Origin: Salinivirgaceae bacterium
GTDB taxonomy: Bacteria > Bacteroidota > Bacteroidia > Bacteroidales > SZUA-534
Reading direction: 5' to 3'
Length of the DNA: 64,000 nt
NCBI GenBank assembly: GCA_016284875.1
Contig: JAEEPS010000005.1
Span: forward strand, 1 to 64,000
The position numbers and the translations under genes were made by a program. The notes under the pieces were generated by a model. The model had not been told where the DNA came from, searched no databases, and worked only from the letters and a program-made list of their open reading frames with translations. Below are positions 1 through 64,000 of the stretch, in pieces (position 1 is the first letter of the stretch; the number at the start of each line of letters is the position of its first letter).

Positions 1-1
1 T

Positions 2-316
2 AAAGAAGTGGTTGTGAGCACAATGGGTGTTCTATACCAAGCAGGCGACAGCGATGATGACACCGCCGCCCTGCAAACCAAACTGCAACAGCAAACCTAC
101 AAAAGCGGACCGCACAAAGGCGAGAAGGTGTTCAATCCGCTTGTGGCCTTCAGCATGATGATTTTTGTGCTCATCTATATGCCGTGCATTGCAGCCATCA
201 CCGCCATCAAAAAGGAAGGCGGCCGCAAATGGGCCATCCTGACAGGCTGCTACACCACCGCGCTCGCATGGCTTGTGGCATTTGCTGTGTTCCAGATTGG
301 AAGCATGATAATTTAG
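2..316 (+). CDS. feoB: Ferrous iron transporter FeoB, C-terminal fragment
   Basis: Only the last ~104 codons are inside the window; the frame is open from base 2, so the gene begins upstream. The fragment opens with KEVVVSTMGVLY, the conserved motif after one of the gate-like membrane segments of FeoB, then has two hydrophobic spans (FSMMIFVLIYMPCIAAI and a second ending AVFQIGSMII) separated by a short basic loop. FeoB is the inner-membrane GTP-driven Fe(II) importer; the G domain would lie outside the window. The Cys-rich small protein 115 bases downstream is its usual neighbour and supports the call. Identification comes from motif recognition; the rest of the protein cannot be checked. 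Confidence 0.9.
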   Translation, partial: KEVVVSTMGVLYQAGDSDDDTAALQTKLQQQTYKSGPHKGEKVFNPLVAFSMMIFVLIYMPCIAAITAIKKEGGRKWAILTGCYTTALAWLVAFAVFQIGSMII

Positions 317-353
317 GTAGAATTCAGAATTTAGAATTTAGAATTCAGAATAA
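317..353. repeat. Short imperfect tandem words, AGAATT(C/T)
   Basis: The spacer after feoB is made of imperfect copies of the words AGAATTCAGAATT and TAGAATTTAGAATT, which are also partly self-complementary. Similar low-complexity tracts with other words recur in the window near 39.5, 46.0, 47.4, 48.4, 51.7, 54.3, 55.9 and 56.7 kb. No function is evident. Confidence 0.55.
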
Positions 354-430
354 AAGAAAACGTTGATTTATTGACAATAAACGTCGGACAACAGACAACA
401 AAAATACCTAACACCCAACACCACACATCT

Positions 431-613
431 ATGCTTCAAACCATCATAGTCTGGATTCTGATTGCGGCGGCGGTCATCTTCTTCGCCAAACGGCTTTACG
501 ACCGTATTAACGGTCGCGGAAACGACTGCAACTGCTGCGATGGAACAAACTGCAACTGCAGGTGTGGGTGTGGATGCAACTGCAAAGGCAATTGTGGCAA
601 TAGCCAATGCTGA
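431..613 (+). CDS. FeoB-associated Cys-rich membrane protein
   Basis: A 60-residue protein with one N-terminal membrane helix (residues 2-19, IIVWILIAAAVIFFA), a short basic stretch, and a tail with ten cysteines spaced as CNC, CxC and NC pairs plus many Asn and Gly residues. This architecture and the position just after feoB match the FeoB-associated Cys-rich membrane protein family, thought to help iron handling at the cytoplasmic face; its biochemical role is not settled. I chose the ATG at 431, which places the membrane helix at the N terminus. A longer reading frame from 371 adds a polar stretch that does not look like protein. It is probably co-transcribed with feoB. Confidence 0.8.
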   Translation: MLQTIIVWILIAAAVIFFAKRLYDRINGRGNDCNCCDGTNCNCRCGCGCNCKGNCGNSQC

Positions 614-662
614 AGATTATCTGGCGCAAAATCCAATGAATGAAAGTTCTTTTTGAACAACC

Positions 663-691
663 CTGTTTTTCGATACTCCGCTGAAAAACAG
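663..691. terminator. Hairpin CTGTTTTTC...GAAAAACAG after the feo genes
   Basis: A perfect 9-bp inverted repeat with an 11-nt loop lies 50 bases after the Cys-rich gene and before the next promoter. It lacks a run of Ts downstream, so it may be a weak terminator or only an mRNA 3' stem. Confidence 0.4.
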
Positions 692-716
692 ACTCAAACA
701 TAATTCAACAACATAA

Positions 717-747
717 TTGTATTTTACAACTTCATTCACTATGTTTG
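717..747 (+). promoter_or_regulatory. Bacteroides-type promoter of the 778 lipoprotein gene
   Basis: An exact -7 box TATGTTTG (740-747, consensus TAnnTTTG) is preceded by ATTG at 716-719 with a 20-nt spacer, close to the -33 TTTG element used by the Bacteroidota primary sigma factor. The predicted start of transcription is ~7 bases downstream, giving a 5' leader of about 24 bases before the ATG at 778. Confidence 0.6.
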
Positions 748-777
748 TTGAACTAATAACAAAACTTAAAAAACATT

Positions 778-1911
778 ATGAAACGTCTTTTTCTACTGAC
801 ACTGTCGGCCGCATTTTTTGCATCATGCGGACACAACGCCAAGCAAAGCGGCAACATTGTCTCCTACCTCACCGATGACAACCTGCCACCACTGCAACAG
901 ATTGAATTTGAAAAAGTTGATTTACCCGAAGATGTAAGCATCGCTTCAGAAAATTTCGTTTATCACGATTCAATTCTGATTTCACAACAAGATACTCGTA
1001 AATTTCCTCATAATATATGGTTTACGAATCTGAACAGCGGAGAAACAATTGGCAAGTTTCTGCGCTCTGGTCGCGGTCCTGGCGAAGTTTTAAGTTGCTA
1101 TCCGCGCTTGCTGCAAAACAGGCTTATTTGTTTTGACCCAGGGAAAAACCAATTGATAGTATTCGACATCGATTCAGTGGTGGCAAAAGGCGAGGCATAC
1201 AAACCTAGAATAATGGTAGTCGACGCCGATGTCAATGAATTTGATATTCTGTCAGACACCTCGTTAGTATTTCAAAACTGCCATCATTTAGCAGGTTGCG
1301 GGAATCCCGCAAACGAGAATATTCCTGAATTGTTAGTGGTTGGCAAAGATGGAAAAACAGGATTCAAACTCCCAGAAGGCGCATATAGTGTGAGAAACAG
1401 CAGCCATAAAAGAGTTGTCACCAACATCAAGAAAGACAGAGTTGTTATGGTGTATGGTTACAAACCGCAATTCACTTTTCTCGACACAAAATTCGACACA
1501 ATAAAAATCATTTATGGTCCCGACAAATTAGAAAAAGTCAAATATAGAATGATATCCAACAATGTGTTGCTGCCAGAAGCAGGCCAAAAACGGAGTTATA
1601 CGAACTCAGTCGTCACCACCGAGAACTATCTGCTGGTCGGCGTAATGCGAGGTAAAGAGAACTCATATCCAGTTCCTTTTGAAATGGACGAAAATCAATA
1701 TGTGAGCGCCCTTAACCAATATAATGCCAATCCTGAGAATCACCCCGAAATTTTCAAGTTCGACTGGGATGGGAATCTAATTGCCCGCTACAAGCAATCA
1801 CCTGGAAGTTACAGAGTTTTGGCTCTTACTGGCTATTCCGAAGATAGCAACACGCTTTATGCCCTATTAGTAGAGAATGGCGAGTGGATTTTGCATAAGG
1901 CGAAATTGTAA
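778..1911 (+). CDS. BF3164-family (TolB-like six-bladed propeller) lipoprotein
   Basis: 377 residues. The N terminus is a lipoprotein signal peptide ending in the lipobox AFFASC, so Cys17 would be lipidated and the protein is probably held in an outer or inner membrane leaflet. The body contains the signature SGRGPGEV (about residues 98-105) and blade-like repeats such as LICFDPGKNQLIVFDID, typical of the BF3164/TolB-like propeller lipoproteins abundant in Bacteroidales. Family members have no assigned biochemical role. It has its own promoter (717-747) and appears monocistronic; the next gene starts 59 bases later. Confidence 0.75.
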   Translation: MKRLFLLTLSAAFFASCGHNAKQSGNIVSYLTDDNLPPLQQIEFEKVDLPEDVSIASENFVYHDSILISQQDTRKFPHNIWFTNLNSGETIGKFLRSGRGPGEVLSCYPRLLQNRLICFDPGKNQLIVFDIDSVVAKGEAYKPRIMVVDADVNEFDILSDTSLVFQNCHHLAGCGNPANENIPELLVVGKDGKTGFKLPEGAYSVRNSSHKRVVTNIKKDRVVMVYGYKPQFTFLDTKFDTIKIIYGPDKLEKVKYRMISNNVLLPEAGQKRSYTNSVVTTENYLLVGVMRGKENSYPVPFEMDENQYVSALNQYNANPENHPEIFKFDWDGNLIARYKQSPGSYRVLALTGYSEDSNTLYALLVENGEWILHKAKL

Positions 1912-1970
1912 GCAGGCTCGTCTTCTGACAATGATTGTTTTAATTTAGCGCAAAATTAAAAAAGACGGTT

Positions 1971-3977
1971 ATGAGCATCTTTAAACATTGTGTTGTCGCG
2001 CTGGCCACATTGCTGGCCACAACAGCCTCCGCGCAGATTCAGGACCCGGTGAAATGGGACATCAGCAGCCAAAAAACCGGCGAGAACGAGTATCAAATCA
2101 ACTTCAAAGCCAAGATTGACAACGGCTGGCACATCTTCGCGCAGTATCTGCCCAAAGGCAACTATTCGCTGCCGACAAGTTTCACGTTTGAGCAAATCTC
2201 TGATGCTGAACTTGTTGACACTGTGCGTGAATTGTCGAATGTTGTGGTTGAGAAAGACGAGATTGCGGGCGCAATGGTACGTTTCTTCTGCAACGAAGCC
2301 GTTTTTGCGCAGACCGTAAAAGTAACTGGCCCCGCCCCCACTGTGAGCGGCAAAATCGAGTATCAGTCTTGTTCCGACGAGATGTGCGTGATGGGCGACA
2401 AAGAGTTCAGCCTGTCGATTCTGGACGGCGGACAAAGTTCTGTTCCTGCCCCTGCCGAGCCATCAGACGGTGCAAAACTAACTGAAAGCGAGCCTGTTGT
2501 GCGCACAGCCAACTCGAACTCAATATGGAAAGTGATTCTCGAGGCCATTCTGTGGGGCTTTGCGGCGCTACTCACGCCGTGCGTCTTCCCGATGGTGCCG
2601 ATGACCGTCTCGTTCTTCCTGAAAAACGAGCAGAACAAAGGCCGCTCCCGCTCGATGGCATCGGCTTTCGGGCTTGCAATTGTTGCGCTCTACACCATTC
2701 CTATCGCAATCATCATTTTAGCCACATATCTGATTGGCGGGCAATCTGTTACAGCCGACATATTCAACTGGCTTTCGACACACTGGCTGCCTAACGTGCT
2801 GTTTTTCATCATTTTTATGGTGTTTGCCGCATCGTTTCTAGGCGCATTCGAGATTGTTCTGCCCAGTTCGCTAATCAACAAGGCCGACTCAAACTCGAAC
2901 CGCGGCGGACTGGTGGGCGTGCTTTTTATGGCGCTGACGCTGGTTCTGGTGTCGTTCTCGTGCACAGGCCCCATTGTGGGCACCATCCTTGTGAAATCAA
3001 CCCAAGGCGACATTTGGGAACCGATAATCACAATGCTGGCCTTTTCTGCGGCTTTCGCGCTGCCATTCACGCTGCTGGCTTTTTTTCCATCGTGGCTCAC
3101 AAAACTGCCAAAATCAGGCAGTTGGCTCAACACAGTGAAGGTTACTCTGGGCTTCATTGAGATTGCGCTTGGACTGAAATTCTTGAGCGTGGCCGACCAG
3201 ACCTACCACTGGGGCATTCTGGACCGCGAAGTCTACCTTGCCATCTGGATTGCCGTTTTCGCTCTGTTGAGCCTATATCTGCTTGGAAAACTGCAGATTG
3301 GCGAAACAAAAAACGACCCGCCGAAAGTGTTTCGGCTGCTGCTCGGACTGCTTACATCGGCCTTCACAATCTACCTGATTCCTGGAATGTGGGGCGCCCC
3401 TTTGAAGGCCCTTTCGGGATATCTGCCGCCGCAGACCACCATCGATTTCGACCTCTCGGCACCACAAAACACTGATGACTACGATGATAATCTATGCAGC
3501 ACTCCAAAATACGCCGACCTTCTGCGCCTTCCGCACGGATTGCAAGGCTATTTCGACTACGAGCAGGCACTTGAGTGCGCCCGCGAGCAAAACAAGCCGC
3601 TCTTTATCGACTTCACCGGCCACGGCTGCGTCAACTGCCGCGAGATGGAAGCCCGCGTGTGGGTCGACGCCGAAGTACTCGACCGTCTGCGCAACGACTA
3701 TATTGTTGTGGCACTGTATGTTGACGACAAAACCGAGCTGCCCGAGTCGGAATGGGTGACATCTGACTACGACGGAAAAGTGAAGAAAAGCATCGGCAAG
3801 GTGAACGCTGATTTTCAGGTCAGCCGCTTTAAAATCAACGCCCAACCCTACTACTGCCTGCTCGACACCGTCGGCAACCTGCTTGCCGACCCAATGGGTT
3901 ACAATCTGAATATCAGCGAGTTTGTAGAGTTTTTGGACAAAGGAATAGAAAATTTCGAGAAATCTGACAAATATTAA
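1971..3977 (+). CDS. dsbD: Thiol:disulfide interchange protein DsbD
   Basis: 668 residues with the complete three-part DsbD layout. A signal peptide (1-21) is followed by the periplasmic N-terminal domain with its Cys pair (C134 and C139 in YQSCSDEMC). The membrane domain (~185-480) has the two buried cysteines in TPCVFPM (C203) and FSCTGP (C331), and the C-terminal thioredoxin domain has CVNC (553-556). DsbD moves electrons from cytoplasmic thioredoxin to periplasmic partners. The inter-Cys spacing in the N domain is that of Bacteroidota members. A Phe-rich linker and extra polar loop precede the thioredoxin domain. It stands alone between two unrelated genes; all catalytic cysteines are present. 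Confidence 0.93.
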   Translation: MSIFKHCVVALATLLATTASAQIQDPVKWDISSQKTGENEYQINFKAKIDNGWHIFAQYLPKGNYSLPTSFTFEQISDAELVDTVRELSNVVVEKDEIAGAMVRFFCNEAVFAQTVKVTGPAPTVSGKIEYQSCSDEMCVMGDKEFSLSILDGGQSSVPAPAEPSDGAKLTESEPVVRTANSNSIWKVILEAILWGFAALLTPCVFPMVPMTVSFFLKNEQNKGRSRSMASAFGLAIVALYTIPIAIIILATYLIGGQSVTADIFNWLSTHWLPNVLFFIIFMVFAASFLGAFEIVLPSSLINKADSNSNRGGLVGVLFMALTLVLVSFSCTGPIVGTILVKSTQGDIWEPIITMLAFSAAFALPFTLLAFFPSWLTKLPKSGSWLNTVKVTLGFIEIALGLKFLSVADQTYHWGILDREVYLAIWIAVFALLSLYLLGKLQIGETKNDPPKVFRLLLGLLTSAFTIYLIPGMWGAPLKALSGYLPPQTTIDFDLSAPQNTDDYDDNLCSTPKYADLLRLPHGLQGYFDYEQALECAREQNKPLFIDFTGHGCVNCREMEARVWVDAEVLDRLRNDYIVVALYVDDKTELPESEWVTSDYDGKVKKSIGKVNADFQVSRFKINAQPYYCLLDTVGNLLADPMGYNLNISEFVEFLDKGIENFEKSDKY

Positions 3978-4035
3978 TGCCGATTACCTTTTAACTTAAT
4001 ATTTTCTTATCTTTATTGCCTATTGTGACGTGGAG

Positions 4036-6612
4036 ATGAGGAAGTTTTTATTAATTGTTGCGATATTAGTGTCGGCAATACCCGGAAGGGGTGCCTTCAT
4101 CGTTAATGATGTGAACTTCAACAAGACTATCGACTTGTCAGAGAACATCTTCTACTACGAAGACCCGACAAACAGCCTCACATTTGAAACAGCCACATCT
4201 GAGAAGTTTTTCAGAAACTACATACAAGCGCCCAGCAGTGTCATATCGTTCGGCAACTCACATAGCGATTTGTGGGTGCTTTTTGAATTGCAAAACGATG
4301 GTAAAAAACAGCATAATTTCTTCCTATGCTTGCAAAACCCAATGATTGAAGAACTTGTGCTATTCAACTCGTTCGACTCATCGTACTTCAACACTGGTCT
4401 GCGCTACCCTTTCGCACAGCGCCCCGACGCATCGAAGAATTACAACTTTCTGATTAATCTGCCCGCAGGACAGAAAATCACCTACTGCATAAAATTCTCG
4501 GCACAAAAGCACAAAACCTACGTTCCGATTATCATCAAGCCCGGACGGCAGTATTTTGGCGACAGCAACACCACCCAAGCCTTAAACGGATTGGTGTATG
4601 CCGTGGCATTGCTAACCATGCTCATCTTGCTGATGCTCTACTTCTCAGAAAAAGACAGACTCTATTTGAGCGGCTTGGGGCTGATGTTCTGCATCTTCCT
4701 GCAGTTGCTCTGGTACGACCTGACTCTTTTCAAGTTTGTTGTGCCCGAATCGCCCAAAGACAATATTATGATTGGCAAGATTCTGATTCCGTCAACAATG
4801 ATTGTGCTTGTCAACTACGTGCGTCGCTGCCTGCCGCCAAAACAAAAGCAATGGAAAATATCACCCACATTTGGCATGATGCTGGCCGGCATACTCTTCA
4901 CTTTGAGCACCTTCCTCCAACTGGAATACAAGATTCACCATTTCTTGATATACTTGTACACATTGGCTGTGGTTGGATTCTATATCTATTGTGTCATATC
5001 ACACCCGAAGAAAAAGACATTAAACTACAGAATACACGTGATAGTGGCTGGAACTGTTGTCGTATCGCTACTGTATAAGAATCTGGTTAACAGCGAATAC
5101 GGGATGCTCGTCTATACCGGCGAGCACTACGTGAAAATTGCGCTTCTGATGCTATCAACACTGTCTTGTCTAGAGTTCGGCATAAAATTCATCAAATCGA
5201 GAACTGATTACTATTTGCTTAATCAAAACATGGAGAAGGGCATCAAAAAACGCACCGAACTCATTAACAAGCAGAAAGATGAACTCAACTCGCAACGCGA
5301 GGAACTTATCCAGCAAAAAAACGCCATGCAAGACCAACGCGAGGAACTTCGGGCGCAAAAAGAACTTCTCCAATTGAAAAACAACGAGTTAAGCAAAATC
5401 TCACAAATCACCAATCTGACTAACAACAAAATAGCCATATTCACACCCGACGGCCAAATCGACTGGTTCAATGCGGCTTTCGGCGCCTCCATCAACATTG
5501 ACCTCCAAGACTACAAAAACGGTCCCAAACTGAATATTCTGGACATCACCTACAACAAAAACCTTAAACACGTGCTGAAAACCTGCCTGAATGAGAAAGA
5601 CGTTATTTCGTACGAATCAGAACAGGAAATTGAGAACGGCGACTCGATTTGGCAGCAAACCACACTCACCCCCATTCTCGACAAAAACGATGATGTTGAA
5701 CAAATTATATCGGTCGACACAAACATCACCCAATTGAAATTGTACGAGAAGAAAATCGAACAACAGAAAGCGGATGCCGAAAAACAACGCAATCTGGCGA
5801 TTCTCCAAAAAGACGAACTTGAATCCAAACAAAACGAGATATTTGGCAGCATACGCTACGCCAAACGCATTCAGACTGCCATTCTGCCCAAGCCGAAACA
5901 GATTCTGCGCGACTTCAACGACAGTTTTGTGCTCTTTATGCCTAAAGATATTGTGAGCGGCGACTTCTACTGGTATCACCGCATCGACGACAAATATTTT
6001 ATTGCAGCTGTCGATTGTACCGGGCATGGTGTGCCTGGCGCATTCCTCTCAATCATAGGCAATTATCTGCTGAATTCGATTATTATTCATAATGGTATCC
6101 ACCACCCTGCTGAAATTCTGAAACACCTCAACAGAAAAGTAAAAATAACGCTCAAGAGCGACGAAATAAGGGAGGAAAACAACGATGGTATGGACATTGC
6201 CATTGCTGTAATCGACAAAGAAGCTCACATTCTTGAATATGCAGGAGCAATGCGCCCCATGTACCTCTACAGCGGCAACGATTTTGTTGAGCTGAAAGGT
6301 GACAAAATTCCAATAACAAGCAATGTTTCAGGAACTGCAAACAGTTCTAACTATACAAACTACGAACGAAAATTCAACTTCGGTGACCAATTCTATATTT
6401 TCTCCGACGGAATTATCGACCAGTTTGGTGGCGCTGAAGGCAAGAAATACCTCACCAAGCGATTAAGAAATTTGCTCGACTCCATTAAAGACCTACCAAT
6501 GAAGGAGCAAAGAGATCTTATCAAGAAATCGCATGAGGAATGGCGCGGACAATACGACCAAGTCGATGATATTACCATGATTGGAATACGCTACAGTACT
6601 CAAGATTTGTAG
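4036..6612 (+). CDS. 7TM-DISM receptor with PAS and SpoIIE-type PP2C phosphatase
   Basis: About 858 residues. Order: signal peptide, an extracytoplasmic beta-rich 7TMR-DISMED2-like domain (~25-175), seven membrane helices (~185-390), a coiled coil rich in KQKDELNSQREEL-type heptads (~405-455), a PAS-like domain (~460-570), a second coiled coil, and a SpoIIE/PP2C phosphatase (~610-858). Metal-binding acidic residues of the phosphatase are visible in VSGDFYW, DCTGHG, FSDGIIDQ and DDITM. It should convert an extracellular ligand signal into dephosphorylation of a serine-phosphorylated partner such as an anti-sigma antagonist; no partner gene is next to it. I start at the ATG at 4036, which gives a clean signal peptide; a GTG two codons earlier is possible. 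Confidence 0.88.
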   Translation: MRKFLLIVAILVSAIPGRGAFIVNDVNFNKTIDLSENIFYYEDPTNSLTFETATSEKFFRNYIQAPSSVISFGNSHSDLWVLFELQNDGKKQHNFFLCLQNPMIEELVLFNSFDSSYFNTGLRYPFAQRPDASKNYNFLINLPAGQKITYCIKFSAQKHKTYVPIIIKPGRQYFGDSNTTQALNGLVYAVALLTMLILLMLYFSEKDRLYLSGLGLMFCIFLQLLWYDLTLFKFVVPESPKDNIMIGKILIPSTMIVLVNYVRRCLPPKQKQWKISPTFGMMLAGILFTLSTFLQLEYKIHHFLIYLYTLAVVGFYIYCVISHPKKKTLNYRIHVIVAGTVVVSLLYKNLVNSEYGMLVYTGEHYVKIALLMLSTLSCLEFGIKFIKSRTDYYLLNQNMEKGIKKRTELINKQKDELNSQREELIQQKNAMQDQREELRAQKELLQLKNNELSKISQITNLTNNKIAIFTPDGQIDWFNAAFGASINIDLQDYKNGPKLNILDITYNKNLKHVLKTCLNEKDVISYESEQEIENGDSIWQQTTLTPILDKNDDVEQIISVDTNITQLKLYEKKIEQQKADAEKQRNLAILQKDELESKQNEIFGSIRYAKRIQTAILPKPKQILRDFNDSFVLFMPKDIVSGDFYWYHRIDDKYFIAAVDCTGHGVPGAFLSIIGNYLLNSIIIHNGIHHPAEILKHLNRKVKITLKSDEIREENNDGMDIAIAVIDKEAHILEYAGAMRPMYLYSGNDFVELKGDKIPITSNVSGTANSSNYTNYERKFNFGDQFYIFSDGIIDQFGGAEGKKYLTKRLRNLLDSIKDLPMKEQRDLIKKSHEEWRGQYDQVDDITMIGIRYSTQDL

Positions 6613-6693
6613 TTCGACGTCATTCGCCATTAACAGTTCTGCCAACAAAAAACTCTTGTCTCTCTGCCGACTCTTTCTTGGCAGAAACAGAAA

Positions 6694-7587
6694 TCACACA
6701 ATAAGGACGGCTGCGTAAAGCAGCGACATCAACAGCGTTGTAAGCGATAGTTTTTTTAGTTCCGGGTCAAGAGTTTTCACATCGGCGGCACGAAGAACTC
6801 TAATACCATGAGCCATCAATAACACAACGGGTAAAGCCACCCATAGCAAACCTGCGATACGATGTTCAGTCAGCAAAGTGACAGCAATCAGAGCAACAGC
6901 CGAAAGGCATAACACGAAATGATAAATCTGTCCGAACCTTGTGCCCAACTTAACCACGATTGTCATTTTCCCCGTCAGTCGGTCACTTGCGGAATCTCGC
7001 AAATTATTGACATTCAGCACCCCAACGCTCATAAATCCGATGGCTGTTCCCATAAGCACAGAATTGACGGTAACTTGGTGTGTAACAATAAAAAACGAAC
7101 CAACAACAGTGGCATATCCGAAGAAGATAAGCACCATCAAATCGCCAAGTCCGCGGTAACCGAAAGGATTGCGCCCCATGGTGTAGCGAATGGCGGCAAT
7201 GATGGCGGCAATTCCTATGCCTACAAACACCCAAAATCCGGCACCGAACCCAAACGACACCCAAAGCATCAGAATGCCTGACGCAAAAGCAAGCGCAGCC
7301 ATTGCCACAATACCACGTTTCATTGCGCTGACAGTCAAGCCTCCGCTTTGCAGTGTGCGCTGCGGCCCCACCCGATTCTCATTGTCAGTTCCATGCTGAA
7401 AATCGCCCAAATCGTTGGCAAAATTACCCAATATCTGCAAAAGCACTGTTGTGGACAATAGCAAGGCAAAAAGACTGCCGCTAAAATGATTGTCGGCGAA
7501 AGCCATTCCGCAACCAACAATTATTCCTGACACCGAAAGCGGCAAAGTGCGCAACCTCGCTGCTTCAATCCAATATTTAAGTTTCAT
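6694..7587 (-). CDS. menA: 1,4-dihydroxy-2-naphthoate polyprenyltransferase MenA
   Basis: 297 residues, a UbiA-superfamily membrane prenyltransferase that joins a polyprenyl chain to 1,4-dihydroxy-2-naphthoate in menaquinone synthesis. The first Asp-rich motif is NDLGDFQHGTD (58-68), which binds the Mg-diphosphate of the donor; the second is NNLRDSASD. About eight hydrophobic helices follow the UbiA pattern and the length is normal. The reading frame is open upstream to a GTG at 7689, but those 34 residues are Cys/Arg-rich and overlap a good promoter (7632-7662), so I use the ATG at 7587 (MKLKYWIEAARLRTLP). No other men gene is in the window. Confidence 0.92.
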   Translation of the reverse strand: MKLKYWIEAARLRTLPLSVSGIIVGCGMAFADNHFSGSLFALLLSTTVLLQILGNFANDLGDFQHGTDNENRVGPQRTLQSGGLTVSAMKRGIVAMAALAFASGILMLWVSFGFGAGFWVFVGIGIAAIIAAIRYTMGRNPFGYRGLGDLMVLIFFGYATVVGSFFIVTHQVTVNSVLMGTAIGFMSVGVLNVNNLRDSASDRLTGKMTIVVKLGTRFGQIYHFVLCLSAVALIAVTLLTEHRIAGLLWVALPVVLLMAHGIRVLRAADVKTLDPELKKLSLTTLLMSLLYAAVLIV

Positions 7588-7631
7588 CGCTAATTCATTT
7601 ATCAAGTTACCGGCAACGTAAACCGGCAGCG

Positions 7632-7662
7632 CAAATTTACGGCATACACATGATTGGCAAAA
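7632..7662 (-). promoter_or_regulatory. menA promoter
   Basis: On the minus strand TTTTG (7658-7662) is followed after 18 nt by TAAATTTG (7632-7639), an exact TAnnTTTG -7 element. Transcription should start near 7625, leaving a leader of about 38 bases before the menA ATG at 7587. This box also argues against the longer MenA reading frame. Confidence 0.65.
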
Positions 7663-7750
7663 TCTTCTCAAGTATTTTTTCACACACACACTATTTAATA
7701 ATTGGTTTTTACTACATTTACGAATTAAAAACTACAAAAAGGGGGACTTT

Positions 7751-8644
7751 ATGAAAACAAGAAATTTGCTGAACTGTATTCTGATAGGCGCAGCCATTGT
7801 TTTTTCTAGTTGCAATAGCAGCAACACTCACAAAAAGACCATTGAGAGCGATTCTTTGGATAGCGAAAAGCCCCTGCCCAAAGGTTTGGCTGACGAAGAT
7901 GTTATTTTCTACAACATCTTCACCCCTTCTGACATGTCGAACCTGATAAATGGTTACTCGTCGTTCTACAAATCGAACCTTGTCAATTCGACCAACAATG
8001 CCGACAAATACACCCACAGCACTAGCAAAGCGCTAAACATCGGTGTTTATGGCGCCGACATCAACTATTTGTGGGTATTTGAGCAGAACCAACAGGCCGC
8101 TACATACATTAAGTCCGTTCAGACGCTTGCCGAGCAACTTGGCGTTCCATCGAACTTTGTGGCCATGACAGCGGAGAAAGCCGGCTACTACTCCGCCAAT
8201 ATCGACTCGCTGAAATCGATTGCCCGTGTGGCTTATAAGGATATCACCAATCACCTCAACGCCTGCGGACGCGGCAATAACGCAGCGTTGGTACTACTTG
8301 GTGGCTGGATTGAAACGCTATACATCGCCATCAACATGTACAACCAACCCGACGCTAAAATGGTGAGCCGCATAGCAACACAACGATTCTCTCTCAATAT
8401 CATAATCAACATTCTGCAAAACCAGCAGAACGATATCGATGTATCGAGTTATCTTGTCATGCTCCGCAAATTGCGCAAAGCATTCGATGAGTTTGTCATC
8501 CGCGTGCCCAAAGGCTGTCTGGTTATCGACACTGCCAACAAACGCATCATCATCAAAGAACATGAAAACATGAACTTCGACATTGAGCAAATCAACAATA
8601 TCCGCCAGATTACCAATGATATAAGAAAAATGATGGTGAACTAA
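7751..8644 (+). CDS. Hypothetical lipoprotein, mostly alpha-helical
   Basis: 297 residues. A lipoprotein signal peptide ends at the lipobox IVFSSC (Cys21), followed by a Ser/Asn/Thr-rich linker. The mature part has no motif I can assign. It contains long amphipathic helical segments such as QAATYIKSVQTLAEQLGV and NNIRQITNDIRKMM, and a Gly-containing hydrophobic stretch (ALVLLGGWIETLYIA). It is transcribed divergently from menA. The start is preceded by AAAAAGGGGGACTTT, an unusually G-rich stretch for a Bacteroidota start region. Similar unnamed lipoproteins are common in Bacteroidales; no function is claimed. Confidence 0.7.
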   Translation: MKTRNLLNCILIGAAIVFSSCNSSNTHKKTIESDSLDSEKPLPKGLADEDVIFYNIFTPSDMSNLINGYSSFYKSNLVNSTNNADKYTHSTSKALNIGVYGADINYLWVFEQNQQAATYIKSVQTLAEQLGVPSNFVAMTAEKAGYYSANIDSLKSIARVAYKDITNHLNACGRGNNAALVLLGGWIETLYIAINMYNQPDAKMVSRIATQRFSLNIIINILQNQQNDIDVSSYLVMLRKLRKAFDEFVIRVPKGCLVIDTANKRIIIKEHENMNFDIEQINNIRQITNDIRKMMVN

Positions 8645-8667
8645 TCCATCGGTTCACAAGCGAGCAT

Positions 8668-8702
8668 TAAAAAATCCCCACAAAACCGAGTTTGCAGGGA
8701 TT
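8668..8702 (-). terminator. Intrinsic terminator after tRNA-Arg
   Basis: AATCCC (8673-8678) pairs with GGGATT (8697-8702), with additional pairing CAAAAC/GTTTG inside. On the minus strand the stem is followed by a run of six Ts. It lies 27 bases after the tRNA 3' end. Confidence 0.65.
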
Positions 8703-8728
8703 AGCGAAAATATACAAATAACAATCAG

Positions 8729-8802
8729 TGATTCGGCTGGGATTCGAACCCAGGACCCACAGCTTAGAAGGCTGTTGCTCTATCCAGCTGAGCTACCGAA
8801 CC
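8729..8802 (-). tRNA. tRNA-Arg, anticodon TCT
   Basis: 74-nt cloverleaf on the minus strand. The acceptor stem GGTTCGG pairs with CCGAATC (one G-U pair). The D arm reads AGCTCAGCTGGATAGAGC, the anticodon stem-loop is ACAGC-CTTCTAA-GCTGT with TCT as anticodon (reads AGA, arginine), and the T arm GGTTCGAATCC is standard. CCA is not encoded. A terminator lies directly downstream. Confidence 0.95.
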
Positions 8803-8927
8803 ATCATTCGCTTATGCGGCCGCAAAAATAAGCCATAATCTTTCCTTTGCAAAAAATGAATGAACAATTTTCATTTCAAAATGCCATGATGCCATCATTA
8901 CATCCATCCCCCAAATTATCATAAACA

Positions 8928-8955
8928 AAAGAGGCGAACCGAAGTTCGCCTCTTT
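8928..8955 (-). terminator. Intrinsic terminator of the xylanase gene
   Basis: Perfect 12-bp inverted repeat AAAGAGGCGAAC / GTTCGCCTCTTT around a CGAA tetraloop, 21 bases after the xylanase stop codon. On the minus strand it runs into TTTTGTTTAT. Confidence 0.8.
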
Positions 8956-8976
8956 GATATTTGAATTAATGGTTTA

Positions 8977-11478
8977 TCAATACACCATCACGCGTTTGGC
9001 CTCACCAGTGGCCTTGTTACGCAAGATGTAGATGCCACGCTCGAACTTGGTTGACAGCATGGTGTTGTCGCCATTGCTGATTTCAACGGTTCCGCGGTAA
9101 ACACCCATCACGGTGAATACGTCGAATACTCCGTCTGTGGCAGCCAATTCTTCGTCGATGCTGGTAGTCGGCTTAGTCTCCTCTTTCGGTTCCTCAACTG
9201 GCTCAGTGCTGAATATCACCTTATCAATATTGCCGTTAGAGCCTTCGATAGCAAGTTTCAACGTATGCTGTCCTGCAGGCAACTCAACCAAAGTCTCACC
9301 CTTGACAAGTTTGTAAGTATCCCAACTGTTGTTGCCAGTTTGCGGAATGTTGATTTTGCCGGTAACATCCACATCGTCAACATACAAGCGGAATGCTGCT
9401 CCGGTTGTGCCTGACGATACCATAGCGCCCCAGTAGTATTTCTGAGCATTTTCGACATTAACTGTATAAAGCAGCCATTCACCTGAATTGGTATAGCCAA
9501 TTGCTTTGCCACCGTTGCCTTTGACAACATCAACACCCTCCGATGTGCGGAACGAAGCATCGCCCTGGTTATCAGAATCGTTATCATTATAAGTCTGAGC
9601 AATCCAGCCTTGACGTGCTTTATCGTACTCCTCGGTTTCAATAGTACCCGGAATTACAGCGGCAGTGCTGTTGTATGGCTGAGTAAACACTTCGTCACCC
9701 GTAGCAGGTTCGAATGTCACATAGTCGATGTTGCACGATGAGCCTTCAATTCTGAGGCACAGATTGTAGGTTCCGACAGGCATTGCTACTCTGGTACGTC
9801 CCTTGATTTCGGTGTAAGTACCCCAAGAGTTATTGCCAGTTTGCGGAACATTGATGCGATCTGTTAAATCGGTGTCACCCATATAGATACGGAAGGCCGA
9901 ACCAGATGTTCCTGAAGCAACTCTTGCGGTGAATATCATATACTGCTCTTTCTCAACTTTAACTGTGTATTGCAGCCATTCGCCAGAATACGTCCAGCCG
10001 ACAACCCAACCGTCGCCATCATTTTTGTCAATATCAACGTCAGATGTTCGGTACTCGTTACTGCCGCTGTTGCCTTCGTCGCTGTCGCTGTAAGCAATGG
10101 TGTTTTCTCCCTCATCAAAGTCCTCGGCCTCAAGTTTGCCGGGGAGTGCAATCGGTGTGTTCTTGAACGGTTTTGCCGGTTCGCAAGCCTTGATAGTGCA
10201 ACTTCGCTCAAAGATTGTGCTGCTCACACTGCTGAGAGCCTGCATTTTAAATGTGTAACTACCAACTTCTATCGGACTCCAATTAAGTTCAATAGCAGTA
10301 GTGTCGTATTTTGCAAACAGAACCGTATCACCATTAAATCCTTGATAAAGACGTATTTCTGCAATTGTGTCGTTGGCACTCGATGCCTTACCTTTAATAA
10401 TGGTTGTGTCACCCAAAAGCATTATGTTCGACTGCGGGGTGAGGAAGGCATAGTCACTTGCCACATTGATAAGCGGGCTTTTTGCGTTGATAGCGGCATC
10501 AGTCTGCAAATACTCTCGCAGCCATTTCAGCGCAGGACGCTCCACTCCGTTCTTAATCAAGCCCGATGCGCCCTTTACATCGCCATCATCAACCCAAGTT
10601 GAGCCGAAGATATATCCCCAAAGAGTAACACCTGCCACATAGTCGGCCTCCCACATAATCGGGAACTGCTCCTGATAGCGTTTCAATTGAATGTCATCAT
10701 CGGCTTTGTTGATGTCGTATTCTGAAATGAAAATTGGCAACTGCACTCCATCGTGCACTTTTTCAAGTGCTTCCTTAAAATCTGCACCCGACATATCGTT
10801 CAAATCGTGCGATTGGCAGCCGGCAGCATCAATCGGACCTCCGGCGGCTTTGATACTATTTATGACCTTGATATATTCATCAGTATCCCATTGGAATGTG
10901 TTGTAATCGTTGTAGATAAGCACAGCTTTCGGCCAACGCTCGCGAGCCATTACGAAAGCTTTAGCAAGCCAATCGTAACCGGTTTTTCCCGGACCGCCAA
11001 GAGCCTGAACGATTTGGGTCATTTGGTACGGCGAATGGTAATTGCCTTGTCCATTATTTCCTTTGACAGCCTCGTTTGCCACATCAATATATTCCAAATC
11101 GGGAAATTCCTTGGCCACCGCATCAAACCAACGGGTTATGGCCTTCAGTGTCTCATCGGCATTTAACTGCTGCAAATAACTAGGAATCTGTGCTCCCCAA
11201 AGCAATGCATGGAACTTGAATTTAAAACCATGTTCCTTGCAATATTCGTACTCACGCCTGGCTGTACTGAAGTCAAACACTCCTTGTTGGCGTTCAATCG
11301 ACTCCCATTTGGTCTCGTTCTCCGGGGTGAGCTGGTCCCAATACTTAGGGAAATCATCACGAATCTGCCCCATTGTGGTGATGTTGCCCAAAAACTTGTT
11401 CGGGTTGTAGTTCATCTGCGCCTGGCTGGTCATTGCTCCGGCCATTAGCAGCAACATCAGTGTGCTTTTAATCCTCAT
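8977..11478 (-). CDS. Secreted GH10 endo-beta-1,4-xylanase with two CBM6 modules and T9SS sorting domain
   Basis: 833 residues. Signal peptide 1-20. The GH10 barrel (~25-330) has the acid/base Glu in VANEAV (E136) and the nucleophile in FISEYDI (E253). An Ig-like domain (~340-430) follows, then two CBM6-type modules (~445-590 and ~605-745) sharing YSGEW/NSGEW, the block PQTGNNSW and the ending (S)xxNIDxVxF. The C terminus (~780-833), with DVFTVMGVYRG, RGIYILRN and KRVMVY, is a type A T9SS sorting domain. It should cleave xylan outside the cell or at its surface. It stands alone: no SusC/SusD pair or other glycosidase is beside it. Its own terminator is at 8928-8955. Confidence 0.92.
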   Translation of the reverse strand: MRIKSTLMLLLMAGAMTSQAQMNYNPNKFLGNITTMGQIRDDFPKYWDQLTPENETKWESIERQQGVFDFSTARREYEYCKEHGFKFKFHALLWGAQIPSYLQQLNADETLKAITRWFDAVAKEFPDLEYIDVANEAVKGNNGQGNYHSPYQMTQIVQALGGPGKTGYDWLAKAFVMARERWPKAVLIYNDYNTFQWDTDEYIKVINSIKAAGGPIDAAGCQSHDLNDMSGADFKEALEKVHDGVQLPIFISEYDINKADDDIQLKRYQEQFPIMWEADYVAGVTLWGYIFGSTWVDDGDVKGASGLIKNGVERPALKWLREYLQTDAAINAKSPLINVASDYAFLTPQSNIMLLGDTTIIKGKASSANDTIAEIRLYQGFNGDTVLFAKYDTTAIELNWSPIEVGSYTFKMQALSSVSSTIFERSCTIKACEPAKPFKNTPIALPGKLEAEDFDEGENTIAYSDSDEGNSGSNEYRTSDVDIDKNDGDGWVVGWTYSGEWLQYTVKVEKEQYMIFTARVASGTSGSAFRIYMGDTDLTDRINVPQTGNNSWGTYTEIKGRTRVAMPVGTYNLCLRIEGSSCNIDYVTFEPATGDEVFTQPYNSTAAVIPGTIETEEYDKARQGWIAQTYNDNDSDNQGDASFRTSEGVDVVKGNGGKAIGYTNSGEWLLYTVNVENAQKYYWGAMVSSGTTGAAFRLYVDDVDVTGKINIPQTGNNSWDTYKLVKGETLVELPAGQHTLKLAIEGSNGNIDKVIFSTEPVEEPKEETKPTTSIDEELAATDGVFDVFTVMGVYRGTVEISNGDNTMLSTKFERGIYILRNKATGEAKRVMVY

Positions 11479-11577
11479 AATTGTTATTACTTTTTGTGTA
11501 TTAAAGATGTTTTATTAATAAATGTCAAATAAACAATTATTCTTCAGGCAAAGAAAAGAAACATCTACATGAATAAC

Positions 11578-11620
11578 CAAAAGAAAAGCGAAAAATCGAC
11601 CTTTATGGTGAATTTTTCGC
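11578..11620 (-). terminator. Terminator at the end of the polysaccharide locus
   Basis: GCGAAAAAT (11588-11596) pairs with ATTTTTCGC (11612-11620) around a 15-nt loop. On the minus strand the stem is followed by TTTTCTTTTGG. It lies 56 bases after the ligase stop codon and is the first good termination signal downstream of upxY. Confidence 0.55.
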
Positions 11621-11675
11621 CTATCAGATAAATTAACCGCAAGTACGACGGTCGATTTCCTAAAAACGATCAGGT

Positions 11676-13520
11676 TTAATCTGTCTGCAACTCCGATTTT
11701 GCATTATCAACCTTCTCCACAAAAGGCAAGAACGAAAGGAATGCAAACAACGGGAAACTGAAATGGCTGCTTCCGCTGAACATACAGAAAAACATACAAC
11801 ACAAGTACATGATGAAGAATATGCCCAACTGCTTACGTTTCTTCCAATATAGCCACAGACTCATAATCAAGAAGATGATATAAACTACACCGCCAATAAT
11901 TCCCGAATAAAGGAACGACGAAATAATGGGATTATGCGGAAAATCGTGGCGGTCAGGATTGCCATAGAATTTCTCACCATACCATTTCAAATACTTAAAT
12001 CCCTGACCGAAAATCTTCTGTTTAGTATCATAGCGTGTCTGCCAAAGTTCAAGAGCATAGCGCCAGCGGTCGGTACGGGTGTGGGTTAGATAGTTTATTG
12101 TATCCTGAGAAAAATAGTTGTGAATAACACTATCAGGCAACTGGTCAACATAATAAGGCACCCCGAGATTGTCATCGCATGTTAAACGGATGTCTTTAAC
12201 ATCAATAATCGTATTGGGTAATTGTGCATTTAAAAAACAGGTTGGATTCAACTGATCTTTTTCAAAAACATGGCGCACTACACAATTGTTCCAAACACTA
12301 TCTGATGGAGTTATCTCCTTTTTCAGATCCTCAATATACCCTGAACTTTCTTTTACCCACAATCCAACTCTAAATGGTATACCCTCTCCCTGAATAATTC
12401 TATACTTAAAAGAATAAGTGTAATCCACTCCAGACTTATAAAAAATCGGACGTCCTGAATATATTAACGACCACCACCGATCGCTATGTATTTTTTCGAT
12501 TCGTATATATGGCTCGGCCTCATCATTATGCCACGAAACATTTATTGGTTCTCGACGATCTGTCCTCCAACATTTCATTCCTGCCAGTAAATCCCCATTA
12601 TAAAAAAGATTATTACTATCAATACGATCCTTTTTATAATATTTTCTTTGCTGTCGTATATCATATTCCTCAAAAGATATACTATTATCAAAAATAGAAG
12701 ATATCTTATAATACCTTTTCTTGCTATTAATCGACATATCGGGCGTGTAAATTCTTGTGGAAAAAACGACCGCCACAAATACTATCATGATAAATGTAAG
12801 CATCAACGACATATTTAATACCCTTCCCCACTTATATTCTGTACGCTTTATATTTACAATTATCCCTAATGACGTAACAATCAATACGCACAATAAATAC
12901 GCACGCCGAGACATTGCTGCTGCGATGTTTATAAACGATAATATATTAGCAACAAGAAAATGAAGGATACTAAACGGTTTATTAAATAATAACCATGTAG
13001 AAATAATTATTGAAAAAATAAAAAAAAGCGAATAGAAGTTACAATCGTTCACCAATGTGAAACCCTCACCCTCAAAAAGTTTATCACTCAACGGAATGTG
13101 CACGCCTAACATCGTCAACCCGAACCTAACTACAGCTATAACTCCAGCCAACATCGTAAGCAGAAGAATCCATTTCAGCAACGATTCCGTTTTGTCACCC
13201 TCATAATATAAATCTGCAAACGCCACGAAATACAATATCAGCAGCAGATTAACAGTTTCTTTCACCACATTGCTCAATGGCGAGAAATGAGCAAAAAAAG
13301 AAGCAATGATCAACAACGGCAGCAATAATTTTCTCCATTTAGACTTTTCAAAGCCATTTTTGAACAACCAATATGCAGAATAAACAACGCAAGGCACAAT
13401 CAGCAAGAAGAACAAATACTTATAGCCGATGAACACTGTACGACAAAAAAATAATGCCAAACATAAAGGCATTATTTTTTCGAATGCACGCTCACATTCT
13501 ATGTAATTCAATTTTAGCAT
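11676..13520 (-). CDS. O-antigen ligase/polymerase-like membrane protein with a jelly-roll domain in its large loop
   Basis: 614 residues, about eleven or twelve membrane helices in two blocks (~10-265 and ~530-600). Between them lies a periplasmic region of over 200 residues. WaaL/Wzy-type ligases always have one large periplasmic loop, but here it includes a segment (~325-470) patterned like a CBM4_9 carbohydrate-binding jelly roll: NNLFYNGDL, then W residues, YTYSFKYRI and an ending VKDIRL. After it comes a typical ligase stretch with RWRYALELW and DFPHNPI. Predicted role: transfer of finished glycan to lipid A core or another acceptor. It is the last gene of the locus and its start is one base from the yraN stop. 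Ligase versus polymerase cannot be settled, but an EpsG-like polymerase already exists at 22064-23233. Confidence 0.75.
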   Translation of the reverse strand: MLKLNYIECERAFEKIMPLCLALFFCRTVFIGYKYLFFLLIVPCVVYSAYWLFKNGFEKSKWRKLLLPLLIIASFFAHFSPLSNVVKETVNLLLILYFVAFADLYYEGDKTESLLKWILLLTMLAGVIAVVRFGLTMLGVHIPLSDKLFEGEGFTLVNDCNFYSLFFIFSIIISTWLLFNKPFSILHFLVANILSFINIAAAMSRRAYLLCVLIVTSLGIIVNIKRTEYKWGRVLNMSLMLTFIMIVFVAVVFSTRIYTPDMSINSKKRYYKISSIFDNSISFEEYDIRQQRKYYKKDRIDSNNLFYNGDLLAGMKCWRTDRREPINVSWHNDEAEPYIRIEKIHSDRWWSLIYSGRPIFYKSGVDYTYSFKYRIIQGEGIPFRVGLWVKESSGYIEDLKKEITPSDSVWNNCVVRHVFEKDQLNPTCFLNAQLPNTIIDVKDIRLTCDDNLGVPYYVDQLPDSVIHNYFSQDTINYLTHTRTDRWRYALELWQTRYDTKQKIFGQGFKYLKWYGEKFYGNPDRHDFPHNPIISSFLYSGIIGGVVYIIFLIMSLWLYWKKRKQLGIFFIMYLCCMFFCMFSGSSHFSFPLFAFLSFLPFVEKVDNAKSELQTD

Positions 13521-13901
13521 TTAATAAGTCCTTACTCTCGGATAGTAGGCATTCTCAATATGCTCAACTTCCATAACTACCCCGTTTTTATGAAGCACGG
13601 ATATTACATCAAGCCGAGCCTCCTCTGTTCTGCGGAACCGACGCATATATCCACTGGCAACACTAACAATGAATTTCTGCTTTTGATAGTTTACAGCCTC
13701 TTGAGGCGACACGAGATAGTTGACCGCACGAGTTTTCACCTCAACAAACGCAACAACATCACCTTTTAGCGCGATAATATCCACTTCAAGATGGCCAATA
13801 CGATAGTTGCGTTCTAAGATTTTGTAACCTTTCTGAATTAAAAGATTCGCTGCAGCGTCTTCACCGAGTTTGCCTATTTCTTGGTTGGTCAATTGTGTCA
13901 T
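13521..13901 (-). CDS. yraN: YraN/UPF0102 family endonuclease-like protein
   Basis: 126 residues with the family core: GKLGEDAAANLLIQKGYKILERNYR at the N terminus, then GHLEVDIIALKGDVVAFVEVKTR with the Asp and the ExK motif of Holliday-resolvase-like nuclease folds. The length is normal. Family function is unproven. It is a core gene in many Bacteroidota and looks out of place between phosphonate synthesis and the O-antigen ligase; the neighbouring gaps are only 0-6 bases, so it is co-transcribed with them. Confidence 0.88.
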   Translation of the reverse strand: MTQLTNQEIGKLGEDAAANLLIQKGYKILERNYRIGHLEVDIIALKGDVVAFVEVKTRAVNYLVSPQEAVNYQKQKFIVSVASGYMRRFRRTEEARLDVISVLHKNGVVMEVEHIENAYYPRVRTY

Positions 13902-13907
13902 CTACAT

Positions 13908-15023
13908 CTACAACTTTATGCTGTACTCTTTTAAAGCATCTTTCAAAACGACAAAGAAATCCTCAATATCTTTAACGTCAATGGTACCTAACGCACAAAG
14001 GCGGAAGGTGTTTGTGGTTGAAATCTTACCGGGATAAATTGTAAATCCGCGTTGGTAGCAATAATCATGTACTTTCTCAAAACTCCAATTAGGATCATCG
14101 GGATATTTTACTGACACAACAAGTCCGGACTCTATTTTTGGATCAATAACAGTTTTGAATCCCAACTCGGTAACCCCCTCGCGGATTGCTTCATAAACCC
14201 TGCGATGACGAGCGAATTTAGCCTCCTCCCCAACCTCAAAATACTCTTTCAATGCCTGAATAGTTGCATAAATAGTCTGTACAGGAGGTGTGAAGTGCAT
14301 CTCTCCGGTTTTCTCAAAGTATTCATATTGCAAATACAAATTGCAATAATATGAACGTGTGGGATAATTTTTTGACGCCTTGATAATGTCAGTTTTCCCA
14401 ATGATAAAAGAAAGCCCTGACATCGCCATCAACCCTTTTTGAGCTGATGCCATACAAAAATCGACATTGTCTTTTACGACATCAAGCGGAATCATTCCTA
14501 ATGATGACGTTGTATCGCTGACAAAAATAGCCCCGTATTGGTGAGCCAAAGCGCCTATTTCACGAATAGGATTTAACACTCCCGTTCCCGTTTCGTGATG
14601 ACAACAATAAACAACCGCCACATCAGGATTGTCTTTCAATGTTTGTTCAACAACCGTAAGATCCGGTTGCTCAAAAACACTACTCTTTAAATCGATATGG
14701 GGAATATGGTACATTTGACATACCTCGACAGCACGGGTATTATAAGCGCCATTATTAACCACTAATACTTTTTTGCCCTCAGGGACAAGTGAATTAATAC
14801 AAATATCAATGTTAATCGTACCCGACCCGCAGAAAAGCACTGAAGTGTATTCATTTTCAGGTGCATGAACCACCTTCTGCAAATCAGATCGGAGTCCCTT
14901 CATCAACCCCGCAAATTCTTGCTCTCTCGGACAAATATCGGGAACAACCTGGGCTAATTTAACCGTGTCAGTAGTCGTTGCCGGTCCGGGATTTAATAAT
15001 ACATTTCTTTTAATACTCATCAT
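13908..15023 (-). CDS. phnW: 2-aminoethylphosphonate:pyruvate transaminase
   Basis: 371 residues, class V PLP aminotransferase. Visible features: N-terminal LLNPGPATTT, the Gly-rich SVLFCGSGTINIDICI block, CCHHETGTGVLNP, the Asp in VSDTTSSLG and the PLP lysine in ASAQKGLMAMSG. PhnW interconverts phosphonoacetaldehyde with alanine and AEP with pyruvate. Its place after PEP mutase and phosphonopyruvate decarboxylase, with no phosphonatase, indicates the biosynthetic direction (making AEP). It follows the cytidylyltransferase gene by 2 bases. Two adjacent ATGs are possible starts; the first is used. Confidence 0.9.
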   Translation of the reverse strand: MMSIKRNVLLNPGPATTTDTVKLAQVVPDICPREQEFAGLMKGLRSDLQKVVHAPENEYTSVLFCGSGTINIDICINSLVPEGKKVLVVNNGAYNTRAVEVCQMYHIPHIDLKSSVFEQPDLTVVEQTLKDNPDVAVVYCCHHETGTGVLNPIREIGALAHQYGAIFVSDTTSSLGMIPLDVVKDNVDFCMASAQKGLMAMSGLSFIIGKTDIIKASKNYPTRSYYCNLYLQYEYFEKTGEMHFTPPVQTIYATIQALKEYFEVGEEAKFARHRRVYEAIREGVTELGFKTVIDPKIESGLVVSVKYPDDPNWSFEKVHDYCYQRGFTIYPGKISTTNTFRLCALGTIDVKDIEDFFVVLKDALKEYSIKL

Positions 15024-15025
15024 AA

Positions 15026-15745
15026 CTAAATAAACTTTAAAATGTGTTTTTCTGCATATTCCAAATCGTCCGTGTCATCAATTTCATACCATTTAAGACC
15101 GTCAATCTTTAGAACATAAACTTTCATAATGTTTTGTGACATAGAGAGCAATTCGTATTCATACCCCATTTTGGGTTGGTTTTCTACTTTATGAGAATAA
15201 TCTTCAACCATAGTTCGGTAGAATTTATTGGATAACTTATGAATACCAACCAACTCTCCTTTTGCATCCAACTCAGTTTCAACTGTAGAGCAACGAGTTA
15301 GCCTATTGTCCGGACCATATTCAACATAATATTGATCCTGAAACTTGGTGACGGGTGTAATCAACATCACATCAGGCTCTGAACAATTTTGCAACTCTGT
15401 TATCGCTTTTTTCTCAAAGACGAGATCTGACTCCAAAAGCAAAAAATCATTGTCACCAATTACCTCCCGACAATTGTAAAGAGTATACATGCTATTTGTC
15501 TCTGAATAACGCGGACTGAAAACGCATTCTATTTGTGGATACTGAGTTTTCAATGCTTCGTATTTTTCCTTGCGATAGCCTGTACCCATTATGATACGAT
15601 TTATTCCACAACTAATCAATGTGTTAACACTACGTTCTATCATTGAAATTCCGCCACACTCAATAAATCCCTTGGGTATTTGCTCGGTATATTTTCCAAA
15701 ACGAGTACCCATTCCCGCTGCCATTATTACTGCTGTAGTTACCAT
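15026..15745 (-). CDS. pntC: CTP:2-aminoethylphosphonate cytidylyltransferase (PntC/LicC type)
   Basis: 239 residues, GT-A fold nucleotidyltransferase. The N-terminal pyrophosphorylase loop reads MAAGMGTRFG...PKGFI; SETNSMYTLY and LLLESDLVFE match the substrate and metal-binding parts of the LicC choline-phosphate cytidylyltransferase family. Located between phosphonopyruvate decarboxylase and AEP transaminase, it most likely forms CMP-AEP, the activated donor for glycan or lipid modification, rather than CDP-choline. Gaps to neighbours are 2 and 4 bases. Specificity for AEP is inferred from context. Confidence 0.8.
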   Translation of the reverse strand: MVTTAVIMAAGMGTRFGKYTEQIPKGFIECGGISMIERSVNTLISCGINRIIMGTGYRKEKYEALKTQYPQIECVFSPRYSETNSMYTLYNCREVIGDNDFLLLESDLVFEKKAITELQNCSEPDVMLITPVTKFQDQYYVEYGPDNRLTRCSTVETELDAKGELVGIHKLSNKFYRTMVEDYSHKVENQPKMGYEYELLSMSQNIMKVYVLKIDGLKWYEIDDTDDLEYAEKHILKFI

Positions 15746-15749
15746 GATG

Positions 15750-16874
15750 TTATTTCTTCAAAAATCCCATTAATGCGTTTTTGTTTTCCTTCGGTGTTGT
15801 TGTCGGACGTCCCAAATCCTTACGGTTGCCCTTCTTTACTTTGACTTCAACCAAAACCGGGCCGTCTTGAACTGCAAGGTTAGAAAGTTGATTCTCTAAT
15901 TCCTCCTTATTGTCAACACTTATTGTTGATTTATAGCCAACCGCCTTTGCTATTGCAGGCAAATTGATTTTTAAACCGACTGTCGGTTGACCGCCAACAC
16001 TGTCGTGTGCACCATTATTGAAAACTACATGAACGAAGTTTTTAGGTTTCTTATCAGCCACAATAGCCATGCTGCCCATGTGCATAATAGTCGCTCCGTC
16101 ACCATCGAAACACCAAACGCGCCGCTCTGGTTGAGCCAAAGCTATGCCAAGAGCAATTTGAGAAGCATGTCCCATACTGCCAACTGTAAGGAAATCTCGT
16201 TCATGTCCTTGGCCTTTTGATTCGCGATACTCAAATAGTTCGCGACTTATCATGCCTGTTGTGCTTACAATGCAATCTCTTTCACCAAGAACAGCGGCAA
16301 CCGTCTGAATGGCCTCTTCACGACTCATGGTATAACCATTCTGTTCATTGGCTTGCAGTTTATAATCCTCAAATGTATCTTTCTCTATCACCAAAGCATA
16401 CACCTCATTCCGGTTTAGCGCATCAATTGCTTCAACAATCTGCTTTTGCGCTTTATCTTCCTCTTTGCTCAACACATCATAATTGATCCCCATTGTATTA
16501 AGCAACCCTGTAGTCACCTTGCCTTGCTTAATATGCTGAGGCTCGTCATGCACTCCGGGCCTGCCTCGCCAACCGATAAGCAATAGAACTGGTATGTTAT
16601 ACACTTCCGGATCGGTAAGAGATGCAATAGGATTAATAATATTACCCTCGCCACTATTCTGCATATAAACACAAGCAGGATGACCTGTCGCCAGATAATG
16701 ACCTGAAGCCAAACCTATTGCAGCACCCTCATTGGCAGCAATAATATTGTGCTGTGCATCCAAATGGTCGGTGATGTAAGCACAAATGTTTTTCAACAAT
16801 GAATCGGGAACTCCCGCAAAGCAGTCAATATTGTTGGAAATCAATAAGTCGATAAAAAATGATGGTTTTATCAT
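15750..16874 (-). CDS. ppd: Phosphonopyruvate decarboxylase
   Basis: 374 residues, a thiamine-diphosphate enzyme. N-terminal domain: FFIDLLISNNIDCFAGVPDSLL and the catalytic Glu region AANEGAAIGLASGHYLATG. C-terminal domain: the TPP-binding motif GDGATIMHMG...NNGAHDSVGGQ. It decarboxylates phosphonopyruvate to phosphonoacetaldehyde, the step that makes the thermodynamically unfavourable PEP mutase reaction go forward. It is directly downstream (7 bases) of the PEP mutase gene. Length and motifs are those of full-length Ppd. Confidence 0.93.
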   Translation of the reverse strand: MIKPSFFIDLLISNNIDCFAGVPDSLLKNICAYITDHLDAQHNIIAANEGAAIGLASGHYLATGHPACVYMQNSGEGNIINPIASLTDPEVYNIPVLLLIGWRGRPGVHDEPQHIKQGKVTTGLLNTMGINYDVLSKEEDKAQKQIVEAIDALNRNEVYALVIEKDTFEDYKLQANEQNGYTMSREEAIQTVAAVLGERDCIVSTTGMISRELFEYRESKGQGHERDFLTVGSMGHASQIALGIALAQPERRVWCFDGDGATIMHMGSMAIVADKKPKNFVHVVFNNGAHDSVGGQPTVGLKINLPAIAKAVGYKSTISVDNKEELENQLSNLAVQDGPVLVEVKVKKGNRKDLGRPTTTPKENKNALMGFLKK

Positions 16875-16881
16875 CTGAATA

Positions 16882-18183
16882 TTATTTTGTTCCAGGTATA
16901 AGTTCTAATATTTCTTTGATAGGCATGCACATGTCGTTGACTTCTAACGAACGCTCGGCCTGTAAGATTGTTTCTGCGCATTTTTTCATAGCAGGATAAG
17001 AGGCTCGGAGCATATGATTAGCATAAATAATAATATTTGCTCCCCATTCACCTAATTCTTTTTCGGTAAATTGGTTGTATGTAGTAGGAACAAGCACTAT
17101 TGGGATGTTCTTATAAACCTCGCGGAATTTTGCGCAGAACTCTTTGATATCCATTCCACTTTTATCCTTAGAATGAATCATAACGCCATCTGCGCCTGCC
17201 TTAACTGCCGCAAATGCCTTGGTAATTGCCTCATCAACGCTATATCCCGCAATAATTTCTTCAATGCGGGCAATTATCATAAAGTCTTTTGTAACCTGAG
17301 CACGTTTTCCTGCACTGATTTTTTCACAAAACTCTTCTTCGGTAGCCAAAACTTGTTTCGCCTCAGTTCCAAACAATGAGTTTTTCTTCAATCCTTTTTT
17401 ATCTTCTATGATTACAGCACTTACACCATTGCGTTCCAAAGTTCTGACCGTGAATACAAAATGTTCAGGAATATCGCCCGTATCACCATCATAAATAATT
17501 GGTTTAGTGGTACATTCAAGAATATCGGTAAGCGATTGCATACGAGTTGTTAAATCTACGGCCTCAATATCAGGTTTACCTTTCGAAGTTGAGTCGGTCA
17601 ATGAAGATGACCACATACCGTCAAATTGATGTACTCCATCTTCTTTAATAACCTCTGCGTGTTCTGCAATAAGTCCAGAAAGTCCAGAATGAGCTTCAAG
17701 GATTCTAACAATGGATTTTGCTGCAAGAAGACGACGCAAGGCGGCTCGGCGAATATCAGGTGTTGTACCTATACTTTTGGCATTTTCGGCCAATGCAGTC
17801 GAATTAATACCTTGTGTATAAGGTATTTCAATAATTTGTCCACCCCACTCTTTCATCACCGTGAAGCATTCTTCGCGGATAGCGGAAAGATAATTAGATT
17901 TCCAATCATCACCATGAATCATAAAGTCGGGTTTATACTTTTTAAGGTTTTCTACATAACTCCATTCTTCTTGCGGAACAACCCTAGAAACACCTTTTAT
18001 GTTTTCTACAACTTGTTTACGCTGTTCGTAAGTAAGATACGGCAAACGTTTATGAGTGACAATTGCGCCGTCTGTAAGAAGCCCAATAGTTAAATCGCCG
18101 TACTTTGCGCCTTCATTGATAATGTTGATAATACCGGGATGAATAATATCACCGGTTATTCCAAGATAAACTGTTTGAGACAT
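16882..18183 (-). CDS. pepM: Phosphoenolpyruvate mutase fused to a cytidylyltransferase-like domain
   Basis: 433 residues. Residues ~1-130 are a TagD-type nucleotidyltransferase fold; ~150-433 are PEP mutase of the isocitrate lyase superfamily, with YDGDTGD (231-237) and the diagnostic EDKKGLKKNSLFG (260-272). The mutase rearranges PEP to phosphonopyruvate, the committing step of phosphonate synthesis. The N-terminal domain is odd: the family motif HxGH reads HPGI here, with Ile18 (codon ATT at 18130-18132) where the second catalytic His is expected, so this half may be inactive. The separate PntC at 15026-15745 could supply nucleotidyl transfer. It starts 5 bases after the phosphatase-like lipoprotein gene. 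Confidence 0.9.
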   Translation of the reverse strand: MSQTVYLGITGDIIHPGIINIINEGAKYGDLTIGLLTDGAIVTHKRLPYLTYEQRKQVVENIKGVSRVVPQEEWSYVENLKKYKPDFMIHGDDWKSNYLSAIREECFTVMKEWGGQIIEIPYTQGINSTALAENAKSIGTTPDIRRAALRRLLAAKSIVRILEAHSGLSGLIAEHAEVIKEDGVHQFDGMWSSSLTDSTSKGKPDIEAVDLTTRMQSLTDILECTTKPIIYDGDTGDIPEHFVFTVRTLERNGVSAVIIEDKKGLKKNSLFGTEAKQVLATEEEFCEKISAGKRAQVTKDFMIIARIEEIIAGYSVDEAITKAFAAVKAGADGVMIHSKDKSGMDIKEFCAKFREVYKNIPIVLVPTTYNQFTEKELGEWGANIIIYANHMLRASYPAMKKCAETILQAERSLEVNDMCMPIKEILELIPGTK

Positions 18184-18188
18184 ATATA

Positions 18189-19124
18189 TTATTTTTGAAA
18201 GATGTCACTAATCACTTTGCCACGCCAATATGGATATGGTTTCAAACCTAAAATATAAGCGACTGTTGGAGCAATATCATATTGTACCACAGGTTCTTGT
18301 ATGGCATAACCATTCTTTATTCCCTTTCCACAAATAATTAAAGGACTTTCCATGTCTAAAAGATTTATCGAGCCGTGACTATTGTTATGCCCTCCATGGT
18401 CAGACACTATAATTATGACTGTATCGTCCAAAATGCCCACATTTTTAAGCGATTGCACAATCATGCCTATACAATGATCCACTCTTGCTAAATATGAATA
18501 ATACTCTTCGGAATACCAACCATTAGTATGTCCCATATGGTCAATCCCATCAATTTGACAAAAGAAAAAAAAAGGTTTTTTTTGATGCAAATACTTACAA
18601 ATAATATCGACATTACTTTCAATGCTGTCAATCTCGGAATTAAGTTGTTTCACAAAACTTATGGTTAATGTATCAACCAAATATTTTATTCCAGGCCATT
18701 CAAACATGCAACCTGTTTCTTCTAATGGTATTTGATCACGACATAAAGAAAAAATAGTAGGAAAAATCCCATTATTATTTATTTCCACAGAAGGAACGTC
18801 AGGAGTTTTACTCCCCCATTCAGTATATCCATGCATTTCTGGAGGCACCCCCATCATTGTAGATGCCCAATTGATAGCACTCGAAGAAGGTATAACGCTA
18901 CGTTTATTAAATGTACTAGCGCCATGTATAGTTAGATAATTGATGTTGTGATAGTTTCGAATATAACCATAATCGTCGAAATTGAACCCATCTAAGCCGA
19001 TTAAGATGACATGGCTAGCAATACGTGGTAAAACTTTGGTATTGCAAACATAGTTTGATGGCTTAGCACACCCCAAAAGGAAAAGAAGAATAATATATAA
19101 AATACCACAAAAACGAATTTTCAT
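18189..19124 (-). CDS. Alkaline-phosphatase-superfamily (type I phosphodiesterase/NPP-like) lipoprotein
   Basis: 311 residues. Lipobox FLLGC near residue 19 predicts a lipoprotein. The fold signature is clear: metal ligands in LIGLDGFNFDD, a Ser/Thr nucleophile region SSSAINWASTMMGVPPEMHG, then QIDGIDHMGH and VSDHGGH. This superfamily includes nucleotide pyrophosphatases, phosphonate hydrolases and the GPI and lipid A phosphoethanolamine transferases. Placed 5 bases before PEP mutase, it may cleave or transfer an AEP or phosphodiester group on the exported glycan; that is inference. A 184-base AT-rich gap separates it from the upstream TagF-like gene. Confidence 0.8.
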   Translation of the reverse strand: MKIRFCGILYIILLFLLGCAKPSNYVCNTKVLPRIASHVILIGLDGFNFDDYGYIRNYHNINYLTIHGASTFNKRSVIPSSSAINWASTMMGVPPEMHGYTEWGSKTPDVPSVEINNNGIFPTIFSLCRDQIPLEETGCMFEWPGIKYLVDTLTISFVKQLNSEIDSIESNVDIICKYLHQKKPFFFFCQIDGIDHMGHTNGWYSEEYYSYLARVDHCIGMIVQSLKNVGILDDTVIIIVSDHGGHNNSHGSINLLDMESPLIICGKGIKNGYAIQEPVVQYDIAPTVAYILGLKPYPYWRGKVISDIFQK

Positions 19125-19308
19125 AAATTTGGGTATAGATAAAAACTTTGTTATAATAGTTAATGATTTATACTCGTGTTACATATACGTTGCTACTTGG
19201 CAAACAAATACCAATCATGACCGATTTCCCATTAAACAAACTATCGTTAAAAATGTATTATAACACAAATACAAATGCAAGGATAATCTTTTTGAACATT
19301 ATGCATTT

Positions 19309-20619
19309 TTAAATATAATCATGCTTCCACACATCATTGGATGAAATATTATTCTCATAAATATCACGAATTACAGATTTTACACGTTCACAAGAACGTC
19401 CATCATGGTGCGTATTCACAATATTATGAATTATATTTCGTGTTTCCTTATAATTATCATTACCGCTTATACAATCGATTAAAGCATTCATCAATTCTTT
19501 AAAATTATAAGAGATATATCCTCCACAAACAGATTCTATTGGATTGTAAGAAAAACCTCTTTGAACCTTATAATTGTAGAAATCATAAAAATAGAAGATA
19601 ATGGGTTTGTCTCGGTGTAGAAAATCGAAAACTGTTGAGGTGTAGTCTGTTATCAACAAATCAGTCACTGCCAAAACATCATACAAACTGATATTCAATT
19701 CTTTATTAAGATAATTATAGTTGATAATTCGTTTTGAGTCATTGTCTCTGATTATAGTTTTTTCCTGCCATGGATGTAATTTATAAACAATTAGAGAATT
19801 TGATTCTTGCAAAATAGAGGTTAAATAATTGTATTCTTCTGTTGATATACTACCAAATATAGTTTTATCTTTTCTAAGACTTTTATCACCGATTTCGAGG
19901 TCTAATCGTTCGTAATCTCTGAATGTGGGTGTATAACAGATAATTCTTGGGCTATCCAAACCTGTTATTTTATTAATTTGTTCTTTGATACTACTATTAT
20001 CTTTATAAAAAATATCATTTCGAGGGAAACCTGATATACCAAACTTAGAATAATTCAAAAGCAAGTCAATTGAAGTAATCCGTGCGCAAATACTTGATGT
20101 TGCCATATGAAAATCAAATGATTCTTCCGTCATTTTGTTTAACCTTCTGTAATCACGTTTAGAAATCATATTAACGGAAATGAAATCATCCTTGAATGGA
20201 TTATAATAGCCTAAACAAATAACTTTTTGTTTATTTGTCTTAAACGTAAAATTAAAATGCACATGTGCAGTGACACATAAAAATGTATGCATAAATGCCC
20301 TAATAACATCAAGCCTATTGTTTGCATTAACAAAACTAATTTTAACATTGGGGGCTAACTTTGAAACATAGTCTTTGTATTGCGATAGTTTTGATTCATT
20401 GTAATATGCAATAATAATTTTAAAGTCAGAGAAATCTTTATCGCGAATTATACTGTTAAATAAACACAACACATTGTCAGATTTATAATTTATGATATCA
20501 TAATCATCTGTCTTACAGTTATTATGTGGTATCATTAAAATACACTTTCTCTCTTTTTTGTAAAAATGATTAACTATTTTCAATAAACCAAAAACAATAT
20601 TTCTAATTCTTACATTCAT
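19309..20619 (-). CDS. CDP-glycerol glycerophosphotransferase (TagF/TagB)-family protein
   Basis: 436 residues. The C-terminal half has the family hallmark LLITDYTSTVFDFLHRDKPIIFY (~325-347), plus the ICYTPTFRDYERLDLE and VYKLHPWQ blocks. The N-terminal half (KIIIAYYNESKLSQYKDYV onwards) is the first Rossmann lobe of a GT-B fold. TagF-family enzymes move a polyol phosphate from a CDP donor to a glycan. A CDP-donor source is available from the cytidylyltransferase fusion at 24961-26295, and CMP-AEP is also made in this locus, so the true donor is open. The start lies inside the end of wzx (17-base overlap). Strongly AT-rich compared with flanking housekeeping genes. Confidence 0.8.
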   Translation of the reverse strand: MNVRIRNIVFGLLKIVNHFYKKERKCILMIPHNNCKTDDYDIINYKSDNVLCLFNSIIRDKDFSDFKIIIAYYNESKLSQYKDYVSKLAPNVKISFVNANNRLDVIRAFMHTFLCVTAHVHFNFTFKTNKQKVICLGYYNPFKDDFISVNMISKRDYRRLNKMTEESFDFHMATSSICARITSIDLLLNYSKFGISGFPRNDIFYKDNSSIKEQINKITGLDSPRIICYTPTFRDYERLDLEIGDKSLRKDKTIFGSISTEEYNYLTSILQESNSLIVYKLHPWQEKTIIRDNDSKRIINYNYLNKELNISLYDVLAVTDLLITDYTSTVFDFLHRDKPIIFYFYDFYNYKVQRGFSYNPIESVCGGYISYNFKELMNALIDCISGNDNYKETRNIIHNIVNTHHDGRSCERVKSVIRDIYENNISSNDVWKHDYI

Positions 20620-22060
20620 ACCTATTTTTTATAATAGCACTTACATCCGTTAACACAGGCTTAAAACACACTTTTGAAATAATGGAATATATAATACCAC
20701 CAAACAACACGCCTACGATCAATTTATAAATAAGAGCAGGAATGAAAAATATCAGATAATTCACTATAATAGCCATTATTGCAGAAGCCAATACATATGG
20801 TATTATATCTTTGAGTTGTTGCCATACAGACAATCCAATTAACCTATTAGTATAATGTGCATTAATAAAAATAGCAGTGACAGAATAAAAAACACGTCCA
20901 ATACACATCCATATAAGTCCAAAGGGTAACGTACAAAATAGTATTATTATTGCATAAGTTTTTTTTATGATTTCTAATTTTAAAGCAAGATCTGAACGTC
21001 CTTTAACATACAATAAATTGAGATTTATCGCGCTAATATGGTCAAACATCCAATCTAAACAAAGAATTTGGAGTAATACAATTACACCAGACCATTTTTC
21101 AGTTAAAAAAAACAAAATAAAAGGTTGAGAGATGGATATTAATCCAAACATCAATGGAAATATTAAAAATGAAGAATACTGAATTGTCTTACGGTAAATG
21201 GTTTTTAATTGTTCATTATCATCCTGTATTTTGCTAAAAACAGGAAACATAACCCGCGATATTATATTACCAATATTATATGATGGGAATAATGCAAACT
21301 GCTCAGCTCTCGAATACAACCCAAGTTCTTCTGAAGAATATTTTTTCCCAATAACTATAGAATATAAGTTTCGATAAGCAGTATTAATCAAACTTGAGAC
21401 TAATAGTTTTGAACCAAAAGAAAACAATTCATTGAAAGACCTTTTGCTAAAGGTAAAAACAGGTCTCCATCTAACAATCAATGAATAAAACACTAATATA
21501 AAGAAACTATTTGACAATTGTTGCCATACTAATGCCCACACTCCAAAGCCTTGATAAGCTAAAATAATACCTAATACTCCCGACAATAGCGAGCTCGTAA
21601 ATGACACGAACGCTTGAGATCTAAAATCAACATTTTTAACTAATTGCGTGCGCTGTACTATAGATAAAGAGTTAATTATTAACACAATAGCCAAAACCTT
21701 CAACACCAAGTCCAACTGTGCGATTTTGTAAAAATTGGCGATTAGTGGTGCCAATAGAAATAACAACCCATAAGCCAAAACTGCTATGAGAATATTAAAA
21801 AAGAATACTGTCGAGAAGTCTTCTTCTGTGCAGTTTTTTTTCTGAATCAAAGCATTGGCGAATCCCCCATCAATTAAAATTTGTGATATTTGAATAAATA
21901 TGGCTAACATGGCTATAATGCCATATTCTGCAGGTGCTAAAAGACGAGCCAATACAAGTTGAATAATAAAGGTTATTCCTTGAACGGAAAACCTTTCAAT
22001 GGCACTCCAAACAAGCCCTTTTGTTGTTATTGTCTTTAACGTTGCCTGTTTTTTATTCAT
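20603..22060 (-). CDS. wzx: Wzx-type polysaccharide flippase (PST family)
   Basis: 485 residues with about 14 hydrophobic segments. The N terminus TTKGLVWSAIERFSVQGITF and the block RLLAPAEYGIIAM with FANALIQKK are characteristic of the WzxC/PST branch of the MATE-like flippases. It should flip the lipid-linked repeat unit across the inner membrane. It is followed by the TagF-like gene with a 17-base overlap and preceded by the EpsG-like polymerase gene (3-base gap), so flippase and polymerase are side by side as in Wzx/Wzy systems. Confidence 0.9.
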   Translation of the reverse strand: MNKKQATLKTITTKGLVWSAIERFSVQGITFIIQLVLARLLAPAEYGIIAMLAIFIQISQILIDGGFANALIQKKNCTEEDFSTVFFFNILIAVLAYGLLFLLAPLIANFYKIAQLDLVLKVLAIVLIINSLSIVQRTQLVKNVDFRSQAFVSFTSSLLSGVLGIILAYQGFGVWALVWQQLSNSFFILVFYSLIVRWRPVFTFSKRSFNELFSFGSKLLVSSLINTAYRNLYSIVIGKKYSSEELGLYSRAEQFALFPSYNIGNIISRVMFPVFSKIQDDNEQLKTIYRKTIQYSSFLIFPLMFGLISISQPFILFFLTEKWSGVIVLLQILCLDWMFDHISAINLNLLYVKGRSDLALKLEIIKKTYAIIILFCTLPFGLIWMCIGRVFYSVTAIFINAHYTNRLIGLSVWQQLKDIIPYVLASAIMAIIVNYLIFFIPALIYKLIVGVLFGGIIYSIISKVCFKPVLTDVSAIIKNRYECKN

Positions 22061-22063
22061 AGT

Positions 22064-23233
22064 CTAATGTTGCCAGAAAAACGTGAACGCTGATTTATTT
22101 ACTTCTCCCATTGATATTATATTTATGAAAAGTGCCATGTGTATCAATACAAAAATAACTCCCACTATTTTATCTTCCAGGCTATTCGATTTAAAACAAT
22201 AATACATGAAATAAGCAAATACCAACAATTTGAAGTATGTAAAATACAATAATGGTCTGTTTAAAACAAATGAATGCTGCACTAATAGGCCTATAAGAAA
22301 AGAACAAAACCATAATATGTATGCATACTTGAATAATAAATCTTCCTTATAATACTTATAAAGTTTAGGACTATAATAAATAATAACAGAACCGATGAAT
22401 AAAATTATATATTGCCCCAATCCGGAATTCCTGCCAAATTTTTCTCCTTGATGTAAAATCAATTCCAATCTACTTGTTACTGCATAATTATACCCTTTCT
22501 GATAATTAAATAATTCTATCGCTTTTGAAAAAATACTAGTAATAATCTTAAAAGTTGACTCTTCATATATCATCAGTACTCCCATTAATAATAATAGGGA
22601 AAACTGTATTTGTCTATTTAGATTTTTTCCTCGAATAAAATTCAGAAATGGATATATAGCAATTAGCACTATAGCTGTTTTATGAAATAAAGTTGCCAAC
22701 AAAATAAGACACAAATACTTCAAAAAACATCGTTCAATAATATACTTGATAGCATAAAAAAAAATGGCTGCCGCCACCATAAATCTTATCGTATTCATCA
22801 TTGGTAAAAAGATATTTCCAATGATTATAAATAAAGCAATATATGGGAACAAGTATCTTTTATTTTTTATTGTATAATATATGAAAAATATTTGAATGAA
22901 TGCCCATAGAGAGAAATAAATCCAATAAGGAACACCCATGTATGACAATAAATTAGTTATCCATCTCCAAAACCATTCATTTTTTTTATCAAAACCATGT
23001 TCATACCATTCTAAATATTGAAGATAATCTACCCCAACATCATAACGGCAACCAAACACAATGGTAAACAATAAAATCGGCAGCCATATTTCAAGGTGGG
23101 CAAAACTTAAAGTTCTCCTTTGGTCTAGAACTGCAAACCTTCGCTCAAATGCCAATTGTCTACGACTTGCAAACACACCACACACTACCATTAAAATGGT
23201 CAAAAAACCATATACCAATGCGGATTCTATCAT
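22064..23233 (-). CDS. EpsG/Wzy-type polysaccharide polymerase
   Basis: 389 residues with ~10-11 membrane helices. RYDVGVDYLQYLEWY near residue 63 and MMNTIRFMVAAAIFFYAIKYI are typical of EpsG-family polymerases (compare the GxDYxxY motif). It should polymerise the flipped repeat units in the periplasm. Start codon overlaps the stop of the upstream GT2 gene by 4 bases (ATGA). Base composition is very AT-rich, as usual for serotype-specific polymerase genes. Confidence 0.82.
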   Translation of the reverse strand: MIESALVYGFLTILMVVCGVFASRRQLAFERRFAVLDQRRTLSFAHLEIWLPILLFTIVFGCRYDVGVDYLQYLEWYEHGFDKKNEWFWRWITNLLSYMGVPYWIYFSLWAFIQIFFIYYTIKNKRYLFPYIALFIIIGNIFLPMMNTIRFMVAAAIFFYAIKYIIERCFLKYLCLILLATLFHKTAIVLIAIYPFLNFIRGKNLNRQIQFSLLLLMGVLMIYEESTFKIITSIFSKAIELFNYQKGYNYAVTSRLELILHQGEKFGRNSGLGQYIILFIGSVIIYYSPKLYKYYKEDLLFKYAYILWFCSFLIGLLVQHSFVLNRPLLYFTYFKLLVFAYFMYYCFKSNSLEDKIVGVIFVLIHMALFINIISMGEVNKSAFTFFWQH

Positions 23234-24207
23234 TTGGCAGAAAACTTAATGCCTCGGCATTTATGATACAAAGCAGGATTTGTACACAAAAGAAAATAAA
23301 CAATTTTGAACCGAGCATTCAGCCTCAAGGCTAATAATACTCGCAACATATTTTTTCGAAACAATATAATGTTACGATTAAAAATTCTTTCAAATGAATT
23401 CTTATCCATTATCTGTGAATGTAACATTTGAATTGTTGCTTTAGCAATAATAACTGCCTTTAACGCTTTATGACTTGGATATTTGCTCTCGACAAATTGT
23501 ACAAATTCATCGCATATCTCAAATATGTGAAAATGTTTTTCAGATAAATGACTGTTAAGAATACTGCCAGACCTTTGAACATAGCAATAATTCTGATTAA
23601 AATCGCCTATTGCAACCTTATTACTCTTCTCAAGAATCTTGTACATACAAGCCATATCTTCATAATATCCATCAGGAAACGGTATTTGTAACAATATGTC
23701 CCTGGAATATAACTTGTTATATGCATTCCACCCCACATGTGTCCCATTTTCATATATCTCAAAAATAGCATCTTGGCCAGAAATACTGAAGTCATTAAAT
23801 GACAACTTCCTTCCTAAGGTTTTTCCGGATTCATCAACACGAATAACCCAAGCCATTGCCAAATCCGCATCGTGTTTTTCTTTCAACAGCCAAAGGTCTT
23901 TTATATAATCCGGCAACACATAATCATCAGAATCAACATACACAATCCAATTTCCTGCAGCCTGCCTAGTTCCATAGTTTCTTGCGTCAGAAAGACCTCC
24001 ATTTGTTTTATGGAAGGAACGGATATTTTTATATATGTTTGCATACCCATCACATATCATTGGACAAGAATCTGGTGAGCCATCATCAACCAATAATATC
24101 TCAATATTAGGATAAGTCTGCGCTATTAGGCTATCGACACATTTACGCAAGTACTTTTCCACCTTATATACTGGAACAATTATACTAATAAGTGGGAATT
24201 CGGTCAT
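23230..24207 (-). CDS. Family 2 glycosyltransferase
   Basis: 325 residues, GT-A fold. N-terminal ISIIVPVYKVEKYLRKCVDSL, LLVDDGSPD, the metal-binding DxD in YVDSDDYVLP and the acceptor-side YYEDMACMYK are all present. It should add one sugar to the lipid-linked repeat unit on the cytoplasmic face. I use the ATG at 24207; a TTG one codon earlier is possible. The junction with the upstream acyltransferase is TGATG (stop and start share one base), and its own stop overlaps the polymerase start, so translation is coupled along this stretch. Sugar specificity is unknown. Confidence 0.9.
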   Translation of the reverse strand: MTEFPLISIIVPVYKVEKYLRKCVDSLIAQTYPNIEILLVDDGSPDSCPMICDGYANIYKNIRSFHKTNGGLSDARNYGTRQAAGNWIVYVDSDDYVLPDYIKDLWLLKEKHDADLAMAWVIRVDESGKTLGRKLSFNDFSISGQDAIFEIYENGTHVGWNAYNKLYSRDILLQIPFPDGYYEDMACMYKILEKSNKVAIGDFNQNYCYVQRSGSILNSHLSEKHFHIFEICDEFVQFVESKYPSHKALKAVIIAKATIQMLHSQIMDKNSFERIFNRNIILFRKNMLRVLLALRLNARFKIVYFLLCTNPALYHKCRGIKFSAK

Positions 24208-24758
24208 CAATCTTTTATTTTTCTAACAGGCACGCCTGCATACACACCACTTTCATCTATATCCTTAATAACTAAACTATGAGCGCCAATAACCACGTTA
24301 TTAGTGACACTGACACCACCAATTATTGAACTATTGGCACATAACCGTACATTATCACCTACAATAGGATGCGACGAGCCTGTTTTGGAATTAACTTTTT
24401 CCATACCAGAACCAACTGTACATCCTTGATAAATCATAAAGTTTTCACCAATTGAACATGTCCCTATAACTATTCCTACAGGATGGCATATATGGAATCC
24501 CTTGCCAACAACGGCATTAGGGAATATTACACAACCATATTTTTTTATAATCCGCAAGTACAATAACTTTGCTCTAAATCTGCCAATTACCCCTAATTGA
24601 TACAAATACCACATTTTCCTTGCCATGAAAATGCAATTAGTATTTGGCTGAAAATGCTTTGTTCGTATTCTATCAATAAGTGTAGGCTTACCCCCCTTCA
24701 CTCTAAAATAGTAATATAACTCGTATTTAAGTATTTCTTTATATTCTTGTTTTGTCAT
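24207..24758 (-). CDS. Serine acetyltransferase-like left-handed beta-helix acyltransferase
   Basis: 183 residues. The C-terminal two thirds are hexapeptide repeats (GKGFHICHPVGIVIG, IGENFMIYQGCTVGSG, PIVGDNVRLCANSSIIGGV, VVIGAHSLVIKDI) ending in GVYAGVPVRKIKD, the CysE-like arrangement with catalytic His in the CHPVG segment. The N-terminal part (YEYYFRVKGGKP-like) resembles the short acceptor domain seen in polysaccharide-locus members rather than true CysE, so O- or N-acetylation of a sugar is more likely than serine acetylation. Start is ATG. Confidence 0.8.
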   Translation of the reverse strand: MTKQEYKEILKYELYYYFRVKGGKPTLIDRIRTKHFQPNTNCIFMARKMWYLYQLGVIGRFRAKLLYLRIIKKYGCVIFPNAVVGKGFHICHPVGIVIGTCSIGENFMIYQGCTVGSGMEKVNSKTGSSHPIVGDNVRLCANSSIIGGVSVTNNVVIGAHSLVIKDIDESGVYAGVPVRKIKD

Positions 24759-24960
24759 TTTCTACGTCAGGCATCCTTTTCCAACTTATTAACATCTCAC
24801 ACACTTTAGTGTTTTTTCTTTAAAGTCAAAAACAATCTTAAATCAAAAACTTTTCAGTTTTCTTTTGTAATCTTAAAATCTTGGAGATTTGTTTTTCATT
24901 TTTATAATAAGCCTTCAATATCATGATTCATTTTTACCGTTTTTGTCTGACAATTATGTG
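24759..24960. other. AT-rich intergenic gap inside the locus, no gene seen
   Basis: 202 bases, the largest clean gap in the polysaccharide operon. It is very AT-rich and has no ORF and no exact TAnnTTTG box on the minus strand. Nothing further can be supported. Confidence 0.5.
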
Positions 24961-26295
24961 TCATATCAGAATTAATTCATTCATATAATATCTCTCCACA
25001 ACCCCAACAATCGCTTCCGATACCTCATTTCCAATATACGAGCAATTCCGTCCTCCATCAATCGCTTTTAGAAACGAAACTATCATATACCTTATTCCTT
25101 CGCCGTCCAACTGGTAGAAGTATCGTTTATTGTCTGCCGGATTTTCGAAGCGAACTTCGAAATAATCAGTCTTCCACCACGGTGCGGGAACATAGACGTA
25201 ACCTTTTGTGCCAGAAATGATTAATTCACCTTCCGATTTCACTCCCTTCCCTACCATCAACGATGCTACCGCGTTGGGGTATACAAACGAGACTTTTGTA
25301 AATGTGTCGAAGTTTTCAGAAATAATATGCGAGATTATCTGCATATCGCTGTATTTGGAACCAAGCAACTGGAAAACTGGCAACATTGCAACCGGCCCCC
25401 ACGCACAGATGCTATTCCAAGTGTTTGACAAATTCTTGTCCTTCTTGCTTTCCAAATCCGATAGACTTGTGCAAATTGAATCCACAGATTTTACTTCGCC
25501 GATTACACCGCTTTTTACCAACAAATGCATACGGTTGTAAGCAGTGGAATACGCCGTTTTTATCGCATCCATCAAAATACAACCATTGTCTTTCGCCAAC
25601 TGTTTAAGTTCTTCATACTGATTGACATTCAAGGCAATAGGCGATTCGCACAAAATATGCTTTTTGCGTTGCAACGCCAATTTTATCTGCTCGTAATGTT
25701 TGGAAGGATGTGACACCACATAAAGAGCGTCTGATTCTTCTATCAGTTTTGAAATATCGGAAGTTTTGATTGGTAGTCCCTGCAATTCGTCAGAGAATTG
25801 GGACGAATCCAAAGAACAATAACCGACGATTTTTACGCCATTTACAAAATGAGATTCTGCCGCAAACTTGTTCAATACAGTTGATTCGCCGACAAGACCG
25901 ATACGGATTTCGCGTTTTTCGCTGCGCAAATCGGTACTTGAAACGCCCTGCGTCCTGTCCAAATACACGACCTTGCAAAACTCGTTCAGATAGTCGAAAT
26001 GTCCCTTCCAATCAGAGCCGACAGTAAAAATATCAACGCCGTAACGTTTGATGTCGTCGATCTTCTGACCTTCGTATTCCTCTACGATAATCTCATCCGC
26101 CAAACCTGTGTTTTTTACGGCTTCAATCCTCTCCATAAGCGACTGTTGGACGTTGATTTTGCCGCGAGCCATATCGAATCCGTCGGCAGTGATGCCAACA
26201 ATCAGATAGTCGCCCAACGCCTTTGCCCGCTCCAAAAGCCGGATATGACCGTAGTGCAAAAGGTCGTATGTACCGTATGTGATGACTTTTGTCAT
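24961..26295 (-). CDS. Fused TagD-type cytidylyltransferase and Gfo/Idh/MocA oxidoreductase
   Basis: 444 residues. Residues 1-~128 are a glycerol-3-phosphate cytidylyltransferase-like domain with intact TYDLLHYGHIRLL (HxGH) and RTQGVSSTDL near its end. Residues ~130-444 form a Gfo/Idh/MocA oxidoreductase: IRIGLVGES dinucleotide loop, YVVSHPSKHYEQIKLAL, then ILCESPIALN (the EKP-like motif with Ser replacing Lys). The fusion suggests reduction or oxidation of a small polyol phosphate coupled to its CDP activation, giving a donor for a TagF-like or LicD-like transferase. The exact substrate is unknown. Its start overlaps the stop of the aminotransferase gene by 4 bases. Confidence 0.85.
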   Translation of the reverse strand: MTKVITYGTYDLLHYGHIRLLERAKALGDYLIVGITADGFDMARGKINVQQSLMERIEAVKNTGLADEIIVEEYEGQKIDDIKRYGVDIFTVGSDWKGHFDYLNEFCKVVYLDRTQGVSSTDLRSEKREIRIGLVGESTVLNKFAAESHFVNGVKIVGYCSLDSSQFSDELQGLPIKTSDISKLIEESDALYVVSHPSKHYEQIKLALQRKKHILCESPIALNVNQYEELKQLAKDNGCILMDAIKTAYSTAYNRMHLLVKSGVIGEVKSVDSICTSLSDLESKKDKNLSNTWNSICAWGPVAMLPVFQLLGSKYSDMQIISHIISENFDTFTKVSFVYPNAVASLMVGKGVKSEGELIISGTKGYVYVPAPWWKTDYFEVRFENPADNKRYFYQLDGEGIRYMIVSFLKAIDGGRNCSYIGNEVSEAIVGVVERYYMNELILI

Positions 26296-27350
26296 TTATC
26301 CAATTCAAACAATGCGTTGCAGAATTGTTGCATATACTGCTTTTCGCCAATTGAAACCCTAAGACACGTGCCGAAATTGCCGACATTGGGATAAGATTTT
26401 ATCAGAATCTTTTTCTCGGACTTCATCCTTTCAACGATTTTTTGTGCGTCGGTTTTCGTCTTTATGAAGATGAAGTTGCCCGCCTCGCCCTTATGCTCAT
26501 AGCCGTTGGCATCAAGGGTGTCTGTCAGATATTTACGTCCTTCATTGAAATTGTCAATGAGTGATTTCAAAACATCAGGGTTTTCGATTATCGCCTCGGC
26601 AAATTTCATTGCAAAAGCGTTGGTATTGTGAGGTGTACAGAACTTCTGCACCATTTTTATTCCTTCGGGCCAACCGGCAACATATCCGAGTCTGCAACCT
26701 GCCATCGAAAACAGTTTTGAAAAAGTCCTCGTTACAAAAATATGTTCTTCGTTGAGGGCGTATTCTATGAATGTTTTAGGATAGAAATAATGGTAGGCTT
26801 CGTCAATTAGAATTGTTATCTGTTTCTGTTTGGCTACCGTCAGCAATGCCTTGAATTCTTCATCAGAATAGACATTGCCCATCGGGTTGTTCGGATTGAG
26901 AAGAATCAACAACTGAGTGTCGTCTGTCAGTTCCTTGACTATGTTGTCAATGCTCATCGTCAGGTCATCGTTGTATGGTACTTTGACGAAGTTTCTGCCA
27001 TACATTTCGCTGTAAACCTGAAACATAAAATATGACGGCACTACACCAACAATTCTTCCGTTTTCTGACGTGAAGGCTTGAATCACATATCTTATGCCTT
27101 CAGCCGAGCCGTTCACAAGGCACAAATGTGAAATATCGGTTTTCAAGAACTTTGCAAGTACTTCTGTAAAGTGCAATGTTTCAGGATATTGCGCCACAAA
27201 TTGTGGTGTGATGTCTTTGAGGACATTGTTGATGAAGTCCTGGGGCAATCCACCAGGATTCTCGTTCAAATCAAGACGGAGAAAATCCTTTCTTTCGTTT
27301 TGGTCGAAAATCCTGTAAAGATTTTCAATACGAGGGTTTAGATAATACAT
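26292..27350 (-). CDS. HisC-like class I/II PLP aminotransferase or decarboxylase
   Basis: 352 residues. Motifs: LDLNENPGG at the N terminus, LLNPNNPMGN, the PLP-contacting IDEAYHYF, the lysine segment TRTFSKLFSMAGCRLGY, and a C-terminal Arg in CLRVSIG. This is the histidinol-phosphate aminotransferase-like family, but there is no histidine biosynthesis nearby. Coupled by a 4-base overlap to the cytidylyltransferase/oxidoreductase fusion, it probably makes an amino-alcohol phosphate or related headgroup. HisC-like enzymes in Campylobacter jejuni capsule loci are known to make ethanolamine phosphate or serinol phosphate, so that is a fair model, not a demonstrated role. Confidence 0.82.
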   Translation of the reverse strand: MYYLNPRIENLYRIFDQNERKDFLRLDLNENPGGLPQDFINNVLKDITPQFVAQYPETLHFTEVLAKFLKTDISHLCLVNGSAEGIRYVIQAFTSENGRIVGVVPSYFMFQVYSEMYGRNFVKVPYNDDLTMSIDNIVKELTDDTQLLILLNPNNPMGNVYSDEEFKALLTVAKQKQITILIDEAYHYFYPKTFIEYALNEEHIFVTRTFSKLFSMAGCRLGYVAGWPEGIKMVQKFCTPHNTNAFAMKFAEAIIENPDVLKSLIDNFNEGRKYLTDTLDANGYEHKGEAGNFIFIKTKTDAQKIVERMKSEKKILIKSYPNVGNFGTCLRVSIGEKQYMQQFCNALFELDK

Positions 27351-27352
27351 AA

Positions 27353-28588
27353 TTATTTATTCTTGAACTTTTTCTTAAAATTCCACCACCAAACTTTTTG
27401 ACGGTTGGTGCCGAAAACATATTTTGATATCAATAGTTTTAAACTCGGACGTTTTGCCCATTTTTTGCACAACGAATCGTAATCCATTGTTTTTAAATCT
27501 TGCATAAAGTCCTCTCGCTTAGGATTTTCGGCAATTGATTTGCGCATAGGCCCTTGATATTTCAACGCCTGCGAAAAATCAAGTTCTCGTCCAATGAAGT
27601 TTTCCTTCAAAATAGTTTCCGCTATCTTTTTTCCTTTGTCGGTATTTGTAACTATTAATGACGCTCCTCTGTCGCCGTTGTACAAATCGGGACAATAAAT
27701 GTGTACGCCCCACAAATCGCCAAGAGAAATATCAGCCACACGGTTGGACGTTGTGTACAAGCATTTGTAGCACGACGGACGGCTCATAAGATGGTTAAGC
27801 CAAATTGACCAAAAAGGATTGAACCATCGGTCGCACTTGATAGTCCCACTTGCGGGATTATGAAGTGATGAATATGAAATATTCATCACTTGATAATCCC
27901 ACTTATTACTATCTTTATATCTGTAATCCAATGAGTTAATTCTGCCGTTTTTCTCCTTTGAAATTTTATCGTCAAGTTTCCTGACAAAAAGCGGTGATGG
28001 TACACCTTCGCAGATTACCTCAACTGTCAGTAATTTGTCAAATTCTTTTCCCTTTAAAAATGCTTTCAGTCCTGCGATTTGGCAGGGCGTTCCCGAAAAC
28101 AGCACTTTCTTGCCTTCGCTGAGGAATTGTTTGCAATTCTTATAAGCATTTCCTATAACACTCTGCGAGTATTTGGAACGACGGAATTTATATAAATCCT
28201 TCTTGTTGTTTATAAATGAGTGCCTGATTTTTAAACCGTCAGTCTCTGCACCAAAAATCACATAATTGTCATCGCACCAAACGTCTGCAATCGCGGAAAA
28301 TGCACCACCGGAAGTGCTTTCGTTTGAAACTTCCGCATCGCTGATATGTCCGCCAAATGCATTTTGAGGTTCTGTATTTTTGTTTACAGGATTGATGTAT
28401 TGACAAACCTTTTCACACAGACCACATTCAACGCACAAAGTGTCGTCAACGTTCGGATACAAGAAGCCTTCTTCATCCTCCTGCATTTGAATGGCGTTTT
28501 TTGCACAGACTTGAACACACGCTTCGCAACCGCAGCATTGACTTTTCGCGTTGAAACTATTTTCCAGTATATTTTTAGGAATACTCAT
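27353..28588 (-). CDS. FrhB-like F420 hydrogenase/dehydrogenase beta-subunit family protein with 2[4Fe-4S] ferredoxin domain
   Basis: 411 residues. N-terminal dicluster ferredoxin: CCGCEACVQVCAKNAI and CVECGLCEKVC. Then the FrhB N and C domains, with FGAETDGLKIRHSF, VLFSGTPCQIAGLKAFL and RGASLIVTNTDKGK. In Bacteroidota glycan loci such proteins almost always sit beside a polysaccharide pyruvyltransferase, as here (2-base gap). The redox reaction is unknown; it may supply or modify the transferred group or a sugar. An additional Cys pair in RPSCYKCLYTT could bind a further cluster. Confidence 0.85.
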   Translation of the reverse strand: MSIPKNILENSFNAKSQCCGCEACVQVCAKNAIQMQEDEEGFLYPNVDDTLCVECGLCEKVCQYINPVNKNTEPQNAFGGHISDAEVSNESTSGGAFSAIADVWCDDNYVIFGAETDGLKIRHSFINNKKDLYKFRRSKYSQSVIGNAYKNCKQFLSEGKKVLFSGTPCQIAGLKAFLKGKEFDKLLTVEVICEGVPSPLFVRKLDDKISKEKNGRINSLDYRYKDSNKWDYQVMNISYSSLHNPASGTIKCDRWFNPFWSIWLNHLMSRPSCYKCLYTTSNRVADISLGDLWGVHIYCPDLYNGDRGASLIVTNTDKGKKIAETILKENFIGRELDFSQALKYQGPMRKSIAENPKREDFMQDLKTMDYDSLCKKWAKRPSLKLLISKYVFGTNRQKVWWWNFKKKFKNK

Positions 28589-28590
28589 TT

Positions 28591-29694
28591 TTAGAGCAAT
28601 GCCAAACTATCTTTCAAAAACTCAACAGACTTTTCACGTGCCTGCGCGATTCTCCGATGTACATCATCATAATCAGGCTCATTGTGTTTTTCTTCGCCCG
28701 TAATATACAGATGTCCTTCTAATCCGAACAATGCCATAAGTTCGTTGATTTTGGTATTACATTCCTGTCTTGTAAAACCATAGAAATTTCTTCTGTACTG
28801 AACGCAGAAAATAATACCGTGGAACGAATTTGTTACTACACATTCGGCGTGTTTAACAAGCGAGAGGAACTCTTCGACACCAGCCTGATAAAAAGGTGTA
28901 TGTCCTTCGTGTTCAAACGCTCGGAGACTTATGTCGATTACTTTCAAGTTTTTCTCTTTTGCAATTTTGTCGGCAAAGGCGTTCATTTGAGCATTGTAAC
29001 GGCGTGAATACAGCAAAAGATATTTGTCTTCAATCATCCTCGGTGCGGCAATTGTGTCATAGTCCTTGCCTGTCAAAAGAAGAGTCGGGTCAATTGTCCT
29101 TTGCGAAGGAACGGAAGTATGTGCTTTTACGTATTCAAGCATATCGTTTTCTCTAATGCCGATAGCCTTGAAGTTTTGCAGCCTTTGGTTGAGTATTTTA
29201 TAATCTTCATCAGAAAAATGCGAATCGCCAAAACTTGCTGCGTATGAAATGCTGTTGTGTTTCATACAATCAAAATTGGCATAATATCCTTCTACAAAAC
29301 CTTTGAATTCGTCGATACAAAAGATAGTGTCGCTTCCACATACAAATCGCTCTATGCCTTCGTCTTTTACAACGTCCAGAAAGTCATTGTCGGTGTATTT
29401 TTTCGCAGAACGGGAGAATCTGTTTGTATAGAAATCTTCAAACTTATAGAAGTTTTCTCTGATGGCGGGCATTGTCATTTCGACTGCTTTTTGGGATTTT
29501 TCGTCCTTGTCCCACATCATATTAGCGGGATTAAGCGGGTCGGCGTTTTTCAAAACATCAGGACAATAGTCTATGAGTTTTGGCTTGTAGCCGAGTTTTT
29601 CGATACTTCTGTTCAACGCCCACGACTGCAACGCCGAGCCGTAGTTGGTGAAGTTGCAGTTGATGTTGTAACTGATGATGCCGATGGGGAGCAT
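28591..29694 (-). CDS. Polysaccharide pyruvyltransferase family protein
   Basis: 367 residues. IGIISYNINCNFTNYGSALQSWAL at the N terminus, GSDTIFCID, ISYAASFGDSHF, AIGIRENDMLEYV and the C-terminal VVTNSFHGIIFCVQYRRNFY are the sequence blocks of the PF04230 pyruvyltransferase family (GT-B like). It should ketalise a sugar with pyruvate from PEP, adding negative charge to the glycan. Conserved pairing with the FrhB-like gene immediately downstream. The donor has not been proven for all family members. Confidence 0.85.
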   Translation of the reverse strand: MLPIGIISYNINCNFTNYGSALQSWALNRSIEKLGYKPKLIDYCPDVLKNADPLNPANMMWDKDEKSQKAVEMTMPAIRENFYKFEDFYTNRFSRSAKKYTDNDFLDVVKDEGIERFVCGSDTIFCIDEFKGFVEGYYANFDCMKHNSISYAASFGDSHFSDEDYKILNQRLQNFKAIGIRENDMLEYVKAHTSVPSQRTIDPTLLLTGKDYDTIAAPRMIEDKYLLLYSRRYNAQMNAFADKIAKEKNLKVIDISLRAFEHEGHTPFYQAGVEEFLSLVKHAECVVTNSFHGIIFCVQYRRNFYGFTRQECNTKINELMALFGLEGHLYITGEEKHNEPDYDDVHRRIAQAREKSVEFLKDSLALL

Positions 29695-29712
29695 AAAACA
29701 ATATTAATACTG

Positions 29713-30561
29713 TTATTTATTACAATAATAAATACCCTTATATTTTAAATACGTATTTTCTATATCAACAAATACCACATTACCCAATTTAATTACTTGC
29801 TCTTCAATAGGTGTAGGTATCATGTAGTTGCCATACCAAGTTTTAAGAAGATGATCATAACCTTGAGGTACTAAAAAGTTGTCATCTTCAAATTTCATAT
29901 CTGTATATTTTTCAAAATATTCAGATCTCAACATCCTTTTACATGCTCGTAAATTGCAACACAAAAAAGCCTTGTTTTCACAATTACTATTCTCAAACTT
30001 AGCCATATATGTATGACACTTTTTTTTCATCATTGTTCTCATACGTCCTCTGAAAAATAATAAAGCGATAGAACTAATAAATCTAAGTGGTCTTGACGCT
30101 TTGATTGGTTTTTCTCCAACAACAAATAACATATATATAGCCGATGCTAATAACTGCATTTTTCGTTTAAATGAGCCATCTGGCACATTGAAAAGTGGGT
30201 ATATATCAATGTCAATACCATGATGCATATCTCTTGAAGCCATATTTTTGGCAATAAGAGTTGTATTGTTCATACGTATTTTGTCAAAAGTCAAACCTGA
30301 ATTAGGTTCGGTATTTTCATTTTGTAAGAAAAAGTTTGAATCTAATTCTGTTTTACATACTTCTCTAAATTTGATTAGATTATTATACGTCATTGCAATA
30401 TCAATATCATCATCCCAAGGAATAAATCCTTGATGACGTACCGCTCCTAATAGAGTGCCAAAACATAGAAAATAGTCAATACTATGTTTTTCACAAATTC
30501 TTTTTACTTCTTTTAGAATCAACAATTCTTTACTCTGCAATGCTTTTAAATCAAAATCCAT
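29713..30561 (-). CDS. LicD-family phosphotransferase
   Basis: 282 residues. The LicD hallmark is intact: FLCFGTLLGAVRHQGFIPWDDDIDIAM (about 31-57), with the three catalytic acidic residues in DDDIDI and a nucleotidyltransferase-like fold, followed by DIDIYPLFNVPD. LicD proteins transfer phosphocholine from CDP-choline to glycans. No choline kinase or choline permease is in this locus, whereas a complete CMP-AEP pathway is, so AEP transfer is the most economical prediction. A CDP-alditol or CDP-amino-alcohol from the 24961-27350 genes is the alternative donor. The gap to the upstream acyltransferase is 7 bases. Confidence 0.88.
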   Translation of the reverse strand: MDFDLKALQSKELLILKEVKRICEKHSIDYFLCFGTLLGAVRHQGFIPWDDDIDIAMTYNNLIKFREVCKTELDSNFFLQNENTEPNSGLTFDKIRMNNTTLIAKNMASRDMHHGIDIDIYPLFNVPDGSFKRKMQLLASAIYMLFVVGEKPIKASRPLRFISSIALLFFRGRMRTMMKKKCHTYMAKFENSNCENKAFLCCNLRACKRMLRSEYFEKYTDMKFEDDNFLVPQGYDHLLKTWYGNYMIPTPIEEQVIKLGNVVFVDIENTYLKYKGIYYCNK

Positions 30562-30568
30562 AATTCAT

Positions 30569-31057
30569 TTATTCTGTTGATTTAAACATTCTTTTCTTTC
30601 TCAACTCTTCAAATTCTCCGATAACCTTTGCTGGCACACCTCCAACAATACTGCCTTCTGGAACATTCTTATTTACTACGGCACCAGCGGCGACAATAGC
30701 ATTAGGGCCTATCTTACACGGTCCGAGTATAATTGCATTAGCCCCTATAAAAACATTATCAAATACTTCTATTTTCCCAATGTGTTCTTCGTACCTACCA
30801 TTAGCATCATGCATATTATTGAAAACACTATGAATAGCATCGTGCGGTATGAACTTAGCACCCGAAGCCACCTCTATGTTATTATGCAAATAGATATTCT
30901 CTGACCTCAACGGTATAATACCAAATGGAAGGCGAACATTTTCTCCTACCGCACCGAAAATATGGCGTTTACGAACGAATTTACCACGATTTACAGAGGA
31001 AAAAATGGTAACAAAACGTAAAGATTGCAATGCTCTTCTAATATCCATATCAATCAA
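30569..31057 (-). CDS. Hexapeptide-repeat (left-handed beta-helix) acyltransferase
   Basis: 162 residues. Central and C-terminal hexapeptide repeats (IYLHNNIEVASGAKFIPHDAI, IEVFDNVFIGANAIILGPCKIGPNAIVAAGAVV) end with VPEGSIVGGVPAKVIGEFEE, the standard end of the WbbJ/maltose-acetyltransferase group. It probably O-acetylates a sugar of the repeat unit. The N-terminal ~30 residues contain an SVNRGKFVRKRHIF basic segment. An internal ATG two codons later is an equally good start. It starts one base after the SDR stop codon. Confidence 0.82.
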   Translation of the reverse strand: MIDMDIRRALQSLRFVTIFSSVNRGKFVRKRHIFGAVGENVRLPFGIIPLRSENIYLHNNIEVASGAKFIPHDAIHSVFNNMHDANGRYEEHIGKIEVFDNVFIGANAIILGPCKIGPNAIVAAGAVVNKNVPEGSIVGGVPAKVIGEFEELRKKRMFKSTE

Positions 31058-31058
31058 T

Positions 31059-31829
31059 CTATATATACTCTCCAGCCGTCAGCCTAAACGTGCTTCCTGT
31101 CATCATCGCGGAAGCATCAGACATCATATATATCAATGCTTCCATATAATCATTACGTTCACACATTCGGCCCATTGGAAGAATGTCTGCGGCGCGTTTG
31201 CGAAGTTCGGCTTCACTCTCGCCCTGACTTATGCGAAGTGCCACCTCGCCTTCAGTTGGTGTCCAGCCGAGAGTCAGGTAATTACAACGTATCTGTTCTG
31301 TAGCGTATTGATGCGATATGTGCTCCATAAGAATCCTCAACACACCTTTCGAACAAGCGTATGCTGCACGGTCTTTTTGTCCGCCCCAAGCGTGAGCAGA
31401 ACCTGTAAGCACTATACTGCCACCACCATTGAGTCTCATATATTTAATGGCCTGTTGGCAGCAGAAAAAACAAGCCTTGAAATTGACATCCATCACCCAA
31501 TCGAAAGTCTCCTCATCACAGGTGTCAAGTGGGCTAACAGGGGTCACTCCGGCGTAGTTGAAGAAGCCATCGATTTTACCATATTTTTCATAAGCGGCGT
31601 CAAACAAATGCTTGCAGTCATCCACATTCAGAAGGTCGCAGTGAACAAAAATACCATCAGAGCCGAATGTGCGGATATTGCGAACCGCTTCCTTTCCGGC
31701 TTTCTCATCACGGCCTCCGATAACCACCTTCGCGCCTTCGCGCCCGGCGACTTCGGCGAAAGCCCTGCCAACACCTTTTGTGCCGCCTGATATAACAATG
31801 ACTTTGTCTTTTAAACGTTCAAGTTCCAT
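31059..31829 (-). CDS. Short-chain dehydrogenase/reductase
   Basis: 256 residues, classical SDR. Cofactor loop VISGGTKGVGRA (residues 12-23), NYAG in place of NNAG, catalytic Ser in VLTGSAHAWGG, and YACSK for the YxxxK motif (about residue 156). It should oxidise or reduce a hydroxyl on a sugar or small acid intermediate. Neighbours are an ATP-grasp enzyme upstream and an acyltransferase downstream with minimal gaps, suggesting that these act on the same substituent. The substrate is not predictable from sequence. Confidence 0.87.
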   Translation of the reverse strand: MELERLKDKVIVISGGTKGVGRAFAEVAGREGAKVVIGGRDEKAGKEAVRNIRTFGSDGIFVHCDLLNVDDCKHLFDAAYEKYGKIDGFFNYAGVTPVSPLDTCDEETFDWVMDVNFKACFFCCQQAIKYMRLNGGGSIVLTGSAHAWGGQKDRAAYACSKGVLRILMEHISHQYATEQIRCNYLTLGWTPTEGEVALRISQGESEAELRKRAADILPMGRMCERNDYMEALIYMMSDASAMMTGSTFRLTAGEYI

Positions 31830-31848
31830 ACGCGTTCAGCAAAATGTG

Positions 31849-33141
31849 TTATTTAAGTTCCAAGGCTTTATTGACATCGAACCCTTTGAGTAAAAGATTG
31901 TTGCCGTTTTCATCCACAACTTTCACTGTGTTCATATAGTATTTCAAAGTGTCAGCCAATTCCATTTTGCTATTGCAAACAATATACATACGCGTAAGCA
32001 CTTGTTTTTCGTTTCCAATCCATTCGGGAAGAACCGTATCACCTTCGTGCAAACGCTGGATATTAGCCACTACTCGTGGGTCTTTGTCAATCTCTTCCAA
32101 ACCTGTGATTTTGGCAATCTTACCTTTCTTGAGCAAGAACCACAACGTAGCCGCCCATTTGCCGCGCAAGCGTGTGTCATCATCCGTTTCAAGGTTAACA
32201 TCGCCTTCCGAACCCGTAAGCGCAAAACGGATAAGCATCTCTCTTTGGTCGAATCCGTGTATGGCTTTCATCAACAGATGTGGAGCCTCACCTTGCAACC
32301 GGAAGCCAGTATCGTAAACATAAAATTCTCCGTTCTCATAAAAGCCCGACAGCATCAAAACGCCGTTTTCTATGCCGATTTCCTTGAAAAGCCTAATCGC
32401 ATTAGGATGCATACGCTCGAAATACTCGTCAAGATGCTTTGACGGATAAGTGCCGCCAAGACAAACGCGGGACAATCCTGGCTGCTCGTCGGTAGTATAA
32501 CGATCATAAATACAAGATGCTGAGCAATATCCGTCTTTGAATGTGTAATACATTCCCATATCATCGCACTGCATATATTTCTCAACAATGAAGCGTTTTT
32601 TGTGACTGTTCTCCAAAGCGAGTTTTACACCGGCCTTGAGTTCTTCTTCGTTATAAGCCACTGTCATTCCAACGCCACCACCATTGTCAACAGGCTTTAC
32701 CATAACTGGATAGACTATCTTGTCAAGGTCTTCACGTTTCATATCGGCATCAAGATAAAACTCAGGAATACCATGAACGCCATATCTCTCGCAAGTGGAT
32801 TTGAACACATCTTTGAAGGCAAACACATCTACAATCTGTTGAGTGGCATAACACGGCAAATTAAGTGCCTCACACACTTTGCAATACGATGGAACCAAAA
32901 TGTCGGCAACACCTACCAAAACTCCGTCAACTTTCTCTTCACGAGCCAAAGCAATAAGCCCCGGCACATCCATTCCGTCAACATCGTACGATTTCCAAGC
33001 GGCCTTTTTAGCGGCATCCGTATGTCTGCCAGAAGAAACTATTGTTTTGATACCCATATTGTTGGCTATCTCCACAAGTGGAGTTGTTTCGGGATTGCCA
33101 CCCAAAATCAACAACTTCTTACCTTCAAATTCTTTGCTCAT
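31849..33141 (-). CDS. ATP-grasp carboxylate-amine ligase-like protein
   Basis: 430 residues. N-terminal pre-ATP-grasp Rossmann domain (KLLILGGNPETTPLVEIANNMGI). The ATP-grasp core starts near YPVMVKPVDNGGGVGMTVAYNEEEL and includes FIVEKYMQCDDMGMYYTF and FYVYDTGFRLQGEAPH, where the metal ligands normally lie. A ~100-residue C-terminal domain follows. Such enzymes join a carboxylate to an amine or thiol through an acyl phosphate; in glycan loci they can attach amino acids to sugars. The locus also encodes SDR and MBL-fold enzymes next to it. No finer assignment is possible. Confidence 0.83.
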   Translation of the reverse strand: MSKEFEGKKLLILGGNPETTPLVEIANNMGIKTIVSSGRHTDAAKKAAWKSYDVDGMDVPGLIALAREEKVDGVLVGVADILVPSYCKVCEALNLPCYATQQIVDVFAFKDVFKSTCERYGVHGIPEFYLDADMKREDLDKIVYPVMVKPVDNGGGVGMTVAYNEEELKAGVKLALENSHKKRFIVEKYMQCDDMGMYYTFKDGYCSASCIYDRYTTDEQPGLSRVCLGGTYPSKHLDEYFERMHPNAIRLFKEIGIENGVLMLSGFYENGEFYVYDTGFRLQGEAPHLLMKAIHGFDQREMLIRFALTGSEGDVNLETDDDTRLRGKWAATLWFLLKKGKIAKITGLEEIDKDPRVVANIQRLHEGDTVLPEWIGNEKQVLTRMYIVCNSKMELADTLKYYMNTVKVVDENGNNLLLKGFDVNKALELK

Positions 33142-33168
33142 TTTATATGTGTTAATAAGTTAATGTTT

Positions 33169-33933
33169 TTACAATGTATATTTTTCGCCTTGCTGCATCA
33201 ACAGACAAGGAAGATTTTTCTCTTTCATAATCTCATAAAAGCACCCAACATCACCGTGGTGCGATGCAAACATACCATAATGACACGGAATTGTGATTCC
33301 TACGTTCAATGATTGAGCCAAAGTCGCACATTCGCTTTCGTTCATATTTCCACAAACACCATTGATAGGCGCTATCAACACATCCAACGGCGTTGGGATC
33401 TCTCCAACTCTATCAAGTCTCAAACACGTGTCACCTGCTTCGTATATTGTTTTTCCATCGACTTGAACCACCACACCAACAGCATCGGGAGCGCCTTTTC
33501 CGTGGTCACAGTTCACAAACGAAATATCAAAATCACCAATATTAAGACTATTTCCTGGAGCCACATATGATATTTGACTCGCATAGTAATCTAGTAATAA
33601 GTCTTTTATATGTTTTTGACAATCGACAGAACACAACAATTGGGTTTTGCCATTTGCAAGCATTGCGGGAACGGAATCCACATCGAAATGGTCAAGATGC
33701 GGATGCGTGCAGATAACCACATCAAAATCAATATCTGAGGGGTTAAGTATTTGTGGCAAAAGACGTTTAAAGCCTTTGTGGCCTTCCAATCTTTCAACAC
33801 ACTCCGACAAGTATAAATCGACAGCCAGAAGTTGCCCCGATGCCGATTTGATAATGAACCCTGCTTGACCTGTAGCAAATACGTGTGTTTGGCCGAGTTT
33901 GGCTGTTAAAACTTTTGTTGCGAAATCAAGCAT
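33169..33933 (-). CDS. Metallo-beta-lactamase-fold hydrolase
   Basis: 254 residues from the ATG at 33933 (MLDFATKV). Metal-binding motif THPHLDHFD (HxHxDH), then GDFDISFVNCDHGKG, YEAGDTCL with the bridging Asp, and the final His in ITIPCHYGMF. This is the UlaG/lactonase-like branch. The reading frame extends 12 codons further upstream, but that would overlap the GT2 gene by 44 bases; the chosen start overlaps by 8. In a glycan locus it may open a lactone or remove an activating group; this is context only. Confidence 0.83.
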   Translation of the reverse strand: MLDFATKVLTAKLGQTHVFATGQAGFIIKSASGQLLAVDLYLSECVERLEGHKGFKRLLPQILNPSDIDFDVVICTHPHLDHFDVDSVPAMLANGKTQLLCSVDCQKHIKDLLLDYYASQISYVAPGNSLNIGDFDISFVNCDHGKGAPDAVGVVVQVDGKTIYEAGDTCLRLDRVGEIPTPLDVLIAPINGVCGNMNESECATLAQSLNVGITIPCHYGMFASHHGDVGCFYEIMKEKNLPCLLMQQGEKYTL

Positions 33934-35173
33934 GCGATATGGATTTTTGTTTGTTTTTTGCTTCTTCAATTCTTATGGCTTCCACATCGATGAACTGCGC
34001 GAGAAGCGATTCTTTGTCATTTGGCACTGAAACAGTCAACACTTTCTGTTGGCTCACACCCAAATCCAATAATCGTTTGGTAATATTCCTCGCAATAATG
34101 GAATCAACCGTGGCTATTAGAACATAATCGTATTCAAGATGCGTGATTGATTCCACCGGATCAACATCCAAGCAGCACCTTCTATATTCCCAAAAATCGT
34201 CATCGAGCCAAGCAACGACATTGCAGTGCCCGGTTTCTTTGAAACGATTGATTAATTGCTGTCCGAAAGTTCCCGCACTGTAAACCACAATGTTTTTGTT
34301 AAAGTATTTATTATCAAATGTGGAAAAACTGTCTTGAGGCAACCGTCCGCCTGAACGCATTATGGCTATAGACAATACATAATCGGTTATTTGTTTGCCT
34401 ATTTCAAGTTCTGCTGGAGTGTTTTTACACCATTGAACCATATATTCATATAGATATCGAAGTTTCTGCGCTTCATCGGCATAACTTGTACTCTGCTTCA
34501 GCATACTGTCCTCTCGTTGCCGATAATGATAAGCCACATTGTCAACAACAGCAACACATTTACATTTCAACAGTGCCGGATATGTAACTGCGCCGTCTTC
34601 GCCTATCGAAATTCTATTGTCTACAGTTGATTGCGGAGACAGCAAAATATCACGCTTGAATAATTTATTCCAAACGTATGTGCTTATACCAGGGCGATAA
34701 TATTCTCCGTAAGAAATCATTGATTTCCAGAGTTCTGCCAATTTCTCTCCTTGATAAATTCCTGACGGTATGGCATTACTGAAATGAGCAGATTTTGCGA
34801 ACAAATCTCTTGTTTGTCCTGCGCAAACCATATCTGCACCACTAGTAACAGCAACTGTACACAGATTTTCAATAAAACCCGTTCCAATCCAATCGTCGCC
34901 ATCAACATAACTTATGTACTCCCCGTTGCTTTCTCTCAGTCCAGCCTTACGAGCACTTACCAAACCACCATTGGGCTTATGAATTACCTTTATTCTAGAA
35001 TCTTTCTTAGCGTAAAGGTCACATATTTCGGGACAACGGTCCTTACTGCCATCATCAACAAGAATAATCTCTATGTTTTTATATGTTTGATTAATAATAC
35101 TCTCGATACAAATACCGAGATATTTGTCAATCATATAAATTGGAACTATTATGCTGATAAGTGGTTGATTCAT
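33926..35173 (-). CDS. Family 2 glycosyltransferase with C-terminal Rossmann-like domain
   Basis: 415 residues from the ATG at 35173 (MNQPLISIIVPIYM); the frame extends 23 codons further but would run through the upstream gene. The GT-A part has ILVDDGSKD, YVDGDDWIGT and IGEDGAVTYPALL. After residue ~290 a separate domain begins, NKNIVVYSAGTFGQQLINRF...WLDDDF, a nucleotide-binding fold like the N-terminal domain of PglD-type proteins. The extra domain may bind a cofactor or organise other enzymes; I know of no proven role. Start lies 5 bases after the phosphoglycosyltransferase stop. Confidence 0.88.
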   Translation of the reverse strand: MNQPLISIIVPIYMIDKYLGICIESIINQTYKNIEIILVDDGSKDRCPEICDLYAKKDSRIKVIHKPNGGLVSARKAGLRESNGEYISYVDGDDWIGTGFIENLCTVAVTSGADMVCAGQTRDLFAKSAHFSNAIPSGIYQGEKLAELWKSMISYGEYYRPGISTYVWNKLFKRDILLSPQSTVDNRISIGEDGAVTYPALLKCKCVAVVDNVAYHYRQREDSMLKQSTSYADEAQKLRYLYEYMVQWCKNTPAELEIGKQITDYVLSIAIMRSGGRLPQDSFSTFDNKYFNKNIVVYSAGTFGQQLINRFKETGHCNVVAWLDDDFWEYRRCCLDVDPVESITHLEYDYVLIATVDSIIARNITKRLLDLGVSQQKVLTVSVPNDKESLLAQFIDVEAIRIEEAKNKQKSISHA

Positions 35174-35178
35174 ACAAT

Positions 35179-35811
35179 CTATCTTAATGCTTTTCGACCG
35201 ACATTTGCACAATAATCTGTAAAATCTTCCATCGTGGCACAAGTTTCGGAACTGATACCTTCTCGCTTAAACACTTTACCTACGGTTTTCAATATTATTT
35301 TAATATCTCTCAAAAAGGTAATATCGGAAACGTATTTTAGATCCAAAGCGAACTTATCTTCCCAACTAAGGGTGTTTCTGCCATTGACCTGAGCCAACCC
35401 AGTTAATCCTGGCACAGCATCGTGTCTATGTCTTTCTTCCTCTGTATAATATGGCAAATATTTGACCAAAAGCGGCCTCGGTCCAACGATAGACATATCG
35501 CCTTTCAAAATATTGAATAATTCTGGCAACTCATCAAGACTTGTACTCCTTAGGAATTTCCCATATTTGGTGAGCCGCACTTCATCTGGCAAAAGATTTC
35601 CTTCCTTATCCTTCTTATTGTTCATTGTACGGAACTTGATAAGTTTGAATATTTTTTCGTTTTTGCCTGGTCGCTGTTGGGTAAAGAATGGATTGCCGTG
35701 CATAATAACCAAACCCATTAATATCAATAGTAAATTCAACGGTAGAAGCAAGACACACGCTACTAAAGATATAATACTATCAATAACTCTTTTGAAAAAA
35801 TAAGCGTACAT
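35179..35811 (-). CDS. PglC/WcaJ-type polyprenyl-phosphate phosphoglycosyltransferase (initiating)
   Basis: 210 residues, one N-terminal hydrophobic (re-entrant) helix then the catalytic domain: FKLIKFRTMNNKKD, LRSTSLDELPELFNILKGDMSIVGPRPLL (catalytic Asp-Glu in the LDELPQ-type motif and the PRP motif) and YTEEERHRHDAVPGLTGLAQVNGRN. It transfers the first sugar phosphate to undecaprenyl phosphate, so it starts repeat-unit synthesis. Length matches the minimal monotopic PglC type without the extra WcaJ helices. It is between a GT2 gene and a SUMF1-like lipoprotein gene. Confidence 0.92.
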   Translation of the reverse strand: MYAYFFKRVIDSIISLVACVLLLPLNLLLILMGLVIMHGNPFFTQQRPGKNEKIFKLIKFRTMNNKKDKEGNLLPDEVRLTKYGKFLRSTSLDELPELFNILKGDMSIVGPRPLLVKYLPYYTEEERHRHDAVPGLTGLAQVNGRNTLSWEDKFALDLKYVSDITFLRDIKIILKTVGKVFKREGISSETCATMEDFTDYCANVGRKALR

Positions 35812-35817
35812 ATTAAT

Positions 35818-36573
35818 TTAGGGTAGTAAAGCAAGTCTAAAACCAACAACACGAGACATTTTAGTAACTAGATACTCATTTCGATTAGAAACACGAGCAG
35901 CTTCTTTTGGATTGTATATTTCACCGCTTCGAATAATAACCTTACTATTACTACCGGCACTCCAATCCTCACACCACTCCCATACATTTCCACTCATATC
36001 ATACAAACCCAACTCATTTGCTTTCTTACTTGCCACAGCATGAGTAGTTCCTCCAGCATTATCTTTATACCACGCCACTTCATCAACATCATCACTTCCA
36101 GAGTACTTTTTATCAGCTGATTTCTTTCCTCCCCGAGCCGCATATTCCCATTCTGCTTCAAATGGTAAACGGAATTGTTGACCTGTTATTTCATTAAGTT
36201 TCTTAATAAACACTTGCACGTCGTTCCACGAAACATTTTCAACTGGATAATTGCCTCCTTTGGTTTTAAAGTGTGACGGATTGCTACCCATAACTGCAAA
36301 CCACAATTCTTGAGTAACTTCTGTTTCGCCTATCAAGAAATAGTCAACAGTCACCTTATGAGCAGGTTTTTCGTTTTCTCGGGCATCTGTACCTTGTCCG
36401 GGTGTAGCACCCATCATAAACGAACCGCCTTCAACGGCTATCATTTTGAATTTTACGCCATTCACTTCGAATTCTTGGTCGGAGATTGTAGTGCATGATT
36501 GGATAAGCGTAGCTAAAACCAACCCGAGACATATAGTCAGAATAGTATTCAGTATGTAATTGTTCTTGCCCAT
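35818..36573 (-). CDS. SUMF1/formylglycine-generating-enzyme-fold lipoprotein
   Basis: 251 residues. Lipobox ATLIQSC places it on a membrane. The FGE-sulfatase domain is recognisable from EGGSFMMGATPGQGTDARENEKPAHKV, TEVTQELWFAVMG, PVENVSWNDVQVFIKKLNE, FRLPFEAEWEYAARGG, GLYDMSGNVWEWCEDW and the final VVGFRLAL. The region that normally reads RGGSW...CRxxxR is shortened and has no Cys pair, so it is unlikely to make formylglycine and is probably a structural or binding variant. It lies 6 bases before the initiating transferase gene and is a common Bacteroidales lipoprotein type. Confidence 0.83.
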   Translation of the reverse strand: MGKNNYILNTILTICLGLVLATLIQSCTTISDQEFEVNGVKFKMIAVEGGSFMMGATPGQGTDARENEKPAHKVTVDYFLIGETEVTQELWFAVMGSNPSHFKTKGGNYPVENVSWNDVQVFIKKLNEITGQQFRLPFEAEWEYAARGGKKSADKKYSGSDDVDEVAWYKDNAGGTTHAVASKKANELGLYDMSGNVWEWCEDWSAGSNSKVIIRSGEIYNPKEAARVSNRNEYLVTKMSRVVGFRLALLP

Positions 36574-36590
36574 ATAAAAATCTTCAACTC

Positions 36591-36725
36591 TTACTTAAAG
36601 TACGTCTCTTTTTCCTCATCAGTAAATAGTTTTGAATTTCTGACAAGATTTAAGACTTCATCTAGATGCTCTTGTAGCAATACACCTTTATATTTTGTTA
36701 GTAGAAAAAGATTCTGATAGTTTTT
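36591..36725 (-). other. Out-of-frame coding remnant continuing the 36688 ORF
   Basis: In the +1 frame after the A-run (plus-strand Ts at 36721-36725) a protein-like sequence continues for about 43 residues, including TKYKGVLLQEHLDEVLN and SKLFTDEEKETYFK, to a TAA at 36591-36593. Removing one A from the run joins both frames into a 133-residue protein. This is either a genuine frameshift mutation, a slippery site, or an assembly error. Confidence 0.6.
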
Positions 36726-36993
36726 GTTTGTTAAGTGTTGTTATCTCAGTGCAACACAAAAAAGAGTCATAATCCAGAAAACTATAGTCACGCTTCAACA
36801 ACGGGTATTGCATCTCAAACAATTCTTGCTTGCAATTGAAATAATTGATGTTAGAATTAATGAAAAATAATCCAATATAATTTTGTTCATCCTCACCAAT
36901 AATAACGAAGAACTTACCATGGTCAATGTATTCAAAAATAGTTGAATGAAGAATTACTCCTCGCTGTATCACCAATGATTCGGGCAATTTCAT
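36688..36993 (-). CDS. Small protein partner of the Panacea antitoxin, candidate toxin, probably frameshifted
   Basis: 101 residues as read, of which the last ~11 look foreign. It begins MKLPESLVIQRGVILHST, then FFVIIGEDEQNYIGLFFINSNIN and MQYPLLKRDYSFLDYDSFLCCTEI. I do not recognise a family. The start overlaps the stop of the Panacea gene by 4 bases, the usual coupling for a toxin-antitoxin pair. The natural C terminus appears to continue in another frame to 36591. Predicted as the toxin because Panacea domains act as antitoxins for many unrelated small toxins. If the frameshift is real, the toxin may be inactivated. Confidence 0.6.
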   Translation of the reverse strand: MKLPESLVIQRGVILHSTIFEYIDHGKFFVIIGEDEQNYIGLFFINSNINYFNCKQELFEMQYPLLKRDYSFLDYDSFLCCTEITTLNKQKLSESFSTNKI

Positions 36994-37535
36994 ACCCTTG
37001 AACTATTAAGTGCTACCATTTCATTTACAAAATTGATGTATTCCGTGCTTTCCCCCGTTTCCAAAAGCATATTTTCGATAGAAATAGGATAATCTCTCGG
37101 AGTATTACGCCACGCATAATCATGTGATTTTTCTCTTACCTCGTCCCATGTGAGATTACCATATTTTTCCAATGAATCATCGATTTCTTCAATATCAGAT
37201 TCGGAAAGTTTCTTTAAATCAGCATCTTTCAATGGATTTATAAAATTCCAATTTACAACATTAAAATATTCAGAAAATTGGGATGCGTTTTGAGCAAAGA
37301 AACCGTCACCACGCAACGATTTGAAAATATCATAAATATTTGTCGGAACAGGACCATCGTTCATGGCAATATAAGTATCGCCTGTTATCGAACGAGAATA
37401 CTTTGCCAAATGGTTCCTATCAGAGAAATATAATATTTTGAATATCTTATGAAAATCCTTTCGCTGCAGTCGGTTCGAAACATACAAAACCGCTTGAATA
37501 GATTTGCCGAGATTGAATTTTTGCACTATGCTCAT
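36990..37535 (-). CDS. Panacea (SocA-like, DUF4065) antitoxin-domain protein
   Basis: 181 residues. The core matches the Panacea domain: AVLYVSNRLQRKDFHKIFKILYFSDRNHLAKYSRSITGDTYIAMNDGPVPTNIYD, in particular the KxLYFxDRxHL and GPVPxxIYD blocks. Panacea proteins act as antitoxins in bicistronic PanAT systems by binding varied toxins. The 4-base overlap with the small gene downstream fits this. In this case the antitoxin precedes the partner. Position inside a polysaccharide locus is unusual and suggests cargo or locus stabilisation. Confidence 0.85.
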   Translation of the reverse strand: MSIVQKFNLGKSIQAVLYVSNRLQRKDFHKIFKILYFSDRNHLAKYSRSITGDTYIAMNDGPVPTNIYDIFKSLRGDGFFAQNASQFSEYFNVVNWNFINPLKDADLKKLSESDIEEIDDSLEKYGNLTWDEVREKSHDYAWRNTPRDYPISIENMLLETGESTEYINFVNEMVALNSSRV

Positions 37536-37605
37536 AACTGATTATTCAAAATTATAAAAAGAATTCAACTTTTTGCGTATACAGAAGATTTTTTCAAGGG
37601 CATAT

Positions 37606-38187
37606 TCAAATCAACCTCACATAATCCGCCACATCCTTCAAACTTCCAGACAAGCAATATCCTGCATCAGTTTTGGTTAAAACTCCCGATTTCTCAAGAT
37701 TGATAGCTGCCGATAGAATACTTTTTCGGTCGAAAGGTTCGGGGGTTGAATTGTTGCTTTTTAATTGTGTCTCTATATCGTTGATATTCGCGCTATTGCT
37801 TTGATGAACACAACCAATTATCGCTGATATTAATACAAGTTCACTGCTGTCGGATATTGAGTTGACAAAACCTGCGCTCTGAATCACGTATGGTATGCTA
37901 CGCTTGTATGCTTCGGTTATGCGCGAATCCTGGTTATCAAGTTGAGATTGCAGCGTCGCGGCCGTATCAGTATTGCTTTGCTTTTGAAGCTGTTTTATTT
38001 CAACTGCAAGGTTATCAACTATCTGGTAATATTCTTGCATTTCATCTTCAATATTGAAACAATCGCGGCCGCTGAACACATTGAGCATCAAGGCCGATTT
38101 ATGCAGCCGCAATCTGCCGAAAGGTGAAAGCTCTGTCTTCAACCTCATCAGAATCAGCATACATAATATTGTTCTTGAATCACTCAT
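37606..38187 (-). CDS. Hypothetical protein
   Basis: 193 residues, no family recognised. The N-terminal third (SPFGRLRLHKSALMLNVFSG) is basic. The middle has a coiled-coil-like stretch (EYYQIVDNLAVEIKQLQKQ), then a helix-rich half with DRKSILSAAINLEKSGVLTKTDAGYCLS that resembles a winged-helix-like recognition segment. A regulatory or adapter role is possible but not supported further. It lies between the Panacea gene and the DegT aminotransferase gene, with 70- and 27-base gaps. Confidence 0.55.
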   Translation of the reverse strand: MSDSRTILCMLILMRLKTELSPFGRLRLHKSALMLNVFSGRDCFNIEDEMQEYYQIVDNLAVEIKQLQKQSNTDTAATLQSQLDNQDSRITEAYKRSIPYVIQSAGFVNSISDSSELVLISAIIGCVHQSNSANINDIETQLKSNNSTPEPFDRKSILSAAINLEKSGVLTKTDAGYCLSGSLKDVADYVRLI

Positions 38188-38214
38188 TTGGCAAAAGTTG
38201 CGACAATGCCTATC

Positions 38215-39501
38215 CTACTCAAAGCAACTTCTAATTATCTCAATAATAATATCTTGTTGCTCGGGAGTCATCTTGTTGTCCGATGGCAGGCACAAGCCGC
38301 GCGCAAAAATATCGGCACCGACATCGTTTGCCTCACCACAATCGATATAGGCGTTCGACTGGCCGCGGCCGTTGCCGTTGGCTGTCACAAACGGGTTCAT
38401 TCGGTAGATTGGCTGCATATGCATCGGCTTCCAGATTGGGCGGCCTTCGGCATTGAATTTTGCCAAAGTTTCAAGGATTTCCGTCGGACAGGTTTTGCCT
38501 TTCTCGGCAATGTACATTGGCTCGTTCTCGCTGCGGACCTGACGGCACATTGCTTCGGGCTTGATAAGCATACAACTGAGCCAATAATTCGGAACGCTGT
38601 TTGCCGAATCAAATGGATTCATTGTAACTGGCAGCCCCTCAAAGCCTTTCTTATAACGCTCGTAGATGGCACGTTTCTGCGCGATATGTTCGTCGAGATA
38701 GTTCATCTGGCCGCGAACAATACCTGCAATTATGTTCGACATTCGGTAATTATAGCCGATTTCTTCGTGTTGATACCACGGTGCGGCCTCGCGCGATTGG
38801 GTTGACCATTTGCGCACCTTGTCGGCATCTTCTTTGCTGTTTGTCAGGAACATACCGCCTGATGAGCCTGTGATTATCTTATTGCCATTGAAACTGATTG
38901 CGCCAAAATCGCCAAAGCCACCAGTTTCTTTACTCTTATAGGTAGCACCGAATGATTCTGCGGCATCTTCAACAATGAGTGCACCGTGGCAGTTGCAGAT
39001 TTCGCGAATCTCATCAATCTTTCCTGGGATACCATAAAGATGAGCCACCACAACAAGTCTGACATCGGGATATATCTCAAAGGCTTTTTCAAGCGCTTTC
39101 GGGCACATATTCCACGTATCAGGCTCTGTATCAATAAAGACAGCCTCACCATCTTCGTAAGCGACAGGATTGATTGTAGCGTCGAAAGTCATATCAGAGC
39201 AGAAGACTTTGTGGCCTTGCAGAGTACCGCAGTTCGGTTTTGCCTGACCATAAAGTTTCTCACCAGCAAGTTTTGTTGCCAAATGAAGCGCGGCCGTTCC
39301 GCAAGAGAGCGCAACAGCATATTTAACTCCAATACGCTCTGCAACAATCTTTTCCACCTCGTTGATATTCTCTCCAGCAGTGGTTATCCAGTTCTTTACA
39401 AAAGCATCGTTCACCCATTTTTGTTCATCGCCGTGCATTGTAGGCGATGACAGCCAAACCTTCTTTTCGAATGGTTTTATGTTTTTGGTATTCTGAAACA
39501 T
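38215..39501 (-). CDS. DegT/DnrJ/EryC1/StrS-family sugar aminotransferase
   Basis: 428 residues. KVWLSSPTMHGDEQKWVNDAF at the N terminus, ALSCGTAALHLATKLAG, LIVEDAAESFGATYKSKETGGFGDFGAISFNGNKIITG (PLP lysine in NGNK) and EIGYNYRMSNIIAGIVRGQM. It should aminate a nucleotide-linked keto sugar, as in pathways to amino-dideoxy sugars. First structural gene after upxY. The partner dehydratase is not in the window. Slightly longer than the family average because of the segment around GEKLYGQAKPNCGTLQ. Confidence 0.9.
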   Translation of the reverse strand: MFQNTKNIKPFEKKVWLSSPTMHGDEQKWVNDAFVKNWITTAGENINEVEKIVAERIGVKYAVALSCGTAALHLATKLAGEKLYGQAKPNCGTLQGHKVFCSDMTFDATINPVAYEDGEAVFIDTEPDTWNMCPKALEKAFEIYPDVRLVVVAHLYGIPGKIDEIREICNCHGALIVEDAAESFGATYKSKETGGFGDFGAISFNGNKIITGSSGGMFLTNSKEDADKVRKWSTQSREAAPWYQHEEIGYNYRMSNIIAGIVRGQMNYLDEHIAQKRAIYERYKKGFEGLPVTMNPFDSANSVPNYWLSCMLIKPEAMCRQVRSENEPMYIAEKGKTCPTEILETLAKFNAEGRPIWKPMHMQPIYRMNPFVTANGNGRGQSNAYIDCGEANDVGADIFARGLCLPSDNKMTPEQQDIIIEIIRSCFE

Positions 39502-39504
39502 CTT

Positions 39505-39593
39505 GTTGGGTTGTAAGTTATTAGTTTTAAGTTGTAAGTTATTTAGTTATAAGTTTTTCAACTTCTAAACATCTTAACTTCTCAACTTTTTCG
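39505..39593. repeat. Low-complexity intergenic tract (AAGTTGTAAGTTATT words)
   Basis: The gap between upxY and the DegT gene is almost wholly imperfect copies of TTGTAAGTTATTAGTT and AACTTCTAAACATCTTAACTTCT. The left part (AAGTT words) and the right part (AACTT words) are complementary, so it can fold as an RNA stem. Function unknown. Confidence 0.6.
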
Positions 39594-40091
39594 TCATTCA
39601 ATTTCAAGTTGGTCGACAGGCAAATCAACGGAGATACTTGCAAGTCCATCGAGTACAATATAGAAGTGTTTTTTGCCATTGGCGCGATTGACAATTCCTT
39701 GTAAACCATCAAATTGGCCGCCGTGAATGGTTACTCTGTCGCCTATGGCCACATCAACGCACTCAAGTTTAACTTCGGGAGCATTGCAAACCCGCATGAA
39801 ATCGTGCATCTGCTTGTCACTCACAATCATACTCGAGTTTGTGTTGCGGTCAACGAGATAGTGCACATCGTACTTCATGTTGTTCGACAAGGCGAATCGG
39901 TCATCGGCCTCAATGCGGACAAAAACCATCGATGGCAGGACGGGCGTCTCTATCTTCTTCTTGCGTCCGTGGCCGTAATAGTGGAAATCGGTTGTGGTGG
40001 GCAAGAAGTGCTCAACGCCCATCGCCTGCAACACCGTTCTGACGGCTTTTTCCTGCCTCGGCTTTGTTTTCAGAACATACCAATTTACCAT
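39594..40091 (-). CDS. upxY: UpxY-family NusG-like transcription antiterminator
   Basis: 165 residues. N-terminal NGN domain (WYVLKTKPRQEKAVRTVLQAMGVEHFLPTTTDF...PVLPSMVFVRIEA) and C-terminal KOW domain (AIGDRVTIHGGQFDGLQGIVNRANGKKHFYIVLDG). UpxY proteins load on RNA polymerase at the 5' leader of their own capsule operon and allow read-through, so this marks the start of the polysaccharide transcription unit. A UpxZ partner, usual directly after UpxY in Bacteroides, is not present. Leader region at 40092-40365. Confidence 0.9.
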   Translation of the reverse strand: MVNWYVLKTKPRQEKAVRTVLQAMGVEHFLPTTTDFHYYGHGRKKKIETPVLPSMVFVRIEADDRFALSNNMKYDVHYLVDRNTNSSMIVSDKQMHDFMRVCNAPEVKLECVDVAIGDRVTIHGGQFDGLQGIVNRANGKKHFYIVLDGLASISVDLPVDQLEIE

Positions 40092-40365
40092 ATCTACACG
40101 GCTTCGCCACTGTCGGGTGTGGCTTCACTTCACGACCACATCGGATTTAATCTTGTAAAGACGCTGATTACCAGCAATCTATTCAGCATAGTCCGACATG
40201 CCTCTTCTTCGTTAAACGAAACGCAATAATAGCACTATATTCTCAATTTTGGAATTGGAATTTGAGCAACTGGAGTTAATTTGCGGTAAAGAATCTTGGT
40301 CGGTTCTTCAATATAATCGGCCTATCAATGCTGCGTCAGCAAATAAAAATCAATGTAACAAACAG
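40092..40365 (-). promoter_or_regulatory. 5' leader region of the polysaccharide locus, no clear promoter
   Basis: 274 non-coding bases before upxY. No exact minus-strand TAnnTTTG box was found and no inverted-repeat pair of the kind flanking Bacteroides invertible promoters. Two minor features: a GCCAC/GTGGC hairpin at 40106-40123, 15 bases before the upxY ATG, and a TTCGTT-A-AACGAA palindrome at 40208-40220. It may hold the UpxY recognition site; the locus may also be transcribed by read-through from aroC and the NYN gene. Confidence 0.45.
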
Positions 40366-41370
40366 TTATGCTGTTTCAACTGTTGCTTGATCAAGCTTCT
40401 CGTCAACAAAAGAGAAAACAAGACGGTTTTGTTCGGTCAGTATTTCGACGCCAGGCACAGAGCCTATCAGTTTCGACAAGGTCGGGAAACCATAATCGTA
40501 AGGGCGGAATTCGGGGTTTTCTATCCTGATTTTCTTGCCGATTACATCGAGCGGATATTTATTTGGTGCAATTTCCTCACCATCAATGGCTTTCTGAAGC
40601 ATGTCGGTGAATTTTGCAGCCGCTTTGCTTTTCAACCGCGCTTTCGCCACTTCAACCTTTTTCTTCAACGCATCGTTATTTTTCTGAAGTTTAGCCAATT
40701 GCGATTCAAGTTTTTTCGTGCCGCCCGTCGCTGTGCGCAGTTCCTTTTTCACTGTCGACAATTCTTTACGCAAATCGGTCATGGCTTTATTTTTCTCTTT
40801 CATCTTGACCGCCTGCGCCTTTATGGATTTATCCTTTTCAGCAATTTTCGAGTTCAGTGACTCAACCATACTCTTCAGCCGCATCGGGTTGGCCGTATCA
40901 ACCGACGATGCAAGTCGGTCTTGATTGATGAACAAATCGCAAATGCTAATGAAATTGTAGTTGGTTTTGCGCTGCCCCACTCCAATCACATACTTGCCTT
41001 CGTTGCGGATTCTGACGGCCAAATTGCTGAAATCGCCGTCGCTCGAAACAATGGCGAAAGCGTCGTATCGGCCTGTGTGAAGCAGGTCCATGGCATCAAT
41101 CACCATGGCAATGTCGGTGGTGTTTTTTTGCGTGCTGTGCACAAAATGGTGCATCGTTCGCAAGGCGCACATCGAAACCACATCGCTCCAAAGTTTCAGT
41201 TTGTCCTGCGACCAATCGCCGTAGACGCGTTTGGTTGTTATGGTACCCAACTGTCCGAGTCTTGCCAAAATCGACTCAACCTTTTGTTTATCAACATTTT
41301 CACCATCGATAAGCACTGCCATCGAATTGAATTTTGTGTCGGGTTCCTTATGTGCGTTCTGTCTTGTCAT
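40366..41370 (-). CDS. NYN-domain ribonuclease-like protein with coiled coil and OST-HTH/LOTUS domain
   Basis: 334 residues from the ATG at 41370. NYN (PIN-like) domain ~15-160 with MAVLIDGENVDKQ, NTTDIAMVIDAMDLLHTGRYD and IVSSDGDFSNLAVRIR, preserving the acidic residues of an Mg-dependent ribonuclease. Then a long Lys-rich coiled coil (~175-255) and a C-terminal LOTUS-like domain (AAAKFTDMLQKAIDG...FRPYDYGFPTLSKLIGSVPGVEI). Such NYN-LOTUS proteins are predicted RNA nucleases or binders. The gene follows aroC by 32 bases in the same direction. The NYN-LOTUS pairing is known in bacteria; targets are not. Confidence 0.85.
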   Translation of the reverse strand: MTRQNAHKEPDTKFNSMAVLIDGENVDKQKVESILARLGQLGTITTKRVYGDWSQDKLKLWSDVVSMCALRTMHHFVHSTQKNTTDIAMVIDAMDLLHTGRYDAFAIVSSDGDFSNLAVRIRNEGKYVIGVGQRKTNYNFISICDLFINQDRLASSVDTANPMRLKSMVESLNSKIAEKDKSIKAQAVKMKEKNKAMTDLRKELSTVKKELRTATGGTKKLESQLAKLQKNNDALKKKVEVAKARLKSKAAAKFTDMLQKAIDGEEIAPNKYPLDVIGKKIRIENPEFRPYDYGFPTLSKLIGSVPGVEILTEQNRLVFSFVDEKLDQATVETA

Positions 41371-41402
41371 TATCAACTAAACACCAACAAATCAACAATT
41401 TA

Positions 41403-42371
41403 TCACATCCGCAACTTCAAATCGGCCAGCACAATGGCGGTCATTGCTTCGACAATGGGCGGAACGCGCAGGGCGATACAAGCGTCGTGGCGGCCTTTAA
41501 CTATCAGTGGCTCAACCTTGTGAGTCTCAAAATTGTAGGTCTGCTGCTCGCGGGCAATGCTTGCTGTGGGCTTCACGGCCAGACGGAAATAAAGTTCGTT
41601 GCCATTGGTGATGCCGCCGTTGATGCCGCCAGCGTTGTTGGTGGCTGTTGTGCCGCGCTCGTCGATGATTGCGTCGTTATGCTGCGAGCCAACCATTTTG
41701 GCAGCCGCAAAACCGCTTCCGAATTCAATGCCCTTGACGGCAGGAATGGCAAACACAGCGTGGCTGATGAGCGACTCCACCGAATCCCAGAAAGGCTCAC
41801 CAAGCCCGACAGGCAGACCATTCACTCGGCAATCGACAATGCCGCCAACCGAATCGTTCTGCTCCATTGCCTTTGCCACAGCCGCCTCGATATCGGCTTG
41901 ACCGCCAACTTCAACAATCGTCGATTTGATGCTGACGCCATCGAGCACCTTTTTGGCCACAACGCCTGCGGCCACAATGCCCACCGTGTTACGCGCCGAG
42001 AAATGTCCGCCGCCGCGGTAATCGTTGAAACCCTGATATTTACATTTCCCCGTAAAATCGGCGTGGCCAGGACGGGGCTGCGCCACAAGGTTCGAATAGT
42101 CCGACGAATGGGTGTTGGCGTTTTTGAACAAAATGGTTATCGGGGTGCCAGTGGTATGGCCGTCGAACACGCCCGAAACAATCTCAGGCTCGTCGGCCTC
42201 GATGCGCGGCGTGGTGCCTTTCGCGCCACTTTTGCGACGTTGCAAGTCGGCGGTGAAATCGCTGTCAGTCAGTGCGATACCTGCAGGGCAGCCGTCAATC
42301 ACAACGCCCACCTGCGCTCCGTGCGACTCACCAAAAATGCTCACTCTGAAGATTCTACCAAATGTGTTCAT
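41403..42371 (-). CDS. aroC: Chorismate synthase
   Basis: 322 residues from the ATG at 42371 (MNTFGRIFRVSIFGESHG). Signature blocks: FGESHGAQVGVVIDGCPAG, QRRKSGAKGTTPRIEADE, QPRPGHADFTGKCKYQGFNDYRGGGHFSARNT, and the flavin-contacting GGI(N)GGITNG. It makes chorismate from EPSP with reduced FMN. Somewhat shorter than the common ~360 residues because the C terminus ends soon after VEAMTAIVLADL. It starts 10 bases after the thioesterase stop codon. Confidence 0.96.
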   Translation of the reverse strand: MNTFGRIFRVSIFGESHGAQVGVVIDGCPAGIALTDSDFTADLQRRKSGAKGTTPRIEADEPEIVSGVFDGHTTGTPITILFKNANTHSSDYSNLVAQPRPGHADFTGKCKYQGFNDYRGGGHFSARNTVGIVAAGVVAKKVLDGVSIKSTIVEVGGQADIEAAVAKAMEQNDSVGGIVDCRVNGLPVGLGEPFWDSVESLISHAVFAIPAVKGIEFGSGFAAAKMVGSQHNDAIIDERGTTATNNAGGINGGITNGNELYFRLAVKPTASIAREQQTYNFETHKVEPLIVKGRHDACIALRVPPIVEAMTAIVLADLKLRM

Positions 42372-42381
42372 AATCAATATT

Positions 42382-43089
42382 TTATTTTTTCAATTCGATG
42401 ATTGTGCTTATCTGCTCCGCCAATTTCTCCACAACAAATATAGTGTCATCGGACTGATTAACAACTTCTAAAATCAGTTCATCGGACAGTTTGGCAGGTT
42501 TTTTAAACTCAACGCGCATATTGCGGACCTCGAAATCATCAGGCAGGGCCTCGAGCGCCAAACGAATGTAGTTGGCGTTGTTCATATGGCGGTTATAGTC
42601 GATGTCGTTGCGCTGCACCACATAACTAACTGTACTCGTTGGATTTATCTTCGGCACAATAATTCTACGGTCGGCATAATTCATCTCAAGTTTAGGCTCT
42701 CGATTGAAATTTGCGACCAATTCGTCGCTGATTTTGTTCAGTTTGCCAGTGTCGAGTTTTACAAACGCACCCGTGCTCCAACTCTTGTAGCAAGGCAGTC
42801 CGTTGGCATCGTAGATGAACGTATTGCGGAAACCGAACATCGGATTAATGTCGAAAACCGATGTGGTAACTTTCAGATTCTCTTTGTATTGCGGTACTCG
42901 CACAACTTCGACCTGCCGCGATGCCAGAAGTTGAGCCATTCCGTTTTCGGTAAAGTATTGGTCGTAAACAGGTTCCGATGTTTTCCAAAGTTCTGAACAA
43001 TCCTGCATCATCTGCAAAGCCGAAAACAGTTTTAAACGACCGTCGGCATCGCACATCGAGACTGTAACTTTGTAATCGAGACTATACAT
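42382..43089 (-). CDS. Acyl-ACP thioesterase (FatA/FatB family)
   Basis: 235 residues, double hot-dog fold. LDYKVTVSMCDADGRLKLFSALQMMQDC in the first half; in the second, the catalytic region VVQRNDIDYNRHMNNANYIRLALEAL with the conserved Asn/His. It releases fatty acids from acyl-ACP. The gene overlaps the end of aroA by 8 bases and lies between aroA and aroC, so it is locked into the shikimate operon although its chemistry is unrelated. Confidence 0.9.
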   Translation of the reverse strand: MYSLDYKVTVSMCDADGRLKLFSALQMMQDCSELWKTSEPVYDQYFTENGMAQLLASRQVEVVRVPQYKENLKVTTSVFDINPMFGFRNTFIYDANGLPCYKSWSTGAFVKLDTGKLNKISDELVANFNREPKLEMNYADRRIIVPKINPTSTVSYVVQRNDIDYNRHMNNANYIRLALEALPDDFEVRNMRVEFKKPAKLSDELILEVVNQSDDTIFVVEKLAEQISTIIELKK

Positions 43090-44335
43090 TTCTTGTAACT
43101 ATTTCAAAATCATCGAAAAAGCCAGGATACGACTTGCCGACACACTCCGTGCCTTCGATTGTCACAGCCGACGAAGCCGTCAAAGCGCAGAGTGCCAGCG
43201 ACATAGCCATACGGTGGTCGTTGCAGGCCGAAGCCGTGCCACCGCTTATCGGGCCGCCAGTCACAACCATACTGTCACCTTCAAACTCAACGCAGATGCC
43301 GAGTTTGCCAAGTTCGCGCCTGATTGCTTCCGCACGGTTGCTCTCCTTATGCGTCAGCCGATGAACGCCCGCAATGGCCGATTTTCCCTTGCAATTGGCC
43401 GCCAGAGCCGCCACAACGGGGAACAAATCGGGACAATCGGTGGCATTGAATTTGAAGGGCTGCAGATTATCGTTTTTATTGACAATCAAGCAATTGTCGG
43501 CATCGAAAGCGAATTGTGTGCCCGTAAGGCGCAGAATGTCGAGAATAGCGCGGTCGGCTTGAGCCGATTGCGGATTCAAACCATTGATTTTCAGCGTTCC
43601 AGCAATGACCGCGGCAACAATAAACGCCGCCGCCCCACTCCAATCGCCTTCAACGCGGTATTCTGCGTTGGCGTACTGCTGCCCGCCCTTTATGCTGAAC
43701 TGCTCATAGTTGGCATTTTCAACCGAAACGCCAAAATCGCGCATTATCTGAAGTGTCATATCGATGTACGGACGGCTCGTCAAATTGCTGACTGTCAGCA
43801 CCGAATCGGTTTTGAGTGTTGGCAACGCGAGCAACAATCCCGTCAGGAACTGCGAACTTACCGAACCGTCAACCGTGGCTTTTCCGCCTCTCATCGGGCC
43901 TTTGACCTTGATTGGCAACAACCCTTTATCCGACTGAATATCAACGCCTAACTGACGCAAAGTATCCTCCATAAAACCAACAGGCCGCTGCTGCAACGAC
44001 CCCTCACCTGTCAGCAACACCTCGCTACCGAGCAACGATGCAACGGGCGTGAACATTCGAAGTGCCAAACCCGACTCGCCGCAATGCAAATGACTGCCAC
44101 TCAATCCGTTGACAGGCGGAACAATCTTCAGTTCGGCATCGGAAAGGTCAACCTCGCAGCCAAGACTTTTGGCAACGCCAATCGCCGCACGGCAATCGTT
44201 GCAATCCGATAAGTTGCTGATTATGGTCGGTTTATGCGACAAAACGGCAAGCGCAATGGCACGCTGCATATAACTTTTCGATGGCGGCGCCGTCACGCTT
44301 CCTGCAACTTTCGATGGCTTTATAGTTAAATTCAT
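43082..44335 (-). CDS. aroA: 3-phosphoshikimate 1-carboxyvinyltransferase (EPSP synthase)
   Basis: 417 residues. PPSKSYMQRAIALA (residues 17-30), LHCGESGLALRMFTP, VSSQFLTGLLLALP, ATDCPDLFPVVAALAAN, RLTHKESNRAEAI and NDHRMAMSLALCAL cover all the conserved active-site segments. It joins PEP to shikimate-3-phosphate. The sequence CGESGLALRMF has Ser-Gly-Leu-Ala in place of the usual SGTA/TRF of class I enzymes, as in many Bacteroidota. Start overlaps the aroD stop by 4 bases. Confidence 0.95.
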   Translation of the reverse strand: MNLTIKPSKVAGSVTAPPSKSYMQRAIALAVLSHKPTIISNLSDCNDCRAAIGVAKSLGCEVDLSDAELKIVPPVNGLSGSHLHCGESGLALRMFTPVASLLGSEVLLTGEGSLQQRPVGFMEDTLRQLGVDIQSDKGLLPIKVKGPMRGGKATVDGSVSSQFLTGLLLALPTLKTDSVLTVSNLTSRPYIDMTLQIMRDFGVSVENANYEQFSIKGGQQYANAEYRVEGDWSGAAAFIVAAVIAGTLKINGLNPQSAQADRAILDILRLTGTQFAFDADNCLIVNKNDNLQPFKFNATDCPDLFPVVAALAANCKGKSAIAGVHRLTHKESNRAEAIRRELGKLGICVEFEGDSMVVTGGPISGGTASACNDHRMAMSLALCALTASSAVTIEGTECVGKSYPGFFDDFEIVTRNV

Positions 44336-44979
44336 TTTGTTTCGGTAAGCAATTGTTTCATTTTGAGCATAATACCTTCGTCGATTTGGCCAGGTGCGGT
44401 TGCACCGCCGTCGGCTGTGGCGACAAAAGTGAATGGCGCGCCCATTGTGATGGCGGCAATGCGAGTCAATGCGCCCACACGTCCCATTCCGATTGCAAGC
44501 ATCTGATAATCGGCATTATACAGATTCAACAGATTCATAACATCGGTTTTGCTATGGCACATACAAGCCAACTTGACCACATCGGCGCCCATTGAGTGAG
44601 CGATGTTGGCAATCTGCTGCAATTCAAGAAATTGCGGCGTCTCGTCGTAATTGTGATACGACACAATCACCTTGCAGTTGTGCCTGCGGGCAATGCTGAT
44701 AATGTTTTTGCGATAGTCGTCGTCGGCCTCAACCTCAACATCAACCCAAGCGGCACCACCCTCGATGGCGGCTTGCAAATAGGCGGTTTGTTCGGCTTGC
44801 GACAGACCGACGGGGCGGCACGTTGCAAGCATATTCTTGTGAGTGCCAAACAGTTGGCGAGTCTGCTCAAGCGTCAGGCCCGACTCCTCAAGTCGGATTT
44901 CGACCATTTCCGCCCCTTCAACCAGACGGCAGATGCTGTCGTAACCCTTTTGCGCCACCGAACGGCATAATGCTGTCAT
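44332..44979 (-). CDS. aroD: Type I 3-dehydroquinate dehydratase
   Basis: 215 residues. MVEIRLEESGL, VSYHNYDETP (catalytic His-containing segment) and ADVVKLACMCHSKTDVM with the Schiff-base lysine identify the type I (class I aldolase-like) enzyme. The end, FTFVATADGGATAPGQI, matches the conserved substrate-binding loop. It turns 3-dehydroquinate into 3-dehydroshikimate. Both junctions are 4-base ATGA overlaps (aroB before, aroA after). On the short side of the family. Confidence 0.92.
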   Translation of the reverse strand: MTALCRSVAQKGYDSICRLVEGAEMVEIRLEESGLTLEQTRQLFGTHKNMLATCRPVGLSQAEQTAYLQAAIEGGAAWVDVEVEADDDYRKNIISIARRHNCKVIVSYHNYDETPQFLELQQIANIAHSMGADVVKLACMCHSKTDVMNLLNLYNADYQMLAIGMGRVGALTRIAAITMGAPFTFVATADGGATAPGQIDEGIMLKMKQLLTETK

Positions 44980-45995
44980 AACTCTATCTGTTTCAATTCG
45001 TTAATATCAATTTTCTCAATCACCACATCGCCAATTCCGCGCATCAGCACAAAATTGATTTGCGAGCCTTCGCGCTTCTTGTCGAGTTCGAGAGCGTTGT
45101 AAATGGCTTGTTTATCGCCAGTTATCACTGTTGGCAGGTTCAGTTTGCGCAACAGCGCCACAATGCGGTCGGCATCGACCTGCGAGAGTAGCCCGCGCTT
45201 GACCGAGAGCCGTGCGGCAACCACCAGACCAAGGCTGACAGCATAGCCGTGACTCACACCAAGCACCTTTTCGGCTGCGTGGCCGTAGGTGTGCCCAAGG
45301 TTGAGTTTGCGGCGCTCACCGTGCTCCTTCTCGTCGCGGTTCACAACGCCCGACTTGATGTTGACCGAATTGTCGACCAGCGTTTCAATGACGTTCATAT
45401 CGAGATTCAAAGCCTTTTCAGCGTTTTCTTCCAGATATTCAAACATTTGACGGTCGGCAATGAGCGTATGTTTCACAATTTCGGCAAAACCGCTGTCGAG
45501 TTGGTCGGCAGGCAGCGTGGTGAGCATCTGCGGGTCGCAAATGACGAACTGCGGCTGATTGAACGTGCCCACCATATTCTTGAATCCCTCGTAGTTGACG
45601 CCGTTCTTTCCGCCCACACTTGCATCGACCTGCGACAGCAAAGTGCCTGACACAAAGCCAAATGCAATGCCTCGCTGATAGATTGACGCGGCAAAACCAG
45701 CCACATCGGTGACAATGCCGCCGCCAACCGCCAGCACAAAGCCTTTGCGGTCGATTTTCAACTCAAGCATCCGCCCGATGATTTCCGACACGGTGGCAAG
45801 CGTCTTCGACTTCTCGCCCAGTCCAATCTCAATTATCGGATAATCAGCGAAATACTTACCGTAGATGCGGTTGACATTGGTGTCGGTGACAACCACAACC
45901 TGCTGCGTGGGCAGATACTTGCGGAAGTTCTTAAAACTCTCGCCCACAAGTATTTGCGAATCACCTTGCGCTCCGTGGATTGTTGTTGTTTTCAA
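44976..45995 (-). CDS. aroB: 3-dehydroquinate synthase
   Basis: 339 residues. GGGIVTDVAGFAASIYQRGIAF, VDASVGGKNGVNYEGFKNMVGTFNQP, DSGFAEIVKHTLIAD and KLNLGHTYGHAAEKVLG are the NAD- and zinc-binding blocks of AroB. The start is noteworthy: the only reasonable one is TTG at 45995 (TTG AAA ACA ACA), with no in-frame ATG near the N terminus. Together with the hairpin-forming leader at 45996-46171 this may lower translation. The aroE and aroK genes of the pathway are not in the window. Confidence 0.94.
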   Translation of the reverse strand: MKTTTIHGAQGDSQILVGESFKNFRKYLPTQQVVVVTDTNVNRIYGKYFADYPIIEIGLGEKSKTLATVSEIIGRMLELKIDRKGFVLAVGGGIVTDVAGFAASIYQRGIAFGFVSGTLLSQVDASVGGKNGVNYEGFKNMVGTFNQPQFVICDPQMLTTLPADQLDSGFAEIVKHTLIADRQMFEYLEENAEKALNLDMNVIETLVDNSVNIKSGVVNRDEKEHGERRKLNLGHTYGHAAEKVLGVSHGYAVSLGLVVAARLSVKRGLLSQVDADRIVALLRKLNLPTVITGDKQAIYNALELDKKREGSQINFVLMRGIGDVVIEKIDINELKQIEL

Positions 45996-46171
45996 TGTTT
46001 AAAAGTTTAAAAGTTTAGCGCTTCGCTGTTGAGAATGTTGAGTAAAGATAGTTTAAAGTTGAACAGGTTTAAAGTTTAGCGCTTTACTGTTGAGAATGTT
46101 GAGTTTTTCGTTTTCTCTCAACTTTCTCAACCTTCTCAACCTTTACCCCTTACTCTCAACACTTTACACTC
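45996..46171 (-). repeat. Direct repeat with inverted partner in the aroB leader
   Basis: Two 30-nt copies (46013-46042 and 46074-46103) differ at two adjacent bases (CG versus TA); each contains GTTTAGCGCTT and CTGTTGAGAATGTTGAG. To the right, CTCAAC words at 46116-46140 and 46155-46160 are complementary to the GTTGAG words, so the aroB leader RNA can form several alternative stems. No leader peptide or T-run was seen. Confidence 0.65.
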
Positions 46172-47257
46172 TCAATCCCCATTCATAATCACCGTCTGCT
46201 TGTTGATTGACTCTTGGTGAATGGCCTTGAAAACGGTGGAAATGAACTCCTCGCTCAAGTTGTGTTTTGCGCCTTTTTCAACAATGCGGCTAATGATTTC
46301 GTCCCAGCGTGACGGCTGTAAAATGGTGATATTGTGCTCTTTCTTGTATTGGCCAATGGCTTCGGCAACCTTCATACGCTCGCCCAGAGTCTTGAGCAAA
46401 TCCTCGTCGAACTTGTCGATTTTCAGACGAAGGTCGTCCAAAGTCTCCTTCTGCGCTTGGTCGAGTTCCACATTACGCAAAACCAACGATTTCAGCAATT
46501 TACCCAAATCTTCGGGTGTCAGTTGCTGCTTGGCGTCGCTCCAGGCCTCCTTCGGGTTGCAGTGGCTCTCGATAATCAGGCCGTCGTAGTTCAGGTCGAG
46601 CGCTTTCTGCGACACTTCCTGAAGCAGTTCGGTGCAGCCCGAAATGTGCGACGGGTCGCAAATCATTGGCAAGCCAGGCATACGGCGGCGGAACTCAATG
46701 GCCATTTGCCACTGCGGAACGTTGCGGAAGCGCGTCTTCTCAAACGACGAGAAACCGCGGTGAATGACGCCCACTCGCTTGATTCCTGCGCCCATAATGC
46801 GCTCAACGGCGCCCACCCACAACTCAACGTCGGGGTTCACAGGATTTTTGATAAGCACAGGAACGTCAACGCCTTGCAGAGCGTCGGCAATCTCTTGCAT
46901 TGCAAACGGGTTGGCCGACGTGCGGGCGCCAATCCAGAGAATATCAACTCCAGCGCGCAACGCCTCGTAAACGTGCTTGAAGTTGGCCACTTCGGTCGAT
47001 GTGAGCAGACCAGTCTCGGCCTTCACGCGTTTCAACCAGGTAAGTCCTTCAGAGCCAACACCTTCGAACGAATTCGGACGGGTGCGCGGTTTCCAGATTC
47101 CCGCACGGAAAATCTCAATGCCCTGCTCTTTCAGGCCGCGGGCGGTTGTCAGCACTTGCTCTTCAGTCTCGGCGCTGCAAGGTCCTGCAATCACCACAGG
47201 ACGCTTTGTGTTCTTTATAATTCCCCACGATTCAAACGGGGTTTCGGTTGTGTTCAT
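46172..47257 (-). CDS. 3-deoxy-7-phosphoheptulonate synthase fused to chorismate mutase
   Basis: 361 residues. Residues ~1-265 are a type I-beta (KDO8P-like) DAHP synthase: VVIAGPCSAETEEQ, FRAGIWKPRTRPNSFEGVG, LWIGARTSANPF, LIKNPVNPD, ICDPSHISG and IESHCNPKEAWSDAKQQL. Residues ~270-361 are an AroQ-type chorismate mutase: LRLKIDKFDEDLLKTLGERMKVAEAIGQYKKE. The fusion makes the first step of the shikimate pathway and the branch towards prephenate in one protein, and lets prephenate or chorismate feed back on DAHP synthase. This is typical for Bacteroidota. It lies between tyrA and aroB on the same strand. Confidence 0.95.
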   Translation of the reverse strand: MNTTETPFESWGIIKNTKRPVVIAGPCSAETEEQVLTTARGLKEQGIEIFRAGIWKPRTRPNSFEGVGSEGLTWLKRVKAETGLLTSTEVANFKHVYEALRAGVDILWIGARTSANPFAMQEIADALQGVDVPVLIKNPVNPDVELWVGAVERIMGAGIKRVGVIHRGFSSFEKTRFRNVPQWQMAIEFRRRMPGLPMICDPSHISGCTELLQEVSQKALDLNYDGLIIESHCNPKEAWSDAKQQLTPEDLGKLLKSLVLRNVELDQAQKETLDDLRLKIDKFDEDLLKTLGERMKVAEAIGQYKKEHNITILQPSRWDEIISRIVEKGAKHNLSEEFISTVFKAIHQESINKQTVIMNGD

Positions 47258-47491
47258 TTTTTTCAGTTTTTTTTGACTTCGGACTTCAGACTACCGACAA
47301 CCGACGGCGTTTTTGGTGAATCGGCCAATCGGTGAATCGAATCCTAAATTGTTAATTATTAATTGTTAATTCATTTTTTCCGTAAATCGGACGCCATTTT
47401 TTATTGGTGTTTGGTGTTAGGTTTTGGGTGTTGGTTGGGGCGAAAAATTTTTCGCACCTTCTATTGCCTTTTGCCTAATGCCTAATGCCTT
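47258..47491. other. Intergenic region between tyrA and DAHP synthase with a perfect palindrome
   Basis: 234 bases. It has word-repeat tracts (TGTTAATTATTAATTGTTAA; GGTGTTTGGTGTT; GCCTAATGCCTAATGCC) and a perfect 16-bp palindrome GCGAAAAATTTTTCGC at 47440-47455, 37 bases after tyrA. No ORF, no -7 box and no terminator with a clear T-run were found. Confidence 0.5.
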
Positions 47492-48334
47492 CTACTTCAG
47501 CACTCTGCGAATCCTATTGGCCTCGTCAATCATATTGTAGACGGCCTCGTTATTGTCGTCCTCCAGATTCTTCTTAAACTCCTGAAGATATTTAATATAG
47601 GTGTCGAGCACGATGAGCACGTTGTCCTTGTTCTGCTCAAAGATAGGCTGCCACATAGCCGCCGAACTCTTTGCCAGACGCACCGTCGAGTCGAAACCGC
47701 CCGACGCAAGGTCGAAAATGTGCTTTTCGTTCTTCTCCTTGTCCAAAACGGTGAGCGCCAGCGCAAACGAACTGATGTGCGAGATGGCCGACACGTAAGC
47801 CGTGTGCACGTCGTGGTTGGCGCTGTTCATAAAGATGATGCGCATATACATTGCCTCGTACATTCGGCGCACCAGGTTCACAGCCTTGATGTCGCTGTCC
47901 TCGGTGTCGCACAGAATGGCCACCTTGCCAGCGAACATTCCAGCCTTGGCTGCCCACGGGCCCGAATACTCCGTTCCTGCCATTGGGTGCGAAGCCACAT
48001 AACGCTGACGTTTAGGATGATACTTCACCCAATCGCACAACTTGCCTTTGACCGAACACATATCGGCCACCACCTGATTGTCGTTCACAAGGTCGAGAAC
48101 CTTCGGAAGCACCTTCAGCGCCGCATTCACTGGCACGGCCACCAGAATCAGGTCGGCGCGCTTCACACCGTCCTCCAACTCACAAATCTCGTCAACAAGC
48201 CCGATGTGCTCCGCTCCAGCGGCGTTTGTCGGGTTGCTGTCAACACCGATGATTGAATCAGCAAACTTCTGCTGACGAATGTCGATTGCGGTTGAACCGC
48301 CAATCAAACCCAAACCAATGATTGTTACTATCAT
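47492..48334 (-). CDS. tyrA: Prephenate dehydrogenase
   Basis: 280 residues. NAD-binding loop TIIGLGLIGGSTAIDI at the N terminus, then GVDSNPTNA, LILVAVPVNAAL, VASHPMAGTEYSGPWAA and the C-terminal helical dimerisation domain with YVSAISHISSFALAL. It oxidatively decarboxylates prephenate to 4-hydroxyphenylpyruvate for tyrosine. No ACT domain is present in this length. It is downstream of pheA on the same strand; the transaminase gene often found in this cluster is missing. Confidence 0.93.
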   Translation of the reverse strand: MIVTIIGLGLIGGSTAIDIRQQKFADSIIGVDSNPTNAAGAEHIGLVDEICELEDGVKRADLILVAVPVNAALKVLPKVLDLVNDNQVVADMCSVKGKLCDWVKYHPKRQRYVASHPMAGTEYSGPWAAKAGMFAGKVAILCDTEDSDIKAVNLVRRMYEAMYMRIIFMNSANHDVHTAYVSAISHISSFALALTVLDKEKNEKHIFDLASGGFDSTVRLAKSSAAMWQPIFEQNKDNVLIVLDTYIKYLQEFKKNLEDDNNEAVYNMIDEANRIRRVLK

Positions 48335-48567
48335 AATTATTTGATTTATTGATTTTTATTTATTTTTGATTTCTGATTTTCGATTTTTGATTTTCAATTG
48401 AACACAGATTTTATTGTTTCTAACCGATTTTATCAGATTCAATCAGAATAAGTTTTCGGTTAAAATCGGATTGAATCGGTCAACGATTTTCTCACCATTC
48501 TGCCTTCATTTTCAATTTTCAATTTTCAATTTTTAACTCCTAATTCCTAACTCCTATCTCCTAACTC
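48335..48567. repeat. Word-repeat tract between pheA and tyrA
   Basis: 233 bases made mostly of imperfect short repeats: TTTTGATTTCTGATTTTCGATTTTTGATTTT, TTTTCAATTTTCAATTTTC and CTAATTCCTAACTCCTATCTCC. It includes an inverted pair CCGATTTTA (48424-48432) / TAAAATCGG (48461-48469). No ORF or promoter box was seen. Confidence 0.6.
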
Positions 48568-49389
48568 CTAATTATTAACCGACGCCCCTTTGTACTCACC
48601 CAAAACCGACAAGTTCGACACAAGATTGAGCACACGGCTCGTGGCGCGGTCGAAATTGCTGCGGTCGCTCCACTGCAAATCAACATAGAATGCGTATTGG
48701 AACGGACTGCCCAGAATCGGCAGCGACTGAATTTTCGTCAGGTTGATGTTGTTGTTCTTGAACTCCGCCAGCACGTCAACCAGCGAGCCAGGCTGATGCG
48801 TCAGTTCGAAGCAGATTGACGCCTTGTCGTTTTCAGGCGAATCGACCGCCGTGCGGCTGATGGCCAGAAAGCGCGTGTAGTTCTTCTTGTGAGTCTGAAT
48901 CTGCGCTGCAAGTATCTGAAGGCCATAGAGTTCGGCCGCATACTCGCTTGCAATGGCCGCCGTGTGGGCGAGTTTCTCCTCGGCCACCTTCTGCGCCGCC
49001 GATGCCGTATCCGACCAGTTTATCATTTTGATATTCGGATAGTTATCGAAGAAATCCTTACTTTGCTGAATTGCGATTGGGTGCGAGTAAACCTCCGTGA
49101 TGTCCTCAATGCGCGTACCAGGCAGAGCCATAAGGTTTTGCGTGATGTGAAGGTTGAGTTCGCCAATCACCTTGAGTTTCGAGCGCTTGAGCAGCAGGTA
49201 GTTCTCCAAAATGCTGCCCGCAATGGTGTTCTCGATGGCCACAATGCCGTAATCGGCTGTGCAGTCCTCAACAGCGCGGAACAAATCGCGGAATTGGTCA
49301 CAGTTGACCGTCTCAATATCAGCACCGAAATACTGCCTTGCGGCTATTTCGTGAAAGGCTCCGTTCACTCCTTGAATTGCGATTTTCAT
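48568..49389 (-). CDS. pheA: Prephenate dehydratase
   Basis: 273 residues. Catalytic domain: MKIAIQGVNGAFHEIAARQYFG, GIVAIENTIAGSI, GTRIEDITEVYSHPIAIQQ, and DTASAAQKVAEEK. The C-terminal ACT domain (ASICFELTHQPGSLVDVLAEFKNNNINLTKIQS) should bind phenylalanine for feedback inhibition. It makes phenylpyruvate from prephenate. Alternative starts at 49395 (ATG) and 49401 (TTG) are in frame; 49389 gives the usual N terminus. The gene is preceded by a Phe/Tyr leader peptide and terminator (49400-49521), so its transcription is predicted to be attenuated. Confidence 0.95.
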   Translation of the reverse strand: MKIAIQGVNGAFHEIAARQYFGADIETVNCDQFRDLFRAVEDCTADYGIVAIENTIAGSILENYLLLKRSKLKVIGELNLHITQNLMALPGTRIEDITEVYSHPIAIQQSKDFFDNYPNIKMINWSDTASAAQKVAEEKLAHTAAIASEYAAELYGLQILAAQIQTHKKNYTRFLAISRTAVDSPENDKASICFELTHQPGSLVDVLAEFKNNNINLTKIQSLPILGSPFQYAFYVDLQWSDRSNFDRATSRVLNLVSNLSVLGEYKGASVNN

Positions 49390-49399
49390 ATTCATTTTC

Positions 49400-49463
49400 A
49401 AAAAAAAAAGCCCCGCAAAACGCGGGGCCTGTATTCATATCAATTACACGAACATTACCCCGC
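49400..49463 (-). terminator. pheA attenuator: intrinsic terminator and antiterminator segment
   Basis: On the minus strand GCCCCGC (plus 422-428 complement side) pairs with GCGGGGC to form a 7-bp GC stem with a 5-nt loop (plus 49410-49428), followed at once by ten Ts (49400-49409). It ends ~11 bases before the pheA ATG. A GCGGGG segment at 49458-49463, one base after the leader-peptide stop codon, is complementary to CCCCGC in the 5' arm and can form a competing antiterminator. A ribosome stalled within the leader leaves GCGGGG free (read-through); one that reaches the stop codon covers it (termination). Confidence 0.85.
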
Positions 49464-49464
49464 C

Positions 49465-49521
49465 TCAATTACTGAAGTAGTAAAAGAAATAATAAGCGAA
49501 GTATGACGGTGTGTTCAACAT
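49465..49521 (-). CDS. Phe/Tyr-rich attenuator leader peptide
   Basis: An 18-codon ORF, ATG to TGA, encoding MLNTPSYFAYYFFYYFSN. Residues 7-16 hold four Phe and five Tyr. It lies between a -7 box (49543-49550) and the pheA terminator, on the pheA strand, and its stop codon is one base from the antiterminator segment. That geometry is that of classical amino-acid leader peptides (pheL, trpL type), with charged tRNA-Phe and tRNA-Tyr sensed by ribosome stalling. It is too short for ordinary gene calling. The regulatory function is inferred; the peptide, terminator and pairing are directly readable. Confidence 0.85.
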   Translation of the reverse strand: MLNTPSYFAYYFFYYFSN

Positions 49522-49542
49522 TGTTTTCTGTTTTTAACGCCG

Positions 49543-49550
49543 CAAAAGTA
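49543..49550 (-). promoter_or_regulatory. -7 box of the pheA leader transcript
   Basis: TACTTTTG on the minus strand matches TAnnTTTG exactly. Transcription would start near 49536, about 15 bases before the leader-peptide ATG. A good -33 TTTG at the normal spacing is not seen (a TTTTG occurs too close), so the upstream element is weak. Confidence 0.5.
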
Positions 49551-49640
49551 ATAGGAATTTCAAAAGATGTTCGGATGATGAGAGATTTTTTCGTGCGAAT
49601 ACGTTCAAAACGTATAGTTAACCATCACACACATATACAA

Positions 49641-51014
49641 CTATCTGTTTTTCAGCAACCCAACCACCTCATCAGGCGAGAGCAACTGTTGTTCGCCCGT
49701 TTCCATATTCTTCAGCATCACCTTGCCCCCATTCACCTCATTCTCACCCACCACGGCCACAAACGGGATGTTGCGCCCGTTGGCGTACGACATCTGTTTC
49801 TTCATCTTGGCTGGCTCAGGATAAAGTTCTGTGCTGATGCCTGCCGCGCGCATTTTTGCAACCACGGGCAGACACCATTGCTGCTCGGTTTCGCCGAACG
49901 TAACAAACAGCAGTTGAGTTGATTGCGTTGCCGACTGCGGGTATAGATTGAGTTGGTCGAGCACGTCGTAGATGCGGTCGGCACCGAACGAGATGCCAAC
50001 ACCCGAAACGCCTGGCATTCCGAAGATTCCTGTAAGGTCGTCGTAGCGGCCGCCGCCAGTGATTGAACCAATCTGAACATCGAGCGCCTTAACCTCGAAG
50101 ATGGCGCCCGTGTAGTAGTTCAGGCCGCGGGCCAGCGTCAGGTCAAGGTCGATTTGCGTTTGCAGGTTGAGCGGCTCAATGGTATTGAAAATGGTTTGCA
50201 GTTCAAGAATGCCCTTCTGGCCCACTTCACTATCTTTCAAAACGTTGGCAATCTGCTCAAGTTTCTGGCGATTGGTACCGTTGAGCGCAAGAATCGGCTG
50301 TAGACGAGCGATTGAATCGTCGCTCAAACCCTTGTCGGCCAACTCTTTATTGACGTTCTCGATGCCGATTTTGTCAAGTTTGTCGATGGCAACGGTGATG
50401 TCCATCATCTTGTCGGGAGCGCCAATGGCCTCGGCAATTCCTGCCAGAATCTTGCGGTTGTTGATTTTCAGCGCCACGCGGATGCCGAAACGCTGATAGA
50501 CATCGTTAACTATCTGAATCAGTTCAACTTCGTTCATCAGCGAGTCGCTGCCAACAATGTCAACATCGCACTGGTAGAACTCGCGGTAACGGCCCTTCTG
50601 GGGCTTGTCGGCACGCCATACGGGCTGAATCTGATAGCGCTTGAACGGAAACTGAAGGTCGTTGCGGTGCTGCACCACAAAGCGCGCAAACGGCACTGTG
50701 AGGTCGTAGCGCAGACCTTTCTCCGAAATCTTGTTTGTAACCTTCACTGAATCTTTCGATTGCAGTAGTTCGGCATCGACATTGCCAAGATAATCGCCCG
50801 AGTTCAGAATCTTGAACAGCAACTTGTCGCCCTCCTCGCCGTACTTGCCCATCAGGGTTGACAGATTCTCGGTTGCGGGTGTCTCAATTTGCTGAAAACC
50901 ATAAAGTTTGAACACGCTCTTGATGGTGTCGAAAATGTAGTTGCGCTTAATCATCTCGGCAGGACCGAAATCGCGCGTGCCCTTTGGTATCGATGGTGTC
51001 TGAACTTGTGCCAT
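49641..51014 (-). CDS. hisS: Histidyl-tRNA synthetase
   Basis: 457 residues, class II synthetase. Motif 1 region [23 protein letters not shown], motif 2 [30 protein letters not shown], the histidine-A motif [15 protein letters not shown], and motif 3 [15 protein letters not shown]. The C-terminal anticodon-binding domain begins near [13 protein letters not shown]. It charges tRNA-His. Located just upstream of the pheA leader; the 120-base gap contains the pheA promoter box, so the two are probably separately controlled. Confidence 0.96.
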
Positions 51015-51034
51015 ATCTGAAATAATTTAGGCCG

Positions 51035-51042
51035 CAAATATA
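51035..51042 (-). promoter_or_regulatory. -7 box of hisS
   Basis: TATATTTG on the minus strand, an exact TAnnTTTG match 21 bases upstream of the hisS ATG. The expected start of transcription is near 51028. The upstream -33 region is T-rich but lacks a clean TTTG at the ideal distance. Confidence 0.5.
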
Positions 51043-51112
51043 AAGGTTGCCGTGTAAAAATCCACTACGGATTTCGGCTCGATTGGAACAAAATTAAAAG
51101 GCAATCGCCGCA

Positions 51113-51622
51113 TCATTTTTTTATCGGTTTCATCCAGATTGTGCCCAAAGCAAGGAACGGAATGGCAAACACGTAACAGATTATGCAGATTATATAATCA
51201 CTCAAAGTAGCATGATAGCCGACATCGCTGTCGAGAAAGCAAACCACGGGGATAACGGCCGCAAGCAGGCCGATAATGAAGAATGCAAGACCTTTGCCAA
51301 AATCGGGATTCTTGCGTTTCTTTGGCGGACGGAATGTCTTGGGATACAGCGCCACTTTGAAAGAGTCGATTCCCGCTACAAAAAACACAATTGTTCCCAA
51401 CAGCCAAAAGGCAAGGAAAAAAATGGCGGTTGCGGGCGAGTATTCTCTTGTGCCATCTGTTGAGTTCAACCAAAGAAAATCGTCAATGCTTATCTCGTGG
51501 TAAATCAGTATTATTTCCGCCACTAACGACGCCAAGCCAAAAAAAGTGAAAAGTATTCCCCTCGTCCATGGGTTTTTAATCTCTCTGGAGAATCCGATTT
51601 TTCCATTCTGGAACAAAAACAT
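51113..51622 (-). CDS. Four-helix membrane protein, paralogue of the 52475 gene
   Basis: 169 residues. N-terminal IKNPWTRGILFTFFGLASLVAEIILIYHEIS, three more hydrophobic helices, a basic PPKKRKNPDFG loop, and the end ALGTIWMKP. It is about 60-70 percent identical by eye to the gene at 52475-52951, including at DNA level around the first helix, so the two arose by recent tandem duplication around an unrelated gene. I recognise no family. Its N-terminal pattern (I(K/T)NPW(T/A)RGI) is also echoed in the 54335 protein. Confidence 0.7.
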   Translation of the reverse strand: MFLFQNGKIGFSREIKNPWTRGILFTFFGLASLVAEIILIYHEISIDDFLWLNSTDGTREYSPATAIFFLAFWLLGTIVFFVAGIDSFKVALYPKTFRPPKKRKNPDFGKGLAFFIIGLLAAVIPVVCFLDSDVGYHATLSDYIICIICYVFAIPFLALGTIWMKPIKK

Positions 51623-51650
51623 AATTCTCTGGTTTTTAAGTTGCTATTTT

Positions 51651-51675
51651 ATTCAGTCATTCAGTTATTCAATCC
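51651..51675. repeat. TGAATAAC-type intercistronic tract, copy 1
   Basis: Reads GGATTGAATAACTGAATGAC and onwards on the minus strand, overlapping the stop codon of the 51665 gene. Related tracts follow at 54323, 55893 and 56689. Confidence 0.6.
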
Positions 51676-52414
51676 CTACATCGGCCATTCCATTGTTTTT
51701 TGGGGGTTCGACATTTTTGCCGAACGTCATCAGCAACACTCCAAAAATAATGAACGCCGCGCTTCCGAAGGAAAGAATTATCCACAAAAGACTCTTATTC
51801 TGATAATGAAGAATGAAGTGGCGGTCATCTCCATCACCAAATATAGAGTCGTATGTATCCTTGCTGACATACAGCACCATTGTTTTCCTGAAAAGTGGGG
51901 CGCGTCCCTGCAGTTCGTGAGTTTCCGACTTGCCGTCGAGGTTGAATTCAACTGTGTAAAAGTGTTTTTTGCCCGCCTTGCGTTCGGCGACAACCGTTCC
52001 TTCAACCTCAATGCTCATTGCTTTCTTCTCGCGGTCGCTCAATATTATCACTGTGCCTATTACAATGAGTACCAAACTGATACTGCCCCAAATCTTAAAT
52101 ACGGTCCAGTCGCGCTTAGGCTTTACGGGCTGGCTTTCGGGTTGCGGCTCGGGCTCGCGACTGCGTTCATACACTCGCCCGAGGTTGCGCAGCCTGCGGT
52201 CTTTAATGATTATTGCCAACGACGGAATAATGAATGCCGCAGGAAAAGCCAGAAACCCTATAATGCCACCGATTGTCCAGGCTTTATCGGCAATTGTGCG
52301 TGCATCAATCAAATTATTGATACCTGCATAAACGACATAACCAACTGGCACAAGCGAGATTAACCCGATAATCAGGAAAATGAATACTAAACCGCGTCTT
52401 TGTTCTGAATTCAT
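51665..52414 (-). CDS. Four-helix membrane protein with DUF3592-like middle domain
   Basis: 249 residues from the ATG at 52414; the frame extends to 52432. Two helices near the N terminus, a Pro/Glu-rich linker (SREPEPQPESQPVKP), a third helix, an extracytoplasmic beta-rich part VEGTVVAERKAGKKHFYTVEFNL resembling DUF3592, then a fourth helix and a polar tail. The stop codon lies inside the GGATTGAATAAC tract that recurs in this cluster. Function unknown. Confidence 0.7.
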   Translation of the reverse strand: MNSEQRRGLVFIFLIIGLISLVPVGYVVYAGINNLIDARTIADKAWTIGGIIGFLAFPAAFIIPSLAIIIKDRRLRNLGRVYERSREPEPQPESQPVKPKRDWTVFKIWGSISLVLIVIGTVIILSDREKKAMSIEVEGTVVAERKAGKKHFYTVEFNLDGKSETHELQGRAPLFRKTMVLYVSKDTYDSIFGDGDDRHFILHYQNKSLLWIILSFGSAAFIIFGVLLMTFGKNVEPPKNNGMADVGIE

Positions 52415-52474
52415 ATTTTTAACGATAATCAACTATTACACAATAATTTACACTTTAACAACAAAGCAATGCTT

Positions 52475-52951
52475 TCATTCTTTCGGCGGTTTCATCCAGA
52501 TTGTGCCCAAAGCAAGGAACGGCGCGGCAAACACGAAACAGAGAATGAAGATAAGCACATAATGTGACGTGGGGTGGCTGCCATCTCTATCGAGAACCAA
52601 AACCACGGGGATAACCGCCGAAATCAGGCCGATAATGAAGAAGATAAGCCCCATGCCGAAATTGGGATTCCTCGGTGGCTTTGGCGGGCGGACTGTCTTG
52701 GGATTCTGCATGAGCGCCTCTTTGAAAAAGTAGATTCCCGCCGCAAAGAACGCGATTGTGCCCAAAAGCCAGAAGACAAGAAAAAAAATAGAGGTTGCGG
52801 GCACGTTCACCCAAAGAAAATCGTCAACGCTAATCTCGTGGTAAATCAGTATTATTTCCGCCACTAACGACGCCAGACCAAAAAAGGTGAAAATTATTCC
52901 CCTCGCCCATGGGTTTGTAATACTTATGGAAAATCCGATTCTTACTGCCAT
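52475..52951 (-). CDS. Four-helix membrane protein, paralogue of the 51113 gene
   Basis: 158 residues: ITNPWARGIIFTFFGLASLVAEIILIYHEIS, then helices ATSIFFLVFWLLGTIAFFAAG, GLIFFIIGLISAVIPVVLVL and a last one ending APFLALGTIWMKP. Compared with its duplicate, the first extracytoplasmic loop is shorter by about 9 residues and the basic loop reads PPKPPRNPNFG. A pair of small, duplicated, multi-pass proteins without a recognised family. Confidence 0.7.
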   Translation of the reverse strand: MAVRIGFSISITNPWARGIIFTFFGLASLVAEIILIYHEISVDDFLWVNVPATSIFFLVFWLLGTIAFFAAGIYFFKEALMQNPKTVRPPKPPRNPNFGMGLIFFIIGLISAVIPVVLVLDRDGSHPTSHYVLIFILCFVFAAPFLALGTIWMKPPKE

Positions 52952-52995
52952 AATTCGTTGGTTTTTAAGTCCATTTTACTAAAACCACATCATCA

Positions 52996-53448
52996 CTACC
53001 AATCAAATTCTCGCTTTATTTTTGTTTTCTTATAAGCATATGTACATAATTCACAACAAGGGTCAGATAAAACTAAATTCTTTGCATCTAATAGAGTAAC
53101 CATTTTGGGTAGGTTGGTTGGTAAAGGAACCGTTGGTACGACTTTTGTACTATCCACATTAAATCTATACCATAAGTCATTATGAGAATCTGTTTCTGTT
53201 GTAATAACACCAACAGCGAGCAGGGCTGTATCATTAAAAAATCCAAATTCAGCATTAGACTTGATATATAAATATTTATAATCATCTGTAATCCATGATT
53301 CTCCCATAAAGCCTCCTGAAATTTGTATTAATTCCCAATTCCCCGCAATCTTTATGGATGACGAATCTATAGTTGCACTCTCTTCGTGATTTTTACATGA
53401 AAGAAAACTAACAAATAAAACAAATAAGAATAAGTTTGTGATTTTCAT
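52996..53448 (-). CDS. Small lipoprotein with lipocalin-like start
   Basis: 150 residues from the ATG at 53448 (MKITNLFLFVLFVSFLSC); the frame extends 11 codons further. Lipobox VSFLSC. The mature part begins with a Ser/Thr/Glu-rich linker and AGNWELIQISGGF, like the first strand of lipocalin-like or META-type lipoproteins. The C terminus has DPCCELCTYAYKK with three Cys close together. No firm family. More AT-rich than its neighbours. Confidence 0.6.
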   Translation of the reverse strand: MKITNLFLFVLFVSFLSCKNHEESATIDSSSIKIAGNWELIQISGGFMGESWITDDYKYLYIKSNAEFGFFNDTALLAVGVITTETDSHNDLWYRFNVDSTKVVPTVPLPTNLPKMVTLLDAKNLVLSDPCCELCTYAYKKTKIKREFDW

Positions 53449-53516
53449 ATCGCTTCTATGATTAATAAGTACACTTTTCAAACAGATTTCAAATATAGTG
53501 GAATAATCCTAAATCT

Positions 53517-54269
53517 TCACCTCCGCCAACTCATTGATATAATAAAAATGGCAATGTAAAATCCTATGTATAAAGAAATTAGGATTATCGATACCACACC
53601 AATCGTTTTGAATAGTTTCGGGCGGCGGGCCATGTAGGCTTTGATTTCTGCCCATTTGGCTTTCAGGCAGGCGACAATGAAGGTCCAGACGCGGTTTATG
53701 AGGCTGCTTGGGGCGGGATTGTCGGCAACAGCCAAATCATCGCAAGGCAGGCCGTTATCGATTGGCGGCGCCGACTGCGAATAATCGTCCGTTGCTGGCG
53801 GTGTTTCGCGATTGTTCAGTTTACGCTTTCGGCGACGACCGAAGAATATAAGGCCGAAGCCTGCAACAATCAATGCAAACCAGAAAACCTTGCAAGCCGA
53901 CACGCGGTGGGCAGTGGCTGAATAATCGTCGAACTGGACGTAAGCGGTAACCATGCCGTTGTTTGTGAATTGGAAAAGGGGCGAAACATTGATTGTGGCG
54001 CGGTGGCGAATGGTTTCAACGCTATCTATGCTAAAATCGTAATAATACGTTGTGGTCCACGCGATTTGCGCAACCATTCCATCAACACTCTCCACCTCGG
54101 CTTCGATATCGGTGTACGTATTTTGAATGTAATTAACTGACGCAAAACACATTATTAAGAGTGCACCCCCTACCGCGGTTAGTACTTTCGGCGGAATTGC
54201 CATCAGAGCGCTGCGAATTGTTCCCCATATTCGGCGGTCGGTGATTTCGTGTTGCATTCCTGCTCGCAT
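53517..54269 (-). CDS. Three-helix membrane protein, C-terminal half homologous to the 54335 gene product
   Basis: 250 residues. Start MRAGMQHEITDRRIWG parallels MRTGTQHEIQDPTIKG of the next gene. One helix near residue 30-45, an extracytoplasmic DUF3592-like part with (V)ESVDGMVAQIAW and RATINVSP, a helix at ~130, then a cytoplasmic linker RRKRKLNNRETPPATDD...LPCDDLAVAD and a final helix after ARRPKLFKT. The linker and tail match the 54335 protein closely, so the two share a duplicated module. Function unknown. Confidence 0.65.
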   Translation of the reverse strand: MRAGMQHEITDRRIWGTIRSALMAIPPKVLTAVGGALLIMCFASVNYIQNTYTDIEAEVESVDGMVAQIAWTTTYYYDFSIDSVETIRHRATINVSPLFQFTNNGMVTAYVQFDDYSATAHRVSACKVFWFALIVAGFGLIFFGRRRKRKLNNRETPPATDDYSQSAPPIDNGLPCDDLAVADNPAPSSLINRVWTFIVACLKAKWAEIKAYMARRPKLFKTIGVVSIILISLYIGFYIAIFIISMSWRR

Positions 54270-54334
54270 AATTGATTCTTTTATTGATTAACTCACTGAT
54301 TGATTTTTCATTCACGCATTCTGTTATTCAATCC
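54270..54334. repeat. TGAATAAC-type intercistronic tract, copy 2
   Basis: The gap between the 54335 and 53517 genes. On the minus strand it begins GGATTGAATAACAGAATG immediately after the TAA stop, continuing with AATCAATCAGTGAGTTAATCA words up to the next ATG. Confidence 0.6.
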
Positions 54335-55831
54335 TTACCTTGCCCAATCTATTGATAGAAGCAAAACGCCAATGAAAAATCCTATTAACATAGGAATTAA
54401 AACTATCGAAACCCAAACAAGCGTTTTGAAAAGTTTCGGGCGGCGGGCTTTGGCGGCTTTCAGGCGGGCGCCAATGCTGGTTCCGCCGCTGGTTGTGGCA
54501 CGGTTTAGGTCGACAACTGCCAATTCATCGCAATGGCCGTTTTCGCTTGTCGGCACCAACTGCGAAGAATCGTCAGTTGCTGGCGGTGTTTCGGTATTTT
54601 TCAGTTTATGCTTTCGGCGAAGACCGCGGAAAAGCAGGTGGCAGCCAAGAATAAACGCGGGAAGCCAGAGGAAAACATGCGAGAACAGACGGCCGATTGA
54701 ATCGTCGTACCAGAAAATGGTTGTGTTGCCCGACCGAAACACTTCGTATAAATCGAAATCGCACCAGAGGCAAACCAGAAACGGCACCAGTAGAAGCAAG
54801 CCTGCGACTATGAAGAACGTCGATTTTTTCTTTGCAATGGCATTGGCAATGCGCTCTCTTCTGGCCTGAACCTGCTGACGGTATTCCTCCGATTGGGCCT
54901 GACGGCGTTCCTCTCTGGCTTTGGCGCGCTGCTTGCGCTGCTCCTCTTTGGCCTTGAGGCGTTCCATTTCGGCTTCAGCCTCAAGCACTCTTTGATTATT
55001 AAAAACGCTTTCCTTGCCAGGCTTGGCCGTATATGGATTGGAATGGACGGAATCGCCCTGCAAAGTGCTGTCAGTCTGTGTTTTGGTGGGTTTTGAATTC
55101 TGTTTGGATTGAGGTTCGGGTTCGGGAACTGTGTAAATTATTTTGAAACCTTTCCGACTTGAATAATACAGAACACGAACAGTGGGAATCAGGAAAATAC
55201 TACCTATAATGACCATTGCAAGAAATGGCCAAAGCCCGAATATCGTCAGGCATGTGCCCATAACGAAAAATGAGCCGTTCAAAACTATGATAATTATGCA
55301 TTTATGAACCAACGCCTCTCTGTTTGCGACATCTGCGGTGATTTTCTTTTCCTTGACATTCAATTTAATATCGCCTAAACTAAACGACAACGATACCAAT
55401 TTGTTCATGTACATATAAATGCCTAAAAAGAGGAACATGCCAGAGAAAGTCATGCAGAAAACAGCCACGGCTGGAGCCGTGCGAATCAAGCCCATTGTGA
55501 GGAACCAAACTGTGAGCACTCCCGTGTAGAGGCCAATATTAAGAAAAACGATTCCTGTAGTGCGGCCACCTCCCTGCTTCTGCTCGTGCTCCTGCTCCTC
55601 GAGTTCTGGGTGGGCGGCATCTTTCAAAAACTTTATACCCGCTGCAATAAAGCCCAAAACGCCATATGCAATGAGCCACGTTATCATGATAATGGTCATC
55701 ACGTCCGTGCCCTGCTTAAAGAAAGCGACTGGGAAAACCACTCCAAAAACGAGAAACATGAAGCCGAATAACAGGAAAAAGATTCCTTTTATAGTGGGGT
55801 CTTGGATTTCGTGTTGTGTTCCTGTTCGCAT
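54335..55831 (-). CDS. Multi-pass membrane protein with a coiled-coil segment
   Basis: 498 residues from the ATG at 55831 (MRTGTQHEIQD); the frame extends 6 codons upstream. About eight helices: a cluster in the first 230 residues, a cytoplasmic segment with an Arg/Glu/Lys/Ala-rich coiled coil (VLEAEAEMERLKAKEEQRKQ), then helices, the ETPPATDDSSQ linker and a terminal helix. The linker and tail are homologous to the 53517 product. Its stop TAA runs directly into GGATTGAATAAC. Unknown function. Confidence 0.65.
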   Translation of the reverse strand: MRTGTQHEIQDPTIKGIFFLLFGFMFLVFGVVFPVAFFKQGTDVMTIIMITWLIAYGVLGFIAAGIKFLKDAAHPELEEQEHEQKQGGGRTTGIVFLNIGLYTGVLTVWFLTMGLIRTAPAVAVFCMTFSGMFLFLGIYMYMNKLVSLSFSLGDIKLNVKEKKITADVANREALVHKCIIIIVLNGSFFVMGTCLTIFGLWPFLAMVIIGSIFLIPTVRVLYYSSRKGFKIIYTVPEPEPQSKQNSKPTKTQTDSTLQGDSVHSNPYTAKPGKESVFNNQRVLEAEAEMERLKAKEEQRKQRAKAREERRQAQSEEYRQQVQARRERIANAIAKKKSTFFIVAGLLLLVPFLVCLWCDFDLYEVFRSGNTTIFWYDDSIGRLFSHVFLWLPAFILGCHLLFRGLRRKHKLKNTETPPATDDSSQLVPTSENGHCDELAVVDLNRATTSGGTSIGARLKAAKARRPKLFKTLVWVSIVLIPMLIGFFIGVLLLSIDWAR

Positions 55832-55849
55832 AACTGATTCATTTATCAA

Positions 55850-55917
55850 TTAACTAACTGATTGATTAACTTTTACTTCATTCATACATTCTGTTATTCA
55901 GTTATTCAATCCTTGTT
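55850..55917. repeat. TGAATAAC-type intercistronic tract, copy 3
   Basis: On the minus strand, 5 bases after the TPM gene stop, GGATTGAATAACTGAATAAC (55893-55912) and then AGAATG and GATTGATTAACT-like words, ending at the start of the 54335 gene. Confidence 0.6.
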
Positions 55918-56688
55918 TTACCATCTTCCGCTTGCGCCACCGCCACCGAAGTGTCCGCCGCCGAATCCGCCAAAACTGCTGCCTCCACTACTGAAACCGC
56001 CCGAACTCCGTTTAAAACCACTGCCAGTTGCAGTCCAACCAGCGCCGTACCTCGATTGGTCATCAAAGAAAGGACTGGGGTGCTTGCCGAATTTGATTGC
56101 TAATAAGACAACTACAGCAATAAACACAAGAAAGATAAGCACGGCAGCCAAATCGGCTGCGGTGTATTGACGGTTGGGCTTTTCGTTCTTAAACTCGCCT
56201 TTGGTGAGCGCAATGCAGATATCGACAGCGCGGTCGATTCCCTCATAAATGGCTCCGTTGCGGAACAGCGGAATCATCTCTTTTTCAATAATCCGCTTGC
56301 ATGTGGCGTCGGGAATCAGCGGCTCAATGCCGTAGCCCGTCTGAATGGTTACTTCGCCCGACTCGTAGTAGGTTTTCGGCTTATAGACAATGACAATGCC
56401 GTTGTCGAAGCCGTTCTGCCCGACGCCCCAACCCTCGCCCAGCCGCTGGCCGAAATCGGCAATGTCGTAGCCTTGAAGGTCGGTGGTGGTGTAGATTAGA
56501 ATCTGTGTGGAGGTCTCGCGGTTGAAGGCTTCAAGTTTTTCGGTCAAGGCCGAGTTCTGCTCGTCGGTGAAGGCGTTGGCGTTGTCAACCACAAGCGCCT
56601 GCTCCGCTGGTCGGCTGAAAATATCGTCATCGGCAAACGAGGTAAACGTTGCCGCTAAAAATGTGATTATGAGCAATATCCGTTTCAT
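55918..56688 (-). CDS. TPM-domain secreted protein with Gly-rich C terminus (YgcG type)
   Basis: 256 residues. Signal peptide (MKRILLIITFLAATFTSFA), TPM domain ~25-150 with LVVDNANAFTDEQNSALTEKL, TTDLQGYDIADFGQRLGEGWGVGQ and GIVIVYKP. One membrane helix (~175-195) follows, and then a Ser/Gly-rich tail ending GGGHFGGGGASGRW. TPM proteins are found in envelope maintenance and photosystem II repair; phosphatase activity has been reported for some. Tandem duplicate of the next gene upstream. Confidence 0.88.
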   Translation of the reverse strand: MKRILLIITFLAATFTSFADDDIFSRPAEQALVVDNANAFTDEQNSALTEKLEAFNRETSTQILIYTTTDLQGYDIADFGQRLGEGWGVGQNGFDNGIVIVYKPKTYYESGEVTIQTGYGIEPLIPDATCKRIIEKEMIPLFRNGAIYEGIDRAVDICIALTKGEFKNEKPNRQYTAADLAAVLIFLVFIAVVVLLAIKFGKHPSPFFDDQSRYGAGWTATGSGFKRSSGGFSSGGSSFGGFGGGHFGGGGASGRW

Positions 56689-56750
56689 CCTTCAGTTATT
56701 CAATCCTTCAGTTAATCAGTTAATCAATTAATCAATTAATCAATCCTTGT
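56689..56750. repeat. TGAATAAC/TGATTAAT tandem tract, copy 4
   Basis: Sixty-two bases between the two TPM genes made almost entirely of repeats. On the minus strand GGATTGATTAATTGATTAAT, then repeated TGATTAAC, then GGATTGAATAACTGAAGG, directly before the ATG. Unit length is about 8 bases. Confidence 0.7.
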
Positions 56751-57497
56751 TTACCAACTGCCTCGTGCTCCGCCGCCACCAAAATGACCGCCGCCGTAAC
56801 TGTGGCTACTGCTCGAACTGCGAGAACTTCTGCGGCTGCTGCCACCCGACGAACCTCTGCCGCTGCTCACAGTAACACCACTACTGGCGCCAATCCATAT
56901 CAAAGCCATTAAGGACATAAAAAGAATCGAATATATAAACCGAAAAAGGGGACTCTCGAACCATCTTCTTTCTTTTTTAGCCATATATTCTTTCACCGCG
57001 TTCTCGTCGCTTGCGAACTGCATGCAAAGGTCAACCGCCCTATCGATTCCCGAATAATAATGTCCTTTTTTGAACTCTGGAATCATCTCATTGTCAATAA
57101 TTTGTTTGCAGACTGCGTCAGGCATGAACGGTTCAATGCCGTAGCCCACCTGAATGGTCACCTCGCCGTTTGCGTACATCGTTTTCGGCTTACAGACAAT
57201 GACAATGCCATTGTCGGCACCCTCCTGCCCAACGCCCCTGCCCTCGCCTAACCTCTGGGCAAAATCAACAATGTCGTAACCATACAAATAATAGGTGGTG
57301 TAAATCTGTATCTGCACCGTTGTGGCCCGTTCAAACGAGTCCAACTTGGCTGTCAGAGCCGCAAACTGTTCTGTGGTAAACACATCAGCACTATCAACCA
57401 CAAGATGCACCTCTGCTGGACGACGGAAAATATCGTCGTCGGCAAAGGTTGTGAGGGTTGCCGATAAGAACGCTAATGCTAATAGTATTTTCTTCAT
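56751..57497 (-). CDS. TPM-domain secreted protein, paralogue
   Basis: 248 residues from the ATG at 57497 (MKKILLALAFLSATLTTFA). TPM domain with LVVDSADVFTTEQFAALTAKL, YDIVDFAQRLGEGRGVGQEGADNGIVIV and AVCKQIIDNEMIPEFKKG. One helix (~195-210) and a Ser/Arg/Gly tail ending GGGHFGGGGARGSW. Clearly a tandem duplicate of the 55918 gene with a diverged, more basic tail. It follows the C10-protease gene by 10 bases. Confidence 0.88.
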   Translation of the reverse strand: MKKILLALAFLSATLTTFADDDIFRRPAEVHLVVDSADVFTTEQFAALTAKLDSFERATTVQIQIYTTYYLYGYDIVDFAQRLGEGRGVGQEGADNGIVIVCKPKTMYANGEVTIQVGYGIEPFMPDAVCKQIIDNEMIPEFKKGHYYSGIDRAVDLCMQFASDENAVKEYMAKKERRWFESPLFRFIYSILFMSLMALIWIGASSGVTVSSGRGSSGGSSRRSSRSSSSSHSYGGGHFGGGGARGSW

Positions 57498-57507
57498 TTT
57501 CAATTTG

Positions 57508-60500
57508 TTATTCTACAATCACTCTCTTCGCCAAATTACCAACTTTCACCACATACACACCTGATTTTTCCATTGGGATTTCCGTGCGGACGCGGCACGC
57601 CACGTCCCTACAAATTAAACGCCCCATGACATCATAAACACGGATTTCGTCGGTGGCGTTTTCAACCACGATAGTGCGGCTATGGGCATATATGTTTGTG
57701 TTGGCATGTGATTCGGTGACAGAGGTTTGTGTGTTGTTTTCGTTATTGTTTTCACCTTCATTTTCGTTATTGTTTTCGTTCCTTTCGCCCCACAAAAATT
57801 CTTTCACACACGCACTTTTAGTAAGTGACGGTTCAGAATGCCCAGCACCGTCAAGGCGATAGAACTTCTTGGTTTCCTTATAGTTGGCACCACAAACATC
57901 TTTCGCGTTTTGTTCAAAATCGTCCATATTCTGCAAATACGTTTGGGAATCTTTTGTGCCTGTAATGTAAAGAATGTTCCTCGTTTTGTATTGCTCAACC
58001 ACGCTTTCGGGCGACAAATTATTCCGTTCTATGTAACTACTTATTGATTCTGCCGTTGAAATTTCCTCAACGTTAAGTGACAGATAATCAGGAATAGCCT
58101 TGCACACGAATTTGAAATCTATTGCAGGAAAATTGTTCGGAACAGGACTCAACATTGAATACCGTTGCATCAGCCGTCCGCCTGCACTCATTCCCATAAC
58201 CCAAACTTCCTTCACATTTGGAAAATCGCACGAAGTAAGCACATATTCAATTATTTGGTCGAGATAATCGAATGCAGAAAGGTTGATTTCAGTTTGGTCA
58301 ATCAGCATTGAATTGCTTGTGCCGTGCGACTGTTCGCCAGCGAAATAAATGGCATTCTCGTTCCAATCGGAAGTGATAGTTGAACTTGAATAGAACCACG
58401 GTGCAATTATCAACGATTTCTTCAAACAATTTGAGCCGTACGACCCAAGTTGCTCATAGGCTGTTTTGAAAAAATCGTCAGGCGAAGGCGGCGAACCGTG
58501 GCAGTTAATCACAACACGCTCAATTTGAGAATATTCCGTATATAGCGGAAGATTTGTGTAACAGTTGATTACGCCCAAACCATCGTCGGTTTTGAATTGC
58601 TGTAATTTCATCACCTTGTCGAAACTTGCTTGATAATCAGTAAGATTTACACCGATTGTACCATTTGAATCAGTTCCTCCACTGGTTCGTGCTTGCGCTT
58701 TTAGAATAATTTGGTTCGGAATGAATCCGAGCGTAAAGTTGTACAATATTGTTTTTGACTTCGAGCCAGCACTGTATTCCGCTTCATCAAAAGAAATTAG
58801 TTTTCCGTCAGCATAAATTTCGGCATCTTGCATACACAACTGATTCGCACCGCTGTTGTAGGTGAAACTGATTTCATTCTCACCTTTTACAAAATCATCA
58901 CTGTTGAATTTCCATATATACGTCGTCCAATCGGTTGTAAAATCGCCTGATTTCCAAACTGTTGAATTTCTTTCTTGAAAATCATCCAAATTTTGTGAGT
59001 TTCCACCACCACCGTTATCATCACATTTCTCAATTCCCATCAGATAAAACGACGGCTCATCGAGTGTAATGATTGCCGTGTTCCAAACGGCCCAGAGGTC
59101 GTACCAGCCATCGCTTGTATGCCCCCACCCCCAATTGAAATGCACATACGTTTTGTCGCCGACAAAGCGAATGCCATCGATGCACATGGCGTGACCTGTT
59201 CCGCCACCTTCGCGATACGCCATCACAATCTGTTTTTTCTGCAAATTATTGAGTATGAACGTTTCAACATCCTCTTTCCCTGCCGATGAATAAATCTGCG
59301 AAGTCTTTACAGGATAATATGTTTCAAGCGTTTTGCGAAACGCCGAACTGTTGTGCTTGGGACCCATTGCAGCAAGGCAATACCAGCAATAAAGCGAGGT
59401 CATTCGTTTTTCGGCAGTCGTGGCGTTGGCATCCAACTCATTCTGTATCAACGAAAATTCAATTTGTTCGGCATCAAAATCAACCGCTGTTGTTGTGCCG
59501 TAATCCTTAAACAGATATGCTGTTTCACCCTTTGGTACAACTTTCAGATTATAAAGCATTTGCGAGAATGCCGTACACCAGCAACCCAAACGCTCAACGC
59601 CTGGCGACGGAACGGCATCAAGCAAAAATCCGCTTTGGCTCCAACCCGTTTCGCAGAAGAAATCAATATTGCGGCTATCGCTTTCTGGTTCATTTTCAGT
59701 AAGTTTCGTCACAACTGTAAAATGCGGACAATTTGCAGTGTCAGCCAACCATTGCCGAACATACACGTCAGCATCGGCTATGATTACTGTATTTCCGTAA
59801 AACGCCTCGCTGCCAATATCGGTGAGCGTTGCTGGCACCGAAAGACTGCGGAGCCGCGTGCAGTGCTTGAACGCATTGATTCCAACCGACTCAACACTTT
59901 TCAATGTTGAAACTTCAGTAAGATTCCAACATTTGTAAAACACACTGCGTTCAATGATTTTCACGCTATCCAAACCTATGATTTTCTTCAAATTAGGCAT
60001 TTCGGCAAACGCATATTGTCCAATATTCACGCACGACAGCGGCAATCTAACTTCTGTGATTTCACGATTGCCTTGAAACAGTTTCTCGGGAATAGACTTC
60101 ACGCCATCGACGAATGTCAGAACACCATTTTCCAATGTGTAACTATCTGCCAGAATATACTCATTTTCAAGCACATAATTGCGCACATATTCACTTTTGC
60201 TGCTCACCACCGTTTGCTTGTTGAACACCAATTCGCCCAATTCAGTGACCGATTCGGGTATTTCAATGGATTTCAGGCTTGAAGCATTAAGCGCATTTTT
60301 GTTAATGGTTGTAACGCTTTCGGGAATGGTCAGTTGCTCGATACCGCTATTGTAAAAAGCATGGCTTCCTATGATAGTAATATTATTAGGTATCGTAATG
60401 GTTTTCAGCGCCTTGCAACCTTGAAAACAACGCAGAGGAATTTCTGTAATTCCTTTTGGCAAATTGACCGTTTCAAGCGATTTACACCCCCAGAAAATCT

Positions 60501-60774
60501 GTTGTCCCATCGAGGTAACTCCGTCAGGGATAACAACTTCCTTTAAATTTTCACATTGAAAAAACGCATTGCCCTGAATTTTGGTAACCGATTCGGGAAT
60601 CACCACTTTGTTGAAATTGTTGTTCTCGCGATAGGCGTTTGTAATGATTGTTGCGGTGCCTTCGGGAATGATAAGCACACTGTCCTGAATCTCTGGATTT
60701 TCGATTGCAGACTGCGCCATCAGCGAACCAACCGCCAGAAAAAATATTGATATCAGGTTTAGTATTTTTTTCAT
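57508..60774 (-). CDS. Secreted BspA-type LRR protein with C10-like cysteine protease, alpha/beta hydrolase and T9SS sorting domain
   Basis: 1088 residues from the ATG at 60774 (MKKILNLISIFFLAVGSLMAQ). Order: signal peptide; LRR_5/BspA repeats (~35-330, IPESVTKIQGNAFFQCENL-type units); a streptopain-like C10 domain (~375-590) with the nucleophile in GCWCTAFSQM (C398), the His in GTGHAMCIDG (H528) and NWGWGHTSDGWY; a jelly-roll segment (~600-710); an alpha/beta hydrolase (~730-1000) with GMSAGG (S863) and GAGHSEPS (H979); an Asn/Glu linker; and a T9SS type A sorting domain (~1035-1088). An exported, surface- or medium-localised degradative enzyme is predicted. It follows the next LRR gene by 10 bases. 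Confidence 0.85.
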   Translation of the reverse strand: MKKILNLISIFFLAVGSLMAQSAIENPEIQDSVLIIPEGTATIITNAYRENNNFNKVVIPESVTKIQGNAFFQCENLKEVVIPDGVTSMGQQIFWGCKSLETVNLPKGITEIPLRCFQGCKALKTITIPNNITIIGSHAFYNSGIEQLTIPESVTTINKNALNASSLKSIEIPESVTELGELVFNKQTVVSSKSEYVRNYVLENEYILADSYTLENGVLTFVDGVKSIPEKLFQGNREITEVRLPLSCVNIGQYAFAEMPNLKKIIGLDSVKIIERSVFYKCWNLTEVSTLKSVESVGINAFKHCTRLRSLSVPATLTDIGSEAFYGNTVIIADADVYVRQWLADTANCPHFTVVTKLTENEPESDSRNIDFFCETGWSQSGFLLDAVPSPGVERLGCWCTAFSQMLYNLKVVPKGETAYLFKDYGTTTAVDFDAEQIEFSLIQNELDANATTAEKRMTSLYCWYCLAAMGPKHNSSAFRKTLETYYPVKTSQIYSSAGKEDVETFILNNLQKKQIVMAYREGGGTGHAMCIDGIRFVGDKTYVHFNWGWGHTSDGWYDLWAVWNTAIITLDEPSFYLMGIEKCDDNGGGGNSQNLDDFQERNSTVWKSGDFTTDWTTYIWKFNSDDFVKGENEISFTYNSGANQLCMQDAEIYADGKLISFDEAEYSAGSKSKTILYNFTLGFIPNQIILKAQARTSGGTDSNGTIGVNLTDYQASFDKVMKLQQFKTDDGLGVINCYTNLPLYTEYSQIERVVINCHGSPPSPDDFFKTAYEQLGSYGSNCLKKSLIIAPWFYSSSTITSDWNENAIYFAGEQSHGTSNSMLIDQTEINLSAFDYLDQIIEYVLTSCDFPNVKEVWVMGMSAGGRLMQRYSMLSPVPNNFPAIDFKFVCKAIPDYLSLNVEEISTAESISSYIERNNLSPESVVEQYKTRNILYITGTKDSQTYLQNMDDFEQNAKDVCGANYKETKKFYRLDGAGHSEPSLTKSACVKEFLWGERNENNNENEGENNNENNTQTSVTESHANTNIYAHSRTIVVENATDEIRVYDVMGRLICRDVACRVRTEIPMEKSGVYVVKVGNLAKRVIVE
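57588..57611. repeat. Palindromic repeat inside the sorting-domain coding region
   Basis: GGACGCGGC (57588-57596) pairs with GCCACGTCC (one mismatch), then CTAC. Read on the minus strand it is GTAGGGACG...CGTCC, a palindrome type usually seen between genes. It encodes the CRDVACRVR part of the C10 protein's sorting domain. Confidence 0.7.
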
Positions 60775-60784
60775 TATCAATTTA

Positions 60785-63700
60785 TTATTCAACAATCACT
60801 CTCTTTGCCAAATTACCAACTTTCACCACATAAATGCCAGCACCATCCATACGCAATTCAGCACGGACGCAAGGCGTTGCGTCCCTACCAACCAACCGCC
60901 CCATAACATCATAAATGCGGATTTCGGTGGGGGCGTTTTCAACGATAATGGTGCGGTTGTGGGCGTATATGTTTATGTTGGCAATTTGTTCTGTGATAGA
61001 GGTTTGAGGGTTGGTTTCGTTATTATTTCCACCTTCATTTTCGTTATTGTTTTCGTTTTGGTTTTCTTCCTCTTGATTTTCATTGCCACCTTGGTTCTCA
61101 TTACCATGATTCTCGTTTCCGCCCTGGTTTTCATTGCCTTGTTCTTCTCCTCCGCCCAAATATTCAACCTTCACGGCTCCTTTCGACTCTGTTCCGCCAT
61201 CGGTTTTTGCAAGAGCAAGCAGTTCCATTTTTTCGGTTCCTGCGGGAACGGTAATTTCATAAACTATTTTGCTCGGATTATAACCTGCCGTGCGTCTTTC
61301 AAAGAAATGCGCAATTGCCTTACCGTCAGCCACAAAGAGTGCATCCGAGAGGCAAAGCATACAAGACCCGCCAGTGTATTTGAATGTGACAGTATAATTG
61401 CCAGCACCTTTCAGTTCGCCAGAAAAATCCCAGCGATAGCGGGCGTATGTTTTTGCGAAATCATCCGTTTGCCAACCACTGGTTGATGCCAGTTCTGCGC
61501 TGGCGCTCTCGGCAATTATTTGAGCCGTAACCGCCTCTTCCGATTCGGGCAGAAGCACAATTGGGTAATTGTTCTCCAAAGCGTTGTAATAAGCCGCGCT
61601 GCCACGCTCCACAACCCACACCACATTTTTCGATGTGATGCTTGAACCAAGTTCCGTCACGCTTGAAGGAATACGAATCGTGTCAATGGCACAACTTTTG
61701 AAAGCGTTATCGCCGATTTTCCGAACGCCGTCTGCAATCACAACCGACTTCAAATCTTTACATTCCTGAAACGCCTGATTCTCAATACGTTTTACGCTTA
61801 ACGGTATTTCTACTTCAGTGATTTTTGTACCGTAAAATGCTGAACTGCTGATTACTTCAACCGATTCAGGAATCACCACTTTTGTAAAATCTGTCTGATT
61901 CTTGTGCGAAGTGACACACGGCACACCTTCTGTAATATGCAGAACGCTATCTGTAATCACATCTTCGGCAGGGTCGGGCTTGTGCAACTCTTCGTATGAA
62001 AAGCAAGCAGAATTGAAAAGATTTTTGTCATTGTAGGGCAATTCGCCAGCAGCAAAGAACTGCTTGAAAATTGTCGCACCCATCATCGGCCAACATTTTT
62101 CTCCGAAACCATTGCCTGCCCCTAAGTTGCACATGTTGCCATCGTTGTGGTTCCAACCCATATTGTGCGAAAATTCATGGAAAAAGCCATGAGGCTCTTT
62201 GCTGCCTAAATTACGGTACCAGATATCCAACAGCCAAATACTTGAACCATTTACGGTTCCCAAACCACCGCCTCCACAGCGTCCCAACTTGAATGAATGG
62301 ACATATGCTTTTTCCAAAAGAGCGTCCATCTGTTCCTTTGTAAGGAATTGTGTTTGAGCCTCATCGGTAACAAACCATTTTTCCTCAACGCCCTTAAAAC
62401 ACAACTCTCTATACTCGCTGCTCGCAATCACGTAGGCATAATTGCAGATTGTGGCTATCCACTCGCGACAATCCACTGGATACATCGGATAAAGAGGATT
62501 TGTTTCGGTTGCAGTTGCGGTTTTTCTGATAGTTCCTCCATTGAACTTAATCGTCCAGTCAATTGCTAAATTCGTAAGAACCTGATATAATGAATCGTCG
62601 GAACTGACAGAAAAATCATCAGGCGAAGTTGTGCCATCGGCCTCGCAAAGCACCGTACGCGTCAAAGGCTGAATTGTTTTATTGCTGATTATTGCTTTCC
62701 CATTTTGACTGACAGTGACATTTCCACATGGCTCTAACAAAAATGAAGTAAGTACAATCTTGTCGTCAACTTCCTCGATTTTAAGCGGTTGCTGGACTTG
62801 AAATTTGTACGAAGTCCAATTGGCATACGAATCATCGTCGCACAAAATCCGTGTGAAATCCTCCTCTATCTTCTTCGATTTGTCTTTTGTGTAAACATTC
62901 AAGTCTGCAAGTACGCCGCACAGATAGTAGCCGTTTGCTTTCGCCCATTCGTCGGCGTAGGTGCCACGCTTTATGCGAAGTTTTGTATTGTCGTTGAAGG
63001 CGTTTTCGCCGATTTCCGTAAGGTTGTTGTTCAAATCGATGCTTACGACTGGACATTTTCGAAGACCTTCTGCTGCAATCTTCTCAACATTAAACCCAAG
63101 TTTTATGGTCTGAATGTTCGGACATTCAACGCTCATCCGACTTATGACCGTATTGCCCGAAAAGTTCAGTTCCGTTATACTATCGGCATATTGCTCGTCA
63201 ATATCAATAATATCAATCAGATAATTGTTTTTTTGCGCAAGATTGTAGGACTCATTTCCTGCATAACAATGAAAAACTCTGGTGTCTTTATTGTTCCAAT
63301 AGAGTCCGTCGGGATTAAGTTTCGTAACATATTTCGGCAAGGTAACCGAATTCAATTTCAGGCAATTATAAAAAGCGTACACGTGAATTTCCTCAACACC
63401 TTCTTCAATAATAACTTCCTCAAGATTACTACAGCCCGAAAACGCTCCCTCGCTGACAACTTTGACATTTCCTGGTATCACAACTTTTTTCAGCCCCGTA
63501 TTTTTTCTAAATGCATAAGTACCAATCTTTTCCAACGTTTCGGAAAAACGAATTTCAGTAATGGACTCATTATTGTCGTATTGTTTGTCGTTAATTTTCT
63601 TCACACTACTACTAATATACAACACACCGTTGTCAAGGATATTGTATTTTGCCGTTGCTAACCACTGTTCTTTTGTTTGAGCAGGCTCATTTTCAGTAAG

Positions 63701-64000
63701 TTGCATCCGCGTATCAGTGTTGTAAAACGCGTGCGCCTCGGAATATTTATCAACGCGAATTGTGGTGAGGCTGTCGCAACTAGAAAAAATCTCGTTGCCA
63801 AACTCCGTAACGCTTGCAGGAATGGTGATTTCGCTGATTGCCGTGTTTTTGAAAAGCCTGTAACTCAAATTTTTAAGGCCATCGTGCAGAATTACATTTG
63901 TGAGCGATGTGCAGTTTTGAAATGCCGCGTTGCCAATGGTGTCAACCGAAGCGGGTATTTCAACTTCTTTGAGTTTCGAACAACTGTGAAATGCGAGAGA
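60785..64000 (-). CDS. Secreted BspA-type LRR protein with metzincin-like metalloprotease and T9SS sorting domain (5' end outside window)
   Basis: The frame is open from the last base of the window (SLAFHSCSKLKEVEIPASV...), so the N terminus is missing; 1071 residues are visible. Order: LRR_5/BspA repeats; a beta-rich spacer; a protease-like region with HEFSHNMGWNH (62147-62179, the HExxHxxGxxH zinc motif) and a possible Met-turn MMGATIF; a second short LRR block (CVTSHKNQTDFTKVVIPESVEV on); a jelly-roll domain like the one in the C10 protein; a linker of NENQGG-type repeats; and a T9SS type A sorting domain. Probably secreted to the surface to degrade protein. Its LRR, jelly-roll and sorting domains are paralogous to the neighbouring gene, the catalytic part is not. 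Confidence 0.82.
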   Translation of the reverse strand, partial: SLAFHSCSKLKEVEIPASVDTIGNAAFQNCTSLTNVILHDGLKNLSYRLFKNTAISEITIPASVTEFGNEIFSSCDSLTTIRVDKYSEAHAFYNTDTRMQLTENEPAQTKEQWLATAKYNILDNGVLYISSSVKKINDKQYDNNESITEIRFSETLEKIGTYAFRKNTGLKKVVIPGNVKVVSEGAFSGCSNLEEVIIEEGVEEIHVYAFYNCLKLNSVTLPKYVTKLNPDGLYWNNKDTRVFHCYAGNESYNLAQKNNYLIDIIDIDEQYADSITELNFSGNTVISRMSVECPNIQTIKLGFNVEKIAAEGLRKCPVVSIDLNNNLTEIGENAFNDNTKLRIKRGTYADEWAKANGYYLCGVLADLNVYTKDKSKKIEEDFTRILCDDDSYANWTSYKFQVQQPLKIEEVDDKIVLTSFLLEPCGNVTVSQNGKAIISNKTIQPLTRTVLCEADGTTSPDDFSVSSDDSLYQVLTNLAIDWTIKFNGGTIRKTATATETNPLYPMYPVDCREWIATICNYAYVIASSEYRELCFKGVEEKWFVTDEAQTQFLTKEQMDALLEKAYVHSFKLGRCGGGGLGTVNGSSIWLLDIWYRNLGSKEPHGFFHEFSHNMGWNHNDGNMCNLGAGNGFGEKCWPMMGATIFKQFFAAGELPYNDKNLFNSACFSYEELHKPDPAEDVITDSVLHITEGVPCVTSHKNQTDFTKVVIPESVEVISSSAFYGTKITEVEIPLSVKRIENQAFQECKDLKSVVIADGVRKIGDNAFKSCAIDTIRIPSSVTELGSSITSKNVVWVVERGSAAYYNALENNYPIVLLPESEEAVTAQIIAESASAELASTSGWQTDDFAKTYARYRWDFSGELKGAGNYTVTFKYTGGSCMLCLSDALFVADGKAIAHFFERRTAGYNPSKIVYEITVPAGTEKMELLALAKTDGGTESKGAVKVEYLGGGEEQGNENQGGNENHGNENQGGNENQEEENQNENNNENEGGNNNETNPQTSITEQIANINIYAHNRTIIVENAPTEIRIYDVMGRLVGRDATPCVRAELRMDGAGIYVVKVGNLAKRVIVE
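60865..60888. repeat. Palindromic repeat inside the second sorting-domain coding region
   Basis: GGACGCAA (60865-60872) and TTGCGTCC (60877-60884) form a perfect 8-bp stem, followed by CTAC. Minus-strand reading GTAGGGACGCAA encodes GRDAT of GRDATPCVR. It occupies the equivalent codons to the 57588 element but with a different stem sequence. Confidence 0.7.

Follow-up and report, generated by a model that had tools for sequence, protein, structure and literature searches.

In the 64,000-nucleotide stretch of DNA analysed here (the window), which comes from a rumen Bacteroidales genome whose near relatives are labelled Salinivirgaceae, pheA is preceded by what is very probably (roughly 0.93) a classical ribosome-mediated transcription attenuator sensing charged tRNA-Phe and tRNA-Tyr. 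The anatomy of the element, its conservation, covariation and spacing, and its predicted folds all argue for this reading. The window contains the parts of a trp-type attenuator, namely an ORF with control codons, an intrinsic terminator, a mutually exclusive antiterminator with compensatory changes, a 1:2 protector and a spacing that suits a ribosome. These parts are located as follows.

49543..49550, minus strand: TACTTTTG, predicted -7 box of the Bacteroidota type and leader promoter, from its position and the enrichment of the box upstream of relatives' leaders
49465..49521, minus strand: leader peptide ORF MLNTPSYFAYYFFYYFSN and its stop, read from the sequence, with homologous F/Y-rich leaders in relatives
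49494..49503, minus strand: segment 1, UACUUCGCUU, the 5' arm of the protector (codons 7-10), which pairs with segment 2 in the MFE structure and has a region-1:A signal across species
49456..49465, minus strand: segment 2, or A, AGGCGGGGUA, with core GCGGGG at 49463-49458, which forms the protector with segment 1 or the antiterminator with segment 3
49430..49454, minus strand: linker hairpin UGUUCGUGU-AAUUG-AUAUGAAUACA inside the antiterminator, from the folds and the extra linker pairing over 91 sequences
49421..49429, minus strand: segment 3, or B, GGCCCCGCG, the 5' arm of the terminator, from the terminator scan and folds
49408..49416, minus strand: segment 4, or C, GCGGGGCTT, the 3' arm of the terminator, from the terminator scan and fold
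49400..49409, minus strand: ten-T run of the intrinsic terminator, from the sequence and the terminator scan

The initial annotation of this region had described an 18-codon F/Y ORF, a GCGGGG segment after its stop and a ten-T terminator before pheA, and all three match the sequence base for base. The codons of MLNTPSYFAYYFFYYFSN* are ATG TTG AAC ACA CCG TCA TAC TTC GCT TAT TAT TTC TTT TAC TAC TTC AGT AAT TGA (49521-49465, minus strand); nine of the ten at positions 7-16 are aromatic (F/Y) in the window sequence. GCGGGG (49463-49458, minus strand) lies 1 base past the leader stop, and 13 nt separate the last Phe codon from segment A. The terminator, GGCCCCGCG-TTTT-GCGGGGCTT at ~49430-49408 (minus strand) followed by ten T at 49409-49400, was also called by a pattern scan for terminators, and pheA starts at ATG 49395 or 49389, which is 4 or 10 bases past the T run. 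On the upstream side, the TACTTTTG box (49550-49543) is ~22 bases before the leader ATG. The anatomy given in that annotation was sound for the two segments that it recognised but incomplete, as a 1:2 protector (UACUUCGCUU:AGGCGGGGUA) and the linker hairpin are also present.

The 141 nt leader RNA has a predicted folding energy of -46.1 kcal/mol (z = -4.87). When untranslated, the window leader is predicted to form the protector 1:2 (UACUUCGCUU with AGGCGGGGUA), the linker hairpin (49454-49430) and the terminator. If A is left free, the predicted minimum is the antiterminator (-25.1 kcal/mol, with the A-to-B stretch alone at -22), and if A is covered it is the terminator together with the linker hairpin (-23.5 kcal/mol). 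In a scan of ribosome positions, only stalls at codons 11-13 gave the antiterminator as the equilibrium minimum. With the ribosome at codons 14-16 the terminator was the predicted minimum, with alternatives close in energy, and it was also preferred for stalls at codons 7-10. Part of the argument for an attenuator thus rests on co-transcriptional order: since A and B are made before C, the order of synthesis would have to decide the outcome outside codons 11-13. The 1:2 protector is present in the window and in its genus, and its statistical signal is weaker elsewhere; across 91 relatives, pairing between region 1 and A summed to 1309 versus 1159 +/- 22 in shuffles. A design consisting of A, B and C without a protector is therefore weakened, because region 1 pairs with A both above shuffles and in the window fold. 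The linkers of the antiterminator likewise hold pairing beyond that due to composition (-1406.9 versus -1227 +/- 17 kcal/mol over 91 sequences). A TATGTG/TGTATG motif after A was considered first as a pause signal for RNA polymerase and then set aside as less likely, since its position relative to A varies and the extra antiterminator pairing of the linker is a simpler account of it.

The same arrangement was sought upstream of pheA in relatives, and was defined as an F/Y(W)-rich leader, a G-rich segment A and the two arms of a terminator, B and C, of which B is complementary to A. The detector required an ORF of 7-50 codons with at least 6 aromatic codons in 10, then a U-run terminator, and an A complementary to the 5' arm of the terminator; these thresholds were chosen after the first relatives had been seen. 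The full arrangement was found in 19/19 loci read from the genus (some loci being present twice, from two collections). Among genomes with a pheA match, to which all of these fractions are confined and which make up 68 of the 148 sampled Bacteroidales genomes, it was present in 57 of the 70 non-congeneric Bacteroidales, which represents 39 of 50 families, and in 26 of the 31 other Bacteroidia. Elsewhere in the phylum it was found at 3 of 53 loci, and outside the phylum at 0 of 5. Most of the detector misses listed have pheA right behind another gene or lack a visible leader; a few have a clear leader and a terminator outside the rules of the detector. In dinucleotide-shuffled pheA upstream regions, a leader plus terminator occurred in 3 of 2140 sequences and the full set, A:B pairing included, in none of the 2140, and the same detector found the full set on 0 of 107 reverse strands. 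Two loci are worth describing individually. The pheA leader of L095 is followed by a hairpin, ACCCCGACAACGAAATTCGTCGGGGT, that has no T run and could act on translation instead. Additionally, one congeneric bin carries two pheA operons with a leader (L008 and L009, on JAFYYJ contigs), whose PheA proteins are 94% and 89% identical to that of the window, and which may reflect a duplicate or a mixed bin.

The segments themselves differ between families (A being GCGGGG, CGAGGCTT, ACGGGATTTT, GGCAGGATTTT, AAGGTGGGAT and more), and each A fits its own B. The sum of A:B pairing with the own partner was 1799, compared to 1395 for the best of 20000 permutations, which ignore shared ancestry. Two-sided changes occur at most register positions of both A:B and B:C; for instance, position -3 is CG in 43 cases, GC in 27 and TA in 3. 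The pairing of GCGGGG with CCCCGC, suggested earlier as an antiterminator, is thus borne out by covariation across relatives, and the folds agree with it. Similarly, the comparison of pheA upstream regions that had been put forward as a check found the aromatic codons, the terminator and the A:B:C covariation to be preserved in tens of families. The last aromatic codon precedes A by a median of 13 nt (n = 91), and by 11-15 nt in 64 of the 91. A ribosome extends about as far ahead of its A-site codon, so that one stalled at the last control codon would just leave A free. The ratio of T[TA][TC] to T[TA][AG] codons is 755:6 in the reading frame of the aromatic run, against 244:45 and 250:248 in the other frames, a test that is biased in that the ORFs were picked for aromatic richness. 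Lastly, a TAnnTTTG box precedes the leader start by 8-60 nt in 50 of 90 relatives, versus 3.7 expected after shuffling.

These comparisons bear on three other explanations. The hairpin could be the terminator of hisS, or an ordinary terminator, and the ORF a chance T-rich stretch, given that hisS is the upstream gene on the same strand and ends at 49641, ~210 bases upstream. Yet the upstream genes differ in close relatives while leader and hairpin stay with pheA, the leader, A and terminator covary across families, and the frame bias (in ORFs picked as aromatic-rich) is not that of a chance stretch; the comparative data already contradict this explanation, which is very unlikely. A second possibility is a TnaC-like nascent-chain arrest peptide that would respond to a free metabolite within the ribosome tunnel rather than to charged tRNA. 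The leader is short and ends near A, and a stall at a single site would produce the same RNA switch. However, the 89 distinct leaders have only their aromatic character in common: F, Y and sometimes W replace one another, and both length and ends vary. Moreover, the leader before hisG in the same genome carries matching His codons, as sensing of tRNA predicts. An arrest peptide is consequently improbable. Least probable of all is an RNA bound by a protein or metabolite (a riboswitch or T-box) with an incidental ORF. Such an RNA would fold well, as this leader does, but the conserved sequence motif is limited to the paired arms and the aromatic codons are the most conserved feature. Additionally, no Rfam family, including T-box and known riboswitches, reached its gathering score at the attenuator, the sole match above gathering in the window being a tRNA at 8.7 kb.

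A tRNA-sensing attenuator would operate in the following way, for which we infer the transcription start, ribosome stalling, termination efficiency, signal and operon extent. Bacteroidia start translation mostly without Shine-Dalgarno sites. Transcription would begin just downstream of the TACTTTTG box (49550-49543). The 5' region is A-rich and has no Shine-Dalgarno site, and it is there that a ribosome would load to translate the 18-codon leader. With ample Phe and Tyr, the ribosome would reach the stop and cover A (GCGGGG), the B:C terminator would form in the nascent RNA, and RNA polymerase would stop at the T run, ahead of pheA. A shortage of Phe-tRNA or Tyr-tRNA would instead stall the ribosome among the aromatic codons, its leading edge not quite reaching A; A would then pair with B (GCCCCGC), the terminator would be blocked, and pheA and the downstream aromatic genes would be transcribed. 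On an untranslated leader the 1:2 protector would form, making termination the default.

The genes that would be placed under this control are the following.

48568..49395, minus strand: pheA, prephenate dehydratase (ATG 49395 or 49389), with 218.9 bits to NCBIfam NF008865, just under the cut-off of 219, and over the cut-off of PF00800
47492..48334, minus strand: tyrA, prephenate dehydrogenase, with 343.9 bits to NF006307, over the cut-off
46172..47257, minus strand: DAHP synthase / chorismate mutase, with matches to each on the two halves, all under curated cut-offs
41403..45995, minus strand: aroB, aroD, aroA, acyl-ACP thioesterase and aroC, from profile matches, with no minus-strand terminator call between the genes

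The profile matches confirm the initial annotation in placing tyrA, DAHP synthase/mutase, aroB, aroD, aroA, the thioesterase and aroC on the same strand. The pheA/tyrA/aroF/aroB gaps are 233, 234 and 176 bp long, AT-rich and repetitive; those at 48335-48567 and 47258-47491 hold decayed short repeats (ttaggag, gaaaatt). As these three gaps lack both terminator calls and TAnnTTTG boxes on the minus strand, a single pheA-aroC transcript, and with it one RNA controlling the whole aromatic pathway, is plausible from the sequence. The aroB-aroC part would likely be the downstream portion of the same transcript.

The upstream side of the operon has a further element.

49600..49614, no strand assigned: palindrome TACGT-N5-ACGTA, upstream of the promoter, with exact half-sites in 8/8 congeneric loci reaching that far

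The half-sites are kept even though the core and most of the upstream flanks differ among congeneric loci, and the palindrome is possibly an operator, or the edge marker of a conserved block. Exact sites number only 3 in the genome, which is not above a control pattern. Congeneric homology ends just upstream of the promoter (window 49592-49615 compared with L002-L010), and the gene upstream of the pheA operon, hisS in the window, differs in most congeneric genomes, suggesting that this neighbourhood is often rearranged. Elsewhere in the window, a NusG-like protein (PF02357; 39594-40091, minus strand) lies just before a DegT-type aminotransferase (38215-39501); the NusG-like protein resembles the UpxY-type antiterminators that head capsule loci.

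Comparable elements precede other amino acid genes. In the same genome (L213, contig C97), a His-rich leader, MLQHHHHHHYFG, followed by a GC-rich hairpin and a T-rich tail, lies upstream of hisG; this terminator was read from the sequence by eye, the detector having made no call. His leaders are present in most of the relatives read. Other genera and families in the order have Trp-rich leaders with terminators ahead of trpE, and the trpE of the window's genus has no Trp-rich leader directly before it. Additionally, nine Bacteroidales genomes, which belong to seven families, have two complete F/Y attenuators in series ahead of pheA (L037, L055, L092, L109, L160, L169, L171, L175 and L179); the pheA upstream region of the window has one.

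Among the closest known systems is the enterobacterial pheA leader (RF01859), which, like the trp and his attenuators, encodes a leader peptide whose control codons specify the product of the pathway, and which shares the alternative 1:2, 2:3 and 3:4 hairpins and the U-run terminator just before the first gene. In contrast to it, the window leader mixes Phe and Tyr codons (often with Trp in relatives), has no Shine-Dalgarno start and heads a pheA-tyrA-aro cluster. Membership in the RF01859 Phe_leader family is rejected: the window element scores 33.3 bits, below the gathering score of 55, 0 of 5 genomes are over the cut-off, and the match is not specific, as another place in the same genome scores higher. 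Attenuators in Bacteroidetes/Chlorobi are reportedly mentioned already in a 2004 survey of attenuation.

Other descriptions come from the same phylum. In Flavobacterium psychrophilum, 5' elements upstream of the same two genes, pheA and hisG, are described as giving strong clues for leader-peptide attenuation, as conserved in other Flavobacteriaceae and as without Rfam hits (PMC9723704); the passages of its main text on these elements give no peptide, alternative pairing or class-wide analysis. The B. thetaiotaomicron transcriptome contains leader-like sORFs in long 5' UTRs (PMC7366714). Bacteroid-trp RNA (RF01692) is likewise a cis-regulatory RNA from Bacteroidetes and is named after trp (PMC2864571), but it concerns another amino acid and gene, and RF01692 has no match in the window. 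Attenuation in series, as in the nine Bacteroidales relatives, is described for Salmonella mgtCBR with its two short ORFs (PMC3641672); unlike in the account of that system, both Bacteroidales leaders carry F/Y runs before a biosynthetic operon. Therefore, the mechanism is known and hints of it in the phylum exist, and the present analysis adds its extent across the class, the evidence from covariation and spacing, and the tandem arrangement.

By covariation and spacing, trp-type attenuation is near-universal before pheA in the sampled Bacteroidia, a large class with members in the gut, the rumen and aquatic habitats, for which little of gene control has been mapped. The aligned segments form a basis on which an Rfam family could be built. 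It is fairly probable that the Bacteroidia as a class control aromatic (apparently also His and Trp) biosynthesis by leader-peptide attenuation as the default, with two attenuators in series in several families. If true, this would mean tight coupling of transcription and translation at non-Shine-Dalgarno leaders in Bacteroidia. Since the mechanism works only with a ribosome closely behind RNA polymerase, the attenuator could also serve as a ready reporter of such coupling.
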